A stretch of 64,000 bases of DNA from Thermocrinis ruber (GTDB lineage Bacteria > Aquificota > Aquificia > Aquificales > Aquificaceae). The stretch's first letter is position 1, and each line of letters begins with the position of its first letter. Where the stretch lies: assembly GCF_000512735.1 (NCBI RefSeq), contig NZ_CP007028.1, positions 248,001-312,000 on the forward strand, in the 5' to 3' direction. The notes under the pieces are model-generated. The model did not search any database and had not been told where the DNA came from. It saw only the letters and a program-made list of their open reading frames with translations. Shown here in pieces: positions 1 to 64,000 of this stretch. The translations under genes were made by a program, and so were the position numbers.

Positions 1-157
1 TCTTGGAAACCAGCAAAAAGTATTCAAGGGGGTCTCCTTCAAACTTTTCCAACTTAAGGGAGTAGGTGTATCCCTTGGAAAAGTGCTCAATTACCCTTTT
101 TAGCTTTTCTTCGTCAGTTTTTGCGTTGCGGGATAGCTCCTGTGCCAAGTTCCTTAG
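1..157 (-). pseudogene. Continuation of the transglutaminase-like gene in the -1 frame, cut by window edge
   Basis: Reading the minus strand from 157 in the -1 frame relative to the preceding entry gives 52 codons without a stop, beginning LRNLAQELSR and including VIEHFSKGYTYSL. Such a stretch is typical of the beginning of a transglutaminase-like core domain. The junction on the coding strand reads A-AAG-GGC-TAA, a GGG run directly before the stop, so one missing G or a -1 slip would restore one protein. The catalytic Cys-His-Asp region would lie beyond base 1 and cannot be judged. Marked as pseudogene only because the frame is broken in this sequence. Confidence 0.7.
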
Positions 158-1236
158 CCCTTTGGCACATCCTTTGGCACTTCAAGATAGGACCCAAGGT
201 CCTCATCCCAGTTTGGGGGCTCAAAGACAGAACTGGCGGTGTATCGGATGGGTCTGTTTATTGAAGTGGAAGCCCTAAAAACGCCACCGGGCGCAACAAA
301 AACCTGAGCTTTTATACCTTCCAAAGTGCTCAAGCTGTAGGGGTAATCCAAGGCGGGTAGGTAGTCATCGTAATGGGGCTCCAAAACTACTGTGTATTGC
401 ACATCCCCTGTCCCTTTTGGCAGGGGTTGGCTTCCCTTCAAGTTAATAACCCAACGCCCCTTTTGATAGGTGTCAAAGACCTGAATCCTCCAGTAGGGAT
501 CCTTGAGCCCCTGACTTAGTCCATAGACCCTAAAGGCTAAGGTATTGTCCTGTTGGATTTCTCCCACCTTTCCCAAAGAAACTTCCCTTGCTATGCCCGT
601 CTTTAGACCTTCGCCCCTGCCAAAAAGGTCCAAAATGGGAAACTGGCTCCTGGGAAGTCCCACGAAAAAAGGAACGGCAAACAAAAAGACAGAGATAAAC
701 AAAGCTAAAGAGACCTTGAAGTAGTGGAAGAATACCTCCGCCCTCTGGTAATCCCTCTGGCTTTGTCTGTAAGAGTTTATAAACACGAGGGAGGTAATGG
801 AAAGAAAGCTAAAGACCAGCAAAAAAAGCAGAAAGCTCAGAGATAGGTTGTGGAGGGTAGCCAAAGATATGCAGAGCAAACTGAGAAGCAAAATCTGGTA
901 CATATCCCTTGGCTTTTTCTCCTCAAGGAACTTTATGCCAAGTAGGATGAGAAGTAGGTTTGAAAGAGGTCCCACAAGATTTTCAAGGCTAAGCTGAGAG
1001 CCAAAGTAGAGGACCATCACCACGCCAAAGATGTTTAGAAACAGCCGTCTGATGGGATAGGTCTGTTTGTAATCCATGAAAAGACCCGCAAATAGGAAGG
1101 AGAGGCATACCAAAAGGTAAGGAACTTCTGCCATACCCACCAAAGACAATACGCCAACGATAGCCGATAGATAAACCCATATTAGGGTAGAGGCCCTTGA
1201 GCTTTCAATCAGTCTTTTTAAGGTACTGGAGCGCAT
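154..1236 (-). CDS. Transglutaminase-like membrane protein (TgpA/DUF3488 type), N-terminal part before a frameshift
   Basis: The N-terminal ~190 residues hold several hydrophobic membrane segments, followed by an extracytoplasmic stretch with YWRIQVFD and RWV motifs. This is the layout of the DUF3488 N-terminal domain of TgpA-type transglutaminases. The frame stops after VPKDVPKG at 154-156, just where the family normally runs into its transglutaminase domain, and that domain is open in the -1 frame (next entry). The start ATG at 1236 lies inside the 3' end of the upstream HD-domain gene (32-base overlap). The real product is therefore probably longer, and the short reading is either a sequence error, a frameshifted gene or a frameshifting product. 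Membrane location is inferred from hydrophobicity. Confidence 0.75.
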   Translation of the reverse strand: MRSSTLKRLIESSRASTLIWVYLSAIVGVLSLVGMAEVPYLLVCLSFLFAGLFMDYKQTYPIRRLFLNIFGVVMVLYFGSQLSLENLVGPLSNLLLILLGIKFLEEKKPRDMYQILLLSLLCISLATLHNLSLSFLLFLLVFSFLSITSLVFINSYRQSQRDYQRAEVFFHYFKVSLALFISVFLFAVPFFVGLPRSQFPILDLFGRGEGLKTGIAREVSLGKVGEIQQDNTLAFRVYGLSQGLKDPYWRIQVFDTYQKGRWVINLKGSQPLPKGTGDVQYTVVLEPHYDDYLPALDYPYSLSTLEGIKAQVFVAPGGVFRASTSINRPIRYTASSVFEPPNWDEDLGSYLEVPKDVPKG

Positions 1237-2323
1237 GCTCTTTTAACCTTGGCTCTATGTATATTCTGTATATCCGTATCTTGGGAAGGTTTCGCATAAT
1301 CTGAGATACTTCCCTGAGTTCCTTTAACTCTGCGTCGTAGCTTATATAGGACTCCTCCTCTATAAGGTTCTTCTCTGCTATGTCAAACCTCAGGTCCTTT
1401 TCATCAAACCTTTCCAAAAGATAACTTTTAACCTGTTCAAACTCTTTTGGGTCCTCGCCCTTATAAATTTCTCTGAAGTGTTCCCTCAAGAAGAGCCTTC
1501 TAACTAAAGGATTTTCCTTTTCTTTGAGGGCAAGGGCAATAAAGTGTGCATCTGTAAGCTTATGAAACTCTTCCTTGGAAAAGAGCCCCCTCTCTATGTA
1601 GCTGTTTATAAGCTCCAGAAGGTGGATGTTGAGTATGCGTACCACCTTGTGGAAATAAACCTGCACGTACATAAAGAACCTACCCAAGAAAAAGCTCTCC
1701 AAAGCCCTCAGGGCGCTTTTGTTGACGCATTTTTTGCCGTCTCGTCTTTCTAAGTGGTTCAAAATTCTGCGGTAATCAAAAAACCCATAAGAAGTTCCAC
1801 AAAAGTATGCATCCCTTCTTAGGTAATCCATCCTATCTGCCCCAAGCTCCCCCGTTATTATGTGGGAAAGGGACCTCTCCTCCTCGTCCTTTGGTTCTTT
1901 AAAGGCAAGGCGTGCTAAAAGTTCCACATCCTCCTGAGAAAAGCCAAGGCTTTTTAACTCCTCTCCTATCTCTCCGAGGACAAGCTCCTTTCCTATGTGT
2001 TCGTGGCTTTTGTCCCCCAAAAGAACTTCAGTGGTATGAGAAAAGGGTGGATGTCCCACATCGTGCAAAAGCCCCGCCAAGCGTACGATCTCAAAGAGCC
2101 TCTGATCTTTGTAGCCAAGGCTCATATACATCTCCCCCGCCAAGTTCATAACCCCAAGGGAGTGTTCAAAGCGAGTATGCTGGGCGGAGGGAAAAACCAT
2201 GTGTGCAACTCCCAACTGCTTTACATACCTTAGCCTCTGAAAGACAAAGCTATCAATTATCTTTAGCTCTTTTGGATAGAGCCTTATGAACTGATAGATC
2301 GGATCGGAGATGTCCTTAAACAT
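1205..2323 (-). CDS. HD-domain phosphohydrolase (dGTPase-like / SAMHD1-like family)
   Basis: 372 residues. The HD superfamily metal site is clear: H49 and H54 in HTRFEHSLG, then HDVGHPPFSH (HD at 87-88, His at 91 and 96), followed by the second half with GADRMDYLRRDAYF. This layout matches the HD proteins annotated as deoxyguanosinetriphosphate triphosphohydrolase-like, which hydrolyse nucleotides or related phosphates. The exact substrate cannot be read from sequence. The gene overlaps the upstream unknown gene by 8 bases and the downstream transglutaminase-like gene by 32, so the three are probably cotranscribed. Family is firm, substrate is not. Confidence 0.9.
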   Translation of the reverse strand: MFKDISDPIYQFIRLYPKELKIIDSFVFQRLRYVKQLGVAHMVFPSAQHTRFEHSLGVMNLAGEMYMSLGYKDQRLFEIVRLAGLLHDVGHPPFSHTTEVLLGDKSHEHIGKELVLGEIGEELKSLGFSQEDVELLARLAFKEPKDEEERSLSHIITGELGADRMDYLRRDAYFCGTSYGFFDYRRILNHLERRDGKKCVNKSALRALESFFLGRFFMYVQVYFHKVVRILNIHLLELINSYIERGLFSKEEFHKLTDAHFIALALKEKENPLVRRLFLREHFREIYKGEDPKEFEQVKSYLLERFDEKDLRFDIAEKNLIEEESYISYDAELKELREVSQIMRNLPKIRIYRIYIEPRLKEHALQYLKKTD

Positions 2324-3173
2324 TCAATCTCGGGCGTTCCCTTAAACACTCTTCTTTTAGGGTTATGTTCCAAGGTCCCTTGTGCACTAAGCGTCTGTAA
2401 AGCCTTGTTATAGTGTCCTTTAGGTATCTCCAAAAACCTTTTCCCTTTGTTTGCTTTACAAACTCCACCTTGACCTTTTCCACCTTTTTTCCCTTTTGAC
2501 ACCTTCTCCAGTTGTTCTCCAAACTCTTCCTGAGCTTTTCCACATCAACGCCATAATACACATTGGGAAGATTCTTTGCCAGCTCTAAGGCTTCCCACCA
2601 GCATTTGGCACAATCTTGGATGGTTGTTCCTTTAACCGCCTTTTCAAGAACCTCAAAGAAGACCGCATCCTTTTTGAACCTTTCTTTCTGCAACTCCGAG
2701 TAGTGCATGTACTCCTCATAAAGCTCTTCGTTGAAGATATAAACACCCAGATGGATGGCATCTTGAGGGTTCCATAGCTTACTGTAGCTAAGCTTGTGGG
2801 CTATACTCCAATACTTAACTACCCTGTTTGAAAACCCGTAAAAATCCTCTAAATATTGCTCATACAGACTCACAAAGAACAGGTTATCTTCCTGCAGCTT
2901 GTAAATATCCTTCCCAACGTACACATTCCCGTATATGTCAGTGATCTTAAGGAGGTTTAGCTCCACCAGAATATCCTTCCATTGGCTCCTACTTGCCCTG
3001 AAGCTTCTGTAAGCACAACCCAAGAACTGATCCAAGCCAATTGAAAAATTCCCCTCCTTCTTTACAAGCTGGATGTAGCAAAGTAAGTAAAGCAGTAGTT
3101 CCCTTTTGCTTTGGTCCTCCAAAACTTCCAAAAACAGGCTCTCAAGTCTGTCCCTTTCTCTTAACTCCAGCAC
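2316..3173 (-). CDS. Protein of unknown function (285 aa)
   Basis: Not recognised. A soluble, charged protein rich in Tyr, Trp, Leu and Lys with no signal peptide or membrane segment. Visible details are a CAKCWW motif around residue 200 and a strongly basic C-terminal third (KKVEKVKVEFVKQTKGKG and RLYRRLVHKG), which could bind nucleic acid or membrane surface, although nothing proves it. The start ATG at 3173 is the first in the frame, 46 bases after the end of secD. It overlaps the HD gene by 8 bases, suggesting translational coupling. It probably belongs to a lineage-restricted family. Confidence 0.7.
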   Translation of the reverse strand: MLELRERDRLESLFLEVLEDQSKRELLLYLLCYIQLVKKEGNFSIGLDQFLGCAYRSFRASRSQWKDILVELNLLKITDIYGNVYVGKDIYKLQEDNLFFVSLYEQYLEDFYGFSNRVVKYWSIAHKLSYSKLWNPQDAIHLGVYIFNEELYEEYMHYSELQKERFKKDAVFFEVLEKAVKGTTIQDCAKCWWEALELAKNLPNVYYGVDVEKLRKSLENNWRRCQKGKKVEKVKVEFVKQTKGKGFWRYLKDTITRLYRRLVHKGPWNITLKEECLRERPRLNV

Positions 3174-3219
3174 AGAGTTAATTTTAATCCCTTACAGCTA
3201 ACTTGCCACCATCATATTT

Positions 3220-4704
3220 TTATATTCTGAAAGCCTTTAGTTTGTGTAGGACTTCAAGAAGAAACTTGGCAAAATACACGTTTGACACAAAAGAGGCTAT
3301 TGTTCCGAGGGTTAAGGTGGTGGCAAAACCCTTTACCGGACCACTGCCAAACTGAAAGAGTATTAGCGCTGCAACCAAGAGTGTTATGTGAGTATCAAAG
3401 ACTGCACTCAAAGTTCTCCTGTAGCCAAGCTCTATTGCCTTTCTTATGCTGTTCCCAAGCCTCAGCTCTTCCTTTACCCTCTCAAAGATCAGCACGTTGG
3501 AATCTACCGCTATTCCCATGTTCAGTATTATCCCCGCAATGCCGGGTAATGTTAAAGTGGCACCCAAAAGAACCATGCCAGCCCATAGCATAAGGGCGTT
3601 GAGGATTATAGAAAGGTTGGCGGTTATGCCCGCAGTTTTGTATCTGAACAAAAGCAAAAGGGCTAAGAGTACAAAGCCCAAGACACCGGCCTTTATCCCC
3701 TGCTCTATAGCGTCCCTACCAAGGCTTGGTCCTATAACACTCTCCTGCAAGAAATCAACCTTTGTGGGAAGAGCACCAGCTCTAAGCACAATGGCAAGCT
3801 CCTTAGCTTCATCCAAGGTAAATTGCCCAGTTATCTGCCCAGTGCTGGTTATTCTGCTTCTTATAACCGGTGCGGAAATTACCTTTTTATCCAACACTAT
3901 GGCAAGGGCTCTGCCTATGTTTTTCTCGGTAGCTTCTCCAAACTTCTTTGCCCCTTCGTCTGTTAGCTCAAAGCTAACCGCAGGTCTTCCAAACTCATCC
4001 TGAGAGGTGTAGGCGGTCTTTAGGTCCGCCCCCGTTATAACCGCTGTCTTTTCCACCAAAAACCACTGGGTGTTGTCCCTTGAAGGAAGTAGCTCCAGAT
4101 CTGGTGTTAGTTTTTTTTCAAGGTCTTCCCTGCTGCCCGCATCAACTACAAGCTTTAGCTCCAAGAGGGCGGTTTTTCCTATAACAGATTTGGCCCTCTC
4201 CAAATCCAAAATACCCGGTAGTTCCACCAGAACCCTATCCTGCCCCACCTTGGTAATGACTGGTTGAACCACTCCCAGTTCATCTATTCTTTTCCTCAAC
4301 ACTTCAATGGTTTGGCTTATAGTTCCCTCCCTTAGGGCAGATATCTCCTGCTCTTTTAAAGCAAGCAAGACATAACCTTTGCCCCTTTCCCTTATCTCAA
4401 GACGTGGGAAGTTCTTTTGGATCACCTGCTCTATTTTAGCGTCCTCCAAAAGCTCTACCTTTATACCCTCTTTGCTTGCCAGAACATCAAGCACGGGAAC
4501 TCTCTCCTCCCTCAGTTTATCGTATAAATCTTTACTCAGCCTTTGATATTCCTGTTCCAAGGCGTAAGAAAGGTCCGGTTGGAGCAGTATAGACACACCA
4601 CCCCTTAGGTCCAGCCCAAGATTTACAGGTTTGTAAAAGACAATTCCCACGCAGGCTACCCACAGCAACAAAAAGGCGAAAAGATTTGCGTAAAAGTTTT
4701 TCAT
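3220..4704 (-). CDS. secD: Protein-export membrane protein SecD
   Basis: 494 residues, normal for SecD. The N-terminal membrane segment is followed by GLDLRGGVSILL, a large periplasmic region containing the P1 domain, and RKRIDELGV and VELPGI motifs. The C-terminal five-helix RND-type domain contains GIAGIILNMGIAVDSNVLIFERV. SecD works with SecF at the SecYEG translocon and uses the proton motive force to pull proteins out. No secF follows here: the next gene downstream is the unknown 285-residue protein, so secF must lie elsewhere. The gene is divergent from the OmpA-type gene. Confidence 0.97.
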   Translation of the reverse strand: MKNFYANLFAFLLLWVACVGIVFYKPVNLGLDLRGGVSILLQPDLSYALEQEYQRLSKDLYDKLREERVPVLDVLASKEGIKVELLEDAKIEQVIQKNFPRLEIRERGKGYVLLALKEQEISALREGTISQTIEVLRKRIDELGVVQPVITKVGQDRVLVELPGILDLERAKSVIGKTALLELKLVVDAGSREDLEKKLTPDLELLPSRDNTQWFLVEKTAVITGADLKTAYTSQDEFGRPAVSFELTDEGAKKFGEATEKNIGRALAIVLDKKVISAPVIRSRITSTGQITGQFTLDEAKELAIVLRAGALPTKVDFLQESVIGPSLGRDAIEQGIKAGVLGFVLLALLLLFRYKTAGITANLSIILNALMLWAGMVLLGATLTLPGIAGIILNMGIAVDSNVLIFERVKEELRLGNSIRKAIELGYRRTLSAVFDTHITLLVAALILFQFGSGPVKGFATTLTLGTIASFVSNVYFAKFLLEVLHKLKAFRI

Positions 4705-4732
4705 GAGCGAGTAATATTTTAATAGGTGGATT

Positions 4733-4738
4733 TATAAT
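4733..4738 (+). promoter_or_regulatory. Possible -10 element for the OmpA-type gene
   Basis: TATAAT sits 26 bases before the ATG at 4765, in the 60-base gap between the divergent secD and OmpA-type genes. No good -35 hexamer is visible 17 bases upstream. A strong ribosome binding site (AAGGAGGAG) follows at about 4751-4759. Confidence 0.4.
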
Positions 4739-4764
4739 AGCTACTTAAAATAAGGAGGAGAAAG

Positions 4765-5787
4765 ATGAAAAATATTACGATCTTAAAGGTTCTGACTGTG
4801 GCAATAATGTTTAGTGCCTCTGCACAGCAAATGGATTTTAGAGTATCTGAAGGTATTGCAGAATCCCAAAGGTTGATAGAAGTAGCTTATAAGGCGGGAG
4901 GAAGGGAAAAGTCTCCGTACCACTTTGAGAAGGCGAGGGCTTACAGGGACCTTTCTGTTCTCTTTGCCAGCGAAATGGAGGAAGTTAGTTCAAAGATCTT
5001 TGCCATAAAGAGCATGAACTCTGCCTCTAAGTCTATAGAAGGTTCGGCGGAGTTAGACAAACTTTCGGAACCTGAGCTACCCCCTAATAGAGGAAAGCCT
5101 ACTATAGACCTAAAAGCCATCTACGCTAACTTGCAAAAAATAAGGGAAGAAAAGGCTTTCAGTTGTGCACCCAAAGAGTTGGCTAACGCAGAAGCCTACT
5201 ATGAAGGTTTAATCCATGAGCTTTCAAAAGAAAGACCTAAGGCATCTCTTGTGCAGTCTTTGTATGATAGTTTTCTCTCCAACTATTTGCTTGCCAAAGA
5301 GAAGGTGGATATAGCTAAGAGGGAGTCCCTGGTTTGTTATACGGGTAAAGTAGAACTTCCCGTCGCCCAAGCAGAACCTATGGAGCCCGTCGTCCAAAAG
5401 CCAATAGAACCGCAGGAACCTGCAAAAGTGGAAGAACCCCTTATGGTGCGCGCCAGAATACACTTTGACTTTAATAAGGCAGACATAAAGAAAGAATACA
5501 TACCACTGCTCAAAGAGGTGGCAAAGGTGCTAAAGGAAAATCCCAACATAAACCTAAGGATTGAAGGCTACACGGATGATATAGGCACCAAGGCCTACAA
5601 CCAAAAGCTTGCACTGAGGAGGGCTATGGCGGTTAAAAACTTTTTGGTAAAGGAGGGTATAAAACCTGAGAGGATACAGATAGTGGGTTTTGGAAAGGAA
5701 AGATACATCGCAGAGAACACTACGCCCATAGGTAGGCTAACCAACAGGAGGGCAGAGTTTATAGTTATCCAGGTGCCCACGCAATGA
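4765..5787 (+). CDS. OmpA-family peptidoglycan-binding outer membrane protein
   Basis: 340 residues. An N-terminal signal peptide is visible (hydrophobic core LKVLTVAIMFSASA before QQ). The middle is helical, charged and possibly coiled coil, with a Pro/Glu-rich linker around residues 205-225. The C-terminal ~110 residues form an OmpA-like domain: HFDFNKADIK, RIEGYTDDIG, NQKLALRRAMAVKNFLV and NRRAEF, including the Asp and Arg that hold diaminopimelate. It should tether the outer membrane to peptidoglycan. It lacks an obvious eight-strand beta barrel, so it is OmpA-C-like rather than a porin. Transcribed alone, divergent from secD and convergent with gltX. Confidence 0.9.
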   Translation: MKNITILKVLTVAIMFSASAQQMDFRVSEGIAESQRLIEVAYKAGGREKSPYHFEKARAYRDLSVLFASEMEEVSSKIFAIKSMNSASKSIEGSAELDKLSEPELPPNRGKPTIDLKAIYANLQKIREEKAFSCAPKELANAEAYYEGLIHELSKERPKASLVQSLYDSFLSNYLLAKEKVDIAKRESLVCYTGKVELPVAQAEPMEPVVQKPIEPQEPAKVEEPLMVRARIHFDFNKADIKKEYIPLLKEVAKVLKENPNINLRIEGYTDDIGTKAYNQKLALRRAMAVKNFLVKEGIKPERIQIVGFGKERYIAENTTPIGRLTNRRAEFIVIQVPTQ

Positions 5788-5791
5788 GGAA

Positions 5792-7192
5792 CTACTGAAA
5801 GCTCTTCAGTGCCCTCTCTACCCTTTTTATAAACCTATCCTTCGGCAAAACATCGCATAGAACATCCACTCCAACACCCTCCAGCTCTCCCGTTAGGGCT
5901 GCCCTCAGTGTGTGCCAAAAATCCTTGGGCTTTATTCCAAGCTCCTTCTGGGCCATCTTGGCGATCTCTTTGATCTTCTGTCCGCTCAGTTCCTCTCCCT
6001 CTAACTTTAAAAGCACATACTCCAGAACTTGCATGGCGGTTTGATTTTCTAAAATTCCCTTTGCTTGCTCTGAATATTCCACATCATCCACAAAGAAGGG
6101 CTTTAGTCTATCCACTGCTTCTGAGAGGGTTTCAAAGGCATCCCTAGCCCTCTGCAGAACCTTTAAAAGGTAATCCTTGTCAAAGGAATATCCCGCCCTC
6201 TCAAGGAAAGGAGTGAGCTCCTTTGCAAGCTCCTCAAGACTCAGAACTTCTCTTATATACACTCCGTTCATCCACCTAAGCTTTTGGGCGTCAAAAACAG
6301 CAGGAGAGTCGTTAACATCCTTTAGGTCAAAGAGCTTAATCAGTTCCTCCTTTGAGTAGACCTCCCTTCCTTCCTCTGGCGGAGACCATCCCAAAAGGCA
6401 AAGGTAGTTGAACATAGCCTGTGGCAAAAAGCCCTCCTCTCGGTAGTTTTTTACGGAGACTGCACCGTGCCTTTTGGAGAGCTTGCTTCTGTCTGGTCCA
6501 AGAATTACAGGCAGGTGGGCAAACTTGGGAACCTCAAAGCCCAAAGCTCGGTATATGAGTATTTGCTTAGGTGTGTTTGGAATGTGGTCTTCCCCCCTTA
6601 TCACATGGCTAACACCCATCAGGGCATCATCCACCACCACCACAAAGTTATAGACCGGGCTTCCGTCGCTCCGGACGATCACAAAGTCTCCAAAGTCATC
6701 CACGCTTATGGATATAGGTCCCTTTATAAGGTCCTCAAAGGTTATCACCTCTCCCTCCGGAACTTTGAACCTTATAGTGTAGGGTATTCCTTTGTCTTTA
6801 ACATCTTCAAGGTTCATATGCCTACATTTGCCCGAGTATCTGTAGGGAATGCCTTTTTCCTCTGCCTTTTTCCTTTCTTCTTCTAGCTCCTCCGGTGTGC
6901 ATACGCAAGGATAAGCCCATCCGGACTCTATTAGCCTTTGGGCGTACTCTTTGTATATATCAAACCTTTCGGACTGTCTGTAAAACTCGTCCCACTCTAT
7001 GCCAAGCCACTCTAAGTCCCTAAGGAGCATCTCCTCAAACTCTTTGGATGACCTTTCCCTGTCCGTGTCCTCTATGCGTAGGATGAACTTTCCTCCGTGA
7101 TGCCTCGCAAAGAGGTAGCTGAAGATGGCGGTCCTTGCGTTGCCAAGGTGTAAATAACCCGTAGGGCTTGGTGCGAACCTACTAACCACCAT
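5792..7192 (-). CDS. gltX: Glutamate--tRNA ligase
   Basis: 466 residues, normal length. A class I synthetase: the HIGH-type motif is APSPTGYLHLGNA near the N terminus and the KMSKS-type motif is SKLSKRHG near residue 240. The pattern AHLPVILGPD before KLSKRHG is typical of bacterial GluRS. It charges tRNA-Glu and, in organisms lacking GlnRS, may also charge tRNA-Gln for amidation, although that cannot be decided here. The stop lies 5 bases from the end of the convergent OmpA-type gene. The antiporter gene ends 3 bases upstream, so the two probably share a transcript. Confidence 0.97.
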   Translation of the reverse strand: MVVSRFAPSPTGYLHLGNARTAIFSYLFARHHGGKFILRIEDTDRERSSKEFEEMLLRDLEWLGIEWDEFYRQSERFDIYKEYAQRLIESGWAYPCVCTPEELEEERKKAEEKGIPYRYSGKCRHMNLEDVKDKGIPYTIRFKVPEGEVITFEDLIKGPISISVDDFGDFVIVRSDGSPVYNFVVVVDDALMGVSHVIRGEDHIPNTPKQILIYRALGFEVPKFAHLPVILGPDRSKLSKRHGAVSVKNYREEGFLPQAMFNYLCLLGWSPPEEGREVYSKEELIKLFDLKDVNDSPAVFDAQKLRWMNGVYIREVLSLEELAKELTPFLERAGYSFDKDYLLKVLQRARDAFETLSEAVDRLKPFFVDDVEYSEQAKGILENQTAMQVLEYVLLKLEGEELSGQKIKEIAKMAQKELGIKPKDFWHTLRAALTGELEGVGVDVLCDVLPKDRFIKRVERALKSFQ

Positions 7193-7195
7193 AGC

Positions 7196-8383
7196 TCAAT
7201 TTCTGGCTAATATTTTAAGGGCTATTGGAGACATCAAAGTAGTTATTGCTACCACAAAGATCACCACCGCATAAAGGGTATCGTCGTAAACCTTTGCCTG
7301 CCTTCCAAACTCCGCAAAGATGAGACCCACCTCACCCCGTGGTAGCATAGAAAAACCGATCAAGAGCTTTTCTCTGAGTGGTACTCTAACAAAAAATCCT
7401 GAGATTACTTTTCCTACCACTGCAACGAGTGTTATAAGCAACGCCAAGGTCCAAAACTTGGCAGAGGTGAAGTCAATGGCTTTTAAATTCAATTGCAGTC
7501 CCACATAGACAAAGAATACAGGTGTTAGCACCCAAACTAAAGGCAGTATAGAATGTTCTATCTTTTCCGCCATCCTCTCGTCGGTCTTCAAAAACAGGGC
7601 AAAGGGAATGGCAAAACGCCTTGAGAGGGCAAGACCTGCGGTGAAGGCACCGAGTATTTCGGGAGAGCCCACCTCGTGGGCTAAAAAGGCAAAGAAGAGG
7701 ACCATTGAGAGCACTGCCGGAGGCACAAAGTCCATAGTGCCCAGCTTTTTTGAAAGAAGCTGTATAACCCTCGCCAAAATCTGTGCCAGTATGGGAGAAA
7801 AGATAAAAAAGGAGCCTATGTAAAGAACAAGCAGCAGCAGAGCATCCACATGTACTTGCCCCTCCTTGGCAAGCTCGTAGAGTCCAGCCAATACGATCAC
7901 ACCAAAGATGTCGTCAAGGACCGCCGCACCCAAAACTATTTGGGCAAACCTTTCCTTCATCTTTCCCAAGTCTTCCAGGACTCCCACCGTTATCCCTATG
8001 CTCGTAGCGGTCAAGGTTCCTCCTAAGAAGAGGGAGGTTAAAAGGGGAAGGTTCAAGAGATAATAGCCTACCAAAAAGCCAAGGAGCATTGGTGCAAAGG
8101 CACCCACAAAGGCAACAATAACGGCTTTTATGCCCACCTTTTTTAGCTGATGTATGTCCGCCTCCAAACCCACCTGAAAGAGCAATAGGATCACTCCAAG
8201 CTCCGCGAGGACCTTTATGATCTCGTTTACCTCTATTAACCCGAGGGCACTCTTGCCAAGCAAAACACCCACCAGTATCTCACCAAGCACCGCAGGAAGA
8301 CCAAACTTTGCAAAGGCATCTCCCACTATTCGGGCGCTGAAAAGGATTATGGCAAGGTAAAGAAAGACATAGTGCATTTCCAT
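7196..8383 (-). CDS. Cation/proton antiporter, CPA2 family (NapA/KefB-like core)
   Basis: 395 residues, almost wholly hydrophobic, with about 12 membrane segments. Near the N terminus PAVLGEILVGVLLG is the usual first signature of the CPA2 transport core. The paired aspartates of the ion site are in AAVLDDIFGVIVLAG near residue 155. MLPRGEVGLIFAEFG near the C terminus is also typical. It should exchange Na+ or K+ for protons across the inner membrane. There is no C-terminal TrkA-N regulatory domain, so it is more NapA-like than KefB-like. It starts 5 bases after dut ends, in the same direction. Confidence 0.92.
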   Translation of the reverse strand: MEMHYVFLYLAIILFSARIVGDAFAKFGLPAVLGEILVGVLLGKSALGLIEVNEIIKVLAELGVILLLFQVGLEADIHQLKKVGIKAVIVAFVGAFAPMLLGFLVGYYLLNLPLLTSLFLGGTLTATSIGITVGVLEDLGKMKERFAQIVLGAAVLDDIFGVIVLAGLYELAKEGQVHVDALLLLVLYIGSFFIFSPILAQILARVIQLLSKKLGTMDFVPPAVLSMVLFFAFLAHEVGSPEILGAFTAGLALSRRFAIPFALFLKTDERMAEKIEHSILPLVWVLTPVFFVYVGLQLNLKAIDFTSAKFWTLALLITLVAVVGKVISGFFVRVPLREKLLIGFSMLPRGEVGLIFAEFGRQAKVYDDTLYAVVIFVVAITTLMSPIALKILARN

Positions 8384-8388
8384 GTTAC

Positions 8389-8832
8389 CTACCTCCCTGT
8401 AGAACCAAAGCCGTTGGGACCTCTAAGGCTCTCTGTAAGCTCCTCAACCTCTTCCCACTGCACCCTGACCACAGGGGCAACTACCAACTGGGCGATACGG
8501 TCTCCCCTGCGAACAACGAAATCTTCGTTGCCCAAGTTTATGAGAATAACCTTTATTTCTCCCCTGTAGTCGCTGTCTATGGTACCCGGAGCGTTTAGGA
8601 TGGTTATACCGTGCTTTATGGCAAGCCCACTTCTGGGACGTACTTGGGCTTCGTAACCTTCGGGCAGTTCTATGGCTATGCCTGTGGGAAGGAGCCTTCT
8701 TTCAAAGGGCTTTAGTACCACCTCTTCATAGCCTGCGTATAAAAGGTCCATACCTACAGAGCCCGGCGTTGCATAAAACGGCAGTTCTAAGCCTTCCGCG
8801 TGCGGAAACCTTTTTATTTTTACCCTGAGCAT
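8389..8832 (-). CDS. dut: Deoxyuridine 5'-triphosphate nucleotidohydrolase (dUTPase)
   Basis: 147 residues with all five trimeric dUTPase motifs in order: [40 protein letters not shown] and the C-terminal arm [10 protein letters not shown]. It hydrolyses dUTP to dUMP and pyrophosphate, keeping uracil out of DNA and feeding thymidylate synthesis. It lies 16 bases downstream of the tRNA-Thr gene on the same strand and so may be part of the rpsO-pnp-tRNA transcript. A good ribosome binding site (AGAAAGGAG) precedes it. Confidence 0.97.
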
Positions 8833-8848
8833 TTTTTCTCCTTTCTCA

Positions 8849-8920
8849 AGCCGGCGGTGGGATTTGAACCCACGACCTAGGCATTACGAGTGCCTCGCTC
8901 TACCGCTGAGCTACGCCGGC
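8849..8920 (-). tRNA. tRNA-Thr (anticodon CGU)
   Basis: A full cloverleaf can be drawn by hand: a 7-bp acceptor stem GCCGGCG/CGCCGGC, D stem GCTC/GAGC, anticodon stem AGGCA/TGCCT with 7-base loop CTCGTAA (anticodon CGU, reading ACG), a 5-base variable loop, and T stem GTGGG/CCCAC with loop TTCAAAT. The total is 72 bases with a U discriminator and no encoded CCA, so CCA must be added after transcription. The 5' end overlaps the last 10 bases of pnp, including its stop codon. Confidence 0.96.
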
Positions 8921-10992
8921 TGGTCTATACCGATCGTTGTCAAATTTGGTCTTCCTCTTTCATCTATGTCAAGCACTTTTACCTTTATGGTATCCCCTAC
9001 CTTGAACCTAGCCCTAACATCCTTAACCCTTTCCGCCATCTTAGAAACATGGAGCATTCCCGTTTTTCCCTCCATAATCTCCACAAAGACACCGTAGGGT
9101 TCTACCCGGACTATCTTTCCTTCATATACCTTGCCTATCTCCACATCTTCCAACAACTTCATTATGATGGCTTTTACCTTTTCTATGGCTTCTCGGTCCA
9201 TGCTGGTAAGAGAGGTCCTTCCTCCCTCGTGGACCCAAACGGAAACACCCAGCTTTTCCCTCCACTCCCTGACATTTTTCCCACCGGGACCAATGACTGT
9301 TAAAGCCTTGTCTTCTGGTATGGTTATGATCTCTATCTTTGGTGCGTACGGAGATACTTCCTTCCTTGGCTCCGGCATTGCGGAGTACATCTTTTCTAAG
9401 ATGTAGAGCCTTCCCTCCCTTGCCTGCATGAGGGCGGACCTCATAATCTCTCTAGTTAGACCTTTTATTTTGATGTCCATCTGCACGCTGGTTATACCAT
9501 CCCTCGTGCCCGCCACCTTAAAGTCCATGTCTCCCAGCTGGTCCTCATCTCCCAAGATGTCCGAGAGGATTACGTAGCGTTCCCCTTCCATTATTAGCCC
9601 CATGGCTATGCCCCCCACATGCTTTTTCATGGGAACGCCCGCATCAAAGAGCGCCAAAGAACCCGCACAGACAGTAGCCATTGAAGTGGAACCGTTGGAT
9701 TCCAGTATGTTAGAAACCACCCTTATTATGTAAGGAAACTCCTCCTGAGGGGGTATCAGAGGTTCCAAAGCCCTCTCTGCCAGAGCACCGTGTCCTATCT
9801 CCCTCCTACGGGGAGGTCCCCAGGGCTTTGCCTCTCCAGCGGAAAAGGGTGGGAAATTATAGTGAAGCATGAACCTTTTGAAGGTCTCTCCTTCGTATAT
9901 GGTCTCCACCAACTGGGCTTCCTCAGGAGCACCCAGTGTAACAGTAGCAAAGGCTTGGGTTTGACCCCTTGTGAATATAGCACTGCCATGGGGTCTTTCA
10001 AAGGGATGAACCTCTATGGTGATGGGTCTTATGTCTTTGGGACCTCTGCCATCGATCCTTTTGCCTTCTGTTAGGACCATTTCCCTCATGAGCTTGCTGA
10101 TGAGCTTTTTGTATTGGTAGCCCACCTTAAAGGCAAGCTCTTGGGGAACCTGATTGTTGGCTATGAACTCTTCCAAAATCTTTGCCTGTAGGCTCTTTCT
10201 TTCCCTTTTGTCTTGAATTTTCAGGGATTCCTTGATCCTCTCTGTGCATTGCTCCTCTAAAAGCTTTTGCCATTCTGCGGGGAGCTCAAGCCCCTCAAAC
10301 TGCACCTTTGGAACGCCTACTCTCTGTCTGAGTTCCTCCTGAGCCCTCAAAAGCTCCAAGGCAGAGGACTGTCCAAAGTAGAGGGCGTCCATAAAGGTCT
10401 CCTCATCCACCTCCTTGGCACCACCCTCCACCATCACAATGGCAGACTCAGAACAAGCCATAATAATATCCAGGTCTGCCCTCTGTCTTTCTTCGTAAGT
10501 GGGATTTACCACAAACTTGCCGTCCACCCTGCAAACTCTTAGCCCCACAATGGGACCATCAAAGGGAATACGAGAAATATGCAGTGCAGCGCTGGCACCT
10601 GTTATAGCCAGTACATCGGGGTCATACTTGTCATCTGCGGAAAGGGTGAGGGCTGTGATCACCACTTCATAAGGAAAGCCCTCAGGCAGTAGTGGCCTTA
10701 TGGGACGGTCTATAACCCGAGAGACCAAGATCTCCCTTTCGGTGGGCTTGCCCTCCCTCTTTATAAAACCTCCGGGAATTTTACCCCAGGCGGAGGATTG
10801 CTCCCGGTAATCTACCGTAAGGGGGACAAAGTCAATGTTCTGAATGGGGTTCTCGGACATAACCGCCGTTACCAAAACCGCTGTATCCCCCTGCCGGACT
10901 ACTACCGCTCCGTCCGATAGCTTGGCGTAATGACCCGTTTCTATAATTATTGGGTCTTTGTCTCCAAGCTTAACCTCTATCCTCTCCATCAC
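8911..10992 (-). CDS. pnp: Polyribonucleotide nucleotidyltransferase (PNPase)
   Basis: 693 residues. Two RNase PH-like cores are joined by a helical domain, with [10 protein letters not shown] and [12 protein letters not shown] near the second catalytic core. A KH domain ([12 protein letters not shown] type: [15 protein letters not shown]) and a C-terminal S1 domain ([20 protein letters not shown]) follow. It degrades RNA 3' to 5' by phosphorolysis and is a core part of mRNA turnover. The start overlaps rpsO by 4 bases, the widely conserved rpsO-pnp pairing. The TAG stop lies inside the 5' part of the tRNA-Thr gene. Confidence 0.98.
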
Positions 10993-11261
10993 TTAACCTT
11001 TAGACCGAGCTTTTTGACCACCTCCAAATACCTTTGGTAGTCCTTTTCTCTAAGATACTCCAGATGCTTCCTTCTTGCATGGATCATAGCAATGAGTCCT
11101 CTCCTTGAGTGTATGTCCTTTTTGTGTTTTTTGAGGTGCTCCGTTAGCCTGTTGATTTTCTCAGTAAGTATGGCTATCTGCACCTCCGGAGAGCCCGTAT
11201 CCTTTTCGTGCCTCCTGTACTCTTGTATGATCCTTTCTTTAACTTCCTTTGGAAGAGCCAT
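10989..11261 (-). CDS. rpsO: 30S ribosomal protein S15
   Basis: 90 residues, normal for S15. It contains [13 protein letters not shown], the conserved [11 protein letters not shown] stretch and [18 protein letters not shown], which contact 16S rRNA. Binds the central domain of 16S rRNA in 30S assembly. Preceded by the ribosome binding site AAGGAGGT and an extended -10 promoter at 11299-11307. First gene of the rpsO-pnp transcript. Confidence 0.98.
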
Positions 11262-11298
11262 ACTAATTACCTCCTTTTGAATAACCTGTGAGTAGTAT

Positions 11299-11307
11299 AT
11301 TATACCA
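11299..11307 (-). promoter_or_regulatory. Extended -10 promoter of rpsO-pnp
   Basis: On the minus strand the sequence reads TGGTATAAT, a perfect TGn extended -10, 38 bases before the rpsO ATG and immediately after the guaB stop codon. No convincing -35 is visible. The start site would leave an untranslated leader of about 30 bases with a strong ribosome binding site. Confidence 0.6.
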
Positions 11308-12777
<1,470 letters not shown>

Positions 12778-12785
12778 CTAATTAT

Positions 12786-13463
12786 ATGCCAAACCTTGTC
12801 ATAACCGGAGGGACGAGGGGAATTGGCAGGGCGGTGGTGGAGCTCTTTTTAAAGGAAGGGTGGAACGTTTGCACCTGTGGAAGAACAGAGGAGGGAGTAA
12901 AAAGACTTAAAGAAGAACTAAAAGGGCCGAAAAATTTATACGTGAAAGTCTGCGATGTGGGAGATAAAAATTCTGCCAAAGCCTTTGTGGAATTTTGTAA
13001 GGAAAAGCTCGGAGAATTTGACCTTTTGATCAACAACGCCAGCATACTGGGGGAGAGATTGCCCATAGAAGAATATCCCGAGGAGGTCTGGGAGGAGGTC
13101 ATAAGGGTCAATCTAAACGGCGTCTTTTACATCACCAAGTATGCCCTGCCCTATATGAAAAGTGGGGGAGTGATAATAAACCTATCCTCTGGGGCGGGCA
13201 AAAGACCCGCACCCTACTGGGGTGCATACGCAGTTTCAAAGTTCGGAGTGGAGGGCTTTTCTCTGCTCCTGGCGGAGGAGCTAAAGCCAAAGGGAATAAA
13301 GGTGTATGCCTTTAACCCCGGTGCCACCAGAACCCAAATGAGGGCAAAGGCTTATCCACAGGAGGACCCACTCACCCTAAAGCCACCAGAAAAGGTGGCC
13401 GAGTTCATAATGAGGCTCATAAAGGACAGACCGGAAAAGGTGAGCGTAGATTATGAGCTATAA
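12786..13463 (+). CDS. Short-chain dehydrogenase/reductase (SDR)
   Basis: 225 residues. A classical SDR: TGGTRGIG cofactor-binding motif at the N terminus, NNAS, catalytic Ser in NLSSGAGK and the active-site pair YAVSK. This is an NAD(P)H-dependent oxidoreductase whose substrate cannot be told from sequence. The short length and lack of a substrate-lid insertion are compatible with a FabG-like or sepiapterin-reductase-like role. It is divergent from guaB with 11 bases between start codons and overlaps the following GGDEF-EAL gene by 11 bases. Confidence 0.9.
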   Translation: MPNLVITGGTRGIGRAVVELFLKEGWNVCTCGRTEEGVKRLKEELKGPKNLYVKVCDVGDKNSAKAFVEFCKEKLGEFDLLINNASILGERLPIEEYPEEVWEEVIRVNLNGVFYITKYALPYMKSGGVIINLSSGAGKRPAPYWGAYAVSKFGVEGFSLLLAEELKPKGIKVYAFNPGATRTQMRAKAYPQEDPLTLKPPEKVAEFIMRLIKDRPEKVSVDYEL

Positions 13464-16347
13464 AGGGAAACTTTTATTAGCCTTTGGGCTCTTATCCGCC
13501 CTGTTTGTCCTCCTCATACACGACACTGTGGTCCCAAGCCCATCTACCTTTTCCTACCTTATTGCCATAACCCGTATTCCTACCTTCTTTCTGTTTGCGG
13601 GCACTGTACTTGCTCCCCTTTTGGTGGGTCGGCTCATCATTAAAAGCAAGTTTTACTATACCGCCCTGTTCCTCGTTCCTTCTCTCATCCCTCAAGCCTT
13701 TCATATTCTTTCTTTTTCCTTCTTTCCTGACTTCATAACACCCAACCATAGGGATAAGGTTTCTTGGCTACACATCACCTTTGTAGCATACGCATTGCTC
13801 GGCATAACCCTTGGAATGCTTCATGAAAACGGTAGGTTTCCCTACCTTAAGTTCTTTGCTTTGCTACTTTCATCTCTGGCAATTTCCTTCTTTATAGTGC
13901 TTTATTATCCTTTGCTTCCCAAAACCTACATAGAGGGAGTGGGTTCAACCACCATTTCCGATGTGCTCTGGGCTGGGCTTGCCCTCTGGGGCTTCTTGCT
14001 TGCTTACTTTATAGTAAAGAAAAAGGCATACGGTGATAGGGTTGGCGTATATTTAGCCTTGGGTTTGTTCTTTTACAGCATTGGCTCCGCCCTTCCCATT
14101 TTTTACACCCACTTTAGGGACATAATTTGGATAGCGGTTTCCTTTTATAGAGCTCTGGCTTATTTGCTCATTGCCTATGGCGTTGTTAAGGTAGAGATTG
14201 TAGATGTTGGTAAGAAAATTGCTATACATTCAAGGGCTTTTTTGAGCTCTCTTGCAAAGGCTGTACCCAAGTGGGAGGGTGGTGTGCTAAAGGTTGCATT
14301 GGGTAAGGTCTTTGAAAAGAGTTTTATAGATAGCTTATGCATATACGATCTCAGCACAAAGGAGCTAAAGGCTTACTTTTATGGGCTAAAAGAAAGGGAG
14401 GAAGACCTAAAACCACCTAAAGATTGGAACAGGATCTTAGAAGAAGGAATGGGTATTTTAGAAGATGGTAGGTACTTTCATGTTAGAGAGGGGTATTTGA
14501 TACTCGGTAGATCTTCTGCGGATTTAGAGAACCCTCTAATAAACATCCACACAAGAAACATAGAAAACCTTCTCTTTTTGTATTTCCTACAGCATAAGAA
14601 CTTTAAAGAAAAGTCAAGGGAAATTCAAAGGCTATACACCATGCTTGAGACCTCCGAATACGTCGTTCAGGCATACAACAACATAGACACCTTTTCAAAG
14701 CAAGTGTTGGATAGGTTGGACCATGTTTTGCCTGTGGACGGTAGTCTCTTTTATATGTCCGACCGAAACGCAGAAAGCATAGAAAGGCTCACCCTCTCTT
14801 CTCTGTTTATAAAAAACTTTACAGAAGAGGATGCAAAGTTGCTCCTTGCGGAGGTTCAAGCAAACCCAAATACCTTGGGGACGAAAGATAACTTTTGCTT
14901 TGCCAAGTTTGAGCATGGTCAGTATCAGGCGGGAGTGGTGGGCGTCAGGTTGAATGAACCCTTTGGTAAGGATGATCTTGTTTTCTTCAAAACCGTTTCC
15001 AATCAACTGTTTCATATAGTAAGGTTGATGAAGGTTATAGAGGACCTGGAAAGTGCCCAACTAAGCGTTAAGTTTCTCTCCGAGTATGACCCACTTACCA
15101 TGCTGTATAACAGAAGAACCTTTGAAAGGTATGTTAGAGATAACATAGAAAAAAGCTTAAAGACTGGTTCTATGTTCTCCATAGTCCTCATAGACATAGA
15201 CGACTTCAAGCTTATAAACGATGTATATGGACATCAAACCGCGGACATGGTTCTAAAGGAGCTCAGCGAGAGGTTAAAAAGGAGCCTTAGGAGAATGGAT
15301 ATCCCAGCAAGATTTGGAGGGGACGAGTTTGTGGTTCTCCTGCCAGACCTTCCAAGGGATACCGCACGGGCGGTAGCAAAAAGACTTATAAACATACTTT
15401 CTTCAAAGCCTGTAAAAATAGAGGATAAAGAAATTCCTATAAGTGTAAGTGTGGTTATAGTATCCTATCCCCAGGACGGCACCAGCGAAGAGGAGCTCAT
15501 AACCTACGCAGAATACTTAATGTGGGAGGCAAAAAAGAAAGGTAAGGGCATAATCCTAAGTTCGGAAGAATCTACTCATAAATTCTCTGTGGTAAAGGAA
15601 TTGGAAAGGTCCATCATGGAAAGCTTGGAGAAATCCTCCGTTGTGCCCTTTTATCAGGAGATCATAGACCTGAAGGATATGTCCCTCTTTGGATTTGAGG
15701 TGCTTATGAGGATAAGGTTTAACGGTAGATTTTTGAGTGCGGGGGAATTTGTAAATGTGGCGGAGAGGATAGGTGCCATGCAAAAGCTTGACCTTTTACT
15801 TATAGAAAAGGTTTTTGAAAACTATAAACTTTTTGAAAACAAATTTCCTCTTTTCATTTTCATTAACATGGTGCCGGAGAACGCCACGGAAGAGTTTGCG
15901 GAAAAAGTCAGAGCCCTCGCGGATAAGTATTCTGTTCCTACTACCAATATTATCTTTGAGATCACAGAAAGGAAAGCCATTGAGGATATTATGCGGGTTG
16001 TAAGCTTTGTTAGAGAGTTGAAGGATGATGGCTTTCGCTTTGCCATAGACGACTTTGGCTCGGGCTATTCCTCCTTTTACTATCTCAAATACTTACCCGT
16101 GGACTTTTTAAAGATTGAGGGAGAATTTATAAAAACCCTTCCAAATTCACCTACAGACAGGGTTTTTATTGAGGGAATCGTAAACGTAGCAAAAAAGATG
16201 GGAATTAAAACCATTGCAGAGTTTGTAGAAGATGAAGAGGTCTTTGAAGTGGTTAAAGATTTAGGCATAGACTACGCACAGGGTTATTACCTTGGAAAGC
16301 CGGAACCTTTGGAGGAAAAGCTCAAGAAGTACGTCTCCAAAGAATAA
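13453..16347 (+). CDS. Membrane GGDEF-EAL protein (cyclic di-GMP synthase/phosphodiesterase)
   Basis: 964 residues. About the first 250 form roughly eight membrane segments. A cytoplasmic region to ~540 includes a GAF-like stretch. The GGDEF domain follows with an intact RFGGDEF active site near residue 620 and a matching I-site RRMD five residues before it. The EAL domain keeps ExLxR (EVLMR near 748), the Asn of NMVPENA, EITER, DDFGSGYSS near 865, the Lys of LKIE, AEFVED and QGYYLGKP. Both halves look catalytically competent, so it may make and break cyclic di-GMP in response to a membrane signal. It overlaps the SDR gene by 11 bases and ends inside the 3' end of the convergent DUF1461 gene. 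Confidence 0.93.
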   Translation: MSYKGKLLLAFGLLSALFVLLIHDTVVPSPSTFSYLIAITRIPTFFLFAGTVLAPLLVGRLIIKSKFYYTALFLVPSLIPQAFHILSFSFFPDFITPNHRDKVSWLHITFVAYALLGITLGMLHENGRFPYLKFFALLLSSLAISFFIVLYYPLLPKTYIEGVGSTTISDVLWAGLALWGFLLAYFIVKKKAYGDRVGVYLALGLFFYSIGSALPIFYTHFRDIIWIAVSFYRALAYLLIAYGVVKVEIVDVGKKIAIHSRAFLSSLAKAVPKWEGGVLKVALGKVFEKSFIDSLCIYDLSTKELKAYFYGLKEREEDLKPPKDWNRILEEGMGILEDGRYFHVREGYLILGRSSADLENPLINIHTRNIENLLFLYFLQHKNFKEKSREIQRLYTMLETSEYVVQAYNNIDTFSKQVLDRLDHVLPVDGSLFYMSDRNAESIERLTLSSLFIKNFTEEDAKLLLAEVQANPNTLGTKDNFCFAKFEHGQYQAGVVGVRLNEPFGKDDLVFFKTVSNQLFHIVRLMKVIEDLESAQLSVKFLSEYDPLTMLYNRRTFERYVRDNIEKSLKTGSMFSIVLIDIDDFKLINDVYGHQTADMVLKELSERLKRSLRRMDIPARFGGDEFVVLLPDLPRDTARAVAKRLINILSSKPVKIEDKEIPISVSVVIVSYPQDGTSEEELITYAEYLMWEAKKKGKGIILSSEESTHKFSVVKELERSIMESLEKSSVVPFYQEIIDLKDMSLFGFEVLMRIRFNGRFLSAGEFVNVAERIGAMQKLDLLLIEKVFENYKLFENKFPLFIFINMVPENATEEFAEKVRALADKYSVPTTNIIFEITERKAIEDIMRVVSFVRELKDDGFRFAIDDFGSGYSSFYYLKYLPVDFLKIEGEFIKTLPNSPTDRVFIEGIVNVAKKMGIKTIAEFVEDEEVFEVVKDLGIDYAQGYYLGKPEPLEEKLKKYVSKE

Positions 16348-16948
16348 ACCCGAGGGCTTGGAAGAGGGAATTTAAAATAAGGGCAAATACACCCACCCAA
16401 AGGGTGGCGTTATACCAGAACTTCATAGGATATACCCTAAGCAACATATCTTCGTCAAAAAAACGCCAAGAGTATGGGTCAAAAAAGAAGTTGTGAAAAG
16501 CTTCAAAAAGTAGGTCGTAGTTTAAAAGGGAAAAGATAATAACAAAGATTACCAAAATCTCCGTAAGGGTTGCACCAAGAAGGAGCGTAAGACCCATTTT
16601 CCTTTTGTCCTTTAGGCTAAAAAAGAGAATTAGCCAGATGGGACCTCCAAGGTAGAGAACTTTAAAGACCACTGAAAGAAGCCCCTTCACGTCCTGCATA
16701 TGCTTTATTTCCTTTTCCCTAAAAAGTCCAGAATTGATAAACTCCTGCATTCCCTCATCGGATAGGACAGACCTTAGCCCCAGCTTGGCAATGCTTAACC
16801 TTTCTTCGTAGCTCATGCCCCACCGGTCCGGTGGCAGGTCTCCAAATCTGTAATTCAACTCCACAAAAAACTCTGTAAAGGCAAGCCTAACACACAAAAA
16901 AACAAGAAGGAAGGGAAAGAAAAGGGAGAGGAGGATGACCCTTTTCAC
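16322..16948 (-). CDS. DUF1461 (TIGR01906-type) integral membrane protein
   Basis: 208 residues with four or five hydrophobic segments. After the first membrane helix comes FGDLPPDRWGMSYEERLSIA, then EKEIKHMQDVK. This combination is the signature of the DUF1461 family of bacterial membrane proteins of unknown role. It directly follows the dihaem protein gene (one shared base at 16948), so the two are almost certainly cotranscribed. The 3' end overlaps the convergent GGDEF-EAL gene by 26 bases. Confidence 0.8.
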   Translation of the reverse strand: MKRVILLSLFFPFLLVFLCVRLAFTEFFVELNYRFGDLPPDRWGMSYEERLSIAKLGLRSVLSDEGMQEFINSGLFREKEIKHMQDVKGLLSVVFKVLYLGGPIWLILFFSLKDKRKMGLTLLLGATLTEILVIFVIIFSLLNYDLLFEAFHNFFFDPYSWRFFDEDMLLRVYPMKFWYNATLWVGVFALILNSLFQALGFILWRRTS

Positions 16949-17913
16949 TAATACCCTCTAATTTGCGTCTGTCCAGCGTGGCAAGCTATACAGGACTTTT
17001 GACCTCCAACCACTTGAACCAGACCAAAGCTTTCTGCGATCCTCTGATGCTTTGCGTGGATCTCTTCCACTGGTTTGAACTTTCTTACCTGAGGTATGCC
17101 TATACCCTGATGGCATTGGTAGCAGGTTAGCATTGCGTCCTTCCAAAGGGCAACCGCCTTCTCTTTGTCTCTCTCTTCCAAAGCCTTTGGCAGTTCTTGG
17201 TATAGAATGGCGTTCCTCTTTTTAACCACTGCCTTTATATCATCGGGCCATTGGGCTACCATAGGTCCAGCCAAAGCCATGTTTTTACCACAGGCGGAAA
17301 GTCCCAGAGGGTTCCTAACAAGCCTTAGGGCAGCGTCAAACTCACCCTTTTCTATGTGTCCCCTCAATGCCACAAAGGAGAAGAAGGTTCTGTAGGCACC
17401 CGCCTTGAAGTTTAACCTAACGTCCGCAAGGTATTTGGCAGACTGTATAGTTTGTTCCTTGTTGGCTCCACCCACCACCAAAATCTTTTTTCCATCCTTT
17501 TCCACCATCTTTATGGTGGGCTTTTCAAAGGTCAGTCCCAGCTCCTTTACCACATCGTTGTTGGTGCCAACCACTATGATGTTTTTCCACTGAAGATTTT
17601 TTAGTTGGGCGTCGCTTACCAGTAGTGGTGGTATTTTGGACTGTTTTACCTCTTCTGCACCAAAGCCAATGTCTTCTACCCACTGTCCCAAGTAAAAGGC
17701 AATCTTGCCCGCTTGGGCTACAACCTCTGGGTCCTCTTTTGAACCGTAAACGACTAACACATTAGGAATGGCTACATCCTTCAACATAGCTGGAGTGCCA
17801 CTCCAAACTTCCCCGTAGGTAACGTATGGAAATAACCTATCCGCAAAATTAGGCTCTATAACGGGCTGAGCTAAGGCCACACCAAAGGGCAAAAGCAAAA
17901 GGCTTTTTCTCAT
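16948..17913 (-). CDS. Exported c-type dihaem protein with an N-terminal alpha/beta domain
   Basis: 321 residues. A short signal peptide (LLLLPFGVALAQ) is followed by an alpha/beta segment at about 45-180 with repeated VLVVYGS, IIVVGTNN and ILVVGGAN strands. This pattern resembles S-layer or BcsB-type carbohydrate-binding repeats. The C-terminal 130 residues are helical and carry two haem-binding motifs, CYQCH near 264 and CIACH near 308. The protein should be periplasmic or surface-exposed with covalent haem. Electron transfer is likely, partner unknown. It is the first gene of a two-gene transcript with DUF1461 and diverges from the first GGCT gene. Confidence 0.75.
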   Translation of the reverse strand: MRKSLLLLPFGVALAQPVIEPNFADRLFPYVTYGEVWSGTPAMLKDVAIPNVLVVYGSKEDPEVVAQAGKIAFYLGQWVEDIGFGAEEVKQSKIPPLLVSDAQLKNLQWKNIIVVGTNNDVVKELGLTFEKPTIKMVEKDGKKILVVGGANKEQTIQSAKYLADVRLNFKAGAYRTFFSFVALRGHIEKGEFDAALRLVRNPLGLSACGKNMALAGPMVAQWPDDIKAVVKKRNAILYQELPKALEERDKEKAVALWKDAMLTCYQCHQGIGIPQVRKFKPVEEIHAKHQRIAESFGLVQVVGGQKSCIACHAGQTQIRGY

Positions 17914-17975
17914 GGCTTAACCTCCCAGTTAATATTTTACCAATAGGGTTAAAATATAAACAAGGAGGGGTAAGT

Positions 17976-18478
17976 ATGTCCCATGTTATCTACGCTGGGT
18001 ACGGCTCTAATCTACCTAAGGAAAGATTCCTGGCTTATATTAAGGGCGGTACTTTTATGGGGATACATTACGAAGGCTGTAGAGACAAAACGGAACCTGA
18101 ATCTATTGGATGGATGTGGGTTCCATATAGGGTTTACTTTGCAAAAAGTTCTGGAAGGTGGAATAATCAGGGAGTAGCCTTCTTATCCTGTGAGAAAGAA
18201 ACTGACTCAGAGTATCATGCAGTAGTCAGGCTTTGGAAAATAAAGGAAAGCCAGCTTGAAGATTTGCAAAGACAAGAGGGAAAAGGGTGGTATGGTGAAA
18301 TAATCACACTGGGGGAAAAGGACGGATTGAAGATACTTACCTTCACTGGATGCTGGTATGATGAAAAAAAAACACACCCTCCCAGCTCTATTTGGATGTT
18401 CTTAAAAAAGGACTAAAAGAAACAACAGGTTGGACAGATGAAGAGATTGACAAATACTGGGAGAAGTTTTTGAAGTAG
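17976..18478 (+). CDS. Gamma-glutamylcyclotransferase-fold (GGCT/AIG2-like) protein, frame broken at an A9 run
   Basis: The N terminus has YAGYGSNL, the substrate-loop signature of the GGCT fold, and QRQEGKGWYGE carries the conserved acidic residue region. The direct frame stops at 18414-18416 (146 residues). Just before, nine A residues at 18364-18372 mark a slip: with one more A the protein continues as NTPSQLYLDVLKKGLKE... and ends at 18476-18478 near KYWEKFLK. The PSxxYLxxLxxG tail is typical of this family. The coordinates given are for the joined reading (about 167 residues). The gene is either sequence-error affected, decaying or read by slippage. A strong AAGGAGGGG precedes the start. 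Confidence 0.75.
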
Positions 18479-18688
18479 AACTAGGCTGTGAGGCTGTTTT
18501 ATAAATTCCCTATTGGAACAATCCTTCAGCCTATAACCCTTGTGTAGGCTGTCAGAAACTGCTGAGAATGTGGGTTATATATAGTGTATGATGGTAGTTA
18601 GGATAAGAAGCAAAAGTGTGAGCCTTCCTAACAAGGGAGGGCTTTCTCTGAGGGGTCTTTGGGCCCCTTATTGCGGGGAGGTAGGCTA
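18479..18688 (+). other. Non-coding leader region with inverted repeats
   Basis: 210 bases without a convincing gene. It contains a perfect 7-bp inverted repeat CAGCCTA/TAGGCTG (about 18527-18551), an A+T-rich promoter-like stretch (TATATATAGTGTATGAT, about 18574-18590), and two adjacent hairpins just before the next gene: AGCCTTCC pairing with GGAGGGCT (about 18620-18642) and AGGGG pairing with CCCCT (about 18650-18669). The arrangement would fit a structured 5' leader. No known riboswitch class was recognised. Confidence 0.4.
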
Positions 18689-19039
18689 ATGGCTTACCTC
18701 TTCGTCTATGGCACCCTCAAAAGGGGTGGATCAAGGCACAGCCTCTTAAAGGGCTATCCTTTCTTAGGGCGTGCCTTGGCAAGGGGCTTTGCCCTTTATG
18801 ACCTCGGCGCCTACCCTGGGATGGTTCCCGGAGATGGAGTAGTACGTGGAGAGGTCTATGAAGTCCCAGAAAGGCTCCTTAGGGAGCTTGACTGGGTGGA
18901 AGGGGCTCCTTTCCTCTTCAGGAGGGAGCTTATTGAGGTGGTCCTTGAGGACCACACTCCTTTGCGTGCCCACGCCTATCTGTATAACAGAGAGGTGGAG
19001 GGTGCGGCTTTGGTGCCTTCCGGTGAATGGAAGGTATAA
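18689..19039 (+). CDS. Gamma-glutamylcyclotransferase family protein (YtfP/GGACT-like)
   Basis: 116 residues from the ATG at 18689, preferred to upstream starts because GGGGAGGTAGGCT lies directly before it and YLFVYGTLKRGG must sit at the N terminus. VRGEVYEV and LDWVEGAPFLFRRE, with the catalytic-type Glu at residue 71, are standard for the family. Such enzymes release 5-oxoproline from gamma-glutamyl compounds, although many family members have no known substrate. It is the first gene of a three-gene operon with 12- and 14-base gaps, ending at a terminator at 20701. Confidence 0.9.
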   Translation: MAYLFVYGTLKRGGSRHSLLKGYPFLGRALARGFALYDLGAYPGMVPGDGVVRGEVYEVPERLLRELDWVEGAPFLFRRELIEVVLEDHTPLRAHAYLYNREVEGAALVPSGEWKV

Positions 19040-19051
19040 GAGGAGGTCCCC

Positions 19052-19855
19052 ATGGGAGCAAGTGCAGAACCCTTTGACCTAAGGCATGGAAAAATAAAAT
19101 TAGTTTTTGAACCGTACCCACAAATTACTAAAAGCCTTTACACACTACCTATTAGGTTCCCACGGGAATGGAGACAAAAGCTATATGTGGAAACAACTAC
19201 GCCCTACTACACAAAAGAGGAACTCCAAGATGTAGATGAAAATGGAGAACCTAAGGCAAAGGTTCTACCTTTCACTGGCGGTCCGTTTGTTCATCCAAGA
19301 GATATGTGGGAATTGGTAAAAAGCCTGAGAGAGTTCATGAACGGAGAGAGGGACAAGGTCTATATATCCCTTGTGAATAACATAGATAGGGACCCAATGT
19401 GTGAAATTAGCTCATCGCCTAACGGAGAGAAAGCTTTGGTATATCTGAGAGTGCAAGGCAAAACCAACTCCGGCACGATAAAGAGAGGGAGAATAGGCTT
19501 TGACCCGCAGGAGCTTAACTCCTTTTTGAGGTATTTAACCCTTCACGCCCAAATGGAAATGGCGATAATAAAGGAAAGGCAGGTAGCCGTTTTCAGGAGA
19601 TGGACGGAGGAGTTCTTTAGCTACGACGTCGCTCCCATGAAGGGTATAATTACACCCCAGATGAGGGCTAATGTCCTAAAAATGCTGTATGAGTATCTAC
19701 AGGGCAATAGGGATCTAAAGCCTGTTGATTTCAAAGACAAGCTAATATTCAAGGTAGATAAGACTTCGGGTAATCTCCTGATTATTACCACCCTTAGACC
19801 TCCGGTAGAACTTACCTTAGAGGAGGTAAAAGAGCTTTATATATTCCTAAGCTGA
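19052..19855 (+). CDS. Protein of unknown function (267 aa) in an operon with GGCT and NYN-like genes
   Basis: Not recognised. No signal peptide or membrane segment. The N-terminal half has many aromatic residues and short strands (KIKLVFEPYPQ, LYTLPIRFPREW). A central strand region (KVYISLVNNIDRD, KALVYLRVQGKTNSG) leads to a helical stretch around 165-215 (LRYLTLHAQMEMAIIKERQ). The C terminus returns to strands and ends VELTLEEVKELYIFLS. Excellent AGGAGGT ribosome binding site before the ATG. The tight spacing suggests it acts with the two neighbours. No function is claimed. Confidence 0.75.
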   Translation: MGASAEPFDLRHGKIKLVFEPYPQITKSLYTLPIRFPREWRQKLYVETTTPYYTKEELQDVDENGEPKAKVLPFTGGPFVHPRDMWELVKSLREFMNGERDKVYISLVNNIDRDPMCEISSSPNGEKALVYLRVQGKTNSGTIKRGRIGFDPQELNSFLRYLTLHAQMEMAIIKERQVAVFRRWTEEFFSYDVAPMKGIITPQMRANVLKMLYEYLQGNRDLKPVDFKDKLIFKVDKTSGNLLIITTLRPPVELTLEEVKELYIFLS

Positions 19856-19869
19856 GGGGAGGTGGTAAG

Positions 19870-20691
19870 ATGTCCAAGAAGGTCAAAAAGGTTATGGTTA
19901 TTGACTCCCAGTGGTATCTGGGAGCGGATCAAACTCATCTTATAATGCAACTACGGAAAACTTTTCCAGAGGCACCTATATACTTCGCGGTCAATACTAA
20001 GGCAGACTACTGGCAAAAGGTGGGAGAAAAGCTTCGTAGTTTGTGGGAGCGTTATGGTGTTCAGTTAGAAGAGACGGAAAAGATTGAAATGGACATGATA
20101 GATAAGCTGGCAAGCAAACATGAAGCAGAAAAAGTTGTTATCGGATCAAATGACAGTATTCTACTAACCACTCTAGCAGAGCATTCGATGTTAAAGCCTA
20201 TCTATCTTAGAATAACCTATAAGAGAAATAGGTATGAATGGCTTAAACCCCATCCTGTCTTTGAAGGGTTGCGGGAAATTGGCTACACTGTGATTGATAT
20301 AAGGGTTGCCAATAGAGTAGAGGGTAGCCTCGCAAGGATATTGGGCTTAAGCTTTAATGCAGTTTTGAAACTTTGGGATGAAAAGGAAAGGTTTGAAGAG
20401 AGCGTTCAGATCGCAAGGGAAAAAGTGCTTCCCAAAATTAACGTAGAGCTTACTTTAGAGGATTTCAAGGCCCTGTGTTTCAAAGAAGGAGTAGCTCACC
20501 CCTTTGAATCTGCATACTTTCTGGCTTATTATGGAGACATTAAATTAAGAAATGATCATGGCAATGTTCTTCTCCTAAGAAATGTGAATACCTCTGAGGA
20601 AGTAAAAAATCAAGAAGAGCCACCAAAAGGCATACTTTCCAGAATGTTCCAGCCCTTCCTCAGGTTTTTCTCTAAACCAGAAAAGGAGTGA
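19870..20691 (+). CDS. Protein with NYN/PIN-like N-terminal pattern (putative RNase-like), 273 aa
   Basis: The first ~115 residues follow the order of a NYN/PIN-type Rossmann nuclease. A first strand VMVIDSQ ends in Asp12, a second strand is PIYFAVN, a helix MDMIDKLA contributes Asp75/Asp78, and a strand-turn VVIGSNDSILLTTLA contributes Asp95. This resembles the acidic quartet of NYN nucleases, but overall identity to known members cannot be checked here. The C-terminal part is helical and ends in a basic tail (FLRFFSKPEKE). It has a GGGGAGGTGG ribosome binding site 14 bases after the preceding gene and a terminator 10 bases after its stop. Confidence 0.6.
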   Translation: MSKKVKKVMVIDSQWYLGADQTHLIMQLRKTFPEAPIYFAVNTKADYWQKVGEKLRSLWERYGVQLEETEKIEMDMIDKLASKHEAEKVVIGSNDSILLTTLAEHSMLKPIYLRITYKRNRYEWLKPHPVFEGLREIGYTVIDIRVANRVEGSLARILGLSFNAVLKLWDEKERFEESVQIAREKVLPKINVELTLEDFKALCFKEGVAHPFESAYFLAYYGDIKLRNDHGNVLLLRNVNTSEEVKNQEEPPKGILSRMFQPFLRFFSKPEKE

Positions 20692-20700
20692 ATATTGCTT

Positions 20701-20722
20701 GCCCCCACTGGGGCTTTTGTTT
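20701..20722 (+). terminator. Rho-independent terminator of the GGCT-unknown-NYN-like operon
   Basis: GCCCC and GGGGC form a perfect 5-bp stem with a CACT loop, followed by TTTTGTTT. It lies 10 bases after the stop of the NYN-like gene. Confidence 0.85.
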
Positions 20723-20803
20723 CAATATTTTTAAGTTCTTTTAAAAAAATCTCTCGTCAGGACGCCCTCCAATCTTTAAACTCTTATTGAGGAAGTTGAG
20801 GAA

Positions 20804-21310
20804 TTAAACCCAAGACTCGTATTCCATCACCTGCTCAAAGGTATAAGGGCATTCCTTAGGGAAATCTTTTTCCGTAGGAAGTCTGCCAAAGTATTTTTTA
20901 GCAAGGTCGTAGTTTTGAGGCTCTTTGAACCAGTTAATCAACCTGTAAACTGCCAACTCCCATGCAGTTTGTATATTTTCCCTTTCTTGGGCTTTTGCCT
21001 TTACGGACGGGTGTCTTTTAAAGATAACCGCAAGTTCATTCCTTGCATTGTATATGCTTTTTATCCAGCTGTGTCCTACATATTCTCTGTATCTGAAGTT
21101 TTCCCACTTGTAAAGGTGTTCCAAGATTATCGCCATAAAGCTAACCGCACTGTCCAGATACCTCTGCCCCATATCCTCCATCTCCTCCAACAGGTTCTCC
21201 CAATCTACGAGGTCATATTCTTTGTTTTTGAGAAGTCTGAGATTTTCCTGCACCCACAGATAAAAGTCCTTTTCATAAAGTTCTTTTAGGTTTTGGATTT
21301 TTTGCTCCAT
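20804..21310 (-). CDS. DUF29 family protein
   Basis: 168 residues. LYEKDFYLWVQENLRLL, then WENLLEEMEDMGQ, HLYKWE and HPSVKAKA follow the conserved course of DUF29, an all-helical family of unknown function common in cyanobacteria, Aquificae and proteobacteria and often found in variable chromosome regions. The gene stands alone, convergent with the NYN-like operon and divergent from dnaK. The ATG at 21310 precedes the conserved N-terminal motif directly. Confidence 0.85.
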   Translation of the reverse strand: MEQKIQNLKELYEKDFYLWVQENLRLLKNKEYDLVDWENLLEEMEDMGQRYLDSAVSFMAIILEHLYKWENFRYREYVGHSWIKSIYNARNELAVIFKRHPSVKAKAQERENIQTAWELAVYRLINWFKEPQNYDLAKKYFGRLPTEKDFPKECPYTFEQVMEYESWV

Positions 21311-21624
21311 GGGTTTAAATATATGTCCAAATTTGCTTAAGGTTTATTCCAAAGTAAATTAGGTTTTATGCCCTACCCTGCTCTGATGTTTCCGTGGCTT
21401 TATGGAGGCTTTTTATAGAAGTGGGTTAAAAAGGACTAACTAAGTAGCTTATTCTTGCTTTACGACGAGGCTGTTCCCAGAATTTTCTCATCGGGGCACC
21501 TCTCCAGCGGACAGAGGTACCAGTCTAGCCAAGCTTAAACCTTAAGCTAACAGATATCAAACATAACCTTAAAACTTCTGTGTGTTGATGGGTTTGTGTT
21601 TTTAGAAAAGCTCACATAAAAAAC
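21311..21624. other. Intergenic region with paired inverted repeats
   Basis: About 310 bases with no supported gene. Two hairpins lie close together: ACCTCT (21498-21503) with AGAGGT (21513-21518), extendable by flanking GG/CC, and a perfect 7-bp AGCTTAA/TTAAGCT (21532-21548). They are upstream of the dnaK promoter, so not in its mRNA leader. They could belong to a small RNA or to the end of another transcript. No CIRCE element, tmRNA, SRP RNA or RNase P signature was found. Confidence 0.3.
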
Positions 21625-21653
21625 TTGACAAAACTGGACTAAAGTTTTAAACT
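21625..21653 (+). promoter_or_regulatory. Sigma-70 type promoter of dnaK
   Basis: TTGACA at 21625-21630 and TAAACT at 21648-21653 are separated by exactly 17 bases. The dnaK ATG is 22 bases further on, with AAGGAGGTG as ribosome binding site. No CIRCE (HrcA) operator was seen. Confidence 0.75.
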
Positions 21654-21675
21654 GTAAAGATAAGGAGGTGTAACG

Positions 21676-23544
21676 ATGGCGGAGAAGGTTATAGGTATTG
21701 ACTTGGGAACTACCAACTCGGTTGTTGCTGTTATGATAGGCGATGAGCCTGTGGTTATACAAAATCAGGAGGGTTCAAGGCTTACCCCCTCCGTAGTATC
21801 TTGGACAAAGGAGAAGGAAATATTGGTGGGTGAGCCTGCCAAAAGGCGTGCTATTTTGGACCCTGAGAACACCGTTTATGAATCAAAGAGGTTCATAGGA
21901 AGAAAGTATGAAGAGGTTATAGAAGAAGCAAAGAGAGTCTCTTACAGAGTTGTCCCGGATGAAAAGGGAGATGCAAGCTTTGAGATCCCCAACCTTGGAA
22001 GAAAGGTACGCCCGGAGGAGGTGGGTGCTCTGGTTCTCAAAAAGCTAAAGGAAGCTGCAGAAGCCTACTTGGGAGAGAAGATTACCAAGGCGGTTATAAC
22101 GGTGCCCGCCTACTTTAACGAAAGGCAAAGACAGGCTACCAAGGATGCGGGTAAGATTGCAGGGCTTGAGGTTCTCAGAATACTCAACGAACCCACTGCT
22201 GCAGCTCTCGCCTACGGGCTCGACAAGAAAAGCGATGTAAGAATACTGGTCTATGACTTTGGTGGTGGTACCTTTGACGTGTCCATCCTTGAGGGTGGAG
22301 ATGGTGTTATAGAGGTAAAGGCAACCGCAGGAGATACCCATTTGGGTGGTGCCAACATAGACGAGAGGATAATGGAATGGCTCATAGAAGAGTTTAAGAA
22401 AGAAACTGGCATAGACCTAAGAAAGGACAAAACTGCCCTACAAAGGCTAAAAGACGCCTCTGAGCAAGCCAAAAAGGAACTCTCCTTTAAGCTTGAAACG
22501 GAGATCAACCTACCCTTTATTACAATAGACCCATCTACCAATCAACCCTTGCACCTACAGAAAAAGCTGACCAGAGCAAGGCTTGAGGAGATGATCAAGG
22601 ACCTGGTAGATAGGACTATGGAGATCGTAGAGAAGGCTTTGAAGGATGCCAAGCTCAGACCCGAAGACATAGATGATGTAGTACTTGTGGGTGGTTCTAC
22701 CCGTATTCCTCTGGTCCAGCAAAGAATAAGAGAATTCTTTGGAAAGGAACCTCACAAGGGCGTGCACCCTGACGAGGTGGTTGCGGTAGGTGCTGCCATA
22801 CAGGCAGGCATACTCTCTGGTCAGGTAAAAGAAATACTTCTCGTGGACGTAACACCCCTCTCCTTGGGAGTGGAAACCTACGGTGGAGTTATGACCGTTC
22901 TGATCCCAAGAAACACACCCATTCCTTACAAAAAGTGCGAGATATTCACAACCGCTGCAGACTATCAAACAGAGGTGGAAATCCACGTCCTACAAGGCGA
23001 AAGGCCATTGGCAAAGGACAACAAGTCTTTGGGTAAGTTCTACCTGACGGGCATACCACCCGCACCAAGAGGAGTACCAAAGATAGAGGTTTGCTTTGAC
23101 ATAGACGTGGATGGTATACTGCATGTGACCGCCAGAGACCTTGGAACTGGTAAGGAGCAGTCCATAAGGATTCAACCCTCTTCTGGACTCACCCAGGAGG
23201 ACATAGAAAGAATCATCAAAGAAGCCCAAATGCACGAGGAGGAAGACAGGAAAAAGAAAGAGCTCATTGAAGCCAAGAACCAACTGGACATGCACCTTTA
23301 CAACTTGGAAAAGGTCCTCAGGGAAAACAGGGACAAACTGCCTTCAGACCTTGTTTCAGAAGCGGAAAGGGTTATCCAAGAGGGCAAAAAGGTCTTTGCA
23401 GAATCTCAGGACATCGATGAGGTAAGAAGAACCACAGAGAGAGTGCTCGAAGTTGCTGGAAAGGTGGGTGGATACATATATCAGTCTGCGGAAAAGAAAG
23501 AAGGCGGTGATGGTGGTGATGTGATAGAGGGCAAGACTCTATAA
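21676..23544 (+). CDS. dnaK: Chaperone protein DnaK (Hsp70)
   Basis: 622 residues. The actin-like ATPase domain shows [28 protein letters not shown] and [13 protein letters not shown]. The linker and substrate-binding domain follow ([14 protein letters not shown]) with a helical lid and a Gly/Asp-rich C terminus. It folds and rescues proteins with DnaJ and GrpE. Neither cochaperone is adjacent, so this is not a grpE-dnaK-dnaJ operon. hslO follows after 24 bases, making a small stress-protein unit. Confidence 0.98.
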
Positions 23545-23568
23545 TAAAGGGGCTTATATTCATTCCTT

Positions 23569-24435
23569 ATGCTGTATAGGGATTTAGACCAGCAAACGAA
23601 GGAGGACCTGAGAAACTACTTTGAAGAGAGAGATTATGCGGTTATAGCGGTTCCCAAGGAGGAACCCATAAGGGTCTATGTTATAAAAGCAGACAGGGTA
23701 GTAGAAACTGCCAGGAGGGTCCATCAGTTGGACCCCGGCTCCACCATTTTACTTGGTGAATGGCTCCTGTCCGCTTTAATTCTCTCCTCCCTCCTAAAAC
23801 ATGGAAGCCCTCAAAAGGTGCTTTTGAAGTTAAGCACTCCAGAGTATTCCCTGGTGGCAGAGGCAGACGGTATGGGTAGGGTAAGGGGCTTTATTGGCAA
23901 AGGAGATCCAGAGGGGGAGGAAACCATAACCGTAGTTAAAGAACTTCGTATGGGTACTCCATACACCAGCATAATCCCGGTGGTTAGCAAGAGCATAAGG
24001 GAAAACCTTCTGTATTACTTTGAACAGTCTGAACAGATAAAAACCGCCTTAGACTTAGGCGTTGTTTTAAAAGAAGACGGGAGTGTTAAGCACGCGGGCG
24101 CTTACATGATCCAAACTATGGGTGGCACAAGTCCAAAAGTTGAAGAGTTGCTTCTGAAAAGGGTCAGAGAACTGCCTCCCTATTCTCAAATCCTTTCCTT
24201 GGGGAAGAGACCTGAGGAGTTTCTGGAAGAGCTCATCGGGGATATGAAGCCCAGGATTGTGGGTCTGAAGGAGATTGAGTATTATTGCCCCTGCAACGAA
24301 GAGATTGCCAAGGCGAGCCTTAGCCTTCTGAGCATGGAGGAAATAGAAGAAATACTCGCGGAGGGTCCAGCAGAAGTGGTCTGCAACTTCTGTGGAAGAG
24401 TATATCGCTTTGATAGAGAATCTCTGTCTATGTAG
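23569..24435 (+). CDS. hslO: 33 kDa redox-regulated chaperone (Hsp33)
   Basis: 288 residues. The C-terminal zinc and redox switch is intact: CPC in YYCPCNEE and CNFC in VVCNFCGRVY, the CxC-(27-32)-CxxC pattern of Hsp33. The N-terminal body includes GTSPKVEELLLKRVREL. It is activated by oxidation and heat to hold unfolding proteins, which fits its position behind dnaK. It starts 24 bases after dnaK. Confidence 0.95.
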   Translation: MLYRDLDQQTKEDLRNYFEERDYAVIAVPKEEPIRVYVIKADRVVETARRVHQLDPGSTILLGEWLLSALILSSLLKHGSPQKVLLKLSTPEYSLVAEADGMGRVRGFIGKGDPEGEETITVVKELRMGTPYTSIIPVVSKSIRENLLYYFEQSEQIKTALDLGVVLKEDGSVKHAGAYMIQTMGGTSPKVEELLLKRVRELPPYSQILSLGKRPEEFLEELIGDMKPRIVGLKEIEYYCPCNEEIAKASLSLLSMEEIEEILAEGPAEVVCNFCGRVYRFDRESLSM

Positions 24436-24452
24436 ATAGCTTGGTGGATTTT

Positions 24453-24481
24453 TTGCAAATCTGAAATTTTTCTGATATAAT
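24453..24481 (+). promoter_or_regulatory. Promoter of the rplN (spc-alpha) block
   Basis: TTGCAA at 24453-24458 and TATAAT at 24476-24481 are 17 bases apart, and the -10 is extended (TGATATAAT). It lies 31 bases before the rplN ATG and just after hslO, so the ribosomal block has its own start. Confidence 0.75.
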
Positions 24482-24511
24482 TAATAGTCTCACTTATCCA
24501 GGAGAGAAGCC

Positions 24512-24877
24512 ATGATACAGAGGCAGACTTATTGTAATGTTGCAGACAATTCAGGTGCTAAAAAGGTTCAAGTGATAGGCATACCCTATGCCCCAAGGAA
24601 GTATGCGGTTCCTGGGGATGTGGTCACAGTGACCGTCAAGGAAGCAGCACCCAACAGCCCCGCCAAAAAGGGCAATATATATAGGGCAGTGGTGGTCAGG
24701 ACCAAGAAGGAAATCAGGAGGCCGGACGGTAGCTACATAAAGTTTGACGACAACGCGGTGGTCCTACTCAACCAGTACGGAGAGCCCTTGGGCACCAGAA
24801 TACTGGGACCCATAGCAAGGGAAGTCAGAAACAGAGGATTTACTAAACTTGCGTCTCTTGCACCGGAGGTGGTCTAA
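24512..24877 (+). CDS. rplN: 50S ribosomal protein L14
   Basis: 121 residues. Typical L14 features are [34 protein letters not shown] and a C-terminal [12 protein letters not shown]. First gene of the spc-type block here. The usual upstream S10-operon genes (L29, S17 and others) are not next to it, since hslO precedes it instead. The stop overlaps the rplX start by one base. Confidence 0.98.
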
Positions 24878-25227
24878 TGGCAGCAAAGATCAAAAAGGGT
24901 GATACAGTAGTTGTAATGAGAGGAAAGGAAAAGGGAAAAACCGGTGAGGTTATAAAAGTGCTTAGGAAAGAAAATAGGGTGGTTGTCAAGAATGTTAACT
25001 TTGTTAAAAAGCACGTGAAGGCAATTCCCGGTGTGAGAGAAGGTGGTATATACGAGTTTGAGGCACCCATACACATAAGCAATGTGATGTTGGTGTGTCC
25101 CAAGTGTGGAAAGCCTACAAGAGTGGGGTTTAGGATGGTGCAAGAAGGAGACACACTGAGAAAATACAGGTTCTGCAAAAAATGTGGTGAAAACATAGAC
25201 TTAGTCCGAGAGAGGGTTAAAAAATGA
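24877..25227 (+). CDS. rplX: 50S ribosomal protein L24
   Basis: 116 residues. A KOW motif near the N terminus ([21 protein letters not shown]) is followed by two CxxC pairs (CPKCGK and CKKCG), so this is the zinc-ribbon-containing form. It starts the folding of 23S rRNA. The ATG shares a base with the rplN stop, and the end overlaps rplE by 4 bases. Confidence 0.97.
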
Positions 25228-25787
25228 GTGTGGGAACCAAATATGTACCAAGACTTTATCAGAAATACAAGGACGAGGTAGTCCCCAAACTGATAGCACG
25301 ATTCGGGTACAAAAACCCTATGGAAGTGCCCAAGCTGGTAAAGATCGTGGTCAATATGGGTGTAGGAGAAGCGGTCAAGGATATAAAGTACTTGGAGAGG
25401 GCTATGGAAGACCTGAGGGCTATAACGGGACAACAGCCCGCAGTAAGGAGAGCTAAAAAGTCCGAGGCAGGCTTTAAGCTCAGAAAGGGCATGCCCATAG
25501 GTCTAAAGGTTACCCTTCGCAAGGAAAGGATGTGGGACTTTTTGGATAAGCTCATATCCGTTGCCCTACCAAGGGTAAAGGACTTTAAGGGTCTTAACCC
25601 AAGGTCCTTTGACGGCAGAGGAAACTACGCCTTTGGCATTGCAGAGCAAATCGTCTTCCCAGAGATAGACTACGAAAAGGTGGATGCAATAAGGGGTATG
25701 GATATAATCATTCACACTACAGCAGAGACGGACGAAGAAGCCCTTTGGCTATTAGCCCTATTGGGCTTACCAATAAGGAGTTTTTAG
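25224..25787 (+). CDS. rplE: 50S ribosomal protein L5
   Basis: 187 residues. Typical stretches are [24 protein letters not shown]-like [11 protein letters not shown], and [10 protein letters not shown] near the end. It binds 5S rRNA in the central protuberance and contacts the P-site tRNA. Overlaps rplX by 4 bases. Confidence 0.98.
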
Positions 25788-25796
25788 GAGGTAAAG

Positions 25797-25985
25797 ATGG
25801 CTAGAAAGGCAAAGGTTGCAAAGGATATTAAGCACTTTCCAAAGTATGAGGTTAGGCGGAAGAACAGGTGCCCCCTTTGTGGAAGACCTAGGGGTTTTAT
25901 AAGGTACTTTGGCATGTGCAGGCTCTGCTTTAGAGAGCATGCCCTTAGGGGAGAGCTCCCCGGTGTAAGAAAAGCCAGTTGGTAA
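25797..25985 (+). CDS. rpsZ: 30S ribosomal protein S14, zinc-binding type
   Basis: 62 residues, the short zinc form: CPLCGRPRG and CRLCFREHA supply the four cysteines. The 16S rRNA-binding [11 protein letters not shown] tail is present. The zinc-free long form is not seen in this window. AGGAGGT precedes the start. Confidence 0.97.
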
Positions 25986-25997
25986 GGAGGTTGAAAG

Positions 25998-26408
25998 ATG
26001 GACCCAGTAGCGGATATGTTCTCAGCCATAAGAAACGCTATAATGAGAAGAAAGGATTATGTGGATGTTCCCTCCTCCAAGCTAAAAGAGGCTATCCTAA
26101 ACGTTTTACAAAGAGAAGGATACATTCTCAAGTGGGAAAGGCTTGACTCTGAGGAGCACAGAAAGGGCACCCAATATAAGCTCAGGATTTATCTAAAGTA
26201 CGCGGACCCCAAAAAGACCAAGAGCGTAATAAGGGGACTGGTTAAGGTCTCTAAACCCGGTAGAAGGATCTATGTGCCAAAGCACTTGGTGCCCCATGTC
26301 CGGAAAGGTCTTGGAATCGCCATACTCTCCACCGATGCGGGCGTAATAACAGATCATGAAGCTAGAAAGCTCGGCAAAGGTGGAGAGGTAATAGCCTATG
26401 TATGGTGA
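25998..26408 (+). CDS. rpsH: 30S ribosomal protein S8
   Basis: 136 residues. DPVADMFSAIRNA at the N terminus, SKPGRRIYVP and GLGIAILST are standard S8 motifs. It binds the central domain of 16S rRNA and in many bacteria represses the spc operon. AAGGAGG lies before the ATG. Confidence 0.98.
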   Translation: MDPVADMFSAIRNAIMRRKDYVDVPSSKLKEAILNVLQREGYILKWERLDSEEHRKGTQYKLRIYLKYADPKKTKSVIRGLVKVSKPGRRIYVPKHLVPHVRKGLGIAILSTDAGVITDHEARKLGKGGEVIAYVW

Positions 26409-26416
26409 GGTGAGCC

Positions 26417-26974
26417 ATGTCAAGGATAGGTAAAAAGCCCATAGAAATACCCAGCAATGTAAAGGTAAATTACACTAACGGTGTTTTAAACGTAGAAGGA
26501 CCAAAGGGTAAACTCTCTTTGGCCATCCACCCGGACATAAAGCTGAGCATAGAAAACAATCATATAAAGTTGGAAAGACCCTCCGATGCACCCTTTCACA
26601 GGGCAATTCATGGCACCATGGCTGCACTCATAAGGAATATGATTAAAGGTGTAACGGAAGGCTATACGGTGGTCCTTGAGATAGTGGGTTTGGGATACAG
26701 GGCGGCGGTAAAAGGGAACAACTTAGAGCTAAACTTGGGCTATTCTCACCCGGTTGTCTATCCCATACCCAAAGATGTGAAGATAGAGGTCAAGGAGAAC
26801 AAAATTTACGTCAGTGGTGTTGACAAGCAGAGAGTTGGACAAGTAGCAGCGGAGATAAGAGCCTTCAGGAAGCCCGATGCCTACAAGGGTAAAGGTATAA
26901 GGTATGAAGGAGAGCAACTAAGACTCAAGGCAGGTAAAGCTGCAGGAAAGGGCAAAGGCGGAAAGGGTAAATAA
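26417..26974 (+). CDS. rplF: 50S ribosomal protein L6
   Basis: 185 residues. Begins [11 protein letters not shown] and contains the two L6 repeats, with [20 protein letters not shown] and the signature [17 protein letters not shown] Gly/Lys-rich C-terminal tail ([10 protein letters not shown]) is a little longer than usual. It binds 23S rRNA near the GTPase centre. Confidence 0.98.
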
Positions 26975-26992
26975 GTAAGGAGGTAAGGGAAA

Positions 26993-27364
26993 ATGGCAAA
27001 GTTAAGCAGACATGAAAGAAGAGAAAGAAGACACAAGAGAATAAGAAAGAAGATCTTTGGTACTCCAGAAAGGCCCAGGCTCTGTGTGTATAGAAGTTTA
27101 AATGCCTTTTATGCGCAAATCATAGACGATACCACTGGAAGGACGTTGGTCTCTGCTTCCTCCATAGACCGGGACTATGTCCAGCTTACGGGCAAGAGAG
27201 GTGGAAAGTCCATAGAGGACGTGCAAAAGGTTGCGGAACTTCTGGTTAAAAAGGCTTTGGAAAAGGGTATAAAGAAGGTAGTCTTTGACAGGGGTGGATT
27301 CTTATATCATGGTAAAATTAAAGCCTTTGCAGATAAATGCAGAGAGCTTGGTTTAGAGTTCTGA
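26993..27364 (+). CDS. rplR: 50S ribosomal protein L18
   Basis: 123 residues. [28 protein letters not shown]-like [11 protein letters not shown] and [19 protein letters not shown] are the usual L18 elements. It binds 5S rRNA with L5. AAGGAGGT ribosome binding site. Confidence 0.98.
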
Positions 27365-27380
27365 AAAAAAGGAGGCTAAG

Positions 27381-27956
27381 ATGGGTGGTGTATCCATTGA
27401 AAAGTTGATTGACGAAAGAAGAAAGGAGCAGAACATTCTTGAAATCCAAGATCAGCTTCAACTGGAAGAACGTCTTATATACGCCAAGAGGACCACGAGG
27501 GTTACAAAGGGTGGAAAGAGGTTCTCTTTTAGTGCTTTGGTAATAGTAGGAGACAGGAGAGGCTTTGTGGGCTTTGGCCTTGGAAAGGCAAGGGAGGTGC
27601 CCATAGCTATAGCAAAGGCAATAGAGGATGGCAAAAAGCACATAATAAGGGTACCTATAGTAGAGGGGACGGTTCCCCACGATGTGATAGGGCATTATGG
27701 TCCCACGATGATAAAGGTTATGCCAGCCAGAAGGGGAACGGGTATAGTGGCAGGTGGTGCTGCAAAACCTATCTTTGAACTGGCAGGATATACGGATGTG
27801 CTGACAAAGATCTTGGGTTCCACCAACCCCAACAACGTGGTAAGGGCGGTCTTTGATGCCCTCTTAAAGCTAACCACCCTTGAGGAGGAGGCAAAACTCA
27901 GAGGCATAAGCGAAGAGGAATTGAGAAAAAGATACAAACTTTATGCGAGGGTTTAA
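27381..27956 (+). CDS. rpsE: 30S ribosomal protein S5
   Basis: 191 residues. The N-terminal double-stranded-RNA-binding-like domain has GGKRFSFSALVIVGD and GFGLGKAREVP. The C-terminal part has MPARRGTGIVAGGAAKPIFELAG and NNVVRAVFDAL. It acts in decoding accuracy and mRNA unwinding at the ribosome entry. The N-terminal extension of about 25 residues is modest. Confidence 0.98.
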   Translation: MGGVSIEKLIDERRKEQNILEIQDQLQLEERLIYAKRTTRVTKGGKRFSFSALVIVGDRRGFVGFGLGKAREVPIAIAKAIEDGKKHIIRVPIVEGTVPHDVIGHYGPTMIKVMPARRGTGIVAGGAAKPIFELAGYTDVLTKILGSTNPNNVVRAVFDALLKLTTLEEEAKLRGISEEELRKRYKLYARV

Positions 27957-27958
27957 AG

Positions 27959-28153
27959 ATGGGAAAGTTAAGGGTGCGTTTGGTTAGAGGCTTGGCAGGA
28001 AAGCCAGAAAAACACATAAAGGCAGTTAAAAGCTTAGGTCTAAGAAAAGTGGGAGATGAAAGGGTGCTTGAGGACAACCCTATGGTCAGGGGCAACATAA
28101 GAGTAGCCCACTACCTTGTAGAAGTGGAGGAGGTGAAAGATGAAACTGCATGA
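27959..28153 (+). CDS. rpmD: 50S ribosomal protein L30
   Basis: 64 residues, complete for bacterial L30. Begins [17 protein letters not shown], followed by [17 protein letters not shown]. It starts 2 bases after rpsE and overlaps rplO by 14 bases. Confidence 0.96.
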
Positions 28154-28582
28154 ACTTGCACCAAACCCGGGTGCTACAAAGGAAAGGAAAAGGGTAGGTA
28201 GAGGTCCAGGTTCCGGTCATGGAAAGACTGCAGGCAGGGGACACAAAGGACAAAAGAGCAGGTCCGGAGACAGAAAGCTTCCTTCCTGGTTTGAAGGTGG
28301 TCAAACACCCCTCCACAAGAGGATTCCAAAGAGGGGCTTTAGAAGTCCCAACAGGGTTGAGTATTCGGTGGTGAATGTAAAGACCTTAGACAGATACTTC
28401 TCCGAAGGCGAGGAAGTCACACCGGAAAAGCTCTTAGAGAAAGGACTTGTGAAAAAGGGAATGCCAGTGAAGATACTGGGTGATGGAGAACTAACCAAGA
28501 GGCTTGTGGTGAAAGCTCACGCCTTTTCTCAGAGTGCTAAGGAGAAGATTGAAAAAGCAGGCGGGACCTGCGAGGTGATCGC

Positions 28583-28586
<4 letters not shown>
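28140..28586 (+). CDS. rplO: 50S ribosomal protein L15
   Basis: 148 residues. Gly-rich N terminus ([20 protein letters not shown]), [17 protein letters not shown] and a C-terminal [19 protein letters not shown], all as expected. A late assembly protein of the 50S subunit. Its stop overlaps the TTG start of secY by 4 bases. Confidence 0.98.
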
Positions 28587-31311
<2,725 letters not shown>

Positions 31312-31312
<1 letters not shown>

Positions 31313-31551
31313 TGGCTAAGAAGAAAGACCAAGAGAAATATAAAGAAAAGGGAATTGTCCTTGAGGGAACAGTAGAGGAGGCGTTGCCCAACGCCATGTT
31401 TAGGGTAAAGTTAGACACGGGACATACAGTGTTGGCTCACGTGTCTGGAAAGATGAGGGTACACTTTATAAGGATCCTACCAGGAGACCGGGTAAAGGTG
31501 GAGCTATCACCTTATGACCTAACCAGAGGAAGGATCATATACAGAGAATAA
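31312..31551 (+). CDS. infA: Translation initiation factor IF-1
   Basis: 79 residues from the ATG at 31312. A TTG one codon earlier is also possible. Single OB fold with [28 protein letters not shown] and [21 protein letters not shown]. It occupies the A site during initiation. The stop is directly followed by a promoter-like extended -10 for rpmJ. Confidence 0.97.
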
Positions 31552-31553
31552 TG

Positions 31554-31562
31554 TGTTATAAT
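31554..31562 (+). promoter_or_regulatory. Internal extended -10 promoter before rpmJ
   Basis: TGTTATAAT is a perfect TGn extended -10 lying two bases after the infA stop codon and 23 bases before the rpmJ ATG. The -35 region is poor. It may give the rpmJ-rpsM-rpsK-rpsD-rpoA-rplQ part independent transcription. Confidence 0.5.
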
Positions 31563-31585
31563 ATCCTTCCTTTAGGAGGTTTGCG

Positions 31586-31702
31586 ATGAAGGTAAGACCC
31601 TCTGTAAAACCTATATGTACCAAATGCAAGATCATAAGAAGAAAAGGCAGGGTTATGGTTATATGCGAGAACCCAAAGCACAAACAAAGACAGGGTAACT
31701 AA
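31586..31702 (+). CDS. rpmJ: 50S ribosomal protein L36
   Basis: 38 residues. Begins [11 protein letters not shown] and carries the zinc ribbon C11, C14, C27 and H32 (CTKCK and [11 protein letters not shown]), so the zinc-binding form. AGGAGGT lies before the ATG. Sits between infA and rpsM as in many bacteria. Confidence 0.97.
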
Positions 31703-31713
31703 GGAGGAAAGCT

Positions 31714-32094
31714 ATGGCAAGGATAGCGGGCGTAGACCTACCAGACCATAAGAAGTTGGAAGTAGCCCTCACTTACCTTTATGGCATAGGATGGTCCAGG
31801 GCAAGGGAGATATGCGAAAAAACGGGCATACCCTGTACGAAGCGTTTGGGTGAGCTAACTCCCGATGAGCTTAACACCATAAGGAAATTCATAGAACAAA
31901 ATTACAAGGTGGAAGGAGACCTAAGAAGAGAGGTACAGTTGAACATAAAAAAATTAATAGACATAGGCTGTTATAGAGGTATAAGACACGCAAAAGGTCT
32001 TCCTGTAAGAGGACAACAAACAAGGACCAACGCAAGGACAAGGAAGGGTAAAAGGAAAACAGTTGGTGGTACTAAAAAGAAGGTAGCTAAGTAA
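31714..32094 (+). CDS. rpsM: 30S ribosomal protein S13
   Basis: 126 residues. [13 protein letters not shown] at the start, [31 protein letters not shown]-like [15 protein letters not shown], and the [10 protein letters not shown] tail that touches P-site tRNA. Head protein of the 30S subunit. Confidence 0.98.
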
Positions 32095-32105
32095 GGAGGA
32101 GAGCA

Positions 32106-32495
32106 ATGGCAAAGAAAAAGCAAGGCGCAAAGAAACAGAAGAGAATTGTAACGCAGGGTATAGTTCATATTCTTAGCACCTTTAACAACACCATAGTGAA
32201 CATAACGGATATGCAAGGTAATACTTTGGTCTGGGAAAGCGGTGGTACGGTTGGTTTTAAGGGTACCAGAAAGAGCACTCCTTACGCCGCACAGCTTGCA
32301 GCCCAAAAGGCAGTGAAGAGGGCTATGCAAGAGTACGGGTTGCAGGAGGCGGAAGTGTGGATCAAAGGAGCGGGTGCAGGAAGAGAGTCAGCCCTGAAGG
32401 CGGTCTATGCAGCAGGATTGAAGATAACCAAGATAAGGGATGTAACTCCTCTACCCCACAATGGGTGCAGACCACCCGCAAAAAGGAGGGTATGA
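32106..32495 (+). CDS. rpsK: 30S ribosomal protein S11
   Basis: 129 residues. [46 protein letters not shown] and the C-terminal [13 protein letters not shown] are all as expected. Platform protein of 30S near the mRNA exit. A basic Lys-rich N terminus precedes. Confidence 0.98.
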
Positions 32496-32498
32496 AGC

Positions 32499-33128
32499 AT
32501 GGGTAGGTACATAGGTCCTTGGGTAAGGATAGACAGAAGGTTCGGTGTGGTAGTATCAGGTAAGAAAAGTGCTCCCAAGATTTTGAGCAAGAGAAACTTT
32601 CCACCTGGACAACATGGTAGGGTAAAAGGAAGAAAGAGGAAGCTCACCGAATACGGACTAAGACTTATGGAAAAGCAAAAGCTAAAGTTCCTCTACGGTG
32701 GCATAAGGGAAAAACAGTTCAAAAAGTATTTTGACATGGCATCCAAGTCAAAGGGCAACACTGGTCAAGTTCTTCTCCAGCTTTTGGAGAGAAGGCTGGA
32801 TAACGTGGTCTATAGGCTCGGATTTGCGTGCACCAGAAGGCAAGCAAGGCAGTTTGTGGTGCACGGCCACATTTTAGTAAATGGCAAGAAGGTTAACATT
32901 CCCTCTTACTTGGTTTCTGTGGGAGACGTAATAGAGGTCAAGCCTTCCTCTCGGGACATCCCTCAAATAAAGGAGAACTTGGAGAACAAAGACCCAAGGA
33001 GTGTGCCTGTGTGGTTGGAACTTGACAAGGAGAACTTTAGAGGAAAGGTTATAGACCTGCCCAAGGATATTCAGCTGGAGATCCCGATCAATTTGCAATA
33101 CGTGATAGAGTTTTACTCAAGGGTTTAA
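32499..33128 (+). CDS. rpsD: 30S ribosomal protein S4
   Basis: 209 residues. [16 protein letters not shown] is the N terminus, without the Cys zinc set of some S4 forms. The S4 RNA-binding domain reads [37 protein letters not shown] primary 16S binder and assembly nucleator, and in many bacteria a repressor of its own operon. Confidence 0.98.
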
Positions 33129-33140
33129 GGAGGAAAGAGT

Positions 33141-34094
33141 ATGCTAAGACAGCTTATCTATCCTAACAAGATATTTTGGGAAGAAATAAGCCCCACCTAC
33201 GGTCGTCTTGTAATAGAGCCCTTGGAAAGGGGCTTTGGCATAACCGTAGGAAATTCCTTAAGAAGGGTGCTACTTTCCTCCATAGAGGGCTGTGCAATAA
33301 CGGGAGTAAAGATTTACGGTGTCTATCATGAATTTTCTGCCCTTGACGGAGTGCAGGAAGACGTCTTAGAAATTCTGGCAAACCTCAAAGAGGTTAAGTT
33401 TAGAATGACAAACTCTGATGTGGAGGTGCTCTATCTTAAAAAGAAGGGAGAGGGGCCTGTCTATGCTAAGGACTTTTCTTTACCCCCAAACGTGGAGTTG
33501 ATCACGCCAGAAGTTAAGGTGGCAACCATTACAGACCCAAACGTGGAACTAAATATGGAAGTGAGAGTTGAAAGGGGTGTAGGATATGTGCCCACGGAAG
33601 AGATGGAATCCTTTGGAGAGGTAGGTTGGATACTGGTGGATGGGGACTTTAATCCAGTAAAGCACGTTGCCTACAGAGTAGAAAAAACCAGGGTAGAAAA
33701 GAGAAGCGATTACGACAGGCTTATAATGGAGATATACACAGATGGAAGCAAAAGCCCGGAAGAGGCGGTTAAAGAGGCGGTAGCAATACTTATCAGGAAT
33801 TTCTCCTTGCTGGAAAATATCTCTTACGAGATTCCTCGGGTTATAGAAGAGCCCATTCCCACAGACGAGTTCATAGAAAAGCTCGCTCTACCCATCGAGG
33901 AGCTTGACATTTCCCAGAGGGCACTTAACTCCATAAAGAGGATGGGCATAACCACCATAGGAGATTTAGTAAAGCTAACGGAGGAAGAGCTAAAGAGCAC
34001 CAAAAACGTAGGAAGAAAGGCTATAAACGAGATAAAGGAAGCCCTAAAGCAAATGGGTTTACACTTAGGCATGGACTTAACGGGTAGGAGGTAA
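33141..34094 (+). CDS. rpoA: DNA-directed RNA polymerase alpha subunit
   Basis: 317 residues. The N-terminal assembly domain has ERGFGITVGNSLRRVLLSSIEG. The C-terminal domain has ELDISQRALNSIKRMGITTIGDLVKL and NVGRKAINEIKEAL, the helix-hairpin-helix that binds UP elements and activators. It scaffolds RNA polymerase. Usual place between rpsD and rplQ. Confidence 0.98.
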   Translation: MLRQLIYPNKIFWEEISPTYGRLVIEPLERGFGITVGNSLRRVLLSSIEGCAITGVKIYGVYHEFSALDGVQEDVLEILANLKEVKFRMTNSDVEVLYLKKKGEGPVYAKDFSLPPNVELITPEVKVATITDPNVELNMEVRVERGVGYVPTEEMESFGEVGWILVDGDFNPVKHVAYRVEKTRVEKRSDYDRLIMEIYTDGSKSPEEAVKEAVAILIRNFSLLENISYEIPRVIEEPIPTDEFIEKLALPIEELDISQRALNSIKRMGITTIGDLVKLTEEELKSTKNVGRKAINEIKEALKQMGLHLGMDLTGRR

Positions 34095-34100
34095 AAAAAA

Positions 34101-34457
34101 ATGAGGCACAGGGTTAAAAAGAAACACTTTGATAGAACAAAAGAGCAAAGGCTTGCCCTTTACAGGTCCTTAGCCAGAGCCCTTATCCTGGAAGAGCGAA
34201 TAGAAACATCCTTGCAGAGGGCAAAGGCGGTTCGCCCCTTTGTGGAAAAACTCATCACCCTCGCCAAGAAAGGAGACCTCTCAGCCAGGAGGAGAGCTCT
34301 TCAGCTAATGCCCGATAAAAAGGTGATAAAGAAACTCTTTGAGGAGATCGGTCCCCGCTTTGAGGGAAGGAACGGTGGATACACACGCATTATCAAACTT
34401 CCCTTTAGAAGGATCGGAGACTCCTGCGAGCTTGCCATCTTAGAACTGGTTGAATGA
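34101..34457 (+). CDS. rplQ: 50S ribosomal protein L17
   Basis: 118 residues. Begins [20 protein letters not shown] and contains [31 protein letters not shown] and [10 protein letters not shown], typical L17. Its stop overlaps the start of the YggT gene by 4 bases, so the transcript continues into non-ribosomal genes. Confidence 0.98.
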
Positions 34458-34693
34458 TAAAGGGGCTACTCTCCCTCCTTATAAACCTTTTGATAATTTT
34501 AGTTTTAGTTCATGCGATAGGCTCGTGGTTTCCTCAGGTTAGGGAGAGTGGTTTTTACAAGAAGTTGGACGCGTTGATTGAACCCCTTTTGAGACCCATA
34601 AGAAGTATTCTTCCCACCTATGGGAACGTTGACTTCTCTCCACTTGTTCTTTTGCTTATTCTTTACCTTATAAAGCATCTTCTTAGGCTTTGA
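34454..34693 (+). CDS. YggT family membrane protein
   Basis: 79 residues with two hydrophobic helices ([18 protein letters not shown] and the C-terminal [15 protein letters not shown]) around a loop with [17 protein letters not shown]. The PxLxPxRxxxP pattern is the YggT hallmark. The family is linked to cell-envelope or division processes and osmotic stress, but its biochemical role is unsettled. The start ATGA overlaps rplQ. Confidence 0.85.
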
Positions 34694-35466
34694 GGCTTGA
34701 CCAGTATCTTGTGGAAAAAGGACTTGCCCCTACTCGGGAAAAGGCACAGGCCCTGATCATGTCCGGCTTGGTCCTTGTGGATGGCAAGGTGGTAGACAAG
34801 CCTGGACAACGGGTCAAAGAAAATGCAAAGGTAGAAATAAAGGAGCCCTTTAGGTATGTTTCAAGGGGAGGGTACAAGCTTGAACACGCCCTCGAAAGGC
34901 TTGGACTTTCGGTGGAAGGTTTTACTGTTTTGGATGTGGGTTCATCTACGGGAGGCTTTACAGACTGTCTTTTACAAAGGGGTGCCAAGAAAGTCTATGC
35001 AGTAGACGTTGGGAAAGCTCAGATGGACCAAAAGCTGAGGCAGGACCCAAGGGTAGTCCTCTATGAAGAGACGGATGCAAGGGAGCTTACAGAGAAGCAT
35101 ATCCCCGAAAAGGTAGATCTAATAACCATGGACGTATCCTTTATATCCTCCAAAAAGCTTTTGCCTGTGGTGGTAAAATTTTTAAAAGAGGAGGGTTTTC
35201 TGTTGGTTTTGGTTAAGCCTCAGTTTGAGCTTCCCCCAAAGTTCGTCAAAAAGGGTGTGGTGAAGGATGACGAAAAGAAAGCAGAAGCAGTGTTGGACGT
35301 GGCAAACTTTCTAAAAGAGCTTGGTTTTTCTGTACTAAGGGTTATTAAGGCAAAGCCAAGGGGAGCAAAGGGAAACGAAGAGTTCTTTCTGTTTGCAAAA
35401 AGAGGGGAAAGAGGCATAGAAGACCTTGAAGGTGAGGTTTGGAATGCTGTCAAAGAGCCTCTTTGA
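34690..35466 (+). CDS. tlyA: TlyA-family rRNA 2'-O-methyltransferase / S4-FtsJ protein
   Basis: 258 residues. An N-terminal S4 RNA-binding domain ([22 protein letters not shown]) is followed by an FtsJ-like SAM-binding core (VLDVGSSTGGFTDCLLQRGA, VYAVDVG) and MDVSFISSKKLLP, as in TlyA. Such enzymes methylate ribose in 16S and 23S rRNA (TlyA of mycobacteria). The target here is not proven. TTG start in a TTGA overlap with the YggT gene. Confidence 0.88.
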   Translation: MRLDQYLVEKGLAPTREKAQALIMSGLVLVDGKVVDKPGQRVKENAKVEIKEPFRYVSRGGYKLEHALERLGLSVEGFTVLDVGSSTGGFTDCLLQRGAKKVYAVDVGKAQMDQKLRQDPRVVLYEETDARELTEKHIPEKVDLITMDVSFISSKKLLPVVVKFLKEEGFLLVLVKPQFELPPKFVKKGVVKDDEKKAEAVLDVANFLKELGFSVLRVIKAKPRGAKGNEEFFLFAKRGERGIEDLEGEVWNAVKEPL

Positions 35467-35833
35467 TGGTAAAAAGCTCTATGGAAATATGGGCGATTAT
35501 CCCTTTACCGCAGAGAGTCTATTCAGGATCGGCTTAGCCCTTTGTACCTATTTAGTCATAAAAGGAGAAGAAAAACCCACCTTGGGAATAAACGTGCTCA
35601 ATTTTGCCACCATGTCCTTGGCGGTGGGCTTTATGGCGGGTGGTGGTGATGTGGTGGTGGGAGAGGGTAGTGTAAGCGTGATCCATCGGGAGGAGGAAAA
35701 TGCCCTCATTTTTGAAGGTTTGGAGGAGATAGACCTAAAAAAGATAGAATCTATCCTCTTTAGCAGGTACCATATTCCAAGAAAAAGAGGAAAGGAGGTA
35801 GGCAGGCTTTGGATACAAGAGAACAAGCTTTGA
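35444..35833 (+). CDS. Degenerate phosphohexomutase N-terminal-like domain protein
   Basis: 129 residues from the ATG at 35444, chosen because GGTGAGG precedes it (an in-frame ATG at 35426 is the alternative). SLFDGKKLYGNMGDYPFTAE, then GLALCTYLV and VGFMAGGGDVVVGEG, match the course of the first domain of phosphoglucomutase and GlmM-type enzymes (LFGTDGIRG, LGLALG, AGLTSAGADV). The phosphoserine loop (TxSxS) is missing (VLNFATMSLA), and domains 2-4 are absent. So it cannot be a mutase and may be a sugar-phosphate-binding or structural relic. Similarity is by eye only. Confidence 0.55.
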   Translation: MLSKSLFDGKKLYGNMGDYPFTAESLFRIGLALCTYLVIKGEEKPTLGINVLNFATMSLAVGFMAGGGDVVVGEGSVSVIHREEENALIFEGLEEIDLKKIESILFSRYHIPRKRGKEVGRLWIQENKL

Positions 35834-36057
35834 ACCTTAGCCAAGAAGTGGTAAAAAAGCTCTTAGAATGCGGGACAGAACTGGATGAGTATTACAGGAA
35901 AATAAGGGAGCTCAGGCTTTTGGAAGATTCTTTAGCATTTCAGACTGCTCTTTTGAACGTGGAGCATGGCTTTTTTATGGTGGTGCATTCCATGAACATC
36001 CTCAGAGAACAGCTTAACCTTTTAATTGTAGCATCCAAAAAAGGGGAGGTGGTGTAA
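35809..36057 (+). CDS. Small helical protein of unknown function (82 aa)
   Basis: Not recognised. Predicted helical, rich in Leu and Glu, with one Cys and a short hydrophobic stretch (NLLIVASKK) at the end. It starts with TTG at 35809, overlapping the preceding gene by 25 bases, and its TAA stop overlaps the next ATG by one base. The tight spacing implies cotranslation with the sensor-like protein downstream. The nature of the start is uncertain. Confidence 0.6.
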   Translation: MDTREQALNLSQEVVKKLLECGTELDEYYRKIRELRLLEDSLAFQTALLNVEHGFFMVVHSMNILREQLNLLIVASKKGEVV

Positions 36058-37772
36058 TGAAGTTTTTGCTCTTTGACAAAGAGAAAAGGTTTTATCCTAT
36101 TTTTGGTGATATTTTAGACATAACGGGACATAAGCTTATGGTTGCATTGGACGAGAAAAAGGCTAAGGACTTATTGAAAGCGGTTTCACCAGACTTTTTA
36201 ATACTCCGATGGAAGGATAGAGATTTTTTTGTGGAACTGCTTAAGGAAGGCTACTTTGTTGTTCCTATATTTTTGGTGGAAGATTATCAGCAGGCGGAAG
36301 AGCTTAGAAAATTCGGCTTTAGCGATTTCAACATACTGATCTTACCCTTCAACCCCTTGGAATTTCTTAACAAATCTGCCAAGCTCTATCAGACCCTTGA
36401 AAGTCTTCATGACAGTATTCCATCGGATTTGGGAATTATGAACCTTTTTATAAGCCTTTTGTCAAGGAATACATCCACTGGCGTCTTTCTTAATGCGGAT
36501 GGTCTTAGTTGTGAAGTGTATGTAAAAGCGGGTGCAGTTAAAGGGCTTTCCTGTAGCCCTGAGCATTTTAAGGGAATAATTAAATCAGATAATGTTAGTG
36601 TTAAGTTCCTTCCGTACACAGAAGAAGCAAAATTGATCACATACTTTAAGAACAACGCAGAATTTTTCTCCATGCTACTTGAAGAAGTTCAACCGCAACC
36701 TTCTATCGCCTATCCAGAGGTAGTTCAAGAGACAGTCCCGCAGGAGGTTCATGAGGAGGTTCAACCGCCCGCGCCAAGTATGTTATCAGTGGAAGAGGGA
36801 CTCTTTCTGATAAACTCTTTGGACCCTGAAGGTTTGCTACAGAGGAATATGTACTTGAGAGTTTACGAAAAGGGGGACAGTTATGTTTCCCTACTTTTCA
36901 ATGTGCTACCGTACCACAGGTTTTCTATTGTAAGGGATGAAATAGAAAAGGCTGTTGGTAAGTTAGAAAATTTGAGAGCTTTAATTTTGATGGACCTACT
37001 TCCAGAAGATACCCAAAGCATTTTGAACCTACTTAATTTAGCTCCCAAGCTTTATGTTATCACGAGCCTTCCCATAGCACTGAGCTTGATAGGTCTAGGT
37101 GTTCCAGAAAGGCGGATAAAGCTTGTGGAAAGCTTTCCAGATGGTCTTCTTAGCCTTGGAACGGGCGATGTTCTTCGGTTTATAAAAACTCCCTTTTTAC
37201 CAGAGAAGGGAAGTTTTGTAGTCTTTGAAGAAAAAACAAAAATCCTCTTCTCCTCTAAGCTCTTTAGCTCCTACTGTCTTCCAGAGGAATACTCCGCTCA
37301 TAAAACTGCTAAAATTGAGAGGGTTATCCTTTATCACAAGCTTAACTTTTCTGGCATTGAAAACACCATAGGCCTTGCTCAAATTAGACTTCTAAATCCC
37401 TCCGTAATACGTCCAGCCTTTGGAAATCCAATATTGGAGGGTGTGGATGATGTTATTGAAAAGATTTCTAAACAAAAGAATACCTTTAACTTGGCAAATC
37501 TAGAGGATGAGATACTTATCCTCGGTCTTTTGAGTAGCATACTCTTTGAATTGGAAAAACGAATACCCAAGGAAAAATACGAACTTATATTGGATGGACT
37601 CAGCGAGTATGTGGAAGTGGAGGGTAGAGCCATTTCTAATAGCTTTGTGGATGTTAAGAAACTTCCAGAACTGTTTATTTACACCCTGCATTCTGCAAAA
37701 ATGTCACCAACGGTGCTTTTGCTTACCTTAGAAAGGTTCTTAGAGGCGGAAATTCCCGTATTTACCATATGA
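36057..37772 (+). CDS. Sensor-like protein: pseudo-receiver, DUF4388-like domain, metal-free ODP-like domain
   Basis: 571 residues. Residues 1-115 look like a response-regulator receiver without the phosphoacceptor and without the KPF lysine (FLILRWKDR, ILPFNP). About 120-225 (GVFLNADGLSCEVYVKAGAVKGL) resembles DUF4388/PATAN. A Pro/Gln/Val-rich linker follows at 220-245. Then about 255-440 parallels the ODP metallo-beta-lactamase fold seen complete at 62320-63090 (TGDVLRFIKTPFLPEKGSF and ILFSSKLFSS), but the metal-binding His and Asp residues are replaced (LILMDLLPEDT). It looks like a binding or regulatory protein rather than an enzyme. Domain calls beyond ODP similarity are tentative. Confidence 0.6.
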   Translation: MKFLLFDKEKRFYPIFGDILDITGHKLMVALDEKKAKDLLKAVSPDFLILRWKDRDFFVELLKEGYFVVPIFLVEDYQQAEELRKFGFSDFNILILPFNPLEFLNKSAKLYQTLESLHDSIPSDLGIMNLFISLLSRNTSTGVFLNADGLSCEVYVKAGAVKGLSCSPEHFKGIIKSDNVSVKFLPYTEEAKLITYFKNNAEFFSMLLEEVQPQPSIAYPEVVQETVPQEVHEEVQPPAPSMLSVEEGLFLINSLDPEGLLQRNMYLRVYEKGDSYVSLLFNVLPYHRFSIVRDEIEKAVGKLENLRALILMDLLPEDTQSILNLLNLAPKLYVITSLPIALSLIGLGVPERRIKLVESFPDGLLSLGTGDVLRFIKTPFLPEKGSFVVFEEKTKILFSSKLFSSYCLPEEYSAHKTAKIERVILYHKLNFSGIENTIGLAQIRLLNPSVIRPAFGNPILEGVDDVIEKISKQKNTFNLANLEDEILILGLLSSILFELEKRIPKEKYELILDGLSEYVEVEGRAISNSFVDVKKLPELFIYTLHSAKMSPTVLLLTLERFLEAEIPVFTI

Positions 37773-38445
37773 GAGGTTTTCCGATCCTCTCAAATCTTGG
37801 ATGTAATATTGCAAGTATTAGTTGTTTTATCCCGGTAAAAATGCTAACATCGGTGGTCTGCAAAGGCGGAACATCTCCTGAGAAGTATATTACAAAGGCT
37901 TTTCCTACTATGTTTTCCCTTGGCAAAAAGCCCCAGTATCTACTGTCCTCGCTGTTGTCTCTGTTGTCTCCCATTACAAAATAATGGTTGGGTGGGACCA
38001 CAACAGGTCCAAAGTCTCTTTTTGAGAAGGGAAAATCTTCGTAGAACTGGACTTTATGCTTTTTGCCCTCGGGCAGGACCTCTTCGTAAATAACTTTTCT
38101 TAAACCGTTTTCTTCGCCTCTTCCTACTTCAATTAAATGTAGTGGCTTTCCGTTTATGAAAACTTGGTTGTTTCTTACTTCAACTTCTTCCCCTGGTAAG
38201 GCAATTATCCTTTTTATAAAGTCTATGTTTGGGTCTATTGGATACTTAAAGACCACTATGTCGCCCCTTTGAGGTTCCGAAAACCTATACACCAGCTTAT
38301 TTACCAGTATGAAATCTCCCACCAATAGTGTGGGCTTCATAGAACCCGAGGGAATGTTGTAGGCTTGGGCTACAAACGCCCTAATGAGAAGGACTATTAT
38401 AACTATCACAATAAGCTCGGTGATCCATCTACCTTTCTTTTCCAT
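37762..38445 (-). CDS. lepB: Signal peptidase I
   Basis: 227 residues. The N-terminal membrane anchor (ELIVIVIIVLLIRAF) precedes box B with catalytic Ser in IPSGSMKPTLLVGDFILVNK, and the catalytic Lys lies in FIKRIIALPGEEV. GDNRDNSEDSRYWG follows. It cleaves signal peptides from Sec and Tat substrates at the outer face of the membrane. The start is 7 bases after rlmN, which is transcribed in the same direction. The 3' end overlaps the convergent sensor-like gene by 11 bases. Confidence 0.97.
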   Translation of the reverse strand: MEKKGRWITELIVIVIIVLLIRAFVAQAYNIPSGSMKPTLLVGDFILVNKLVYRFSEPQRGDIVVFKYPIDPNIDFIKRIIALPGEEVEVRNNQVFINGKPLHLIEVGRGEENGLRKVIYEEVLPEGKKHKVQFYEDFPFSKRDFGPVVVPPNHYFVMGDNRDNSEDSRYWGFLPRENIVGKAFVIYFSGDVPPLQTTDVSIFTGIKQLILAILHPRFERIGKPLIW

Positions 38446-38452
38446 AGGACTT

Positions 38453-39508
38453 TTATCTTAACACAAGTCTTTTCCTTCTCAGCTGACCGCAAGCGCCAAA
38501 TATATCCACACCCTTGCTCAACCTTATGAAGGTAGATATACCCTCCTCCCAAAGGATTTTTTGAAACCTATAAACCCTCTCCATTGATGGTCTCTTGTAA
38601 GGCAAAGATGGGTCTGGGTTAAAGGGTATGAGGTTCACCTTGAATTTATTTCTCTTCTTTTTGAGAAGGTTTGCGAGCTGTCTCGCATGCACCTCTTCAT
38701 CATTTACCCCTTCCAAAAGCACGTACTCTATCATGATCCTTCTGTCGGAGGGGTAGGGAAACTGATAGAGGGTTTCCATTAGGTCCTGGAGAGTGTTTGT
38801 CTTTGAAAGGGGCATAAGCTTTTCTCTAAGTTCCTGAGTGGGTGCATTAATGGAAACTGCCAAGTTTAACTCTCTCATTAGTGGGTCCTGAGCCATGAGC
38901 CTGAGCTGATGGACAAGCCCACTGGTGGATATGCTAACCCTCCTTTTGGACAGGTCAAGCCCCCATGGGCTAACCATAATCTCCACCGCCTTTCTAACAT
39001 TTTCATAGTTAGCCAGAGGCTCACCCATACCCATAAAGACTACGTTTCTTATCTTTTGTGGTGCATGCTTCTGCACTTGCAAAAACTGGTCTATGATCTC
39101 TTCGGTCCTTAAGTTTCTAACAAGCCCATCCTGGGTAGTGGCACAAAAGGTGCATCCCACCGCACAGCCTACTTGGGAAGATACGCACAGGGTAAGATGG
39201 TCCCGCTCGTATATTAGCACTGTCTCCAAAAGATGCCCATCGGTGGTTTTAAACAAGAACTTTGTAGAATCTCCACCCTCCACCTTTTGCACCAATTCTA
39301 AGCTGTGGATAGAATAATTTTCACTCAAAAATCTTCTTTGCTCCTTTGATAGGTTTGTCATCTCTTCAAAGTTTGTTACGAATTTCTTATAAACCCAGTT
39401 TAGAATTTGGTCTGCCCGGTAAGGCTCCCATCCAAGGCTCTTAACTAACTCTCTCAGCTGTGCCAAGTTTAAGGAAGTTATGTAAGTTGTCTTAGAAAGA
39501 TCCTTCAT
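38453..39508 (-). CDS. rlmN: Dual-specificity RNA methyltransferase RlmN
   Basis: 351 residues. Radical SAM motif CAVGCTFCATTQDG supplies the Cys triad for the iron-sulfur cluster. VVFMGMGEPLANYENV and the catalytic Cys region near GACGQL at the C terminus are typical. It methylates A2503 of 23S rRNA and A37 of some tRNAs. Cotranscribed with lepB downstream. Confidence 0.96.
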   Translation of the reverse strand: MKDLSKTTYITSLNLAQLRELVKSLGWEPYRADQILNWVYKKFVTNFEEMTNLSKEQRRFLSENYSIHSLELVQKVEGGDSTKFLFKTTDGHLLETVLIYERDHLTLCVSSQVGCAVGCTFCATTQDGLVRNLRTEEIIDQFLQVQKHAPQKIRNVVFMGMGEPLANYENVRKAVEIMVSPWGLDLSKRRVSISTSGLVHQLRLMAQDPLMRELNLAVSINAPTQELREKLMPLSKTNTLQDLMETLYQFPYPSDRRIMIEYVLLEGVNDEEVHARQLANLLKKKRNKFKVNLIPFNPDPSLPYKRPSMERVYRFQKILWEEGISTFIRLSKGVDIFGACGQLRRKRLVLR

Positions 39509-39577
39509 TGGGATGTTCCTCCAGATTCTAGAGGAGCTAACTTAGTCCTCACGCCATCCATTATAAAATAAAATTCT

Positions 39578-40369
39578 ATGAGGGAAATTGCAAGCTTTCA
39601 GGAGCCAGTAAGGCACAGGACGCTCTCTCTATGCCTGCTGGACGTAAAAGAGATTGAAGTTCCACACTTTCAGAGGGACCTCTCAGAAACTTTAAAAGAG
39701 CGTTTAAAAACCGCCATAGAAAAGTTGGGCTTTCTGGTGCCCATAATTGTGGTGCAGAGGGAGGGTAAATTCTATGTGATAGATGGTCAGCATAGGTTTT
39801 TTGCTCTAAGGGAGCTTGGAGTGGATGAAATTTTAGCTATTGTGGTGGGCGAAGAACTTTATCATTACTTTTTGGAATTGAACACCGAAAAGCCACCCAA
39901 CGTGAAAGAAAAGTCCAAGCAAGCCTACAGGCTTTACATGGAACTTTTTAAAGAAAACGACAGTCAGTTGGAGGAGGACCTTATAGACTACTTTGAAAAA
40001 CCCGAATACATAACCCTTGGCTTTACCATAGAAGAGCTTGAGCCCAAGTTCTCCGCCAGCTTTTACGAAAGCTTTGTTTCAAAGATAGATAAATTCCTGC
40101 GGCTTCCCCTCAGCTCTGCGGTGGAAGAAAGAAGGAATAGGGCTAAAGCCCTCTTTGAGCTGAATAGATTGGTAAATGAGAAGTATGCAGAGTTTGGATG
40201 GGACAATGCCCTTATGAAGGGAGAGATCATAAGAAAGGCGGTGCAAAAGGCTTATGGTATGCGTGTTAGGGTTATCGCCGATGACTTCTACACCGCCATA
40301 GAGAAGGTGAAATCCGCTTGCGAAAGTTTGAGCCCAGAGGATTTTGAAAGCGGTCTTTCGCTGGAATAA
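39578..40369 (+). CDS. ParB/DGQHR-like domain protein
   Basis: 263 residues. After a short lead, VKEIEVPHFQRDLSETLKERL and PIIVVQREGKFYVIDGQHRFFALRELGV form a ParB/Srx-type core whose central motif is the DGQHR variant, as in DndB-like and other DGQHR-domain proteins. The rest is helical. No parA is adjacent, so chromosome partition is unlikely to be its job. It could bind nucleotide or DNA. It stands alone between rlmN (divergent) and lysS (17 bases downstream). Family level is good, role unknown. Confidence 0.7.
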   Translation: MREIASFQEPVRHRTLSLCLLDVKEIEVPHFQRDLSETLKERLKTAIEKLGFLVPIIVVQREGKFYVIDGQHRFFALRELGVDEILAIVVGEELYHYFLELNTEKPPNVKEKSKQAYRLYMELFKENDSQLEEDLIDYFEKPEYITLGFTIEELEPKFSASFYESFVSKIDKFLRLPLSSAVEERRNRAKALFELNRLVNEKYAEFGWDNALMKGEIIRKAVQKAYGMRVRVIADDFYTAIEKVKSACESLSPEDFESGLSLE

Positions 40370-40386
40370 TTTAAAATAATTGCCTT

Positions 40387-42096
40387 ATGGAAGAATCAAG
40401 GCTCGCAAAGCTAAACAATCTCAGGGAAAGGGGTGTAGCCTATCCATACAAATATGAAATCAGCCATAACCTTGGAGAGTTAAGAAGACAGTATGAAAGA
40501 GAACCACAGGGGGAAAGGGTAAAAATAAGGGGCAAGGTCAAAAGGGTTTCTAAGCAGGAAGACAGCTTTTTAATTAGGCTTGAGGATCAAAAGGGTGGGG
40601 TGGAGATGTTGGTAAGGACTGCCCAAGGGCTAAAGCAGGGGGAGGATGTAGTTCTTGAAGGAGTTCTTACAAGGTGGGAGGGCAAGCTAACCTTAGACCA
40701 GGCAGTAGTTTCGGAAGGAGATGCCCTTGATGTTTCAGAGGTAAAGGGAAAATACGACATAAACCCGGAGGATGTGGAGGTTTCTGTAGCGGGTAGGGTG
40801 ATAACCCTTCGCCCTATGGGGAAAGCCCTGTTTGCACACCTTCAGGATGCTACCGGAAAGCTTCAGATATACCTAAGGCAGAACATTGTGGGAGAGGCTT
40901 CTTTTAAAGATTTTGAGGAAATTGTAGACCCAGGGGACATACTGGGAGTTAAGGGAAGGCTTTTCAGAACCAACACGGGAGAGCTTACCGTTGAGGTAAA
41001 GGAGTGGGTACTTTTGGCAAAGAGTTTGCATCCTCTACCGGAAAAGTGGCATGGGTTGAAGGACGTAGAGGTTAGATACAGGCAAAGATACTTGGATCTG
41101 ATCGCCAACGAGCATGCCAGAAGGGTCTTTTTCCTAAGGAGCAGGCTTATAAGCGAAATAAGGAAGTTTTTAGACTCCAGGGGCTTTTTGGAGGTGGAAA
41201 CTCCCATCCTCCAACCCATAGCGTCCGGTGCAAACGCCAAGCCCTTCATAACCTATCACAACTACCTTGAGCAGAACCTCTATCTGAGGATCGCCCCTGA
41301 GCTTTATCTAAAGAGGCTCATTGTGGGAGGCATAAACAGGGTCTATGAGCTTGGTAAGAACTTCCGCAACGAGGGTGTAGATACCACCCACAACCCGGAA
41401 TTTACCATGCTTGAGTTTTACTGTGCCTACTGGGACTACAAGGACCTTATGGTCTTCACCGAGGAACTTTTTTCTTACCTGTTAAACCAGCTTGTGGGTG
41501 GGCTAAAGATAACCTACCAGGGCAAGGAGCTAGACTTTACACCGCCCTTTAAAAGATACCGCTACTTTGAACTTTTGGAGGAAAAGACGGGCAAAGACAA
41601 GGATTTCTTTTTGAGGGACGTGGATGGTCTCAGAAAGTTGGCAAAGGAGGTGGGAGTACCCAAGGCGGAAACGCTAACCCATGCTAAGTTAATAGACAAG
41701 GTCTTTGACTTGCTGGTGGAGGATGAACTTTGGGGACCTTGCTTTGTGATAGACTTTCCAAAACTGCTCTCACCCTTGGCAAAAACCCACCGTGAGGACC
41801 CAGATTTGGTGGAGAGGTTTGAGCTCTTTGTAGCAGGCAAGGAAATAGCCAACGCATACACAGAGCTAAACGACCCTATGGAGCAGAGGGAGAGGTTCTT
41901 AGAACAGTTGAAGGAAAAGGAGATGGGAGATGAAGAAGCCATGGCTATGGATGAGGACTTTATAAGGGCTCTGGAGTATGGTATGCCACCCACCGCTGGA
42001 GAGGGTATAGGTATAGATAGACTGGTAATGCTTTTGGCGGATGTGGATTCTATAAGGGAGGTAATACTCTTTCCTGCCCTCAGGCAGAAGACATGA
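40387..42096 (+). CDS. lysS: Lysine--tRNA ligase, class II, with an additional OB fold
   Basis: 569 residues, longer than the usual ~500. A LysRS-typical start ([16 protein letters not shown]) is followed by an OB-like segment at about 45-115 ([24 protein letters not shown]). Then comes the canonical anticodon-binding OB fold at about 130-220 ([23 protein letters not shown]). Motif 2 is [13 protein letters not shown] with [11 protein letters not shown], and motif 3 is [13 protein letters not shown]. It charges tRNA-Lys. Its stop overlaps purN by 4 bases. Confidence 0.95.
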
Positions 42097-42743
42097 GGGT
42101 GGGTGTTTTGGTATCCGGCAGGGGCTCCAACCTACAAGCCCTCATAAACGCTTACAACGAGGGAAAGATAAAGGGAGAGATAGCTTTAGTTATTTCCGAC
42201 AACCCTCAAGCTTACGCCATAGAAAGATGCAAAAGGCATGGAATTGAGTATGCGGTGGTGGAAAGAAGGGAATTTAAAAGCAAGCTGGAGTTTGAAAGAA
42301 GGATGGTGGAGCTTTTGAAGGAAAAAGGCGTGGAGCTGGTAGTCCTTGCGGGCTTTATGAGGGTGCTCAGTGGAGAGTTTTTAAAGGCTTTCCCCATGCG
42401 CGTTATAAACATCCATCCTTCTCTTATTCCAGCCTTTCAGGGATTGCATGCCCAAAGGCAAGCCTTAGAGTATGGGGCAAAGCTAACCGGTTGCACAGTG
42501 CATTTTGTTTCTGAGGAACTTGACAATGGACCCGTGATCGTCCAGGCATGCGTGCCCGTGCTACCCCAAGATACTGAAGAGAGCCTATCCCAAAGGATCC
42601 TTGAGTTTGAGCATAAGATACTTCCTCAGGCTGTAAAGTGGATTTCCGAAGGTCGTGTGGAGGTGGAGGGTAGGAAGGTTGTGGTAAAGGGTGCCATCTA
42701 CGGAACCCTTCCTGTCAATCCTCAGCTGGAGGACTTTTTATAA
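42093..42743 (+). CDS. purN: Phosphoribosylglycinamide formyltransferase
   Basis: 216 residues, about the normal length. [14 protein letters not shown] at the N terminus, the catalytic Asn/His/Asp set in [15 protein letters not shown] and [19 protein letters not shown]. It formylates GAR with 10-formyl-THF in purine synthesis. Overlaps lysS by 4 bases. purC is about 0.8 kb away on the other strand, so the pur genes are not one operon. Confidence 0.97.
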
Positions 42744-42765
42744 TATTTTTTGGGAGGTTGAAAGT

Positions 42766-43161
42766 ATGTGGAAGAAGTTGAGAAATCCCGCGTTAGCCCT
42801 TGCAATAGCTGGTTGGTTTTTCCTTTTTAACTCCGCCCCTGCGGTGGCAGGACTTGTGGGCTCCAAGCCCGCCTCTGAGGAGGTGTCAAAGATAAACAGG
42901 GAGGAAGACATAAGAACCATTCAGAGGGCTCTGGAGAGCAAAATAGTTCAAGAGAAATTGAAAGCCTATGGGCTCAGCAAAGAGGAAATAGAAAAAAAAC
43001 TCTCGGAGATGGACGACCAGCAAATACACGTCTTAGCCAGGGCATCGGAGAAGGTGCTGGCAGGTGGAGATGGGCTTGGGGTGGTCATATCCCTCTTGGT
43101 GATCGCCATACTGGTGGTGATCCTTCTGAAGCTCCTCAACAAGGAAATCATAATAAGGTAA
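42766..43161 (+). CDS. PA2779-like membrane-anchored small protein
   Basis: 131 residues from the ATG at 42766, chosen because TGGGAGGTTG precedes it. A signal-like N-terminal segment (LALAIAGWFFLFNSAPAVAG) is followed by a helical charged middle, EKKLSEMDDQQIHVLARASEKV, a Gly-rich turn and a C-terminal membrane helix (VVISLLVIAILVVILLKLL). The combination matches the PA2779 family, whose usual partner is a PA2778-type C39-like peptidase, and such a gene follows directly here. The role of the pair is unknown. Confidence 0.7.
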   Translation: MWKKLRNPALALAIAGWFFLFNSAPAVAGLVGSKPASEEVSKINREEDIRTIQRALESKIVQEKLKAYGLSKEEIEKKLSEMDDQQIHVLARASEKVLAGGDGLGVVISLLVIAILVVILLKLLNKEIIIR

Positions 43162-43595
43162 TCCTAAAAGTTCCCTTTGTAAAACAACGGGACCAATTTT
43201 GCGGTCCCGCCTCCCTCAGCAGTGTTTTTGCCTACTATAACCTATACATAGACCAAGATGAAATAGCCAAAGAAGTTTATATTCCTAAGCTAAAGGGCGC
43301 CCTTATCACAGACCTTGAGAACTACGCAAAAAAGAAAGGTTTCAAGACGGAGCTTTTTAGAGGGGACCTTGAGAAACTTAGACAATACATAAGCAGAGGA
43401 CTACCTGTGATAATCCTCGTAGATCTGGGTGCGCTTTTTGTTAGCGTGCCCCACTACTTGGTGGTGGTGGGTTTTGACGGAGAGGGTTTTTATGCCCATA
43501 CGGGCTACGAAGAGATGAAGTTTTACCCTTCCCAAGGGCTGGATAAAATCTGGGGAAGGATGGGAAGGGTGGGTTTGGTGGTTTATCCACCTTGA
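43158..43595 (+). CDS. C39-like cysteine peptidase-domain protein (PA2778-like), start codon unclear
   Basis: The frame is open to a TGA at 43593-43595 and begins, after the preceding stop, with VPFVKQRDQFCGPASLSS, a C39-type active-site Cys. VPHYLVVVGFDGEGFYAHTG carries the catalytic His and the following acid region. From 43158 this gives 145 residues. There is no ATG, GTG or TTG in frame near the beginning, and the frame continues upstream into a region certainly coding in another frame. Either a rare start (for example ATC at 43161) is used, or a -1 shift from the upstream gene makes a fusion, or a base is missing. Normal PA2778 homologues carry a signal peptide, and none is seen here. 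Confidence 0.65.
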   Translation, partial: VILKVPFVKQRDQFCGPASLSSVFAYYNLYIDQDEIAKEVYIPKLKGALITDLENYAKKKGFKTELFRGDLEKLRQYISRGLPVIILVDLGALFVSVPHYLVVVGFDGEGFYAHTGYEEMKFYPSQGLDKIWGRMGRVGLVVYPP

Positions 43596-44284
43596 ATTTT
43601 TTCTAAAACCCTTCTATAGCCCTCCATTAGGTCTCCTAGGTCAAACCTAAAGCGGTCTTTGTCCAATTTTTCCCTTGTTTTTGCATCCCAGAGCCGGCAA
43701 GTATCGGGGGATATCTCATCGATAACCGCCAAACTTCCATCGGGGAGTATGCCAAACTCCAGCTTAAAGTCCACCAGCAATAGCCCATGCTCTTTGAAAA
43801 ACTCCCTGAGCACCTGGTTGGTTTTCAGTGCCATTTCTTTCATACTTTGAACTTGCCAGTCTTCTGCTAGGTTCAAAAGCCTTATGTGTTCCACGCATAT
43901 AAGTGGGTCGTGCAACTGGTCGTTTTTATAGAAAAACTCCACCAAAGGTGGTTTAAGTTCTAACCCCTCCTCAAGCCCGAGTCTTTTGCACAGGCTCCCT
44001 GCGGTGATGTTGCGAACTACCACCTCCAAGTCAAACCTCTTTGCCTTCCAAACCAACATCTCCCGCTCAGATAGCTTTTTTATGTAGTGGGTCTTTATCC
44101 CCGATTTTTCCAAAAGCTCAAAGAGAAGGCTGGAAATGGTGTTGTTTATAACGCCCTTACCTTCTATTTCAGCCTTTTTTGTGGCATCAAAGGCGGTGGC
44201 ACTGTCTTTGAAAAAGACTATTACCTTGTCCTCTTCTTCCGTTTTATATATGACCTTCGCCTTTCCCTCGTAGAGCTTTTCCAT
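43583..44284 (-). CDS. purC: Phosphoribosylaminoimidazole-succinocarboxamide synthase
   Basis: 233 residues. LYEGKAKVIYKT at the N terminus, FKDSATAFDATKKAEIEGKG, EVVVRNITAGSLCKRLG and DEISPDTCRLWD are the canonical SAICAR synthetase motifs. It joins CAIR and aspartate in purine synthesis. It lies 9 bases downstream of the glycosyltransferase gene in the same direction. Its end overlaps the C39-like gene on the other strand by 13 bases. Confidence 0.97.
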   Translation of the reverse strand: MEKLYEGKAKVIYKTEEEDKVIVFFKDSATAFDATKKAEIEGKGVINNTISSLLFELLEKSGIKTHYIKKLSEREMLVWKAKRFDLEVVVRNITAGSLCKRLGLEEGLELKPPLVEFFYKNDQLHDPLICVEHIRLLNLAEDWQVQSMKEMALKTNQVLREFFKEHGLLLVDFKLEFGILPDGSLAVIDEISPDTCRLWDAKTREKLDKDRFRFDLGDLMEGYRRVLEKIQGG

Positions 44285-44293
44285 AGAAACATT

Positions 44294-45403
44294 TTAACAG
44301 TATGTGCGAGCGAAGGTTTTACTGTAGTAGAGACTTATTATCCTCTCAAGGTTTTTGAAGATGGAAAAGTCCTCTTCCACCCTTTGCCTTAGGTATAGAC
44401 GGGTGCTCTTGGAAATAAGGTCTGTGCCCTTCACAATAGCTTGGGCTAGGGCTTGGGACGTTCTCTCCTTGGAAAGGAATTCTTTGAGGATCTGGGTTTC
44501 AAGCTCTAAGTCAAAGGCACACACTGGCGTTCCGCTGGCTTGGGCTTCCAAAAAGGCAAAGCCAAAGGTCTCAAAGGAGGACGCACTAACAAACAGGTCC
44601 GCGCTGGCATAAAGGACAGAGAGCTCCCCTTTTTCCAAGTAGGGTATGTAGGTTAGATTGTTAAATCTTTTTGCATACCACTTTACCAAAAAGCTAAGGG
44701 GTCCCTTGCCTACCACTACCAATTGGAAGAGGGATGGGTCCAAAAGCTCAAAGGCTTGCAGGAGGGTTTTTATGCCCTTTTCTACGCTCAGCCTGCCCGC
44801 ATACAGGAGTAAAAATTTCTTCTCTTCCACTCCCAAGAGCTTTTTTAAGTAAAAGTCCCGCTTGGAGGGATTAAAAAGCTCTGTATCCACTCCCATTGGT
44901 GTGTAATACACATTCTCAAAGCCAAGTGCGTCAAACTCCCTTTTATACTTCTCCGTGGGAACCAGCAGAAGGTCTGCCTTTTTTAGGCACCTTTCAAAGA
45001 CATGGTTTAAGAGCACCTTTTTAAAGGGATTCGGCATTGGCATAAGCTCTATTTCCCTCTTGGCATCCGCGTGATAAAAGACAGATAGAAGGTAGTTCTT
45101 TCTTTTTAGGAAAGGGACCAACAGATAGGTTCCCCCTAGCTCCACCACATCCGGCTTTTCCTCCTCAATAATTCTGTTTATTTCCTTCACGGAAGAAAAG
45201 AACCTGTATCCACCGATGAGACCAAAAGAGGATAGCTCGTAAAAACGAGTCCTTCCCACCGTGTAGGTTCTGGGCTTTTTACCGGGGACAACCACTACAT
45301 GTTCCACATCCTGGTTTTTCATGAACTCTACCTTGTAGTTTATGTAGGTTTTTATGCCACCGCTGGTGGGATGATAATATGGAGTTATATCCATAAGCTT
45401 CAT
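44294..45403 (-). CDS. Glycosyltransferase, GT4 family
   Basis: 369 residues. N-terminal half with HPTSGGIKTYI (loop for nucleotide sugar acceptor), then LLYAGRLSVEKGIKTLLQAFELL, VVGKGPL, and SASSFETFGFAFLEAQASGTPV with the E-x7-E pair. This is a GT-B retaining glycosyltransferase. Sugar and acceptor cannot be told. The start overlaps the PHP-GT4 gene by 4 bases. Together they look like a glycolipid or polysaccharide pathway. Confidence 0.92.
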   Translation of the reverse strand: MKLMDITPYYHPTSGGIKTYINYKVEFMKNQDVEHVVVVPGKKPRTYTVGRTRFYELSSFGLIGGYRFFSSVKEINRIIEEEKPDVVELGGTYLLVPFLKRKNYLLSVFYHADAKREIELMPMPNPFKKVLLNHVFERCLKKADLLLVPTEKYKREFDALGFENVYYTPMGVDTELFNPSKRDFYLKKLLGVEEKKFLLLYAGRLSVEKGIKTLLQAFELLDPSLFQLVVVGKGPLSFLVKWYAKRFNNLTYIPYLEKGELSVLYASADLFVSASSFETFGFAFLEAQASGTPVCAFDLELETQILKEFLSKERTSQALAQAIVKGTDLISKSTRLYLRQRVEEDFSIFKNLERIISLYYSKTFARTYC

Positions 45404-47628
45404 ACCTTCACTCCTACGCGTCCCAGAAGTTTGTTTATATAGTCTAAGTAAGTCTCAGTCAGGTCCATAGACTGGGTGTACCTTAGGGCTTCGGCGGACA
45501 TGAATTCCCTCAGGCGTGGAGATTCCAGCAGTCTTCCCAGCTTTTCCACAAAATCCTCATAAGAGTGCGCTATAAATCCATTTACTCCCTCTTCCACATG
45601 TTCGTGGGATGCACCCTTGCTACTTACCACTACAGGGAGCCCGCTTGCCATAGCCTCCAAGATCACCTGTCCGTAGGTCTCCGTCTCAGAGGGGAACAAA
45701 AACACATCCGCACTGGCGTACGCCTTTGCCAGCTCTTCCCCGGTCAGATATCCCAAAAGATAAACATTCCTTGGCTTTTTCTTTTCTATTTCTTCTCTGT
45801 AGGGTCCATCCCCCACTATGATGAAGGTATCCTCCGGAAAGTTTTTGGCACAGTACAAGAAGGCATCCAAGTTCTTTTCCTTTGAGACCCTGCCCACATA
45901 GAGGACCACATTTCCCCTAACCTGCACGCCAAACTTTCTTTGGAAAAAGCCATCTTCCTTTTTGGAGGGGTTGAACAGACTTGTATCCACGCCCCTCTTG
46001 AAGACTTTGATCTTTTCCTCCTTTACTCCCTTTTCCTTTAAGAGCTTTTTGTAAGCTTCGGAGGGTACAAAGACCCTTTCGCAGGCGTTGCAAAGAAGGG
46101 CAATGAGCTTGTAAGAGATGTCCATAAGTTCCCGGCTTCCTGTGTAGGTGTATGCGTAGGCAGGTACATCCGTGTGGAAGGTAAAAGTTGTAGGAAGTCC
46201 CAAAGCCTTGGCAACGCCAAAAGCCATAATGCCCAGAGGTCCCGGCGTGGCTATATGCACCCTTGAATAGTTCCTCAAAAGGTCCAGAAGAGATATAAGG
46301 GTAGGCACACGAAGTTTAAACTCTTCGTAGAAGGGCGTAGAAAACTCAAAGGCTGGCTTCAAAAGGACCAGGTTACTCTCTCTAACATCTCCGTCCCAGA
46401 CGGCTATTACATCTAAGGGTAGGTCGTGCTTTTCCGCCAACTCCCTAATGATCCTTGAGCTTCTTGCCACACCGTTTATTTCAAAGTGTGTGTCTGTTAT
46501 GTATGCAAGCCTTTCTTTTCTCTTTGGTATGATGCCAAAGCTTTTTGCAACCTCTTCTGCCTTTTTCTCCTCGGTTTTTTGTCTGTAGGCTAAAAATACG
46601 GGTGCAGAGTGAAGAATCAAGGCAAGGATGGACTCACCAAGGGTAGAGGTGGAGGGTTCTTTTAGGAGCCTCTCTAAGGCAAGCTTGGGGACTTTGTCTA
46701 AAGCTTCCTTCAGGAGGGAGTGCCTTTCTGCGTTGGTGCCCAAGAAGGTCCTCAAAAAGAGTTCCGTCATTGGGTTGTTGGAGTGCATAAAGATAAAGTC
46801 CGTAAAGGGTTTTAGGGCGGAGGGAATTTTTCCCTTGTTTAGGAGAAAGTCATAGCCCACCCGAGAGACCATGTTCAAAAGCCTTTCGTAGCCTAGCTTT
46901 TCCGTATTTACCCAAGTCCTCCCTTCCCTTAAAGCTTGTAAAAACTCTTCCTTTGAAAGGGCTTGGGCTTCTGTCCAAGTTCTCCCCACATCCATACCGC
47001 CGTGGTCGTCAGAACCCGCAGTAAAGGATATATAAGGTCTTGTTCTAAGGGATTTTATCTTGTACTTTTCCTCAAGCTGATGAATTTTCTCCCAACCATC
47101 GTAGAGCCTTGCCAGTTTTTCCTCCAACTCCCTTAGGTTCTCTCCGCGGGTGCCGTTTATGACCTCCCAGTTATCAAACAGAAGGACAAACTTCTCCACC
47201 AGGGACTTGGTGATCTTTGTATCCTGCACCGGATACAAGGGATGTGCCAAGGAGTGGGCTATGTTCTTGGCTTTTAAATAGGCAACAAATTCATAAACAT
47301 TTTCCCTCAACTTCATGAGGTCTTCGTGAATCTTTTCGTCTATGCCGTAGGCTAAAACGTGCACCTTTGCCTTTTCCTCCGGAAACTCCACCGTGTACTC
47401 ACAGCTTATAAAGACCTCCGGCAGGTGGGCGATCTCCAAAACGCCATCTATGGTGTTGTGGTCTGTGATGGTTATGTAGGTCATGCCCCTTTCCTTTAGC
47501 CTTTTGTATATTTCCATGGGCTCCGTGAAGCTCTCGGGGCATCCGATCAGCTTGCTAAACCATCCACCCGGCAGGTTAGACGCCTTGGAGTGAAGGTGCA
47601 GGTCTGCTTTTGCTAAAGAGTTCCTCAT
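45400..47628 (-). CDS. PHP-domain/GT4 glycosyltransferase fusion protein
   Basis: 742 residues. Residues 1-~250 form a PHP-type metal-dependent phosphoesterase (ADLHLHSKAS, TITDHNTIDG, FISCEYTVEF, HSLAHPLYP and SDDHGGMDVG supply the metal-binding His and Asp). From about 385 a GT4 glycosyltransferase follows (YITDTHFEINGVARSS, VFKRGVDTSLFNPS, LYVGRVSKEKN, FPSETETYGQVILEAMASGLPVV). The fusion couples a phosphatase-like domain with sugar transfer. The order DUF2334-PHP/GT-GT suggests a linked pathway. The start overlaps the DUF2334 gene by 53 bases. Confidence 0.88.
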   Translation of the reverse strand: MRNSLAKADLHLHSKASNLPGGWFSKLIGCPESFTEPMEIYKRLKERGMTYITITDHNTIDGVLEIAHLPEVFISCEYTVEFPEEKAKVHVLAYGIDEKIHEDLMKLRENVYEFVAYLKAKNIAHSLAHPLYPVQDTKITKSLVEKFVLLFDNWEVINGTRGENLRELEEKLARLYDGWEKIHQLEEKYKIKSLRTRPYISFTAGSDDHGGMDVGRTWTEAQALSKEEFLQALREGRTWVNTEKLGYERLLNMVSRVGYDFLLNKGKIPSALKPFTDFIFMHSNNPMTELFLRTFLGTNAERHSLLKEALDKVPKLALERLLKEPSTSTLGESILALILHSAPVFLAYRQKTEEKKAEEVAKSFGIIPKRKERLAYITDTHFEINGVARSSRIIRELAEKHDLPLDVIAVWDGDVRESNLVLLKPAFEFSTPFYEEFKLRVPTLISLLDLLRNYSRVHIATPGPLGIMAFGVAKALGLPTTFTFHTDVPAYAYTYTGSRELMDISYKLIALLCNACERVFVPSEAYKKLLKEKGVKEEKIKVFKRGVDTSLFNPSKKEDGFFQRKFGVQVRGNVVLYVGRVSKEKNLDAFLYCAKNFPEDTFIIVGDGPYREEIEKKKPRNVYLLGYLTGEELAKAYASADVFLFPSETETYGQVILEAMASGLPVVVSSKGASHEHVEEGVNGFIAHSYEDFVEKLGRLLESPRLREFMSAEALRYTQSMDLTETYLDYINKLLGRVGVKV

Positions 47629-48298
47629 AGCTAATCACCTCCCTTTCTTTTTTTACTTTCTTTAGAATGGACCTCCAAAGGACTATCTTTCTTCTGTCTC
47701 TGAAATCCCTTGCGTGCAAAGAGAGTCTCAAAACCTTTGCCCTTCCGTAAAGCTTTAGAAGGGTGGGCACCGCCATCAGGCTAAGAAAGGAAAGCACTGG
47801 TCTGTTGCTGAAGGTAATGGAGGGGGAAGGTATCTTTTCCTCGCTCTGCAGGTCCTTTATGAAATCCCTGTAGCCCACAGCCCTAAAGCCAAAGGCAGAG
47901 AGTACATCCTCCAGCCATGGGTTTGAAATCCACGCAGGGGGCACAAAGAACTTTGCAGTAAGGGATAGAGACTCAAAGATGTCTAAAGCCTTTTCTATCT
48001 TTTGGTAGGTTTCTTCAATGCCCCCCTCCCCAAACTCCCCTTCCCCGTAAGTGTAAAGGATCTGAGAGAGCTTTACTTTAGCCTTATGGCTGTATCCGTG
48101 CAGAACGATCTCTTGCTCCAGTGCCTTCAAAAAACCAACAAAATTTTTATGTTTATAGAGAGGGTGTTCTTCCCTGTAGTTTGGGATGACCAAAAGGGAG
48201 AACTTATCTATTTTTAGCCTTTGCAGAAATTCCACCGCCTGATAAACTTCCTGTTTGTAGAAAGGCGACACATCGTGAATTTCTACTATGGCATACAT
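47576..48298 (-). CDS. DUF2334 family (polysaccharide deacetylase-like) protein
   Basis: 240 residues. EIHDVSPFYKQEV near the N terminus, FSLLVIPNYR and IVLHGYSHKAK are the DUF2334 landmarks, a branch of the NodB-like deacetylases, with the His of HGYSH and the Asp of HDVSP as probable metal ligands. Substrate unknown. It is the first gene of the operon reading leftward, preceded by a possible Pho-type box at 48358-48375. It overlaps the PHP-GT gene by 53 bases. Confidence 0.85.
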   Translation of the reverse strand: MYAIVEIHDVSPFYKQEVYQAVEFLQRLKIDKFSLLVIPNYREEHPLYKHKNFVGFLKALEQEIVLHGYSHKAKVKLSQILYTYGEGEFGEGGIEETYQKIEKALDIFESLSLTAKFFVPPAWISNPWLEDVLSAFGFRAVGYRDFIKDLQSEEKIPSPSITFSNRPVLSFLSLMAVPTLLKLYGRAKVLRLSLHARDFRDRRKIVLWRSILKKVKKEREVISYEELFSKSRPAPSLQGV

Positions 48299-48357
48299 GT
48301 TAAGGAATATGCTAATGCTTTAGTGTTAAGAAATTATTAATTTCTGACAAAAAAGGT

Positions 48358-48375
48358 TAACAATTTCTTAACAAA
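48358..48375 (+). promoter_or_regulatory. Possible Pho-type box (two TTAACAA units) before the DUF2334-glycosyltransferase operon
   Basis: TTAACAA at 48358-48364 and again at 48369-48375, exactly 11 bp apart. A weaker pair, TTAAGAA and TTAATTT, occurs at 48327 and 48338, also 11 bp apart. The box is 60-77 bases upstream of the DUF2334 start, with a TAATAAT -10-like stretch between. Same unit as the array before phoX. Confidence 0.45.
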
Positions 48376-48395
48376 AAGGTCTGCCATAAGGTGAA

Positions 48396-48453
48396 ATATC
48401 ATTAAAAAAAAGGAAAAAAAAGAAAAAAGAGGAGGAGGCAGGAGCCTCCCCAG
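48396..48453 (-). terminator. Rho-independent terminator of phoX
   Basis: On the minus strand GGAGGC and GCCTCC, extended by GG/CC-type pairs, form a stem with a TCCT loop. It is followed by a long T-rich run (48396-48430, mostly T on the minus strand). It lies directly after the phosphatase stop. Confidence 0.85.
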
Positions 48454-48459
48454 GACCCT

Positions 48460-50382
48460 TTATAGATAGACTTCCTTGCGGTCTTCCCTTTGAACTTGAA
48501 TTACGGAGGGTCTTGGGACAACTACACCATCGCCAAGGTAGGGCCATCTGGTATTGGCACCGTCCTCTCCGGGATGCTGTATAGTGCAGAAGAAGGTCTT
48601 GTAGTCTTCGGAGAACTCAGGACCGCATATTTCACAACCGGGCGCTCCAGAGAGGAACATCTTTAACTCTTTGGTGTATACATTCAGGGTATATACACCA
48701 TCGTTCTTGGCGAGCCTGTTGGGGCTTGGGTTTCCATCCGTCGCTATCCACACATTTCCGAGCTTGTCAAAGGCAAAGTTGTCGGGTGCAGAAATGGCAG
48801 GTGTGGTTTCTTTGGCGGGCTGTCCGTAGATGTATAGCTTTCTGTTTTCGTCGGTTGCCCTTGGGTCTCCGCAGAGCATAGCCATCACCCAGGTGAACCT
48901 GGTGGAAGTAGGGTCGTTGTTTTGTTCCTTGATCTCTATTATGTGTCCCATGTGATTGAGTGGTCTTGGGTTTGCTTTGTCTGTGCCAGGATATCCGGAC
49001 TGACCCCTTCTTTCGTTATAGGTGAGGGCAACAAAGACACTCTTGGTTATTGGGTTCCATTCAAAATCTTCAGGTCTGTCCATCTTGGTGGCACCGAGCA
49101 GGTCTGCTGCTCCTCTGGTGTTTATGAAGCATAGCACTGGGTCGCTTTGGAAGGGTTCGGGAAGGTTGGGATTGGGGATTACTCTGTTTCCATCCACAGT
49201 GGCTATTGGGATCCACTCGCCAGTGAGGTCGTCGTTGAACTTAGCCACATAGAGCGTTCCCTCATCCAACAGTCCAAAGTTTGCGGTTCTGTTGAGAGGG
49301 TTGTATTTGCCCTTTGTGACGAACTTATAGATATACTCAAACCTCTCGTCGTCGCCCATATAGACCACCACCCTTCCGTCGTTGGCTACCACCGTAGTTG
49401 CTGCCTCGTGTTTGAACCTTCCGAGGGCTGTCCTTTTGACGGGTGGTCTTGTGTGGTCGTATGGGTCAATTTCCACCACCCACCCAAACCTAAAGGCTTC
49501 GTTGGGCTCTCTGTTTATATTAAACCTGTCGTAATACATGTGAAACCCATATAGTCTAGCGCGACGGCTGGGCACACCATACCTTTGGTGGATACTTCTC
49601 ACTAAGTCATCGCTTATGGAACTGAGATCTCCCCCAAAGTAGCTGTGGAAGTTTTCCTCACAGGTTAGCACCGTTCCCCAGGGGGTTTTACCCGCAGCGC
49701 AGTTGTTTAGGGTTCCATAAACCAACAGTCCGTTTGGGTCGTAGGAGGTTTTCATTAGCCTGTGTCCCATGGCTGGTCCGGAGATAAGGCACACTGTATC
49801 GCCTGTGATCCTTCTGTTGAAGGGTGAGCCCTTTACATACTCCCAAGAGCCGTCGGATTTTCTCCTTATCTCCACCACCGATACACCATGGGCGTGGAGC
49901 ATTAGGTCTGCCTGCTCCCTTGTGGGGGTTGAGGTATTTAAATCAAAGCCCCTAAACATGAGCTCTGGGTTTGTGTATTCGTGATTTACCACCAACAGAG
50001 CCCTATCGGATGTTAGCTTAAAAAAGCCCACAAAGTCTGCGTTGTAGCCAAAGCACCTCTTCTGCCTTTCCACATCCTCTGTGGTTGGTCCTTCGTATAC
50101 CCTGTTCCAGTTGAGGGGTTCTCCGTTGTCCAAGGGGTCTCCCCACTTGATAAGTATGCTTACCCTATAACCTTCCGGCACAACAACTCTGTCTTCGTTG
50201 TTGGGGTAGATGGTTTTGTAGGAAAGAGAGCTCGTGGGTGTAATTCCGCCTTCTCCAGTTATACTTCCACCTCCTCCGCCTCCACAGGCAAATGAAAGCA
50301 TTACCGCAGAAGCACCTGTCAGCTTCAAAAAGTCCCTTCTGTCAAGGGCTCTCTTTAAAATATCTCCAAAGTACTCACCCAT
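48460..50382 (-). CDS. phoX: PhoX-type (DUF839) alkaline phosphatase-like protein, Tat exported
   Basis: 640 residues. Tat signal peptide with RRDFLKLTGA (twin Arg at 15-16) and a Cys33 followed by a Gly run, so possibly a lipoprotein. The mature part has VVNHEYTNPELM, TCEENFHSYFGG, HEAATTVVANDGRVVVYMGDD, FNDPRPLNHMGHI-like NPRPLNHMGHIIEI and WIATDGNPSP, characteristic of the PhoX/DUF839 beta-propeller phosphatases that use calcium and iron. It releases phosphate from organic phosphate esters outside the cytoplasm. Preceded by a Pho-type repeat array (50426-50465) and ended by a strong terminator, so a single-gene unit. Confidence 0.88.
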   Translation of the reverse strand: MGEYFGDILKRALDRRDFLKLTGASAVMLSFACGGGGGGSITGEGGITPTSSLSYKTIYPNNEDRVVVPEGYRVSILIKWGDPLDNGEPLNWNRVYEGPTTEDVERQKRCFGYNADFVGFFKLTSDRALLVVNHEYTNPELMFRGFDLNTSTPTREQADLMLHAHGVSVVEIRRKSDGSWEYVKGSPFNRRITGDTVCLISGPAMGHRLMKTSYDPNGLLVYGTLNNCAAGKTPWGTVLTCEENFHSYFGGDLSSISDDLVRSIHQRYGVPSRRARLYGFHMYYDRFNINREPNEAFRFGWVVEIDPYDHTRPPVKRTALGRFKHEAATTVVANDGRVVVYMGDDERFEYIYKFVTKGKYNPLNRTANFGLLDEGTLYVAKFNDDLTGEWIPIATVDGNRVIPNPNLPEPFQSDPVLCFINTRGAADLLGATKMDRPEDFEWNPITKSVFVALTYNERRGQSGYPGTDKANPRPLNHMGHIIEIKEQNNDPTSTRFTWVMAMLCGDPRATDENRKLYIYGQPAKETTPAISAPDNFAFDKLGNVWIATDGNPSPNRLAKNDGVYTLNVYTKELKMFLSGAPGCEICGPEFSEDYKTFFCTIQHPGEDGANTRWPYLGDGVVVPRPSVIQVQREDRKEVYL

Positions 50383-50425
50383 GGCTTGTACCTCCTGTAG
50401 GTTTTAGGTTAAGCATAGAAACTTT

Positions 50426-50465
50426 CTGTTAAGATTTGGTTAAGGATTTGTTAAGAGTTTGTTAA
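50426..50465 (-). promoter_or_regulatory. Pho-type box: four TTAACA-like units at 11-bp period upstream of phoX
   Basis: On the minus strand, TTAACAA (50465-50459), TTAACAA (50454-50448), TTAACCA (50443-50437) and TTAACAG (50432-50426) repeat at exactly 11 bp with 4-base spacers. That is the unit and spacing of the PhoP box known from Bacillus (TTAACA). A TATGCT -10-like hexamer follows toward phoX, whose start is 44 bases away. The array could also influence the divergent coaBC gene. Confidence 0.65.
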
Positions 50466-50483
50466 GGCTTAAAATATGAGAAA

Positions 50484-51653
50484 ATGGCTAAAATATTGCT
50501 GGGTGTTTGTTCTTCTGTTGCCATCCACAAAGCCTGCGAGCTGGTAAGAGAACTAAAGCACAAAAACCATCAGGTAAAGGTGGTACTCACACCTACCGCG
50601 GAGAGGTTCATAACCAGGCTTACCTTTTCTTCCTTGAGTGGCAGCAAAGCCTACTCCGATTGGGAGGAAGAGGACCCTTTCTTGCACATAACACTGCCCC
50701 GCTGGTGTGACCTTTTTTTGATAGCCCCATGCAGTATAAACACCCTCTCTAAGATCGCCAACGGCATAGCAGACAACCTCCTAACCAACTGTGCGTTAGC
50801 CCACAAGGGTTTGCTGATGCTGGCACCCGCTTGTAACGTGGAGATGTGGCAAAATCCCGCCGTGCAGGAGAACATAGAAAGGTTAAAGAAAAGGGGAGTG
50901 GTGATAATAGAACCGGAGGAGGGAAGGCTCGCCTGTGAGGAGGAGGGAAAGGGTAGGCTTGCAAGCCTTGAGAGGATCCTTGATTGGGTAGAGTGGGGCA
51001 TACGCCCAAAGCCACTGCAGGGCAAGAAGGTTCTTCTCACGGTGGGAGCAACAAGGGAGTTTATAGACGATGTGCGGTTTATATCCAACCTTTCCACTGG
51101 AAGGACGGGCTTTGCCATCGCAAGGGTTCTGAGGTGGTACGGTGCGGATGTTCAGATTATCGCAGGATACACGGAAGAAAAACCTCCACCGGAGATACCC
51201 CTCATAAGGGTTTCCTCTGCTGAGGAGATGCTGAAGGCGGTCCTTGAGAATGTGAAGTTTGCAGACCTGTTGGTGATGAACTCAGCGGTTGCTGACTATA
51301 GACCTGCGGAGAGGGTGGAGGGCAAGCTAAAGAAGGGCAAAGAGGTCCTTGAAATTAAGCTGGTGAAAAATCCAGATATCTTAGAGGAGGTTAGCAAGCT
51401 TGGGCTTGAAGGTTTAAAGGTGGTGGGCTTTGCTCTTGAGGAGGAAAAATTTCTCTTAGAAAAGGGCTTAGAAAAGCTAAGAAGAAAGAAATTGGACCTG
51501 CTGGTGGCAAACCCAGTAGGCACTATGGGAAAGGAAGGACACAAAGGCTACCTTATCTTCAAGGATGGCAACGCAGTTCCCTTTTCTTTCCCCGATAAGC
51601 TTTCCTTTGCGGAGTTTTTGGTAGATCACATCTCTAAATTACTACTTGCTTAA
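50484..51653 (+). CDS. coaBC: Coenzyme A biosynthesis bifunctional protein CoaBC
   Basis: 389 residues. The CoaC half starts ILLGVCSSVAIHKA and has APACNVEMWQNPAVQENI with the FMN-binding and active-site region. The CoaB half has TVGATREFIDDVRFISNLSTGRTG, typical of the CTP-binding ligase. It converts phosphopantothenate to phosphopantetheine in CoA synthesis. The start is next to the phoX promoter region, divergent. The end overlaps serA by 20 bases (convergent). Confidence 0.96.
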   Translation: MAKILLGVCSSVAIHKACELVRELKHKNHQVKVVLTPTAERFITRLTFSSLSGSKAYSDWEEEDPFLHITLPRWCDLFLIAPCSINTLSKIANGIADNLLTNCALAHKGLLMLAPACNVEMWQNPAVQENIERLKKRGVVIIEPEEGRLACEEEGKGRLASLERILDWVEWGIRPKPLQGKKVLLTVGATREFIDDVRFISNLSTGRTGFAIARVLRWYGADVQIIAGYTEEKPPPEIPLIRVSSAEEMLKAVLENVKFADLLVMNSAVADYRPAERVEGKLKKGKEVLEIKLVKNPDILEEVSKLGLEGLKVVGFALEEEKFLLEKGLEKLRRKKLDLLVANPVGTMGKEGHKGYLIFKDGNAVPFSFPDKLSFAEFLVDHISKLLLA

Positions 51654-53226
51654 CAAACAAAATCTCCGGAAGTTTTTTGATCTCCTCAAGGACTTCCTCC
51701 GGCACTGGGTCATCCAAGTTCAGAATACCCAAAGCTATGCCACCCCTCTTTTCCCTTCCAAGTCTAAAGCCTGCAATGTTGACCCTTGCCTGCCCCAGCA
51801 TGGTTCCGATCTTTCCTATAACACCCGGCACGTCCTTGTTCTCAAAGAGTAGCATAATACCCTCCGGCTCCACATCCACCCTGTATTTATCAATCTGGAT
51901 TATCCGAGGCAAGTTGCCCTCCAAGATGGTGCCCGCTACCACCCTTTCTGAACTGTCGGACCTTACCACCACCTTTATGTAGTGCTTGAAATCTACCGTC
52001 TCCTCGGAGGTCAGCTCCTCCACCTTTATGCCTCTATCCCTTGCCACATAGGATGCGTTTATTATGTTTATGGGAAAATCCACCACCTCCTTTAGTATGC
52101 CCATCAAAACCGCCGACGCTATTGGGTGGAAGTGCTCCGCTATGTCTCCCCTTACCTCCACATGAACTTCCCTTATGCCCTCATCTGCCCACTGCACCAA
52201 AAACTTGCCCATCCTCTCCGCCAAATCCAAGTGAGGCTTTATAAGGGTAAGCACCGAAAGGTCTGGGAATGGTGCGTTCACCACATACTCTACCGTTTGC
52301 CCCCTCAGGGCTTTTATTACCTGCTGGGCTATTATAACCGCCACATTTTCTTGAGACTCATAAGTGTTTGCTCCTATGTGAGGAGAGAGGGAAACATTGG
52401 GAAACTTCTTCAGCTTTTCTATGAATTCGTAAGGAGGAGGCTCCACCGAATAAACATCAAGCCCAACTCCAGAGAGCTTGCCCGTTTCAAGAGCCCAAAT
52501 AAGGTCTTCGTCCTTTACGATCCCACCTCTTGCACAGTTTATAAGCACCGCACCATCCTTCATAAGTTCAAACTCTTTTCTTGTGATCATGTGCCTGGTC
52601 TCGTGGGTGAGTGGTGCGTGTATGGTCAGAATATCCACCTGTTTTAGCATTTCCTTTAGGTCCTCAACAAGTTTGACCCCAAGCCTGTCTGCCTTCTCCT
52701 TTGGAATGTAAGGGTCATAGGCGAGCACCTTCATACCAAAAGCCTTTGCCCTTATGGCAACCTGGGAGCCTATGTTTCCAAGCCCTATTATTCCCAAGGT
52801 TTTTCCGTAAAGCTCCGTGCCCATGAATTTTTTTCTGTCCCACTTACCTTCCAGCATAGAGTTGTGGGCATTGTGGAAGTTTCTTACCACGCACAGCATA
52901 TGGGCTAAGGTTAGCTCTGTGGCACCTATGGTGTTGGCACCGGGTGTGTTGATCACCAAAATACCCCTGCGGGATGCCTCTTCCACGTCTATGTTATCCA
53001 CCCCCACACCAGCCCTTCCTACTACCTTTAGCCTTTCTGCCCTTTCCAAGAGCTCTGCGGTTACGGGCGTCCTACTTCTGGTTATTATGCAATCGTAATC
53101 CTTTACCACCTCCAAAAGCTCTTCGTAGCTTATGTCTGGCTCGTTGTCCACTTCAATGTCTGGCTCCCTCTTTAAAATCTCAATGCCCTTTTCGGATATA
53201 GGGTCTGTTATGAGAACCTTAAACAT
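51634..53226 (-). CDS. serA: D-3-phosphoglycerate dehydrogenase
   Basis: 530 residues, the long form. Rossmann motif LGIIGLGNIGSQVAIRAKAFG, catalytic Arg/Glu/His in NCARGGIVKDEDL, VFSVEPP-like VYSVEPPPYEF and LSPHIGANTYESQENV, an intervening domain, and a C-terminal ACT domain (FENKDVPGVIGKIGTMLG) for serine regulation. First step of serine synthesis. Extended -10 promoter at 53260-53268. Neighbour of the A+T-rich island that follows. Confidence 0.97.
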   Translation of the reverse strand: MFKVLITDPISEKGIEILKREPDIEVDNEPDISYEELLEVVKDYDCIITRSRTPVTAELLERAERLKVVGRAGVGVDNIDVEEASRRGILVINTPGANTIGATELTLAHMLCVVRNFHNAHNSMLEGKWDRKKFMGTELYGKTLGIIGLGNIGSQVAIRAKAFGMKVLAYDPYIPKEKADRLGVKLVEDLKEMLKQVDILTIHAPLTHETRHMITRKEFELMKDGAVLINCARGGIVKDEDLIWALETGKLSGVGLDVYSVEPPPYEFIEKLKKFPNVSLSPHIGANTYESQENVAVIIAQQVIKALRGQTVEYVVNAPFPDLSVLTLIKPHLDLAERMGKFLVQWADEGIREVHVEVRGDIAEHFHPIASAVLMGILKEVVDFPINIINASYVARDRGIKVEELTSEETVDFKHYIKVVVRSDSSERVVAGTILEGNLPRIIQIDKYRVDVEPEGIMLLFENKDVPGVIGKIGTMLGQARVNIAGFRLGREKRGGIALGILNLDDPVPEEVLEEIKKLPEILFVKQVVI

Positions 53227-53259
53227 CAGAGCCTCCTTAAAGGATTGGTTAAAGCTTTT

Positions 53260-53268
53260 ATTATAACA
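53260..53268 (-). promoter_or_regulatory. Extended -10 promoter of serA
   Basis: Minus strand reads TGTTATAAT, 34 bases before the serA ATG, followed by AAGGAGGC as ribosome binding site. No clear -35. Confidence 0.6.
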
Positions 53269-53461
53269 TTTATCCCTAAAAGCTCGGAGCCTTCTGTTTG
53301 AGTTTTAGAATGGTTAGCGTTAAGCATCTTGAAAGATGCAAAAACATAGGCAAGTCCTTTTCATCCACTCTTCTATTGTTTTTAGTGCCTTCATAACTGT
53401 TTCAGGTCCTAATTATTAACCAGTCCAATATATGGATTACAAAAGTTGATACCTTCAAGGA
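53269..53461. other. Non-coding gap at the left edge of the A+T-rich island
   Basis: No supported gene. It contains a tight palindrome GCATCTT-GA-AAGATGC (about 53326-53341). A minus-strand reading gives a short peptide with LGPETVMKALKTIEEWMKR ending in a stop near 53320, which could be a gene scrap but matches nothing I recognise with confidence. Confidence 0.3.
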
Positions 53462-53470
53462 TGTTATAAT
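53462..53470 (+). promoter_or_regulatory. Extended -10 promoter of the DndC-like gene
   Basis: TGTTATAAT directly precedes the DndC-like gene, 19 bases before its ATG. No convincing -35 is present, and the ribosome binding site is weak (AAGGGCAG). Confidence 0.5.
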
Positions 53471-53489
53471 TGCAATTAAGGGCAGAAAA

Positions 53490-54605
53490 ATGGGAAATAA
53501 GATTAACCTTCTAACAGCAAGACTAAGGAACCTGTTTTCCCAGTTTGAAACCCATCCTATAGTTGTTGCCTACTCTGGAGGAAAAGACAGCACCTTTTTA
53601 TTACATCATGTGCTTGTGCTTCTAAGCGAGATGAAAACTAATCCTTTGGCAGTTGTGTATGCGGATACTCTCGTTGAAAATCCGGTTGTTCATCAACATG
53701 TTATGGAGTTTTTACAAAAGGTTAAAGCCTACTGTGAAAAGACGGGAATAGATGTTCGCATTCTAATAGCACAGCCTGAGATAAGAAACAGCTTTTGGGT
53801 TAATGTTATAGGAAAGGGTTATCCTTTGCCGAATCATAGATTTCGTTGGTGTCAGGACAAACTTAAAATTAAACCTGTTAAAAAAGTTCTTGCGGTCTTT
53901 CAAGAGGGAATCATGCTTGTGGCATTGAGAAGTCAGGAAAGTTTGGCAAGGAAAAGGTCTCTTAACCGTCGCTTGGATGGTATGGAACTTGAAAAGAACG
54001 GCTTGCGTGTCTTTGCACCTATATTTGATTTCACTGAGGAAGATATATGGGAGTTTCTCACACAAAGCCCTACTCCGTGGGGAGAGGATTACGGCAGAGT
54101 TATTAGCTTATACAGAACCGCAAGAGGAGAATGCCCTCTTATACCTGAGAAAAATAAATTCCATAGTGGATGCGGCATGAGGTTCGGATGTTGGGTATGC
54201 ACCGTGGTCAGGGAAGATAAAACGCTTAGAAACCAAGCTATAAAGAATGGGGCTCTCCAAAAACTTTATGAATTTAGGAATTGGTTGGTAAATTTCTGCA
54301 ATAATCCACAGAACAGACTTCCATTCCGTCGCAACGGACAACCAGCGGCAAACAATAAAGGCACACTTTCTCTTGAAGCACGAGAGAAGATCTTAGAAAA
54401 GGTATTAGAATTAGAAAAGCATACTGAATTACAAATTCTAAGACCAGAGGAGATACTAGAAATTAAGAAAATTTGGGAAGACGATGCACGGCGATTTACA
54501 AGCTATTACATAAGGGAATACACTAAGCCTCTGATCCTGTCCTCAGATGGTAATTGTGCTTTAGCTACTTTTTCTGCCTCTTCAATAGGAAAAGGTTCAG
54601 AATAA
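53490..54605 (+). CDS. DndC-like PAPS-reductase-family protein (DNA phosphorothioation type)
   Basis: 371 residues. N-terminal PP-loop VVAYSGGKDSTFLLHHVL, ADTLVENPVV, then RFRWCQDKLKIKP, FTEEDIWEFL and a Cys cluster CPLIPEKN...SGCGMRFGCWVCTVV. That cluster is the hallmark of DndC/SspD, the ATP-pyrophosphatase that activates DNA for sulfur insertion. DndA/IscS, DndB, DndD and DndE partners are not beside it. The base composition is visibly more A+T-rich than the neighbours. The 3' end runs antisense into the NurA-like gene for 100 bases. Could instead be a non-DNA PAPS-type sulfurtransferase. Confidence 0.8.
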   Translation: MGNKINLLTARLRNLFSQFETHPIVVAYSGGKDSTFLLHHVLVLLSEMKTNPLAVVYADTLVENPVVHQHVMEFLQKVKAYCEKTGIDVRILIAQPEIRNSFWVNVIGKGYPLPNHRFRWCQDKLKIKPVKKVLAVFQEGIMLVALRSQESLARKRSLNRRLDGMELEKNGLRVFAPIFDFTEEDIWEFLTQSPTPWGEDYGRVISLYRTARGECPLIPEKNKFHSGCGMRFGCWVCTVVREDKTLRNQAIKNGALQKLYEFRNWLVNFCNNPQNRLPFRRNGQPAANNKGTLSLEAREKILEKVLELEKHTELQILRPEEILEIKKIWEDDARRFTSYYIREYTKPLILSSDGNCALATFSASSIGKGSE

Positions 54606-55693
54606 ATCCGCCTATGGTCTGAGGGAAGAGGATACCTTTCTCGTAAGACCGCTTGGACAATTTCTTTCAAATTATCTTTGTTGTGTTCTCTTTTTAAAGT
54701 CTGAAGCTTTACAATCCCTACTGGAGTATCAAGAAAGTGAGGTAATCTTCTAAATCTCAACAGTGCAAAATCAAAGAGTTCATTGGTATCGGGTGAAGGA
54801 TACGGATTGTTTTCGTCGTCCTCGTCATCTTCAGGTCTTCCTATCCATCTATAATATTGGGATTCACTCAGGCTTAAAATATTAACTCTTACCTCGGGAG
54901 GAATTTTTCTTGGATATTTTATAAAGCCCACCACATTCATTAGCATAACCTGATAAGTTTGTTTATCAATGCCGAAAATATGTTTTACTCTGTTGTACCT
55001 ATCTATCAATCCATCCTTTAAAATATAATAATCACTGAAATTGTCACTTGCTTCCAGTAAACATCTAAACTCAAGTAATTCCATAATACGTCTAACCCTT
55101 GCTTTTGCAGCCTCTTTTATTTTTTGAGGATTGATCAGGTCTTCTCTGGAGATTAGATAATTGCCTTTTTGAACAACACCTCTCTTAGAAATATCACAGA
55201 TAACGAGACAATTTTTATGTTTAAAAATCTCTCTTCCACCTATTCTTCTGTAATCAAGGTCATCTTCCTTAAAACTCTGAAGCCCTCTAGTATTGAACCA
55301 TCTGCTAACTTGATTTATGAAATTTTCAATATCTGCATATGAAACCTCAATTTGTGCTTCTTGTAAATATTCTCTGTATGTTTGAAAAGGAAATAAAAGT
55401 AAGTATAAACTACTAGAGATGTTTGTATTGAATAACCTTCTACCTTCTCTTCTTAATGTAGCAGCCGAGACTACTGCAAGGTATAATGGCGTATAGGGTT
55501 TCGCTAATCCTACATTATACAATCGCATAGTTCCATCTATGAAAATGTTGAAACTAAAGGACGGAGGGGTAGTAAGATCAACAACTTCACGTCTTAGAGA
55601 ACTTTTTTCATAGTATATGTCTGTTTGATCATAAAGAGGTTTACCCTCTTCTTCTAATGCGAAATATGGGATTAACCAACTACTTTTCGCCAT
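54506..55693 (-). CDS. NurA-like nuclease-domain protein
   Basis: 395 residues from the ATG at 55693 (a TTG at 55708 is the alternative). FNIFIDGTMRLYNVG near residue 53 matches the first acidic DG motif of NurA, and YYILKDGLID (DG near 227) followed by VVGFIKYP (Lys near 259) fits its second DG motif and the conserved Lys. NurA is a 5'-3' exonuclease/ssDNA endonuclease that works with HerA. The companion directly upstream is HerA-like, which supports the call. The assignment rests on motif order, not alignment. It ends within the DndC-like gene (100-base convergent overlap). Confidence 0.65.
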   Translation of the reverse strand: MAKSSWLIPYFALEEEGKPLYDQTDIYYEKSSLRREVVDLTTPPSFSFNIFIDGTMRLYNVGLAKPYTPLYLAVVSAATLRREGRRLFNTNISSSLYLLLFPFQTYREYLQEAQIEVSYADIENFINQVSRWFNTRGLQSFKEDDLDYRRIGGREIFKHKNCLVICDISKRGVVQKGNYLISREDLINPQKIKEAAKARVRRIMELLEFRCLLEASDNFSDYYILKDGLIDRYNRVKHIFGIDKQTYQVMLMNVVGFIKYPRKIPPEVRVNILSLSESQYYRWIGRPEDDEDDENNPYPSPDTNELFDFALLRFRRLPHFLDTPVGIVKLQTLKREHNKDNLKEIVQAVLRERYPLPSDHRRIYSEPFPIEEAEKVAKAQLPSEDRIRGLVYSLM

Positions 55694-55697
55694 AGTT

Positions 55698-57671
55698 TCA
55701 TTCTTCAACTCTATGTAAAGGTATGGGATACCTTATGAAAATAGGAACCCTTATTGCTTCGTGAATTAATACCAATTGTCCAGCCTTTAAATTCTCTACA
55801 CGTTTTTGTAGCCCTTCAGACAATTTCTTGTAGAACTTGTTTGAGAGTTCCACATTGTTGGTTTTACCTATAAGATAGGTGGAACAGTTTCCTAATATTT
55901 CCTCATCTATCTGGGAAGCAAACTGTTCTGCACCTATAAGAGATAAACCTATACTCCTCCCACGGGCTGCAATTTCAATTAAGAAGTTTTTAATTGGAGA
56001 GTATGCATTTTTTGTAGAAGGAGCAAATTTGTTTAATTCATCTACGAATATAGCTACTCTTGAAGGAAAGGTTTCAAAATTCGGATCTCCCTGTTTTTTG
56101 CTTTCAAGGATAGAAGACAGGTCGGAAAGAATAGAAAAGAACACCATTCTCTTTTCATTATCTTTTAAAGGATTTATGTCTATTATCCAAAAATCACCTG
56201 TTTCTATATAGTCAATATTTAGAGGATGTCCCCTTGGCGATTCTTTCTCCAGAACCTGACTATGTAAAATTTTATTAAGACGGTTTAGAAATTTCTGAAC
56301 TGTGCTAACATGGTGTGTTGTGTAAGATATATTTATATATTGGCTATTTCTGTTTTTGTCGAGCCTTGAACTAAGATCTCTTATTAATTTTATAAAACTT
56401 GTATTATTATCTTTATACTGTTCAGCAATACTTAGAATAAGAGATTCAAACTTATCATCTATATCTGAGATATCAAATAAGGATAAAAACACATAAGGTC
56501 CTCTTTCTAGTAGATCCTGTAATCCATAAGAGTAGTCTTCTGCTGGTTCAAAAATATGAGAACGTTCCTTAAAGATTTTTATCGGGTCTACACCTTCCTC
56601 TTTTGCTTTAGCCCACATAGAAGCATCATCTTTGTATCCCGACATTTTTTCAAGTTCCGATATTGCATCGTCTAAGCTGTTAAATTCAAAGTTCTTCACT
56701 GCCAGTAAGTCTTTTTCTTTGACATTAAAACCTACTACTGCTAGAGACTTTGTCTCGTCCTGTTTGGATTTGGATAAAGCAGAAGCAATTAAAAACAGAG
56801 CATAGCTTGTTTTACCGGCTACGCCAGATTTTCCAGTAATATTCACGTGAGCCGCCTTGTATCCAAAGATATATTCATAATCTCCATATACCGGCACAAG
56901 AGTAGAAAATCCATCTTCCACAAAACCAAGCAAAACTCTGTTTTCGGGCTTAACCATATTTTGAAGAACACGTTGAATATTCCTTGCCATAGATTTTCTT
57001 ATTGTGTGGCTATTGATAAAAGGAGCTTGCATGCCGTCATCCCTATGGATAATCCTTGCCTTTCCGACTCTTATAACAGGAATTTCCGTTGGAGGTTCTT
57101 CTTCTGGCTGCCCATAACTAAAACCGTAAAAGTCGGAAATCGGCGTTTCTCTATCAGAAACAGAATATATTTCCTCCACTGTAGCAATAGCTATTTTAGT
57201 ATCTGCAAGGTTTACCTCAATAAACTCTCCAGGTTCTATATGGATATCAGTATCTGATTTTAGCCAGAAATAAAAGTCATATGGAGTAGCTGGGGTGTTT
57301 CTTGTAATAGTTACTCTACCAATTATTCCACTGAGTTGATCTGATATCTCTTGAAATTTAGCTTCATCCTTTTTGTCTTCTTCCACTGGTTCATCAAGAA
57401 ATCCATATTTATCAGCACGGCTTCTTATTTTCTCAAGGATTAACTTAAGCAAATCAGCTCTAGCAGGATTTCTTTTTTCTATACCTGGGATTGTCTTATT
57501 TTCCCATAACCAAAGATTATTGGGTAGCTTAGATTCTTTTATGCTTTTTACAATTCCCTCAATTTCCCTATCTATTTCTGTTCTATACATCCCAAATCGT
57601 TCTTTTAGGAATCCCCTGATCTTTCCATTATTTTTAAGATCTCGTTCTAACTCTTCCCATTTTATATTCAT
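55698..57671 (-). CDS. HerA-like hexameric DNA translocase ATPase
   Basis: 657 residues. A HAS-barrel-like segment at about 150-220 (FIEVNLADTKIAIATVEEI). The ATP-binding loop HVNITGKSGVAGKTSYALFLI near 275 is a Walker A with one extra residue. Walker B is RVAIFVDELNKFAPS near 545. ARGRSIGLSLIGAEQFASQID with following LIGKTNN resembles the sensor/Arg-finger region of HerA-FtsK ATPases. It should form a ring that translocates duplex DNA and feeds the NurA-like nuclease, whose gene follows after four bases. A+T-rich composition. Confidence 0.82.
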   Translation of the reverse strand: MNIKWEELERDLKNNGKIRGFLKERFGMYRTEIDREIEGIVKSIKESKLPNNLWLWENKTIPGIEKRNPARADLLKLILEKIRSRADKYGFLDEPVEEDKKDEAKFQEISDQLSGIIGRVTITRNTPATPYDFYFWLKSDTDIHIEPGEFIEVNLADTKIAIATVEEIYSVSDRETPISDFYGFSYGQPEEEPPTEIPVIRVGKARIIHRDDGMQAPFINSHTIRKSMARNIQRVLQNMVKPENRVLLGFVEDGFSTLVPVYGDYEYIFGYKAAHVNITGKSGVAGKTSYALFLIASALSKSKQDETKSLAVVGFNVKEKDLLAVKNFEFNSLDDAISELEKMSGYKDDASMWAKAKEEGVDPIKIFKERSHIFEPAEDYSYGLQDLLERGPYVFLSLFDISDIDDKFESLILSIAEQYKDNNTSFIKLIRDLSSRLDKNRNSQYINISYTTHHVSTVQKFLNRLNKILHSQVLEKESPRGHPLNIDYIETGDFWIIDINPLKDNEKRMVFFSILSDLSSILESKKQGDPNFETFPSRVAIFVDELNKFAPSTKNAYSPIKNFLIEIAARGRSIGLSLIGAEQFASQIDEEILGNCSTYLIGKTNNVELSNKFYKKLSEGLQKRVENLKAGQLVLIHEAIRVPIFIRYPIPLHRVEE

Positions 57672-57807
57672 ACAATCCCTCCAATGTTAATTAATAAATA
57701 TAACTCAAGTTGCCATCTTAACCAGCCTTGAAAGTTTATTAGAATAGTATAAAGCTGTCCTGTGGGAGGGCTTTTTAATTTATGATTTTTTTTGGGTAGC
57801 ACTTGGG
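57672..57807. other. Intergenic region between the HerA-like gene and the hsdM remnant
   Basis: About 135 bases. Upstream of the HerA-like gene on its own strand: GGAGGGATTG before the ATG and an A+T-rich TTATATTTATTAATTAA stretch that could be a -10 region. A hairpin AAAGC...GCTTTTT at 57751-57776 has a T run on the plus strand, although no plus-strand gene precedes it. Confidence 0.35.
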
Positions 57808-57981
57808 TTATGAGGATGTCAACTTTTTAGCTCCATGATAGTGTATATGACAATAGACGTCGGAGACCCTCTTTAAGAATATGAGAGGCAAAATGTAATC
57901 CTTGTAATTGTATGCCTCTACCGGACCTCTTAAAATGCTCGCTATGTCCCAGAGCCAATTTTCAAGCTCCTTTATGTCCAT
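57808..57981 (-). pseudogene. Truncated N-terminal remnant of type I restriction-modification methylase HsdM
   Basis: The minus strand reads MDIKELENWLWDIASILRGPV..., then YNYKDYILPLIFLKRVSDVY. This is the N-terminal helical signature of HsdM (LExWLWDxAxxLRGPxxxxxYKxYILPLIFLKRLSD). The match stops after about 43 residues. The frame then runs into unrelated sequence and a stop after 57 codons. The catalytic domain, hsdS and hsdR are absent. It starts 21 bases from hisG, divergent. Confidence 0.8.
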
Positions 57982-58002
57982 TCGTTTTATTATATCTAAG
58001 AG

Positions 58003-58662
58003 ATGAAATACGCCCTTAGAATAGCCCTACCCAAAGGCAGGCTCTTTGAGGAAACCTTGGAATTTTTTAAAAGCAAGGGCATCCTTGAGGAGACCTTTGA
58101 GGAGGGAAGAAGGCTTCAGGTTAGGATGGGCGACTACGAGTTCCTTTTGGTAAAGCCCTTTGATGTGCCCGTGTATGTGGAAAACGGCGTGGCGGATTTG
58201 GGAGTGGTGGGTTATGATGTGCTGTTGGAAAGGGAGCCGGAAGTCTATGAACTTTACGACCTTGGCATAGGTTTTTGTAGGCTGGTCATTGCAGGAAAGG
58301 AGGAAATGCTTGAGCAGTACAAAAAGGCATCCTTTTTGAGGGTTGCCACCAAGTATCCCAAGATCACCCGGGAGTTCTTTTTGGAAAAGGGAATAAAAAC
58401 AAAGGTTATTTATCTTAACGGCTCTGTAGAGCTTGCCCCCCTTTTGAACCTGGCGGATGTGATAATGGATTTGGTTCAAACGGGCAGAACTTTAAAGGAA
58501 AACAACTTGGTGGTCTTTGAGGAGATCAGTCCATCCACCGCAAGGCTCATATGCAACAGGGCAAGCTACCGCAACAAAAAGGATGAGATCTTCTCCTTTC
58601 TCAGCAAAGTTCAAGAGGAGCGTCCAAAGGAGGCAATTCAACCTCACCAACGGGCAACCTGA
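58003..58662 (+). CDS. hisG: ATP phosphoribosyltransferase, short form
   Basis: 219 residues. IALPKGRLFEETL at the N terminus, PFDVPVYVENGVADLGVVGYDVL, IATKYPKITREFF-like VATKYPKITREFF and DLVQTGRTLKENNL are standard. It begins histidine synthesis by joining ATP and PRPP. The C-terminal ACT-like regulatory domain of the long form is absent, so it should require HisZ as regulatory partner. No hisZ lies in this window. It overlaps the unknown 214-residue gene by 62 bases (convergent). Confidence 0.97.
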   Translation: MKYALRIALPKGRLFEETLEFFKSKGILEETFEEGRRLQVRMGDYEFLLVKPFDVPVYVENGVADLGVVGYDVLLEREPEVYELYDLGIGFCRLVIAGKEEMLEQYKKASFLRVATKYPKITREFFLEKGIKTKVIYLNGSVELAPLLNLADVIMDLVQTGRTLKENNLVVFEEISPSTARLICNRASYRNKKDEIFSFLSKVQEERPKEAIQPHQRAT

Positions 58663-59245
58663 CCTTACCCTTTGCTAAGCTTTCAATAAAGTCCAAGGCA
58701 AACCCCAAGGTGCTAATATCCCTGCCATACAGTTTGGCGAGCTCTTCCAAGTTTGGCGGAGTAAATCCCTTTTGGGCTATAGCTTTGGCTATGGAGTAGG
58801 TTTTCCTGTCTATCTCTGGATATACGTCTTTTATGTAAGTGATCACTTCCACCGAATAGACCACCACCCGGTCTTTGCTTGCAAGCTCTCTGATCATCTC
58901 CTCCAACCTGAGCTGGTCGTAGGTTTTAACATGACCATCTACCTTTATGCCCGCTATAACCCGGTTGCCATCAAAGATGGCATGGTAGAAGACAAAGCTC
59001 TGCGGAACCTTTTCCCATCCTTGCTCTTCCGCCAGGCTTAAAAAAGCTCCCATAGCCTCCTCTCTGCTTGAAAAAATGCCCAAAAGGCTATCAAAGTCCT
59101 CGGGTTTTACTTGAACCTCCACTACTGTGCAGTCTCCCACTTGTCCTGTTTGCACGCGGTAGCTCAGCTCCTGCCAATCTTTAAAAAGCTCGGCGATTTG
59201 CAAATCCACCTCTGTGGGTTCTCTAAAAAGCTTTCTTAACTTCAT
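58601..59245 (-). CDS. Protein of unknown function (214 aa)
   Basis: Not recognised. Soluble, acidic, no signal peptide. Strand-like segments ([37 protein letters not shown]) are followed by helices with [22 protein letters not shown] and a C-terminal [14 protein letters not shown]. The start overlaps nadB by 4 bases, placing it at the end of the yvcK-nadB transcript. The 62-base convergent overlap with hisG is unusual but both C termini look coherent. Confidence 0.65.
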
Positions 59246-60753
59246 TGAAACAAGTTTAACTCAGAAAAGTGTATTACGCTATCCCTCTCAAACTGGTCCC
59301 TTTGGGACGGGTAATCTTTCCTGTAATGACACCCTCTTGATTCCCTTCTTTGCAGGCTTGCCCACAGTGTAGCCAAGGCGGTGATGCTTATATCAAAGAG
59401 CTGTCTGTTTTGAGGCGTTCTCTCCCACTCCTTCCAATCCCTTAGCCAATCCAAGAGTTTTTCCAAGCCTTCCTTCAAGCTTTCCTCTTCCCTTTCAATT
59501 CCGCAATGCTCCCACATTAGCCTCTTTAGATCCTCAAAGGTATATTTAGGCTGGCGGTTTCCTTGGGAGGAGTTTTTGAAATGTCCCTTTGAGCCTTTGA
59601 CGTGTTTTCTGTCTTGGTATATTCGGTAGGCGGTCCTGTAGCCAAAGACCAAGCCTTCCAAAAGGGAGTTGGACGCTAAACGGTTTGCCCCATGCACGCC
59701 AGTGCAGGCACACTCTCCAACCGCGTAGAGCCCTAAAAGGGCAGTTTGTCCGTAGGTGGATACTTCCAAGCCTCCTATGTAGTAGTGGGCACCGGGCACC
59801 ACGGGCACGGGCTCTTTGTATGGGTCAATGTGCCTCTTCAAAAGCTCAGAGTATATGACCGGGAACCTCTCCTTTAGGTCTATACCTTTCTTTGCAATGG
59901 GTCTGAGGTCAAGGAAGACCCTTTCCCCTTCTTTTAGCTTTGAGTATATTGCCCTTGCCACCTGGTCCCTTGGCAGTAGCTCATCCACAAAACGCTCACC
60001 CCTGCTATCTATAAGAATTGCCCCCTCCCCTCTGACCGCCTCGGAGATGAGAAAGGATGTGCCCTCCAAGAGGGTAGGATGAAACTGCACAAACTCTGGG
60101 TTCTTTATGGGAACGCCCTTCCTGAAGGCTATACCTATGCCGTCCCCCTTTACATGTCCGGAGGAATGCAAGAATATAGAGCCCGCACCACCCACCGCAA
60201 GCACCAAAAGGTTGGTCCTCAAAACCCTAAGGCTCTCCTTTTCGTAGACCAAAGCACCCTCCACACACTCATCCCCCAAGATCTCCTGAAGCTCCCCCTC
60301 TATTATCCTTATTCCCCTCTCCTTTACCCTGTTCCAAAGGGTGGTGTATATTGCCTTTCCTGTGTAGTCCTTTACCTTTAAAACCCTTGGGAAAGAGTGT
60401 CCCCCTTCTATGGCAGGCTCTGGGTCAAAGACTACTCCCCATCTTTCAAGGTCTGCCACCCTCTGAATGCCCTCCTCCACCATAATAAGCAGAGCCTTAG
60501 GGTTGCAAAGACCTCTACCCGCCCTTAAGGTGTCCATAAAATGCAACGATGGGCTGTCTTGTGGATGCACCGCACAGGCTATGCCACCTTGAGAGTAAAA
60601 GGTATTTCCTATGCCCCTGGTCAGCAAGGTGGGCTTTAGTCCAAGCTCAGAGAGAACCAGGGCACAGGTAAGCCCTCCTATGCCACTTCCTACGATGAGG
60701 ACCTCAACCTCTTCCTCCGGCAATAGGGCGGTGTCAAATGTGAGAAAATGCAT
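59242..60753 (-). CDS. nadB: L-aspartate oxidase
   Basis: 503 residues. FAD-binding motif [23 protein letters not shown], the typical [45 protein letters not shown] and [22 protein letters not shown]. It oxidises aspartate to iminoaspartate in NAD synthesis with NadA. It overlaps the YvcK homologue by 20 bases and the next gene by 4, so one operon. The start is ATG at 60753. Confidence 0.97.
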
Positions 60754-61711
60754 GAGAAACCGCTCTTAGTATAACATCCTTAAGCCTTTCTGGGTCGTGC
60801 CTTATAAAGTCTTCATTTTCTCCTACGAGGTCCTCCGCGCAGACGGTGATCCCCTCCCTGGCGATCTTTGCCACATCGGGAATTACTGGTTCCTGCCCCT
60901 GTTCTATGTATCTCCTCAAAAGGTTATCGGAGGGCATCTTTGTGTTTACGATGGCTATATCTATCTTTGAAATACCCGTTGCAGTCAAAAAGCCCTTTAT
61001 ATGGTCGTAGGCGGTGTAGCCATCCGTCTCTCCCGGCTGGGTCATAGCATTTACCACAAAGACCTTAAGGGCTGGAGAGGTTTCCACCGCAGACTTTATG
61101 TCCTTTATGAGCAAGTTGGGCACTATGCTGGTGTAAAGGCTACCGGGACCAAAGATTATAAGGTCCGCACTTTGAAGCTTTGCTATGGCGTCTATGGGAG
61201 GCTTGGCATCCTCAGGCTCAATCCAAATCCGGGCGATCTTAGCCTTACTACTTTTTCCGTATTCGGTTATGTTTTCCTCCCCTTCAACCACCTTTCCATC
61301 GGAAAACTCCGCCCAAAGATGAACGCTTTCTGTAGTAGCGGGTATTATCTCCCCCTTTGTTCTGAGTATTTGAGATGCCAAGTTTATGGCAGACAGAAAG
61401 CTTCCGGTTATGTCCGTCAGTGCCACAAGGAAGAGGTTTCCAAAGGAATGTCCCTCAAGCTCTTCCCCTTTGAACCTATACTGAAAGAGCTTCTGGAGGA
61501 TCTCCTCCGTTTCCGAAAGGGCAACCAAGCAGTTTCTTATATCCCCCGGTGCGGGTATTTGATAAGCCTTCCTAATCCTGCCTGTGCTACCTCCACTATC
61601 TGCTACCGTTACTATTGCAGATAGCTCCTTTATCCGATTGCCCACTTCCCTTTTTAAACCTCTAAGAAGGTTTGAAAGCCCCGTTCCTCCACCCACGCAT
61701 ACTACTTTCAT
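60734..61711 (-). CDS. YvcK/CofD-like gluconeogenesis factor family protein
   Basis: 325 residues from the ATG at 61711, chosen because AAGGAGGTTT lies just before it and [18 protein letters not shown] must be the N terminus. Further marks are [46 protein letters not shown] and [15 protein letters not shown]. The family includes YvcK, needed for gluconeogenic growth and cell-wall metabolism, and CofD, which makes coenzyme F420. The SGGSTG motif and the lack of F420 context favour YvcK. Confidence 0.88.
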
Positions 61712-61760
61712 ATAAACCTCCTTGAAAAAAATATACCCACAGATTATTTTAAACCCTATT

Positions 61761-62255
61761 ATGCCCACACTCAATCTCAAAGAGATATTTAAAACAACCG
61801 CCCGCTTTTCAGGTTTTTACAAAATAAAACCCGAAGAGTTAGACCTGCCACCAGAGTTGGGAGAACTAAAGGGACCCGTGGAAGTGGAAATTCAAATAGA
61901 GAAAGCTCTCCGCGGCTACGAGGTGAATCTGAGCATAAAGGGAAGCATAGAGCTTGAGTGTAGTCGGTGCCTAACCCCCTTTATAAAAGATCTTGATAGT
62001 ACGGAAACCATAAGGTTGGAAAAGTATCCAGAAAAGCCGTCAATTAGCCTAAAAGCAGAGGACCTGAATGTCTTCTTTTTGGAGGATGAGGAAAACTTCA
62101 ATCTAGCAGACCTTATAAGAGAACAGATCATACTCAGCATTCCCACAAAGCCTCTGTGTAGGGTGGATTGTCAGATTCCCACACTGGAGGAACCCGAGGA
62201 AGACACAAGGTTTAGCGCCCTAAAAAAGCTCATACAAACCAAGCATTCTTTATAA
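61761..62255 (+). CDS. YceD/DUF177 family protein
   Basis: 164 residues from the ATG at 61761; the upstream in-frame ATG at 61722 lies against the divergent YvcK-like start and lacks a site. LECSRCLTPF is the central zinc-type CxxC of DUF177, LADLIREQIILSIPTKPLC follows, with a second Cys pair (CRVDC). The family is linked to 23S rRNA and ribosome biogenesis, and usually precedes rpmF (L32). L32 is not next here, the ODP gene follows instead. Confidence 0.8.
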   Translation: MPTLNLKEIFKTTARFSGFYKIKPEELDLPPELGELKGPVEVEIQIEKALRGYEVNLSIKGSIELECSRCLTPFIKDLDSTETIRLEKYPEKPSISLKAEDLNVFFLEDEENFNLADLIREQIILSIPTKPLCRVDCQIPTLEEPEEDTRFSALKKLIQTKHSL

Positions 62256-62319
62256 CCGGGCAAAAGTAAACTGTATGATTCGTATCGTATGTTAAAATTC
62301 ATAACCACGGAGGTGTGAT

Positions 62320-63090
62320 GTGGAGACTAAGAGGGTAATCTACGACACACCGGAGCACAAAGTTATATTTTTTGAAGAGCTAACGCCCGCCAGTGCGGTG
62401 CAGGCAAACCAGGTGCTTATAATCCACAAGGGTGAGGGAATGCTCTTGGACCCCGGGGGTCATAAGGTCTTTTCTAAGCTCTTATCGGACATTTCTCTTT
62501 ACATTCCGCCAAATCAGATAAAATACATCTTTCTTTCCCATCAAGACCCAGACATAGTGGCAGCCATAAACGGTTGGCTAATGACCACAAAGGCACAGGC
62601 ATACATATCTAAACTTTGGACTAGATTCCTGCCCCACTTTGGGCTTGATAGCCAGTTAGAGGATAGGCTAATTCCCATAGACGATAGTGGGACAAAGGTC
62701 GTCTTGGGTGGAGACTGTGAGCTTTTAATACTCCCCGCCCACTTTATGCACTCCCCTGGCAACTTTCAGGTCTATGACCCTTGCTCTAAGATCCTGTTCT
62801 CTGGAGACCTTGGAGCAAGCCTGGGACAGGATTACTTCTTTGTGGAGAATTTTGACGAGCACATAAAGTACATGGAAGGCTTTCACAAAAGATACATGGC
62901 AAGCAATAAAGTTCTCAAGTTCTGGGCAAACATGGTCCGTCAGCTGGATATAGAAATGATCGTTCCCCAGCACGGTGCTATATTCAAGGGCAAGGAAATG
63001 GTTGAGCGCTTTATAAACTGGATTGAGAACCTACAGGTAGGTGTGGATTTATTAACGCAAGAGAAATATAGGGTGCCGGGTGTGATATAA
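62320..63090 (+). CDS. ODP-type diiron metallo-beta-lactamase-fold protein
   Basis: 256 residues, GTG start with GGAGG at a 6-base spacing. LSHQDPDIVAAINGW (His/Asp metal pair), LILPAHFMHSPGNFQVYD, ILFSGDLGASLG and IVPQHGAIFKG supply the metal ligands of the flavodiiron-like ODP family. Its members bind oxygen at a diiron site. The enzyme-like core has no flavodoxin domain, so it needs an outside electron donor or works as an oxygen sensor. The 36057-37772 protein is a metal-free relative. Confidence 0.82.
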   Translation: METKRVIYDTPEHKVIFFEELTPASAVQANQVLIIHKGEGMLLDPGGHKVFSKLLSDISLYIPPNQIKYIFLSHQDPDIVAAINGWLMTTKAQAYISKLWTRFLPHFGLDSQLEDRLIPIDDSGTKVVLGGDCELLILPAHFMHSPGNFQVYDPCSKILFSGDLGASLGQDYFFVENFDEHIKYMEGFHKRYMASNKVLKFWANMVRQLDIEMIVPQHGAIFKGKEMVERFINWIENLQVGVDLLTQEKYRVPGVI

Positions 63091-63100
63091 TTTCTTTGCC

Positions 63101-63502
63101 ATGATAAAGGTTGAAATTGTAACACCCAAAGGTTTGGCCTTTTCCAAGGAGGTGAATTCAGTAAATATTCCCACCGTAGAGGGAGAGATAGGCGTCTTGG
63201 AAAAGCATATGTATTTGATGACACTTCTAAAGCCCGGTCTTGTGTATTTTGACGGAAAGACAGAGGAGGGCATTGCGGTAACCTATGGCTTTGTGGACGT
63301 GACCCCTGAGAAGGTGATCATACTGGCTGAAGAGGCATACACCATAGGAGAAATTGATGTAGGAAAAGAAAAAGAAGAGTTTGAAAAATGGGCAAGAAAG
63401 CTTGCCACCGCACAAGCAATGGAAGAAATAGAAGAGATTACAAAGCAAGTAGAGAGGGCAAGGACGCTCTTAGAGTTAGTGGAAAGGTTTGGAAGGGTTT
63501 AA
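63101..63502 (+). CDS. atpC: ATP synthase epsilon chain
   Basis: 133 residues. MIKVEIVTPKGLAFSKEVNSVNIPTVEGEIGVL-type start followed by the beta-sandwich and a helical C-terminal hairpin (EEIEEITKQVERARTLLELVERFGRV). Rotor subunit of F1, which also inhibits ATP hydrolysis. The other atp genes are not in the window, so epsilon is separated from the main cluster. It starts 10 bases after the ODP gene. Confidence 0.93.
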   Translation: MIKVEIVTPKGLAFSKEVNSVNIPTVEGEIGVLEKHMYLMTLLKPGLVYFDGKTEEGIAVTYGFVDVTPEKVIILAEEAYTIGEIDVGKEKEEFEKWARKLATAQAMEEIEEITKQVERARTLLELVERFGRV

Positions 63503-64000
63503 GGAATTTGAGTTTTTCCGAGGAAAGGTAAGGTTTATCCAGCCAAAACAGCATAGGCTTTCTGTAATAGAAATTCTCTTCTTATCAACTCTTAAAGGTA
63601 TAAAAAAAAGTCACATAGTGGCGGACCTTGGTGCCGGCTTTGGTGCCTTATCCATACCCATAGCCCTCAAGTTTAACTGCAAGGTCCTTGCCATAGAAAG
63701 GGACCCAACCATGCTTTTACTCTTACATAAGAATGTTGAAAATAATCACCTTCAGCATAGCGTGGAGATCTTAGAGGCAGATGTTAAGGAAATAGACAAA
63801 AAATTAAAACCTCAGAGTGTAAATTGTGTGGTTCTAAACCCACCCTTTTACCCAAAACAAAGTGCAACAGAAAACAATCCATATCATACAGAAACTTATG
63901 GAAAACTTGAAGATTTTTTGAGGGCAAGTGCCTATATTTTGAAGGATGGAGGTTTTATTAATCTGCTTGTTCCCTCTTTTAGACTTTTAGAAGCTTGTAA
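63489..64000 (+). CDS. TrmN6-like tRNA (adenine-N6) methyltransferase, partial
   Basis: Open to the window end, about 170 codons. Probable TTG start at 63489, overlapping atpC by 14 bases; other starts cannot be excluded. FRGKVRFIQPKQHRLSV leads into VADLGAGFGALSIPIAL (SAM-binding) and VVLNPPFYPKQ, the NPPF catalytic motif of N6-adenine methyltransferases of the TrmN6/YfiC type, which modify A37 of tRNA-Val. Cut by the window edge. Confidence 0.75.
   Translation, partial: MEGFKEFEFFRGKVRFIQPKQHRLSVIEILFLSTLKGIKKSHIVADLGAGFGALSIPIALKFNCKVLAIERDPTMLLLLHKNVENNHLQHSVEILEADVKEIDKKLKPQSVNCVVLNPPFYPKQSATENNPYHTETYGKLEDFLRASAYILKDGGFINLLVPSFRLLEAC

Follow-up and report, generated by a model that had tools for sequence, protein, structure and literature searches.

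A GGCT gene of a duplicated module beside candidate nucleic-acid-binding and PIN/NYN-like genes in Thermocrinis

LabA/DUF88-type NYN proteins (LK-nucleases), which frequently carry a fused OST-HTH winged-helix domain, have in VPA0982 (PDB structure: 2qip) a reference structure within the PIN/NYN superfamily, and the combination of DUF88 with an OST-HTH domain has been described (PMC2848206). PC4-like proteins are known in phages and mobile elements, e.g., AcrIIA22 and a protein of T5 (PMC8545432), and hot-spring Hydrogenobacter, a genus related to the one considered here, has been reported to contain ICE-like sequences that include T4SS genes (PMC9039060). The locus described below is compared with these systems, as well as with the GGACT/AIG2-like family (PF06094), with the Whirly, MRP1-MRP2 and PURA folds, and with F-type elements that encode TraC, TraU, TraH and TraN together with a TraI_2/HD relaxase-like protein.

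The window, that is, the whole analysed stretch of 64,000 nucleotides (G000:C1:248001-312000), belongs to a complete 1.52-Mb Thermocrinis (Aquificota) genome, G000; the comparison set consisted of 136 Aquificota genomes, among them G053, a MAG of a sister Thermocrinis species, and G027, from another genus.

The three-gene locus and the GGCT module

Three open reading frames lie end to end on the plus strand of the window: a GGCT/GGACT protein with the AIG2-like gamma-glutamyl cyclotransferase fold (18689-19039, 116 aa), P0002 (19052-19855, 267 aa) and P0003 (19870-20691, 273 aa), separated by 12 and 14 bases; the second and third genes are preceded by Shine-Dalgarno-like sequences (gaggagg and ggggaggtgg). 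An earlier note, made from the sequence alone, had read this arrangement as a compact operon with its own leader and terminator, and the ORF check bore out its genes, coordinates, gaps and ribosome-binding sequences. Survival of the cluster in relatives, on which that reading hung, was found as well: the trio is found in G053 and G056 at the corresponding site of the chromosome, next to cytochrome and Lit-like genes, and the locus is decayed in G054, where GGCT is accompanied by P0002 with an internal deletion and P0003 is missing. Comparison of Thermocrinis species indicates purifying selection on all three genes (dN/dS 0.18-0.33, as compared to 0.04 for dnaK); the value is 0.18-0.26 for GGCT against orthologs at the same locus and, where the pair is intact, 0.30-0.33 for P0002 and 0.19-0.24 for P0003. 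No empty site was obtained for comparison: the cytochrome and dnaK flanks are apart in G051 and G052, and in G055 the contigs end.

The terminator that the note called clean does exist as a terminator-like hairpin (20701-20714, plus strand; GCCCC-ACTG-GGGGC followed by TTTTG), which has a six-pair version in G053, but the stem has only 5 bp and such sites are not in excess in the region (5 found vs 4.0 expected). Repeat tools detected no CRISPR-like repeats near the locus. A second gene of the GGCT superfamily, AIG2_2-like and with a YGSN motif, is located just upstream (17976-18416); it is frameshifted near its C-terminal end, where an A-run is two A longer than in the 166-aa orthologs of G053 and G056. 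On the other side, a DUF29 gene occupies 20804-21310 on the minus strand; the second GGCT island of the same genome (L060, see below) has a copy of it, 78% identical in DNA, and G053 has a tandem duplicate.

The GGCT protein matches PF06094 with an E-value of 1.4e-30 and 106.7 bits, above the curated cut-off of 22.8, and has the YGTL motif, which places it in the GGACT/AIG2-like family; its homologs are found in 57 of the 136 Aquificota genomes. Unlike what is usual for that family, the gene travels in a duplicated module with three hairpins at the 5' end. The module, which includes the leader, is a DNA repeat of about 515 bp (18543-19056, plus strand), delimited by blastn against relative loci and by junction comparison. 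A second copy, about 90% identical, is found in the same genome (G000:C1, approximately 929132-929649; L060); blastn detects further copies at about 90% identity in G053 (C110, L061) and in G027 (L019), and a partial one in G055 (L064). In the other G000 copy and in G053 C110, a 475-aa gene is downstream and a class-II amidotransferase-like gene is upstream; in G027, a relative of P0003 follows, P0002 is absent, and of the amidotransferase upstream a remnant is left. GGCT and its leader are an independent duplicated module, separate from the P0002-P0003 pair.

Two other neighbourhoods of GGCT-type genes were noted. The second island (L060, G000:C1:920000-939000) contains, closely spaced, the GGCT module, the amidotransferase-like gene, a PIN protein, an HTH and IrrE/M78 protein, DUF29 and several transposase-like genes. 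In G052 (L063:1495-8413), a type I cas cluster (Cas5, Cas3) is preceded at a short distance by one GGACT and one AIG2_2-like gene; another gene (2344-3360) intervenes.

The leader folds better than 200 of 200 dinucleotide shuffles (z -3.6), into hairpins H1 (18620-18644), H2 (18650-18669) and H3 (18678-18700), all on the plus strand; both the start codon of GGCT and its Shine-Dalgarno sequence lie within H3. The three hairpins are retained in eight copies, with 96.9% of cells paired. The changes seen in these eight copies are one-sided and compatible with pairing, with no covariation or compensatory replacements, and a functional RNA is neither established nor refuted by the alignment; the Rfam search gave no family at the gathering score, and the matches below it resembled chance. 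The structured leader is real as a fold; it belongs to the GGCT module and not, as had been proposed, to the trio.

The junction between GGCT and P0002

In the other module copies and in the trio loci of G053, G056 and G054, the sequence after the stop codon of GGCT is GAGGTCCCCATGGGG(G)(A/G)CC with a T-rich stretch behind it, and the two form a hairpin; in G053 it reaches -18.9 kcal/mol with flanking sequence (z -3.6). On its 3' side, relatives and other copies have AAACCAAAGACAAAGGAGGT and then the next gene. We call this hairpin terminator-like because the consensus terminator scan did not list it, probably because its T-run pairs into the stem. The junction in the window (19040-19062, plus strand) still has the 5' arm of the old hairpin, GGTCCCC (19045-19051), but has lost the 3' arm together with the T-run and the former ribosome-binding site, in a net deletion of about 53 bases. 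P0002 here starts within the former loop and is four residues shorter than its G053 counterpart.

Since the relatives keep the hairpin, whereas the window has lost the 3' arm, the T-run and the ribosome-binding site, the tight 12-base join of GGCT to P0002 is a derived state, peculiar to this genome; the module bears a 3' hairpin in every copy but this one, and elsewhere it is linked to the class-II amidotransferase-like gene. With the hairpin deleted, GGCT and the pair would be cotranscribed here by read-through.

Predicted folds of P0002 and P0003

P0002 was described in the earlier note as unlike anything recognised, and so it proved: no sequence family came out above chance in Pfam, NCBIfam, PADLOC, PHROGs or PDB sequences. 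A model built from four sequences is poor (mean pLDDT 51). When it was compared with known structures by Foldseek, the first 14 rows were all Whirly or trypanosome MRP chains (E 0.04-0.4, probability up to 0.89), and in VIA rows 1-11 were Whirly, MRP or Drosophila Pur-alpha, with Z of 5.9-7.1, where Z of about 7 is within the range of chance matches. The better-modelled C-terminal part (193-267) aligns with WHY1 over 67 residues at 2.0 A (Z 7.1), residues 3-198 align separately to folds of the Whirly class, and predicted strands and helices fit β4-α units. Assignment to this class is based on the agreement of two aligners on one fold class, and not on the score. The units do not resemble each other in sequence, and profile comparison with shuffles gave no signal of internal repeats. 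Unlike a Whirly protein, P0002 appears to have more units and is prokaryotic, and it has no sequence match to the Whirly, MRP, PURA or PC4 proteins that head the structural matches of its low-confidence model. Most likely, as far as the model goes, P0002 (19052-19855, plus strand) binds single-stranded DNA or RNA through Whirly/PC4-type β4-α units.

Pairs of small β-rich proteins were also seen within other Aquificaceae F-type clusters (L120:5691-6847, L123:1568-2817 and L124:6020-7353). Of nine pairs compared with P0002, a single one scored, its value being reached in 52 of 20000 shuffles, and the phmmer E-value was about 1; that these proteins are distant counterparts of P0002 is, on such sequence comparisons, possible but unproven.

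For P0003 (19870-20691, plus strand), the model derived from five sequences is better (pLDDT 77, pTM 0.69) and consists of a putative NYN/PIN/FEN-like domain at about 5-145, a helical, winged-helix C-terminus at about 174-241, and a low-confidence tail. Residues 5-145 fold into an α/β domain for which the best VIA row is 2qip (Z 9.6, 131 residues, rmsd 3.7), and E. coli ExoIX (Z 8.3) and T5 FEN, a 5'-exonuclease (Z 6.8), are also matched; generic and NAD(P)-type Rossmann folds are close, at Z 7-8. Foldseek gave mostly generic Rossmann matches, and NYN surfaced only via VIA. Residues 174-249 match winged helices of Scc1-C and of an OCCM subunit (VIA, Z about 7). This single predicted model supports a PIN/FEN/NYN-type fold with a C-terminal winged helix, in line with the NYN/PIN-like nature that had been suggested for the last gene.

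Of the Asp pattern proposed at the same time (Asp12, Asp75/78, Asp95), D12 and D95 are invariant in the five members, as are G92 and N94, but D75 and D78 vary. The middle acidic position is E or D in the Thermocrinis copies and K in G027. As judged from these alignments, the acidic catalytic set appears to be only partly kept. The paralog on a G053 contig (see below) keeps the IDAPN motif; the chromosomal copies have IDSQW or IDVQW, i.e., the NYN Asn is replaced by Trp.

The likeness of P0003 to LabA/DUF88-type NYN proteins consists of the predicted PIN/FEN-type domain with 2qip as the best match, a winged-helix region after it, an acidic residue ending strand 1 and another past strand 4. The differences are the Asn to Trp change in chromosomal copies, the variable middle position (E/D/K), and the lack of any NYN match in sequence: Pfam NYN (PF01936) matches none of the five members, and the hhalign profile comparison with Aquificota NYN proteins gave a probability below 1%. 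Z of 9.6 to 2qip is also lower than 17.4, the value reported for a CRISPR-associated NYN protein compared with 2QIP (PMC11346440). The genome's own PF01936 match is elsewhere (G000:C1:316891). Relatives of P0003 were likewise sought in Pfam, NCBIfam, PADLOC, PHROGs and PDB sequences, and nothing above chance was found.

Distribution, mobile elements and origin of the trio

Each of the two proteins is known from four of the 136 genomes: P0003 from G000, G053 (two loci), G056 and G027, and P0002 from G000, G053 (two loci), G056 and, as a broken copy, G054. Profile scans of the 136 genomes gave only marginal matches beyond these direct homologs, and no relatives of P0002, P0003 or their contig paralogs were found among viral contigs, phages and plasmids.

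The additional G053 copies have a different setting, with no GGCT beside them. The P0002 paralog (45% identical) is on C131, a 52-kb contig with F-type TraC, TraG, TraH, TraU, TraN, TraE, TrbI and TraD-like genes, where a 105-aa ORF alone separates it from a TraI_2/HD relaxase-like gene, whose TraI_2 score is under the curated cut-off. This F-type cluster (L058, L015, L016) also has a DnaB-like gene and a helicase. The P0003 paralog (44% identical) is on C137, a 12-kb contig of putative mobile-element type, where a topoisomerase gene lies upstream of it and beta clamp and HTH genes are close by; C131 and C137 are separate contigs of one MAG. A small membrane-protein gene is common to the chromosomal loci, the second GGCT island and the conjugative contig, and the DUF29 gene to the chromosomal loci and the second island. 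The P0002 paralog sits inside a gene cluster of the F type, whereas the genome of the window has no TraC, and only the pair and other small genes shared with elements remain on its chromosome. Recognisable P0002 or P0003 was not found in other F-type elements of the family.

We favour, at a probability of about 0.55, the view that P0002 and P0003 are captured chromosomal genes for nucleic-acid handling, of common ancestry with genes of mobile, conjugative-type elements, and that a GGCT gene unrelated to them has become their neighbour. We count in its favour the 45% and 44% identical paralogs on mobile-element-type contigs, restriction to Thermocrinis and one other genus among the 136 Aquificota genomes (marginal matches aside), the predicted NYN/PIN fold of P0003, the ranking of Whirly, MRP and PURA folds for P0002 by two aligners, GGCT-P0003 without P0002 in G027, decay in G054, modularity of GGCT, hairpin loss, and purifying selection. 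We count against it the pLDDT of 51 and best Foldseek E of 0.04 for P0002, with its dissimilar repeat units; the lack of an NYN profile match for P0003, one acidic position of which may be E, D or K; the position of the paralogs on two contigs of a MAG, of which C137 is a putative element; and the F-type elements of the family in which neither protein is recognised. From their predicted folds, P0002 would coat or present single-stranded nucleic acid, and P0003 would contact nucleic acid via the winged helix and cut it, or once have cut it, with a PIN/NYN-type acidic pocket (D12/D95). The natural role may be to process or protect the single-stranded DNA of the element or its transcripts, and so to serve its transfer or expression; the chromosomal copies may have a related role in RNA or ssDNA processing, possibly domesticated, or may interfere with incoming elements. 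An interaction between P0002 and P0003, and the direction in which the genes have moved, we infer.

The earlier note had proposed a toxin-type or RNA-processing device with GGCT as a binding or switch partner. Spelled out, P0003 would act in it as an RNase toxin and P0002 as the antidote or targeting subunit of that toxin, with GGCT sensing a ligand or serving as the binding partner. The compact gene order in this genome, the predicted PIN/NYN fold, the loss of P0003 along with decay of P0002 in G054, and retention of the pair under purifying selection all speak for such a switch. The part assigned to GGCT is not supported, as the gene belongs to a separate module with other neighbours, is parted from the pair by a hairpin in relatives, and is not adjacent to the G053 paralogs; an obligate toxin-antidote pair fits poorly with P0003 occurring without P0002 in G027 and with paralogs on separate contigs of G053; and neither P0002 nor P0003 matches a toxin-antitoxin family in Pfam, NCBIfam or PADLOC. 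We regard this device as very improbable.

Housekeeping RNA maturation or decay, by a pair unlinked to mobile elements and with contig copies acquired from the chromosome, would agree with dN/dS of 0.19-0.33 and with an NYN/PIN and winged-helix layout resembling that of RNA-processing nucleases (PMC2848206), and is nonetheless quite unlikely, given a very patchy occurrence (three intact loci and partial ones in 136 genomes), the decay in G054, and how closely the P0002 paralog is linked to conjugation genes. To a defence role, in which element-derived chromosomal copies of P0002 would recognise transferred ssDNA and P0003 would cut it or its transcripts, we give similarly little weight: three species have kept the chromosomal copies intact at one locus, element-side paralogs exist within the same genus, and the neighbouring DUF29 and membrane-protein genes are common to a second island, but PADLOC gave no match and G053 has both the chromosomal pair and the contigs that carry paralogs. 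A bolder form of the captured-gene view, which we consider rather unlikely, is that a prokaryotic Whirly-like binder and a divergent NYN-winged-helix nuclease would be an undescribed working pair by which Thermocrinis conjugative elements protect or process transferred ssDNA or its transcripts, and that the chromosomal copy of this pair would have been domesticated, possibly against incoming elements, its expression being newly coupled to the GGCT module by terminator loss.

Under the captured-gene view that we prefer, the trio would be a product of its history and not a toxin switch built for the purpose. It illustrates that an operon of tidy appearance may have been patched together recently: here the tight, device-like gap is a deletion absent from relatives. 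Two nameless families gain a likely identity, based on fold and open to testing, and a link to conjugation-type elements in a thermophile lineage that branches deeply. If the Whirly-like assignment is true, a bacterial mobile element would carry a fold known chiefly from plant organelles.
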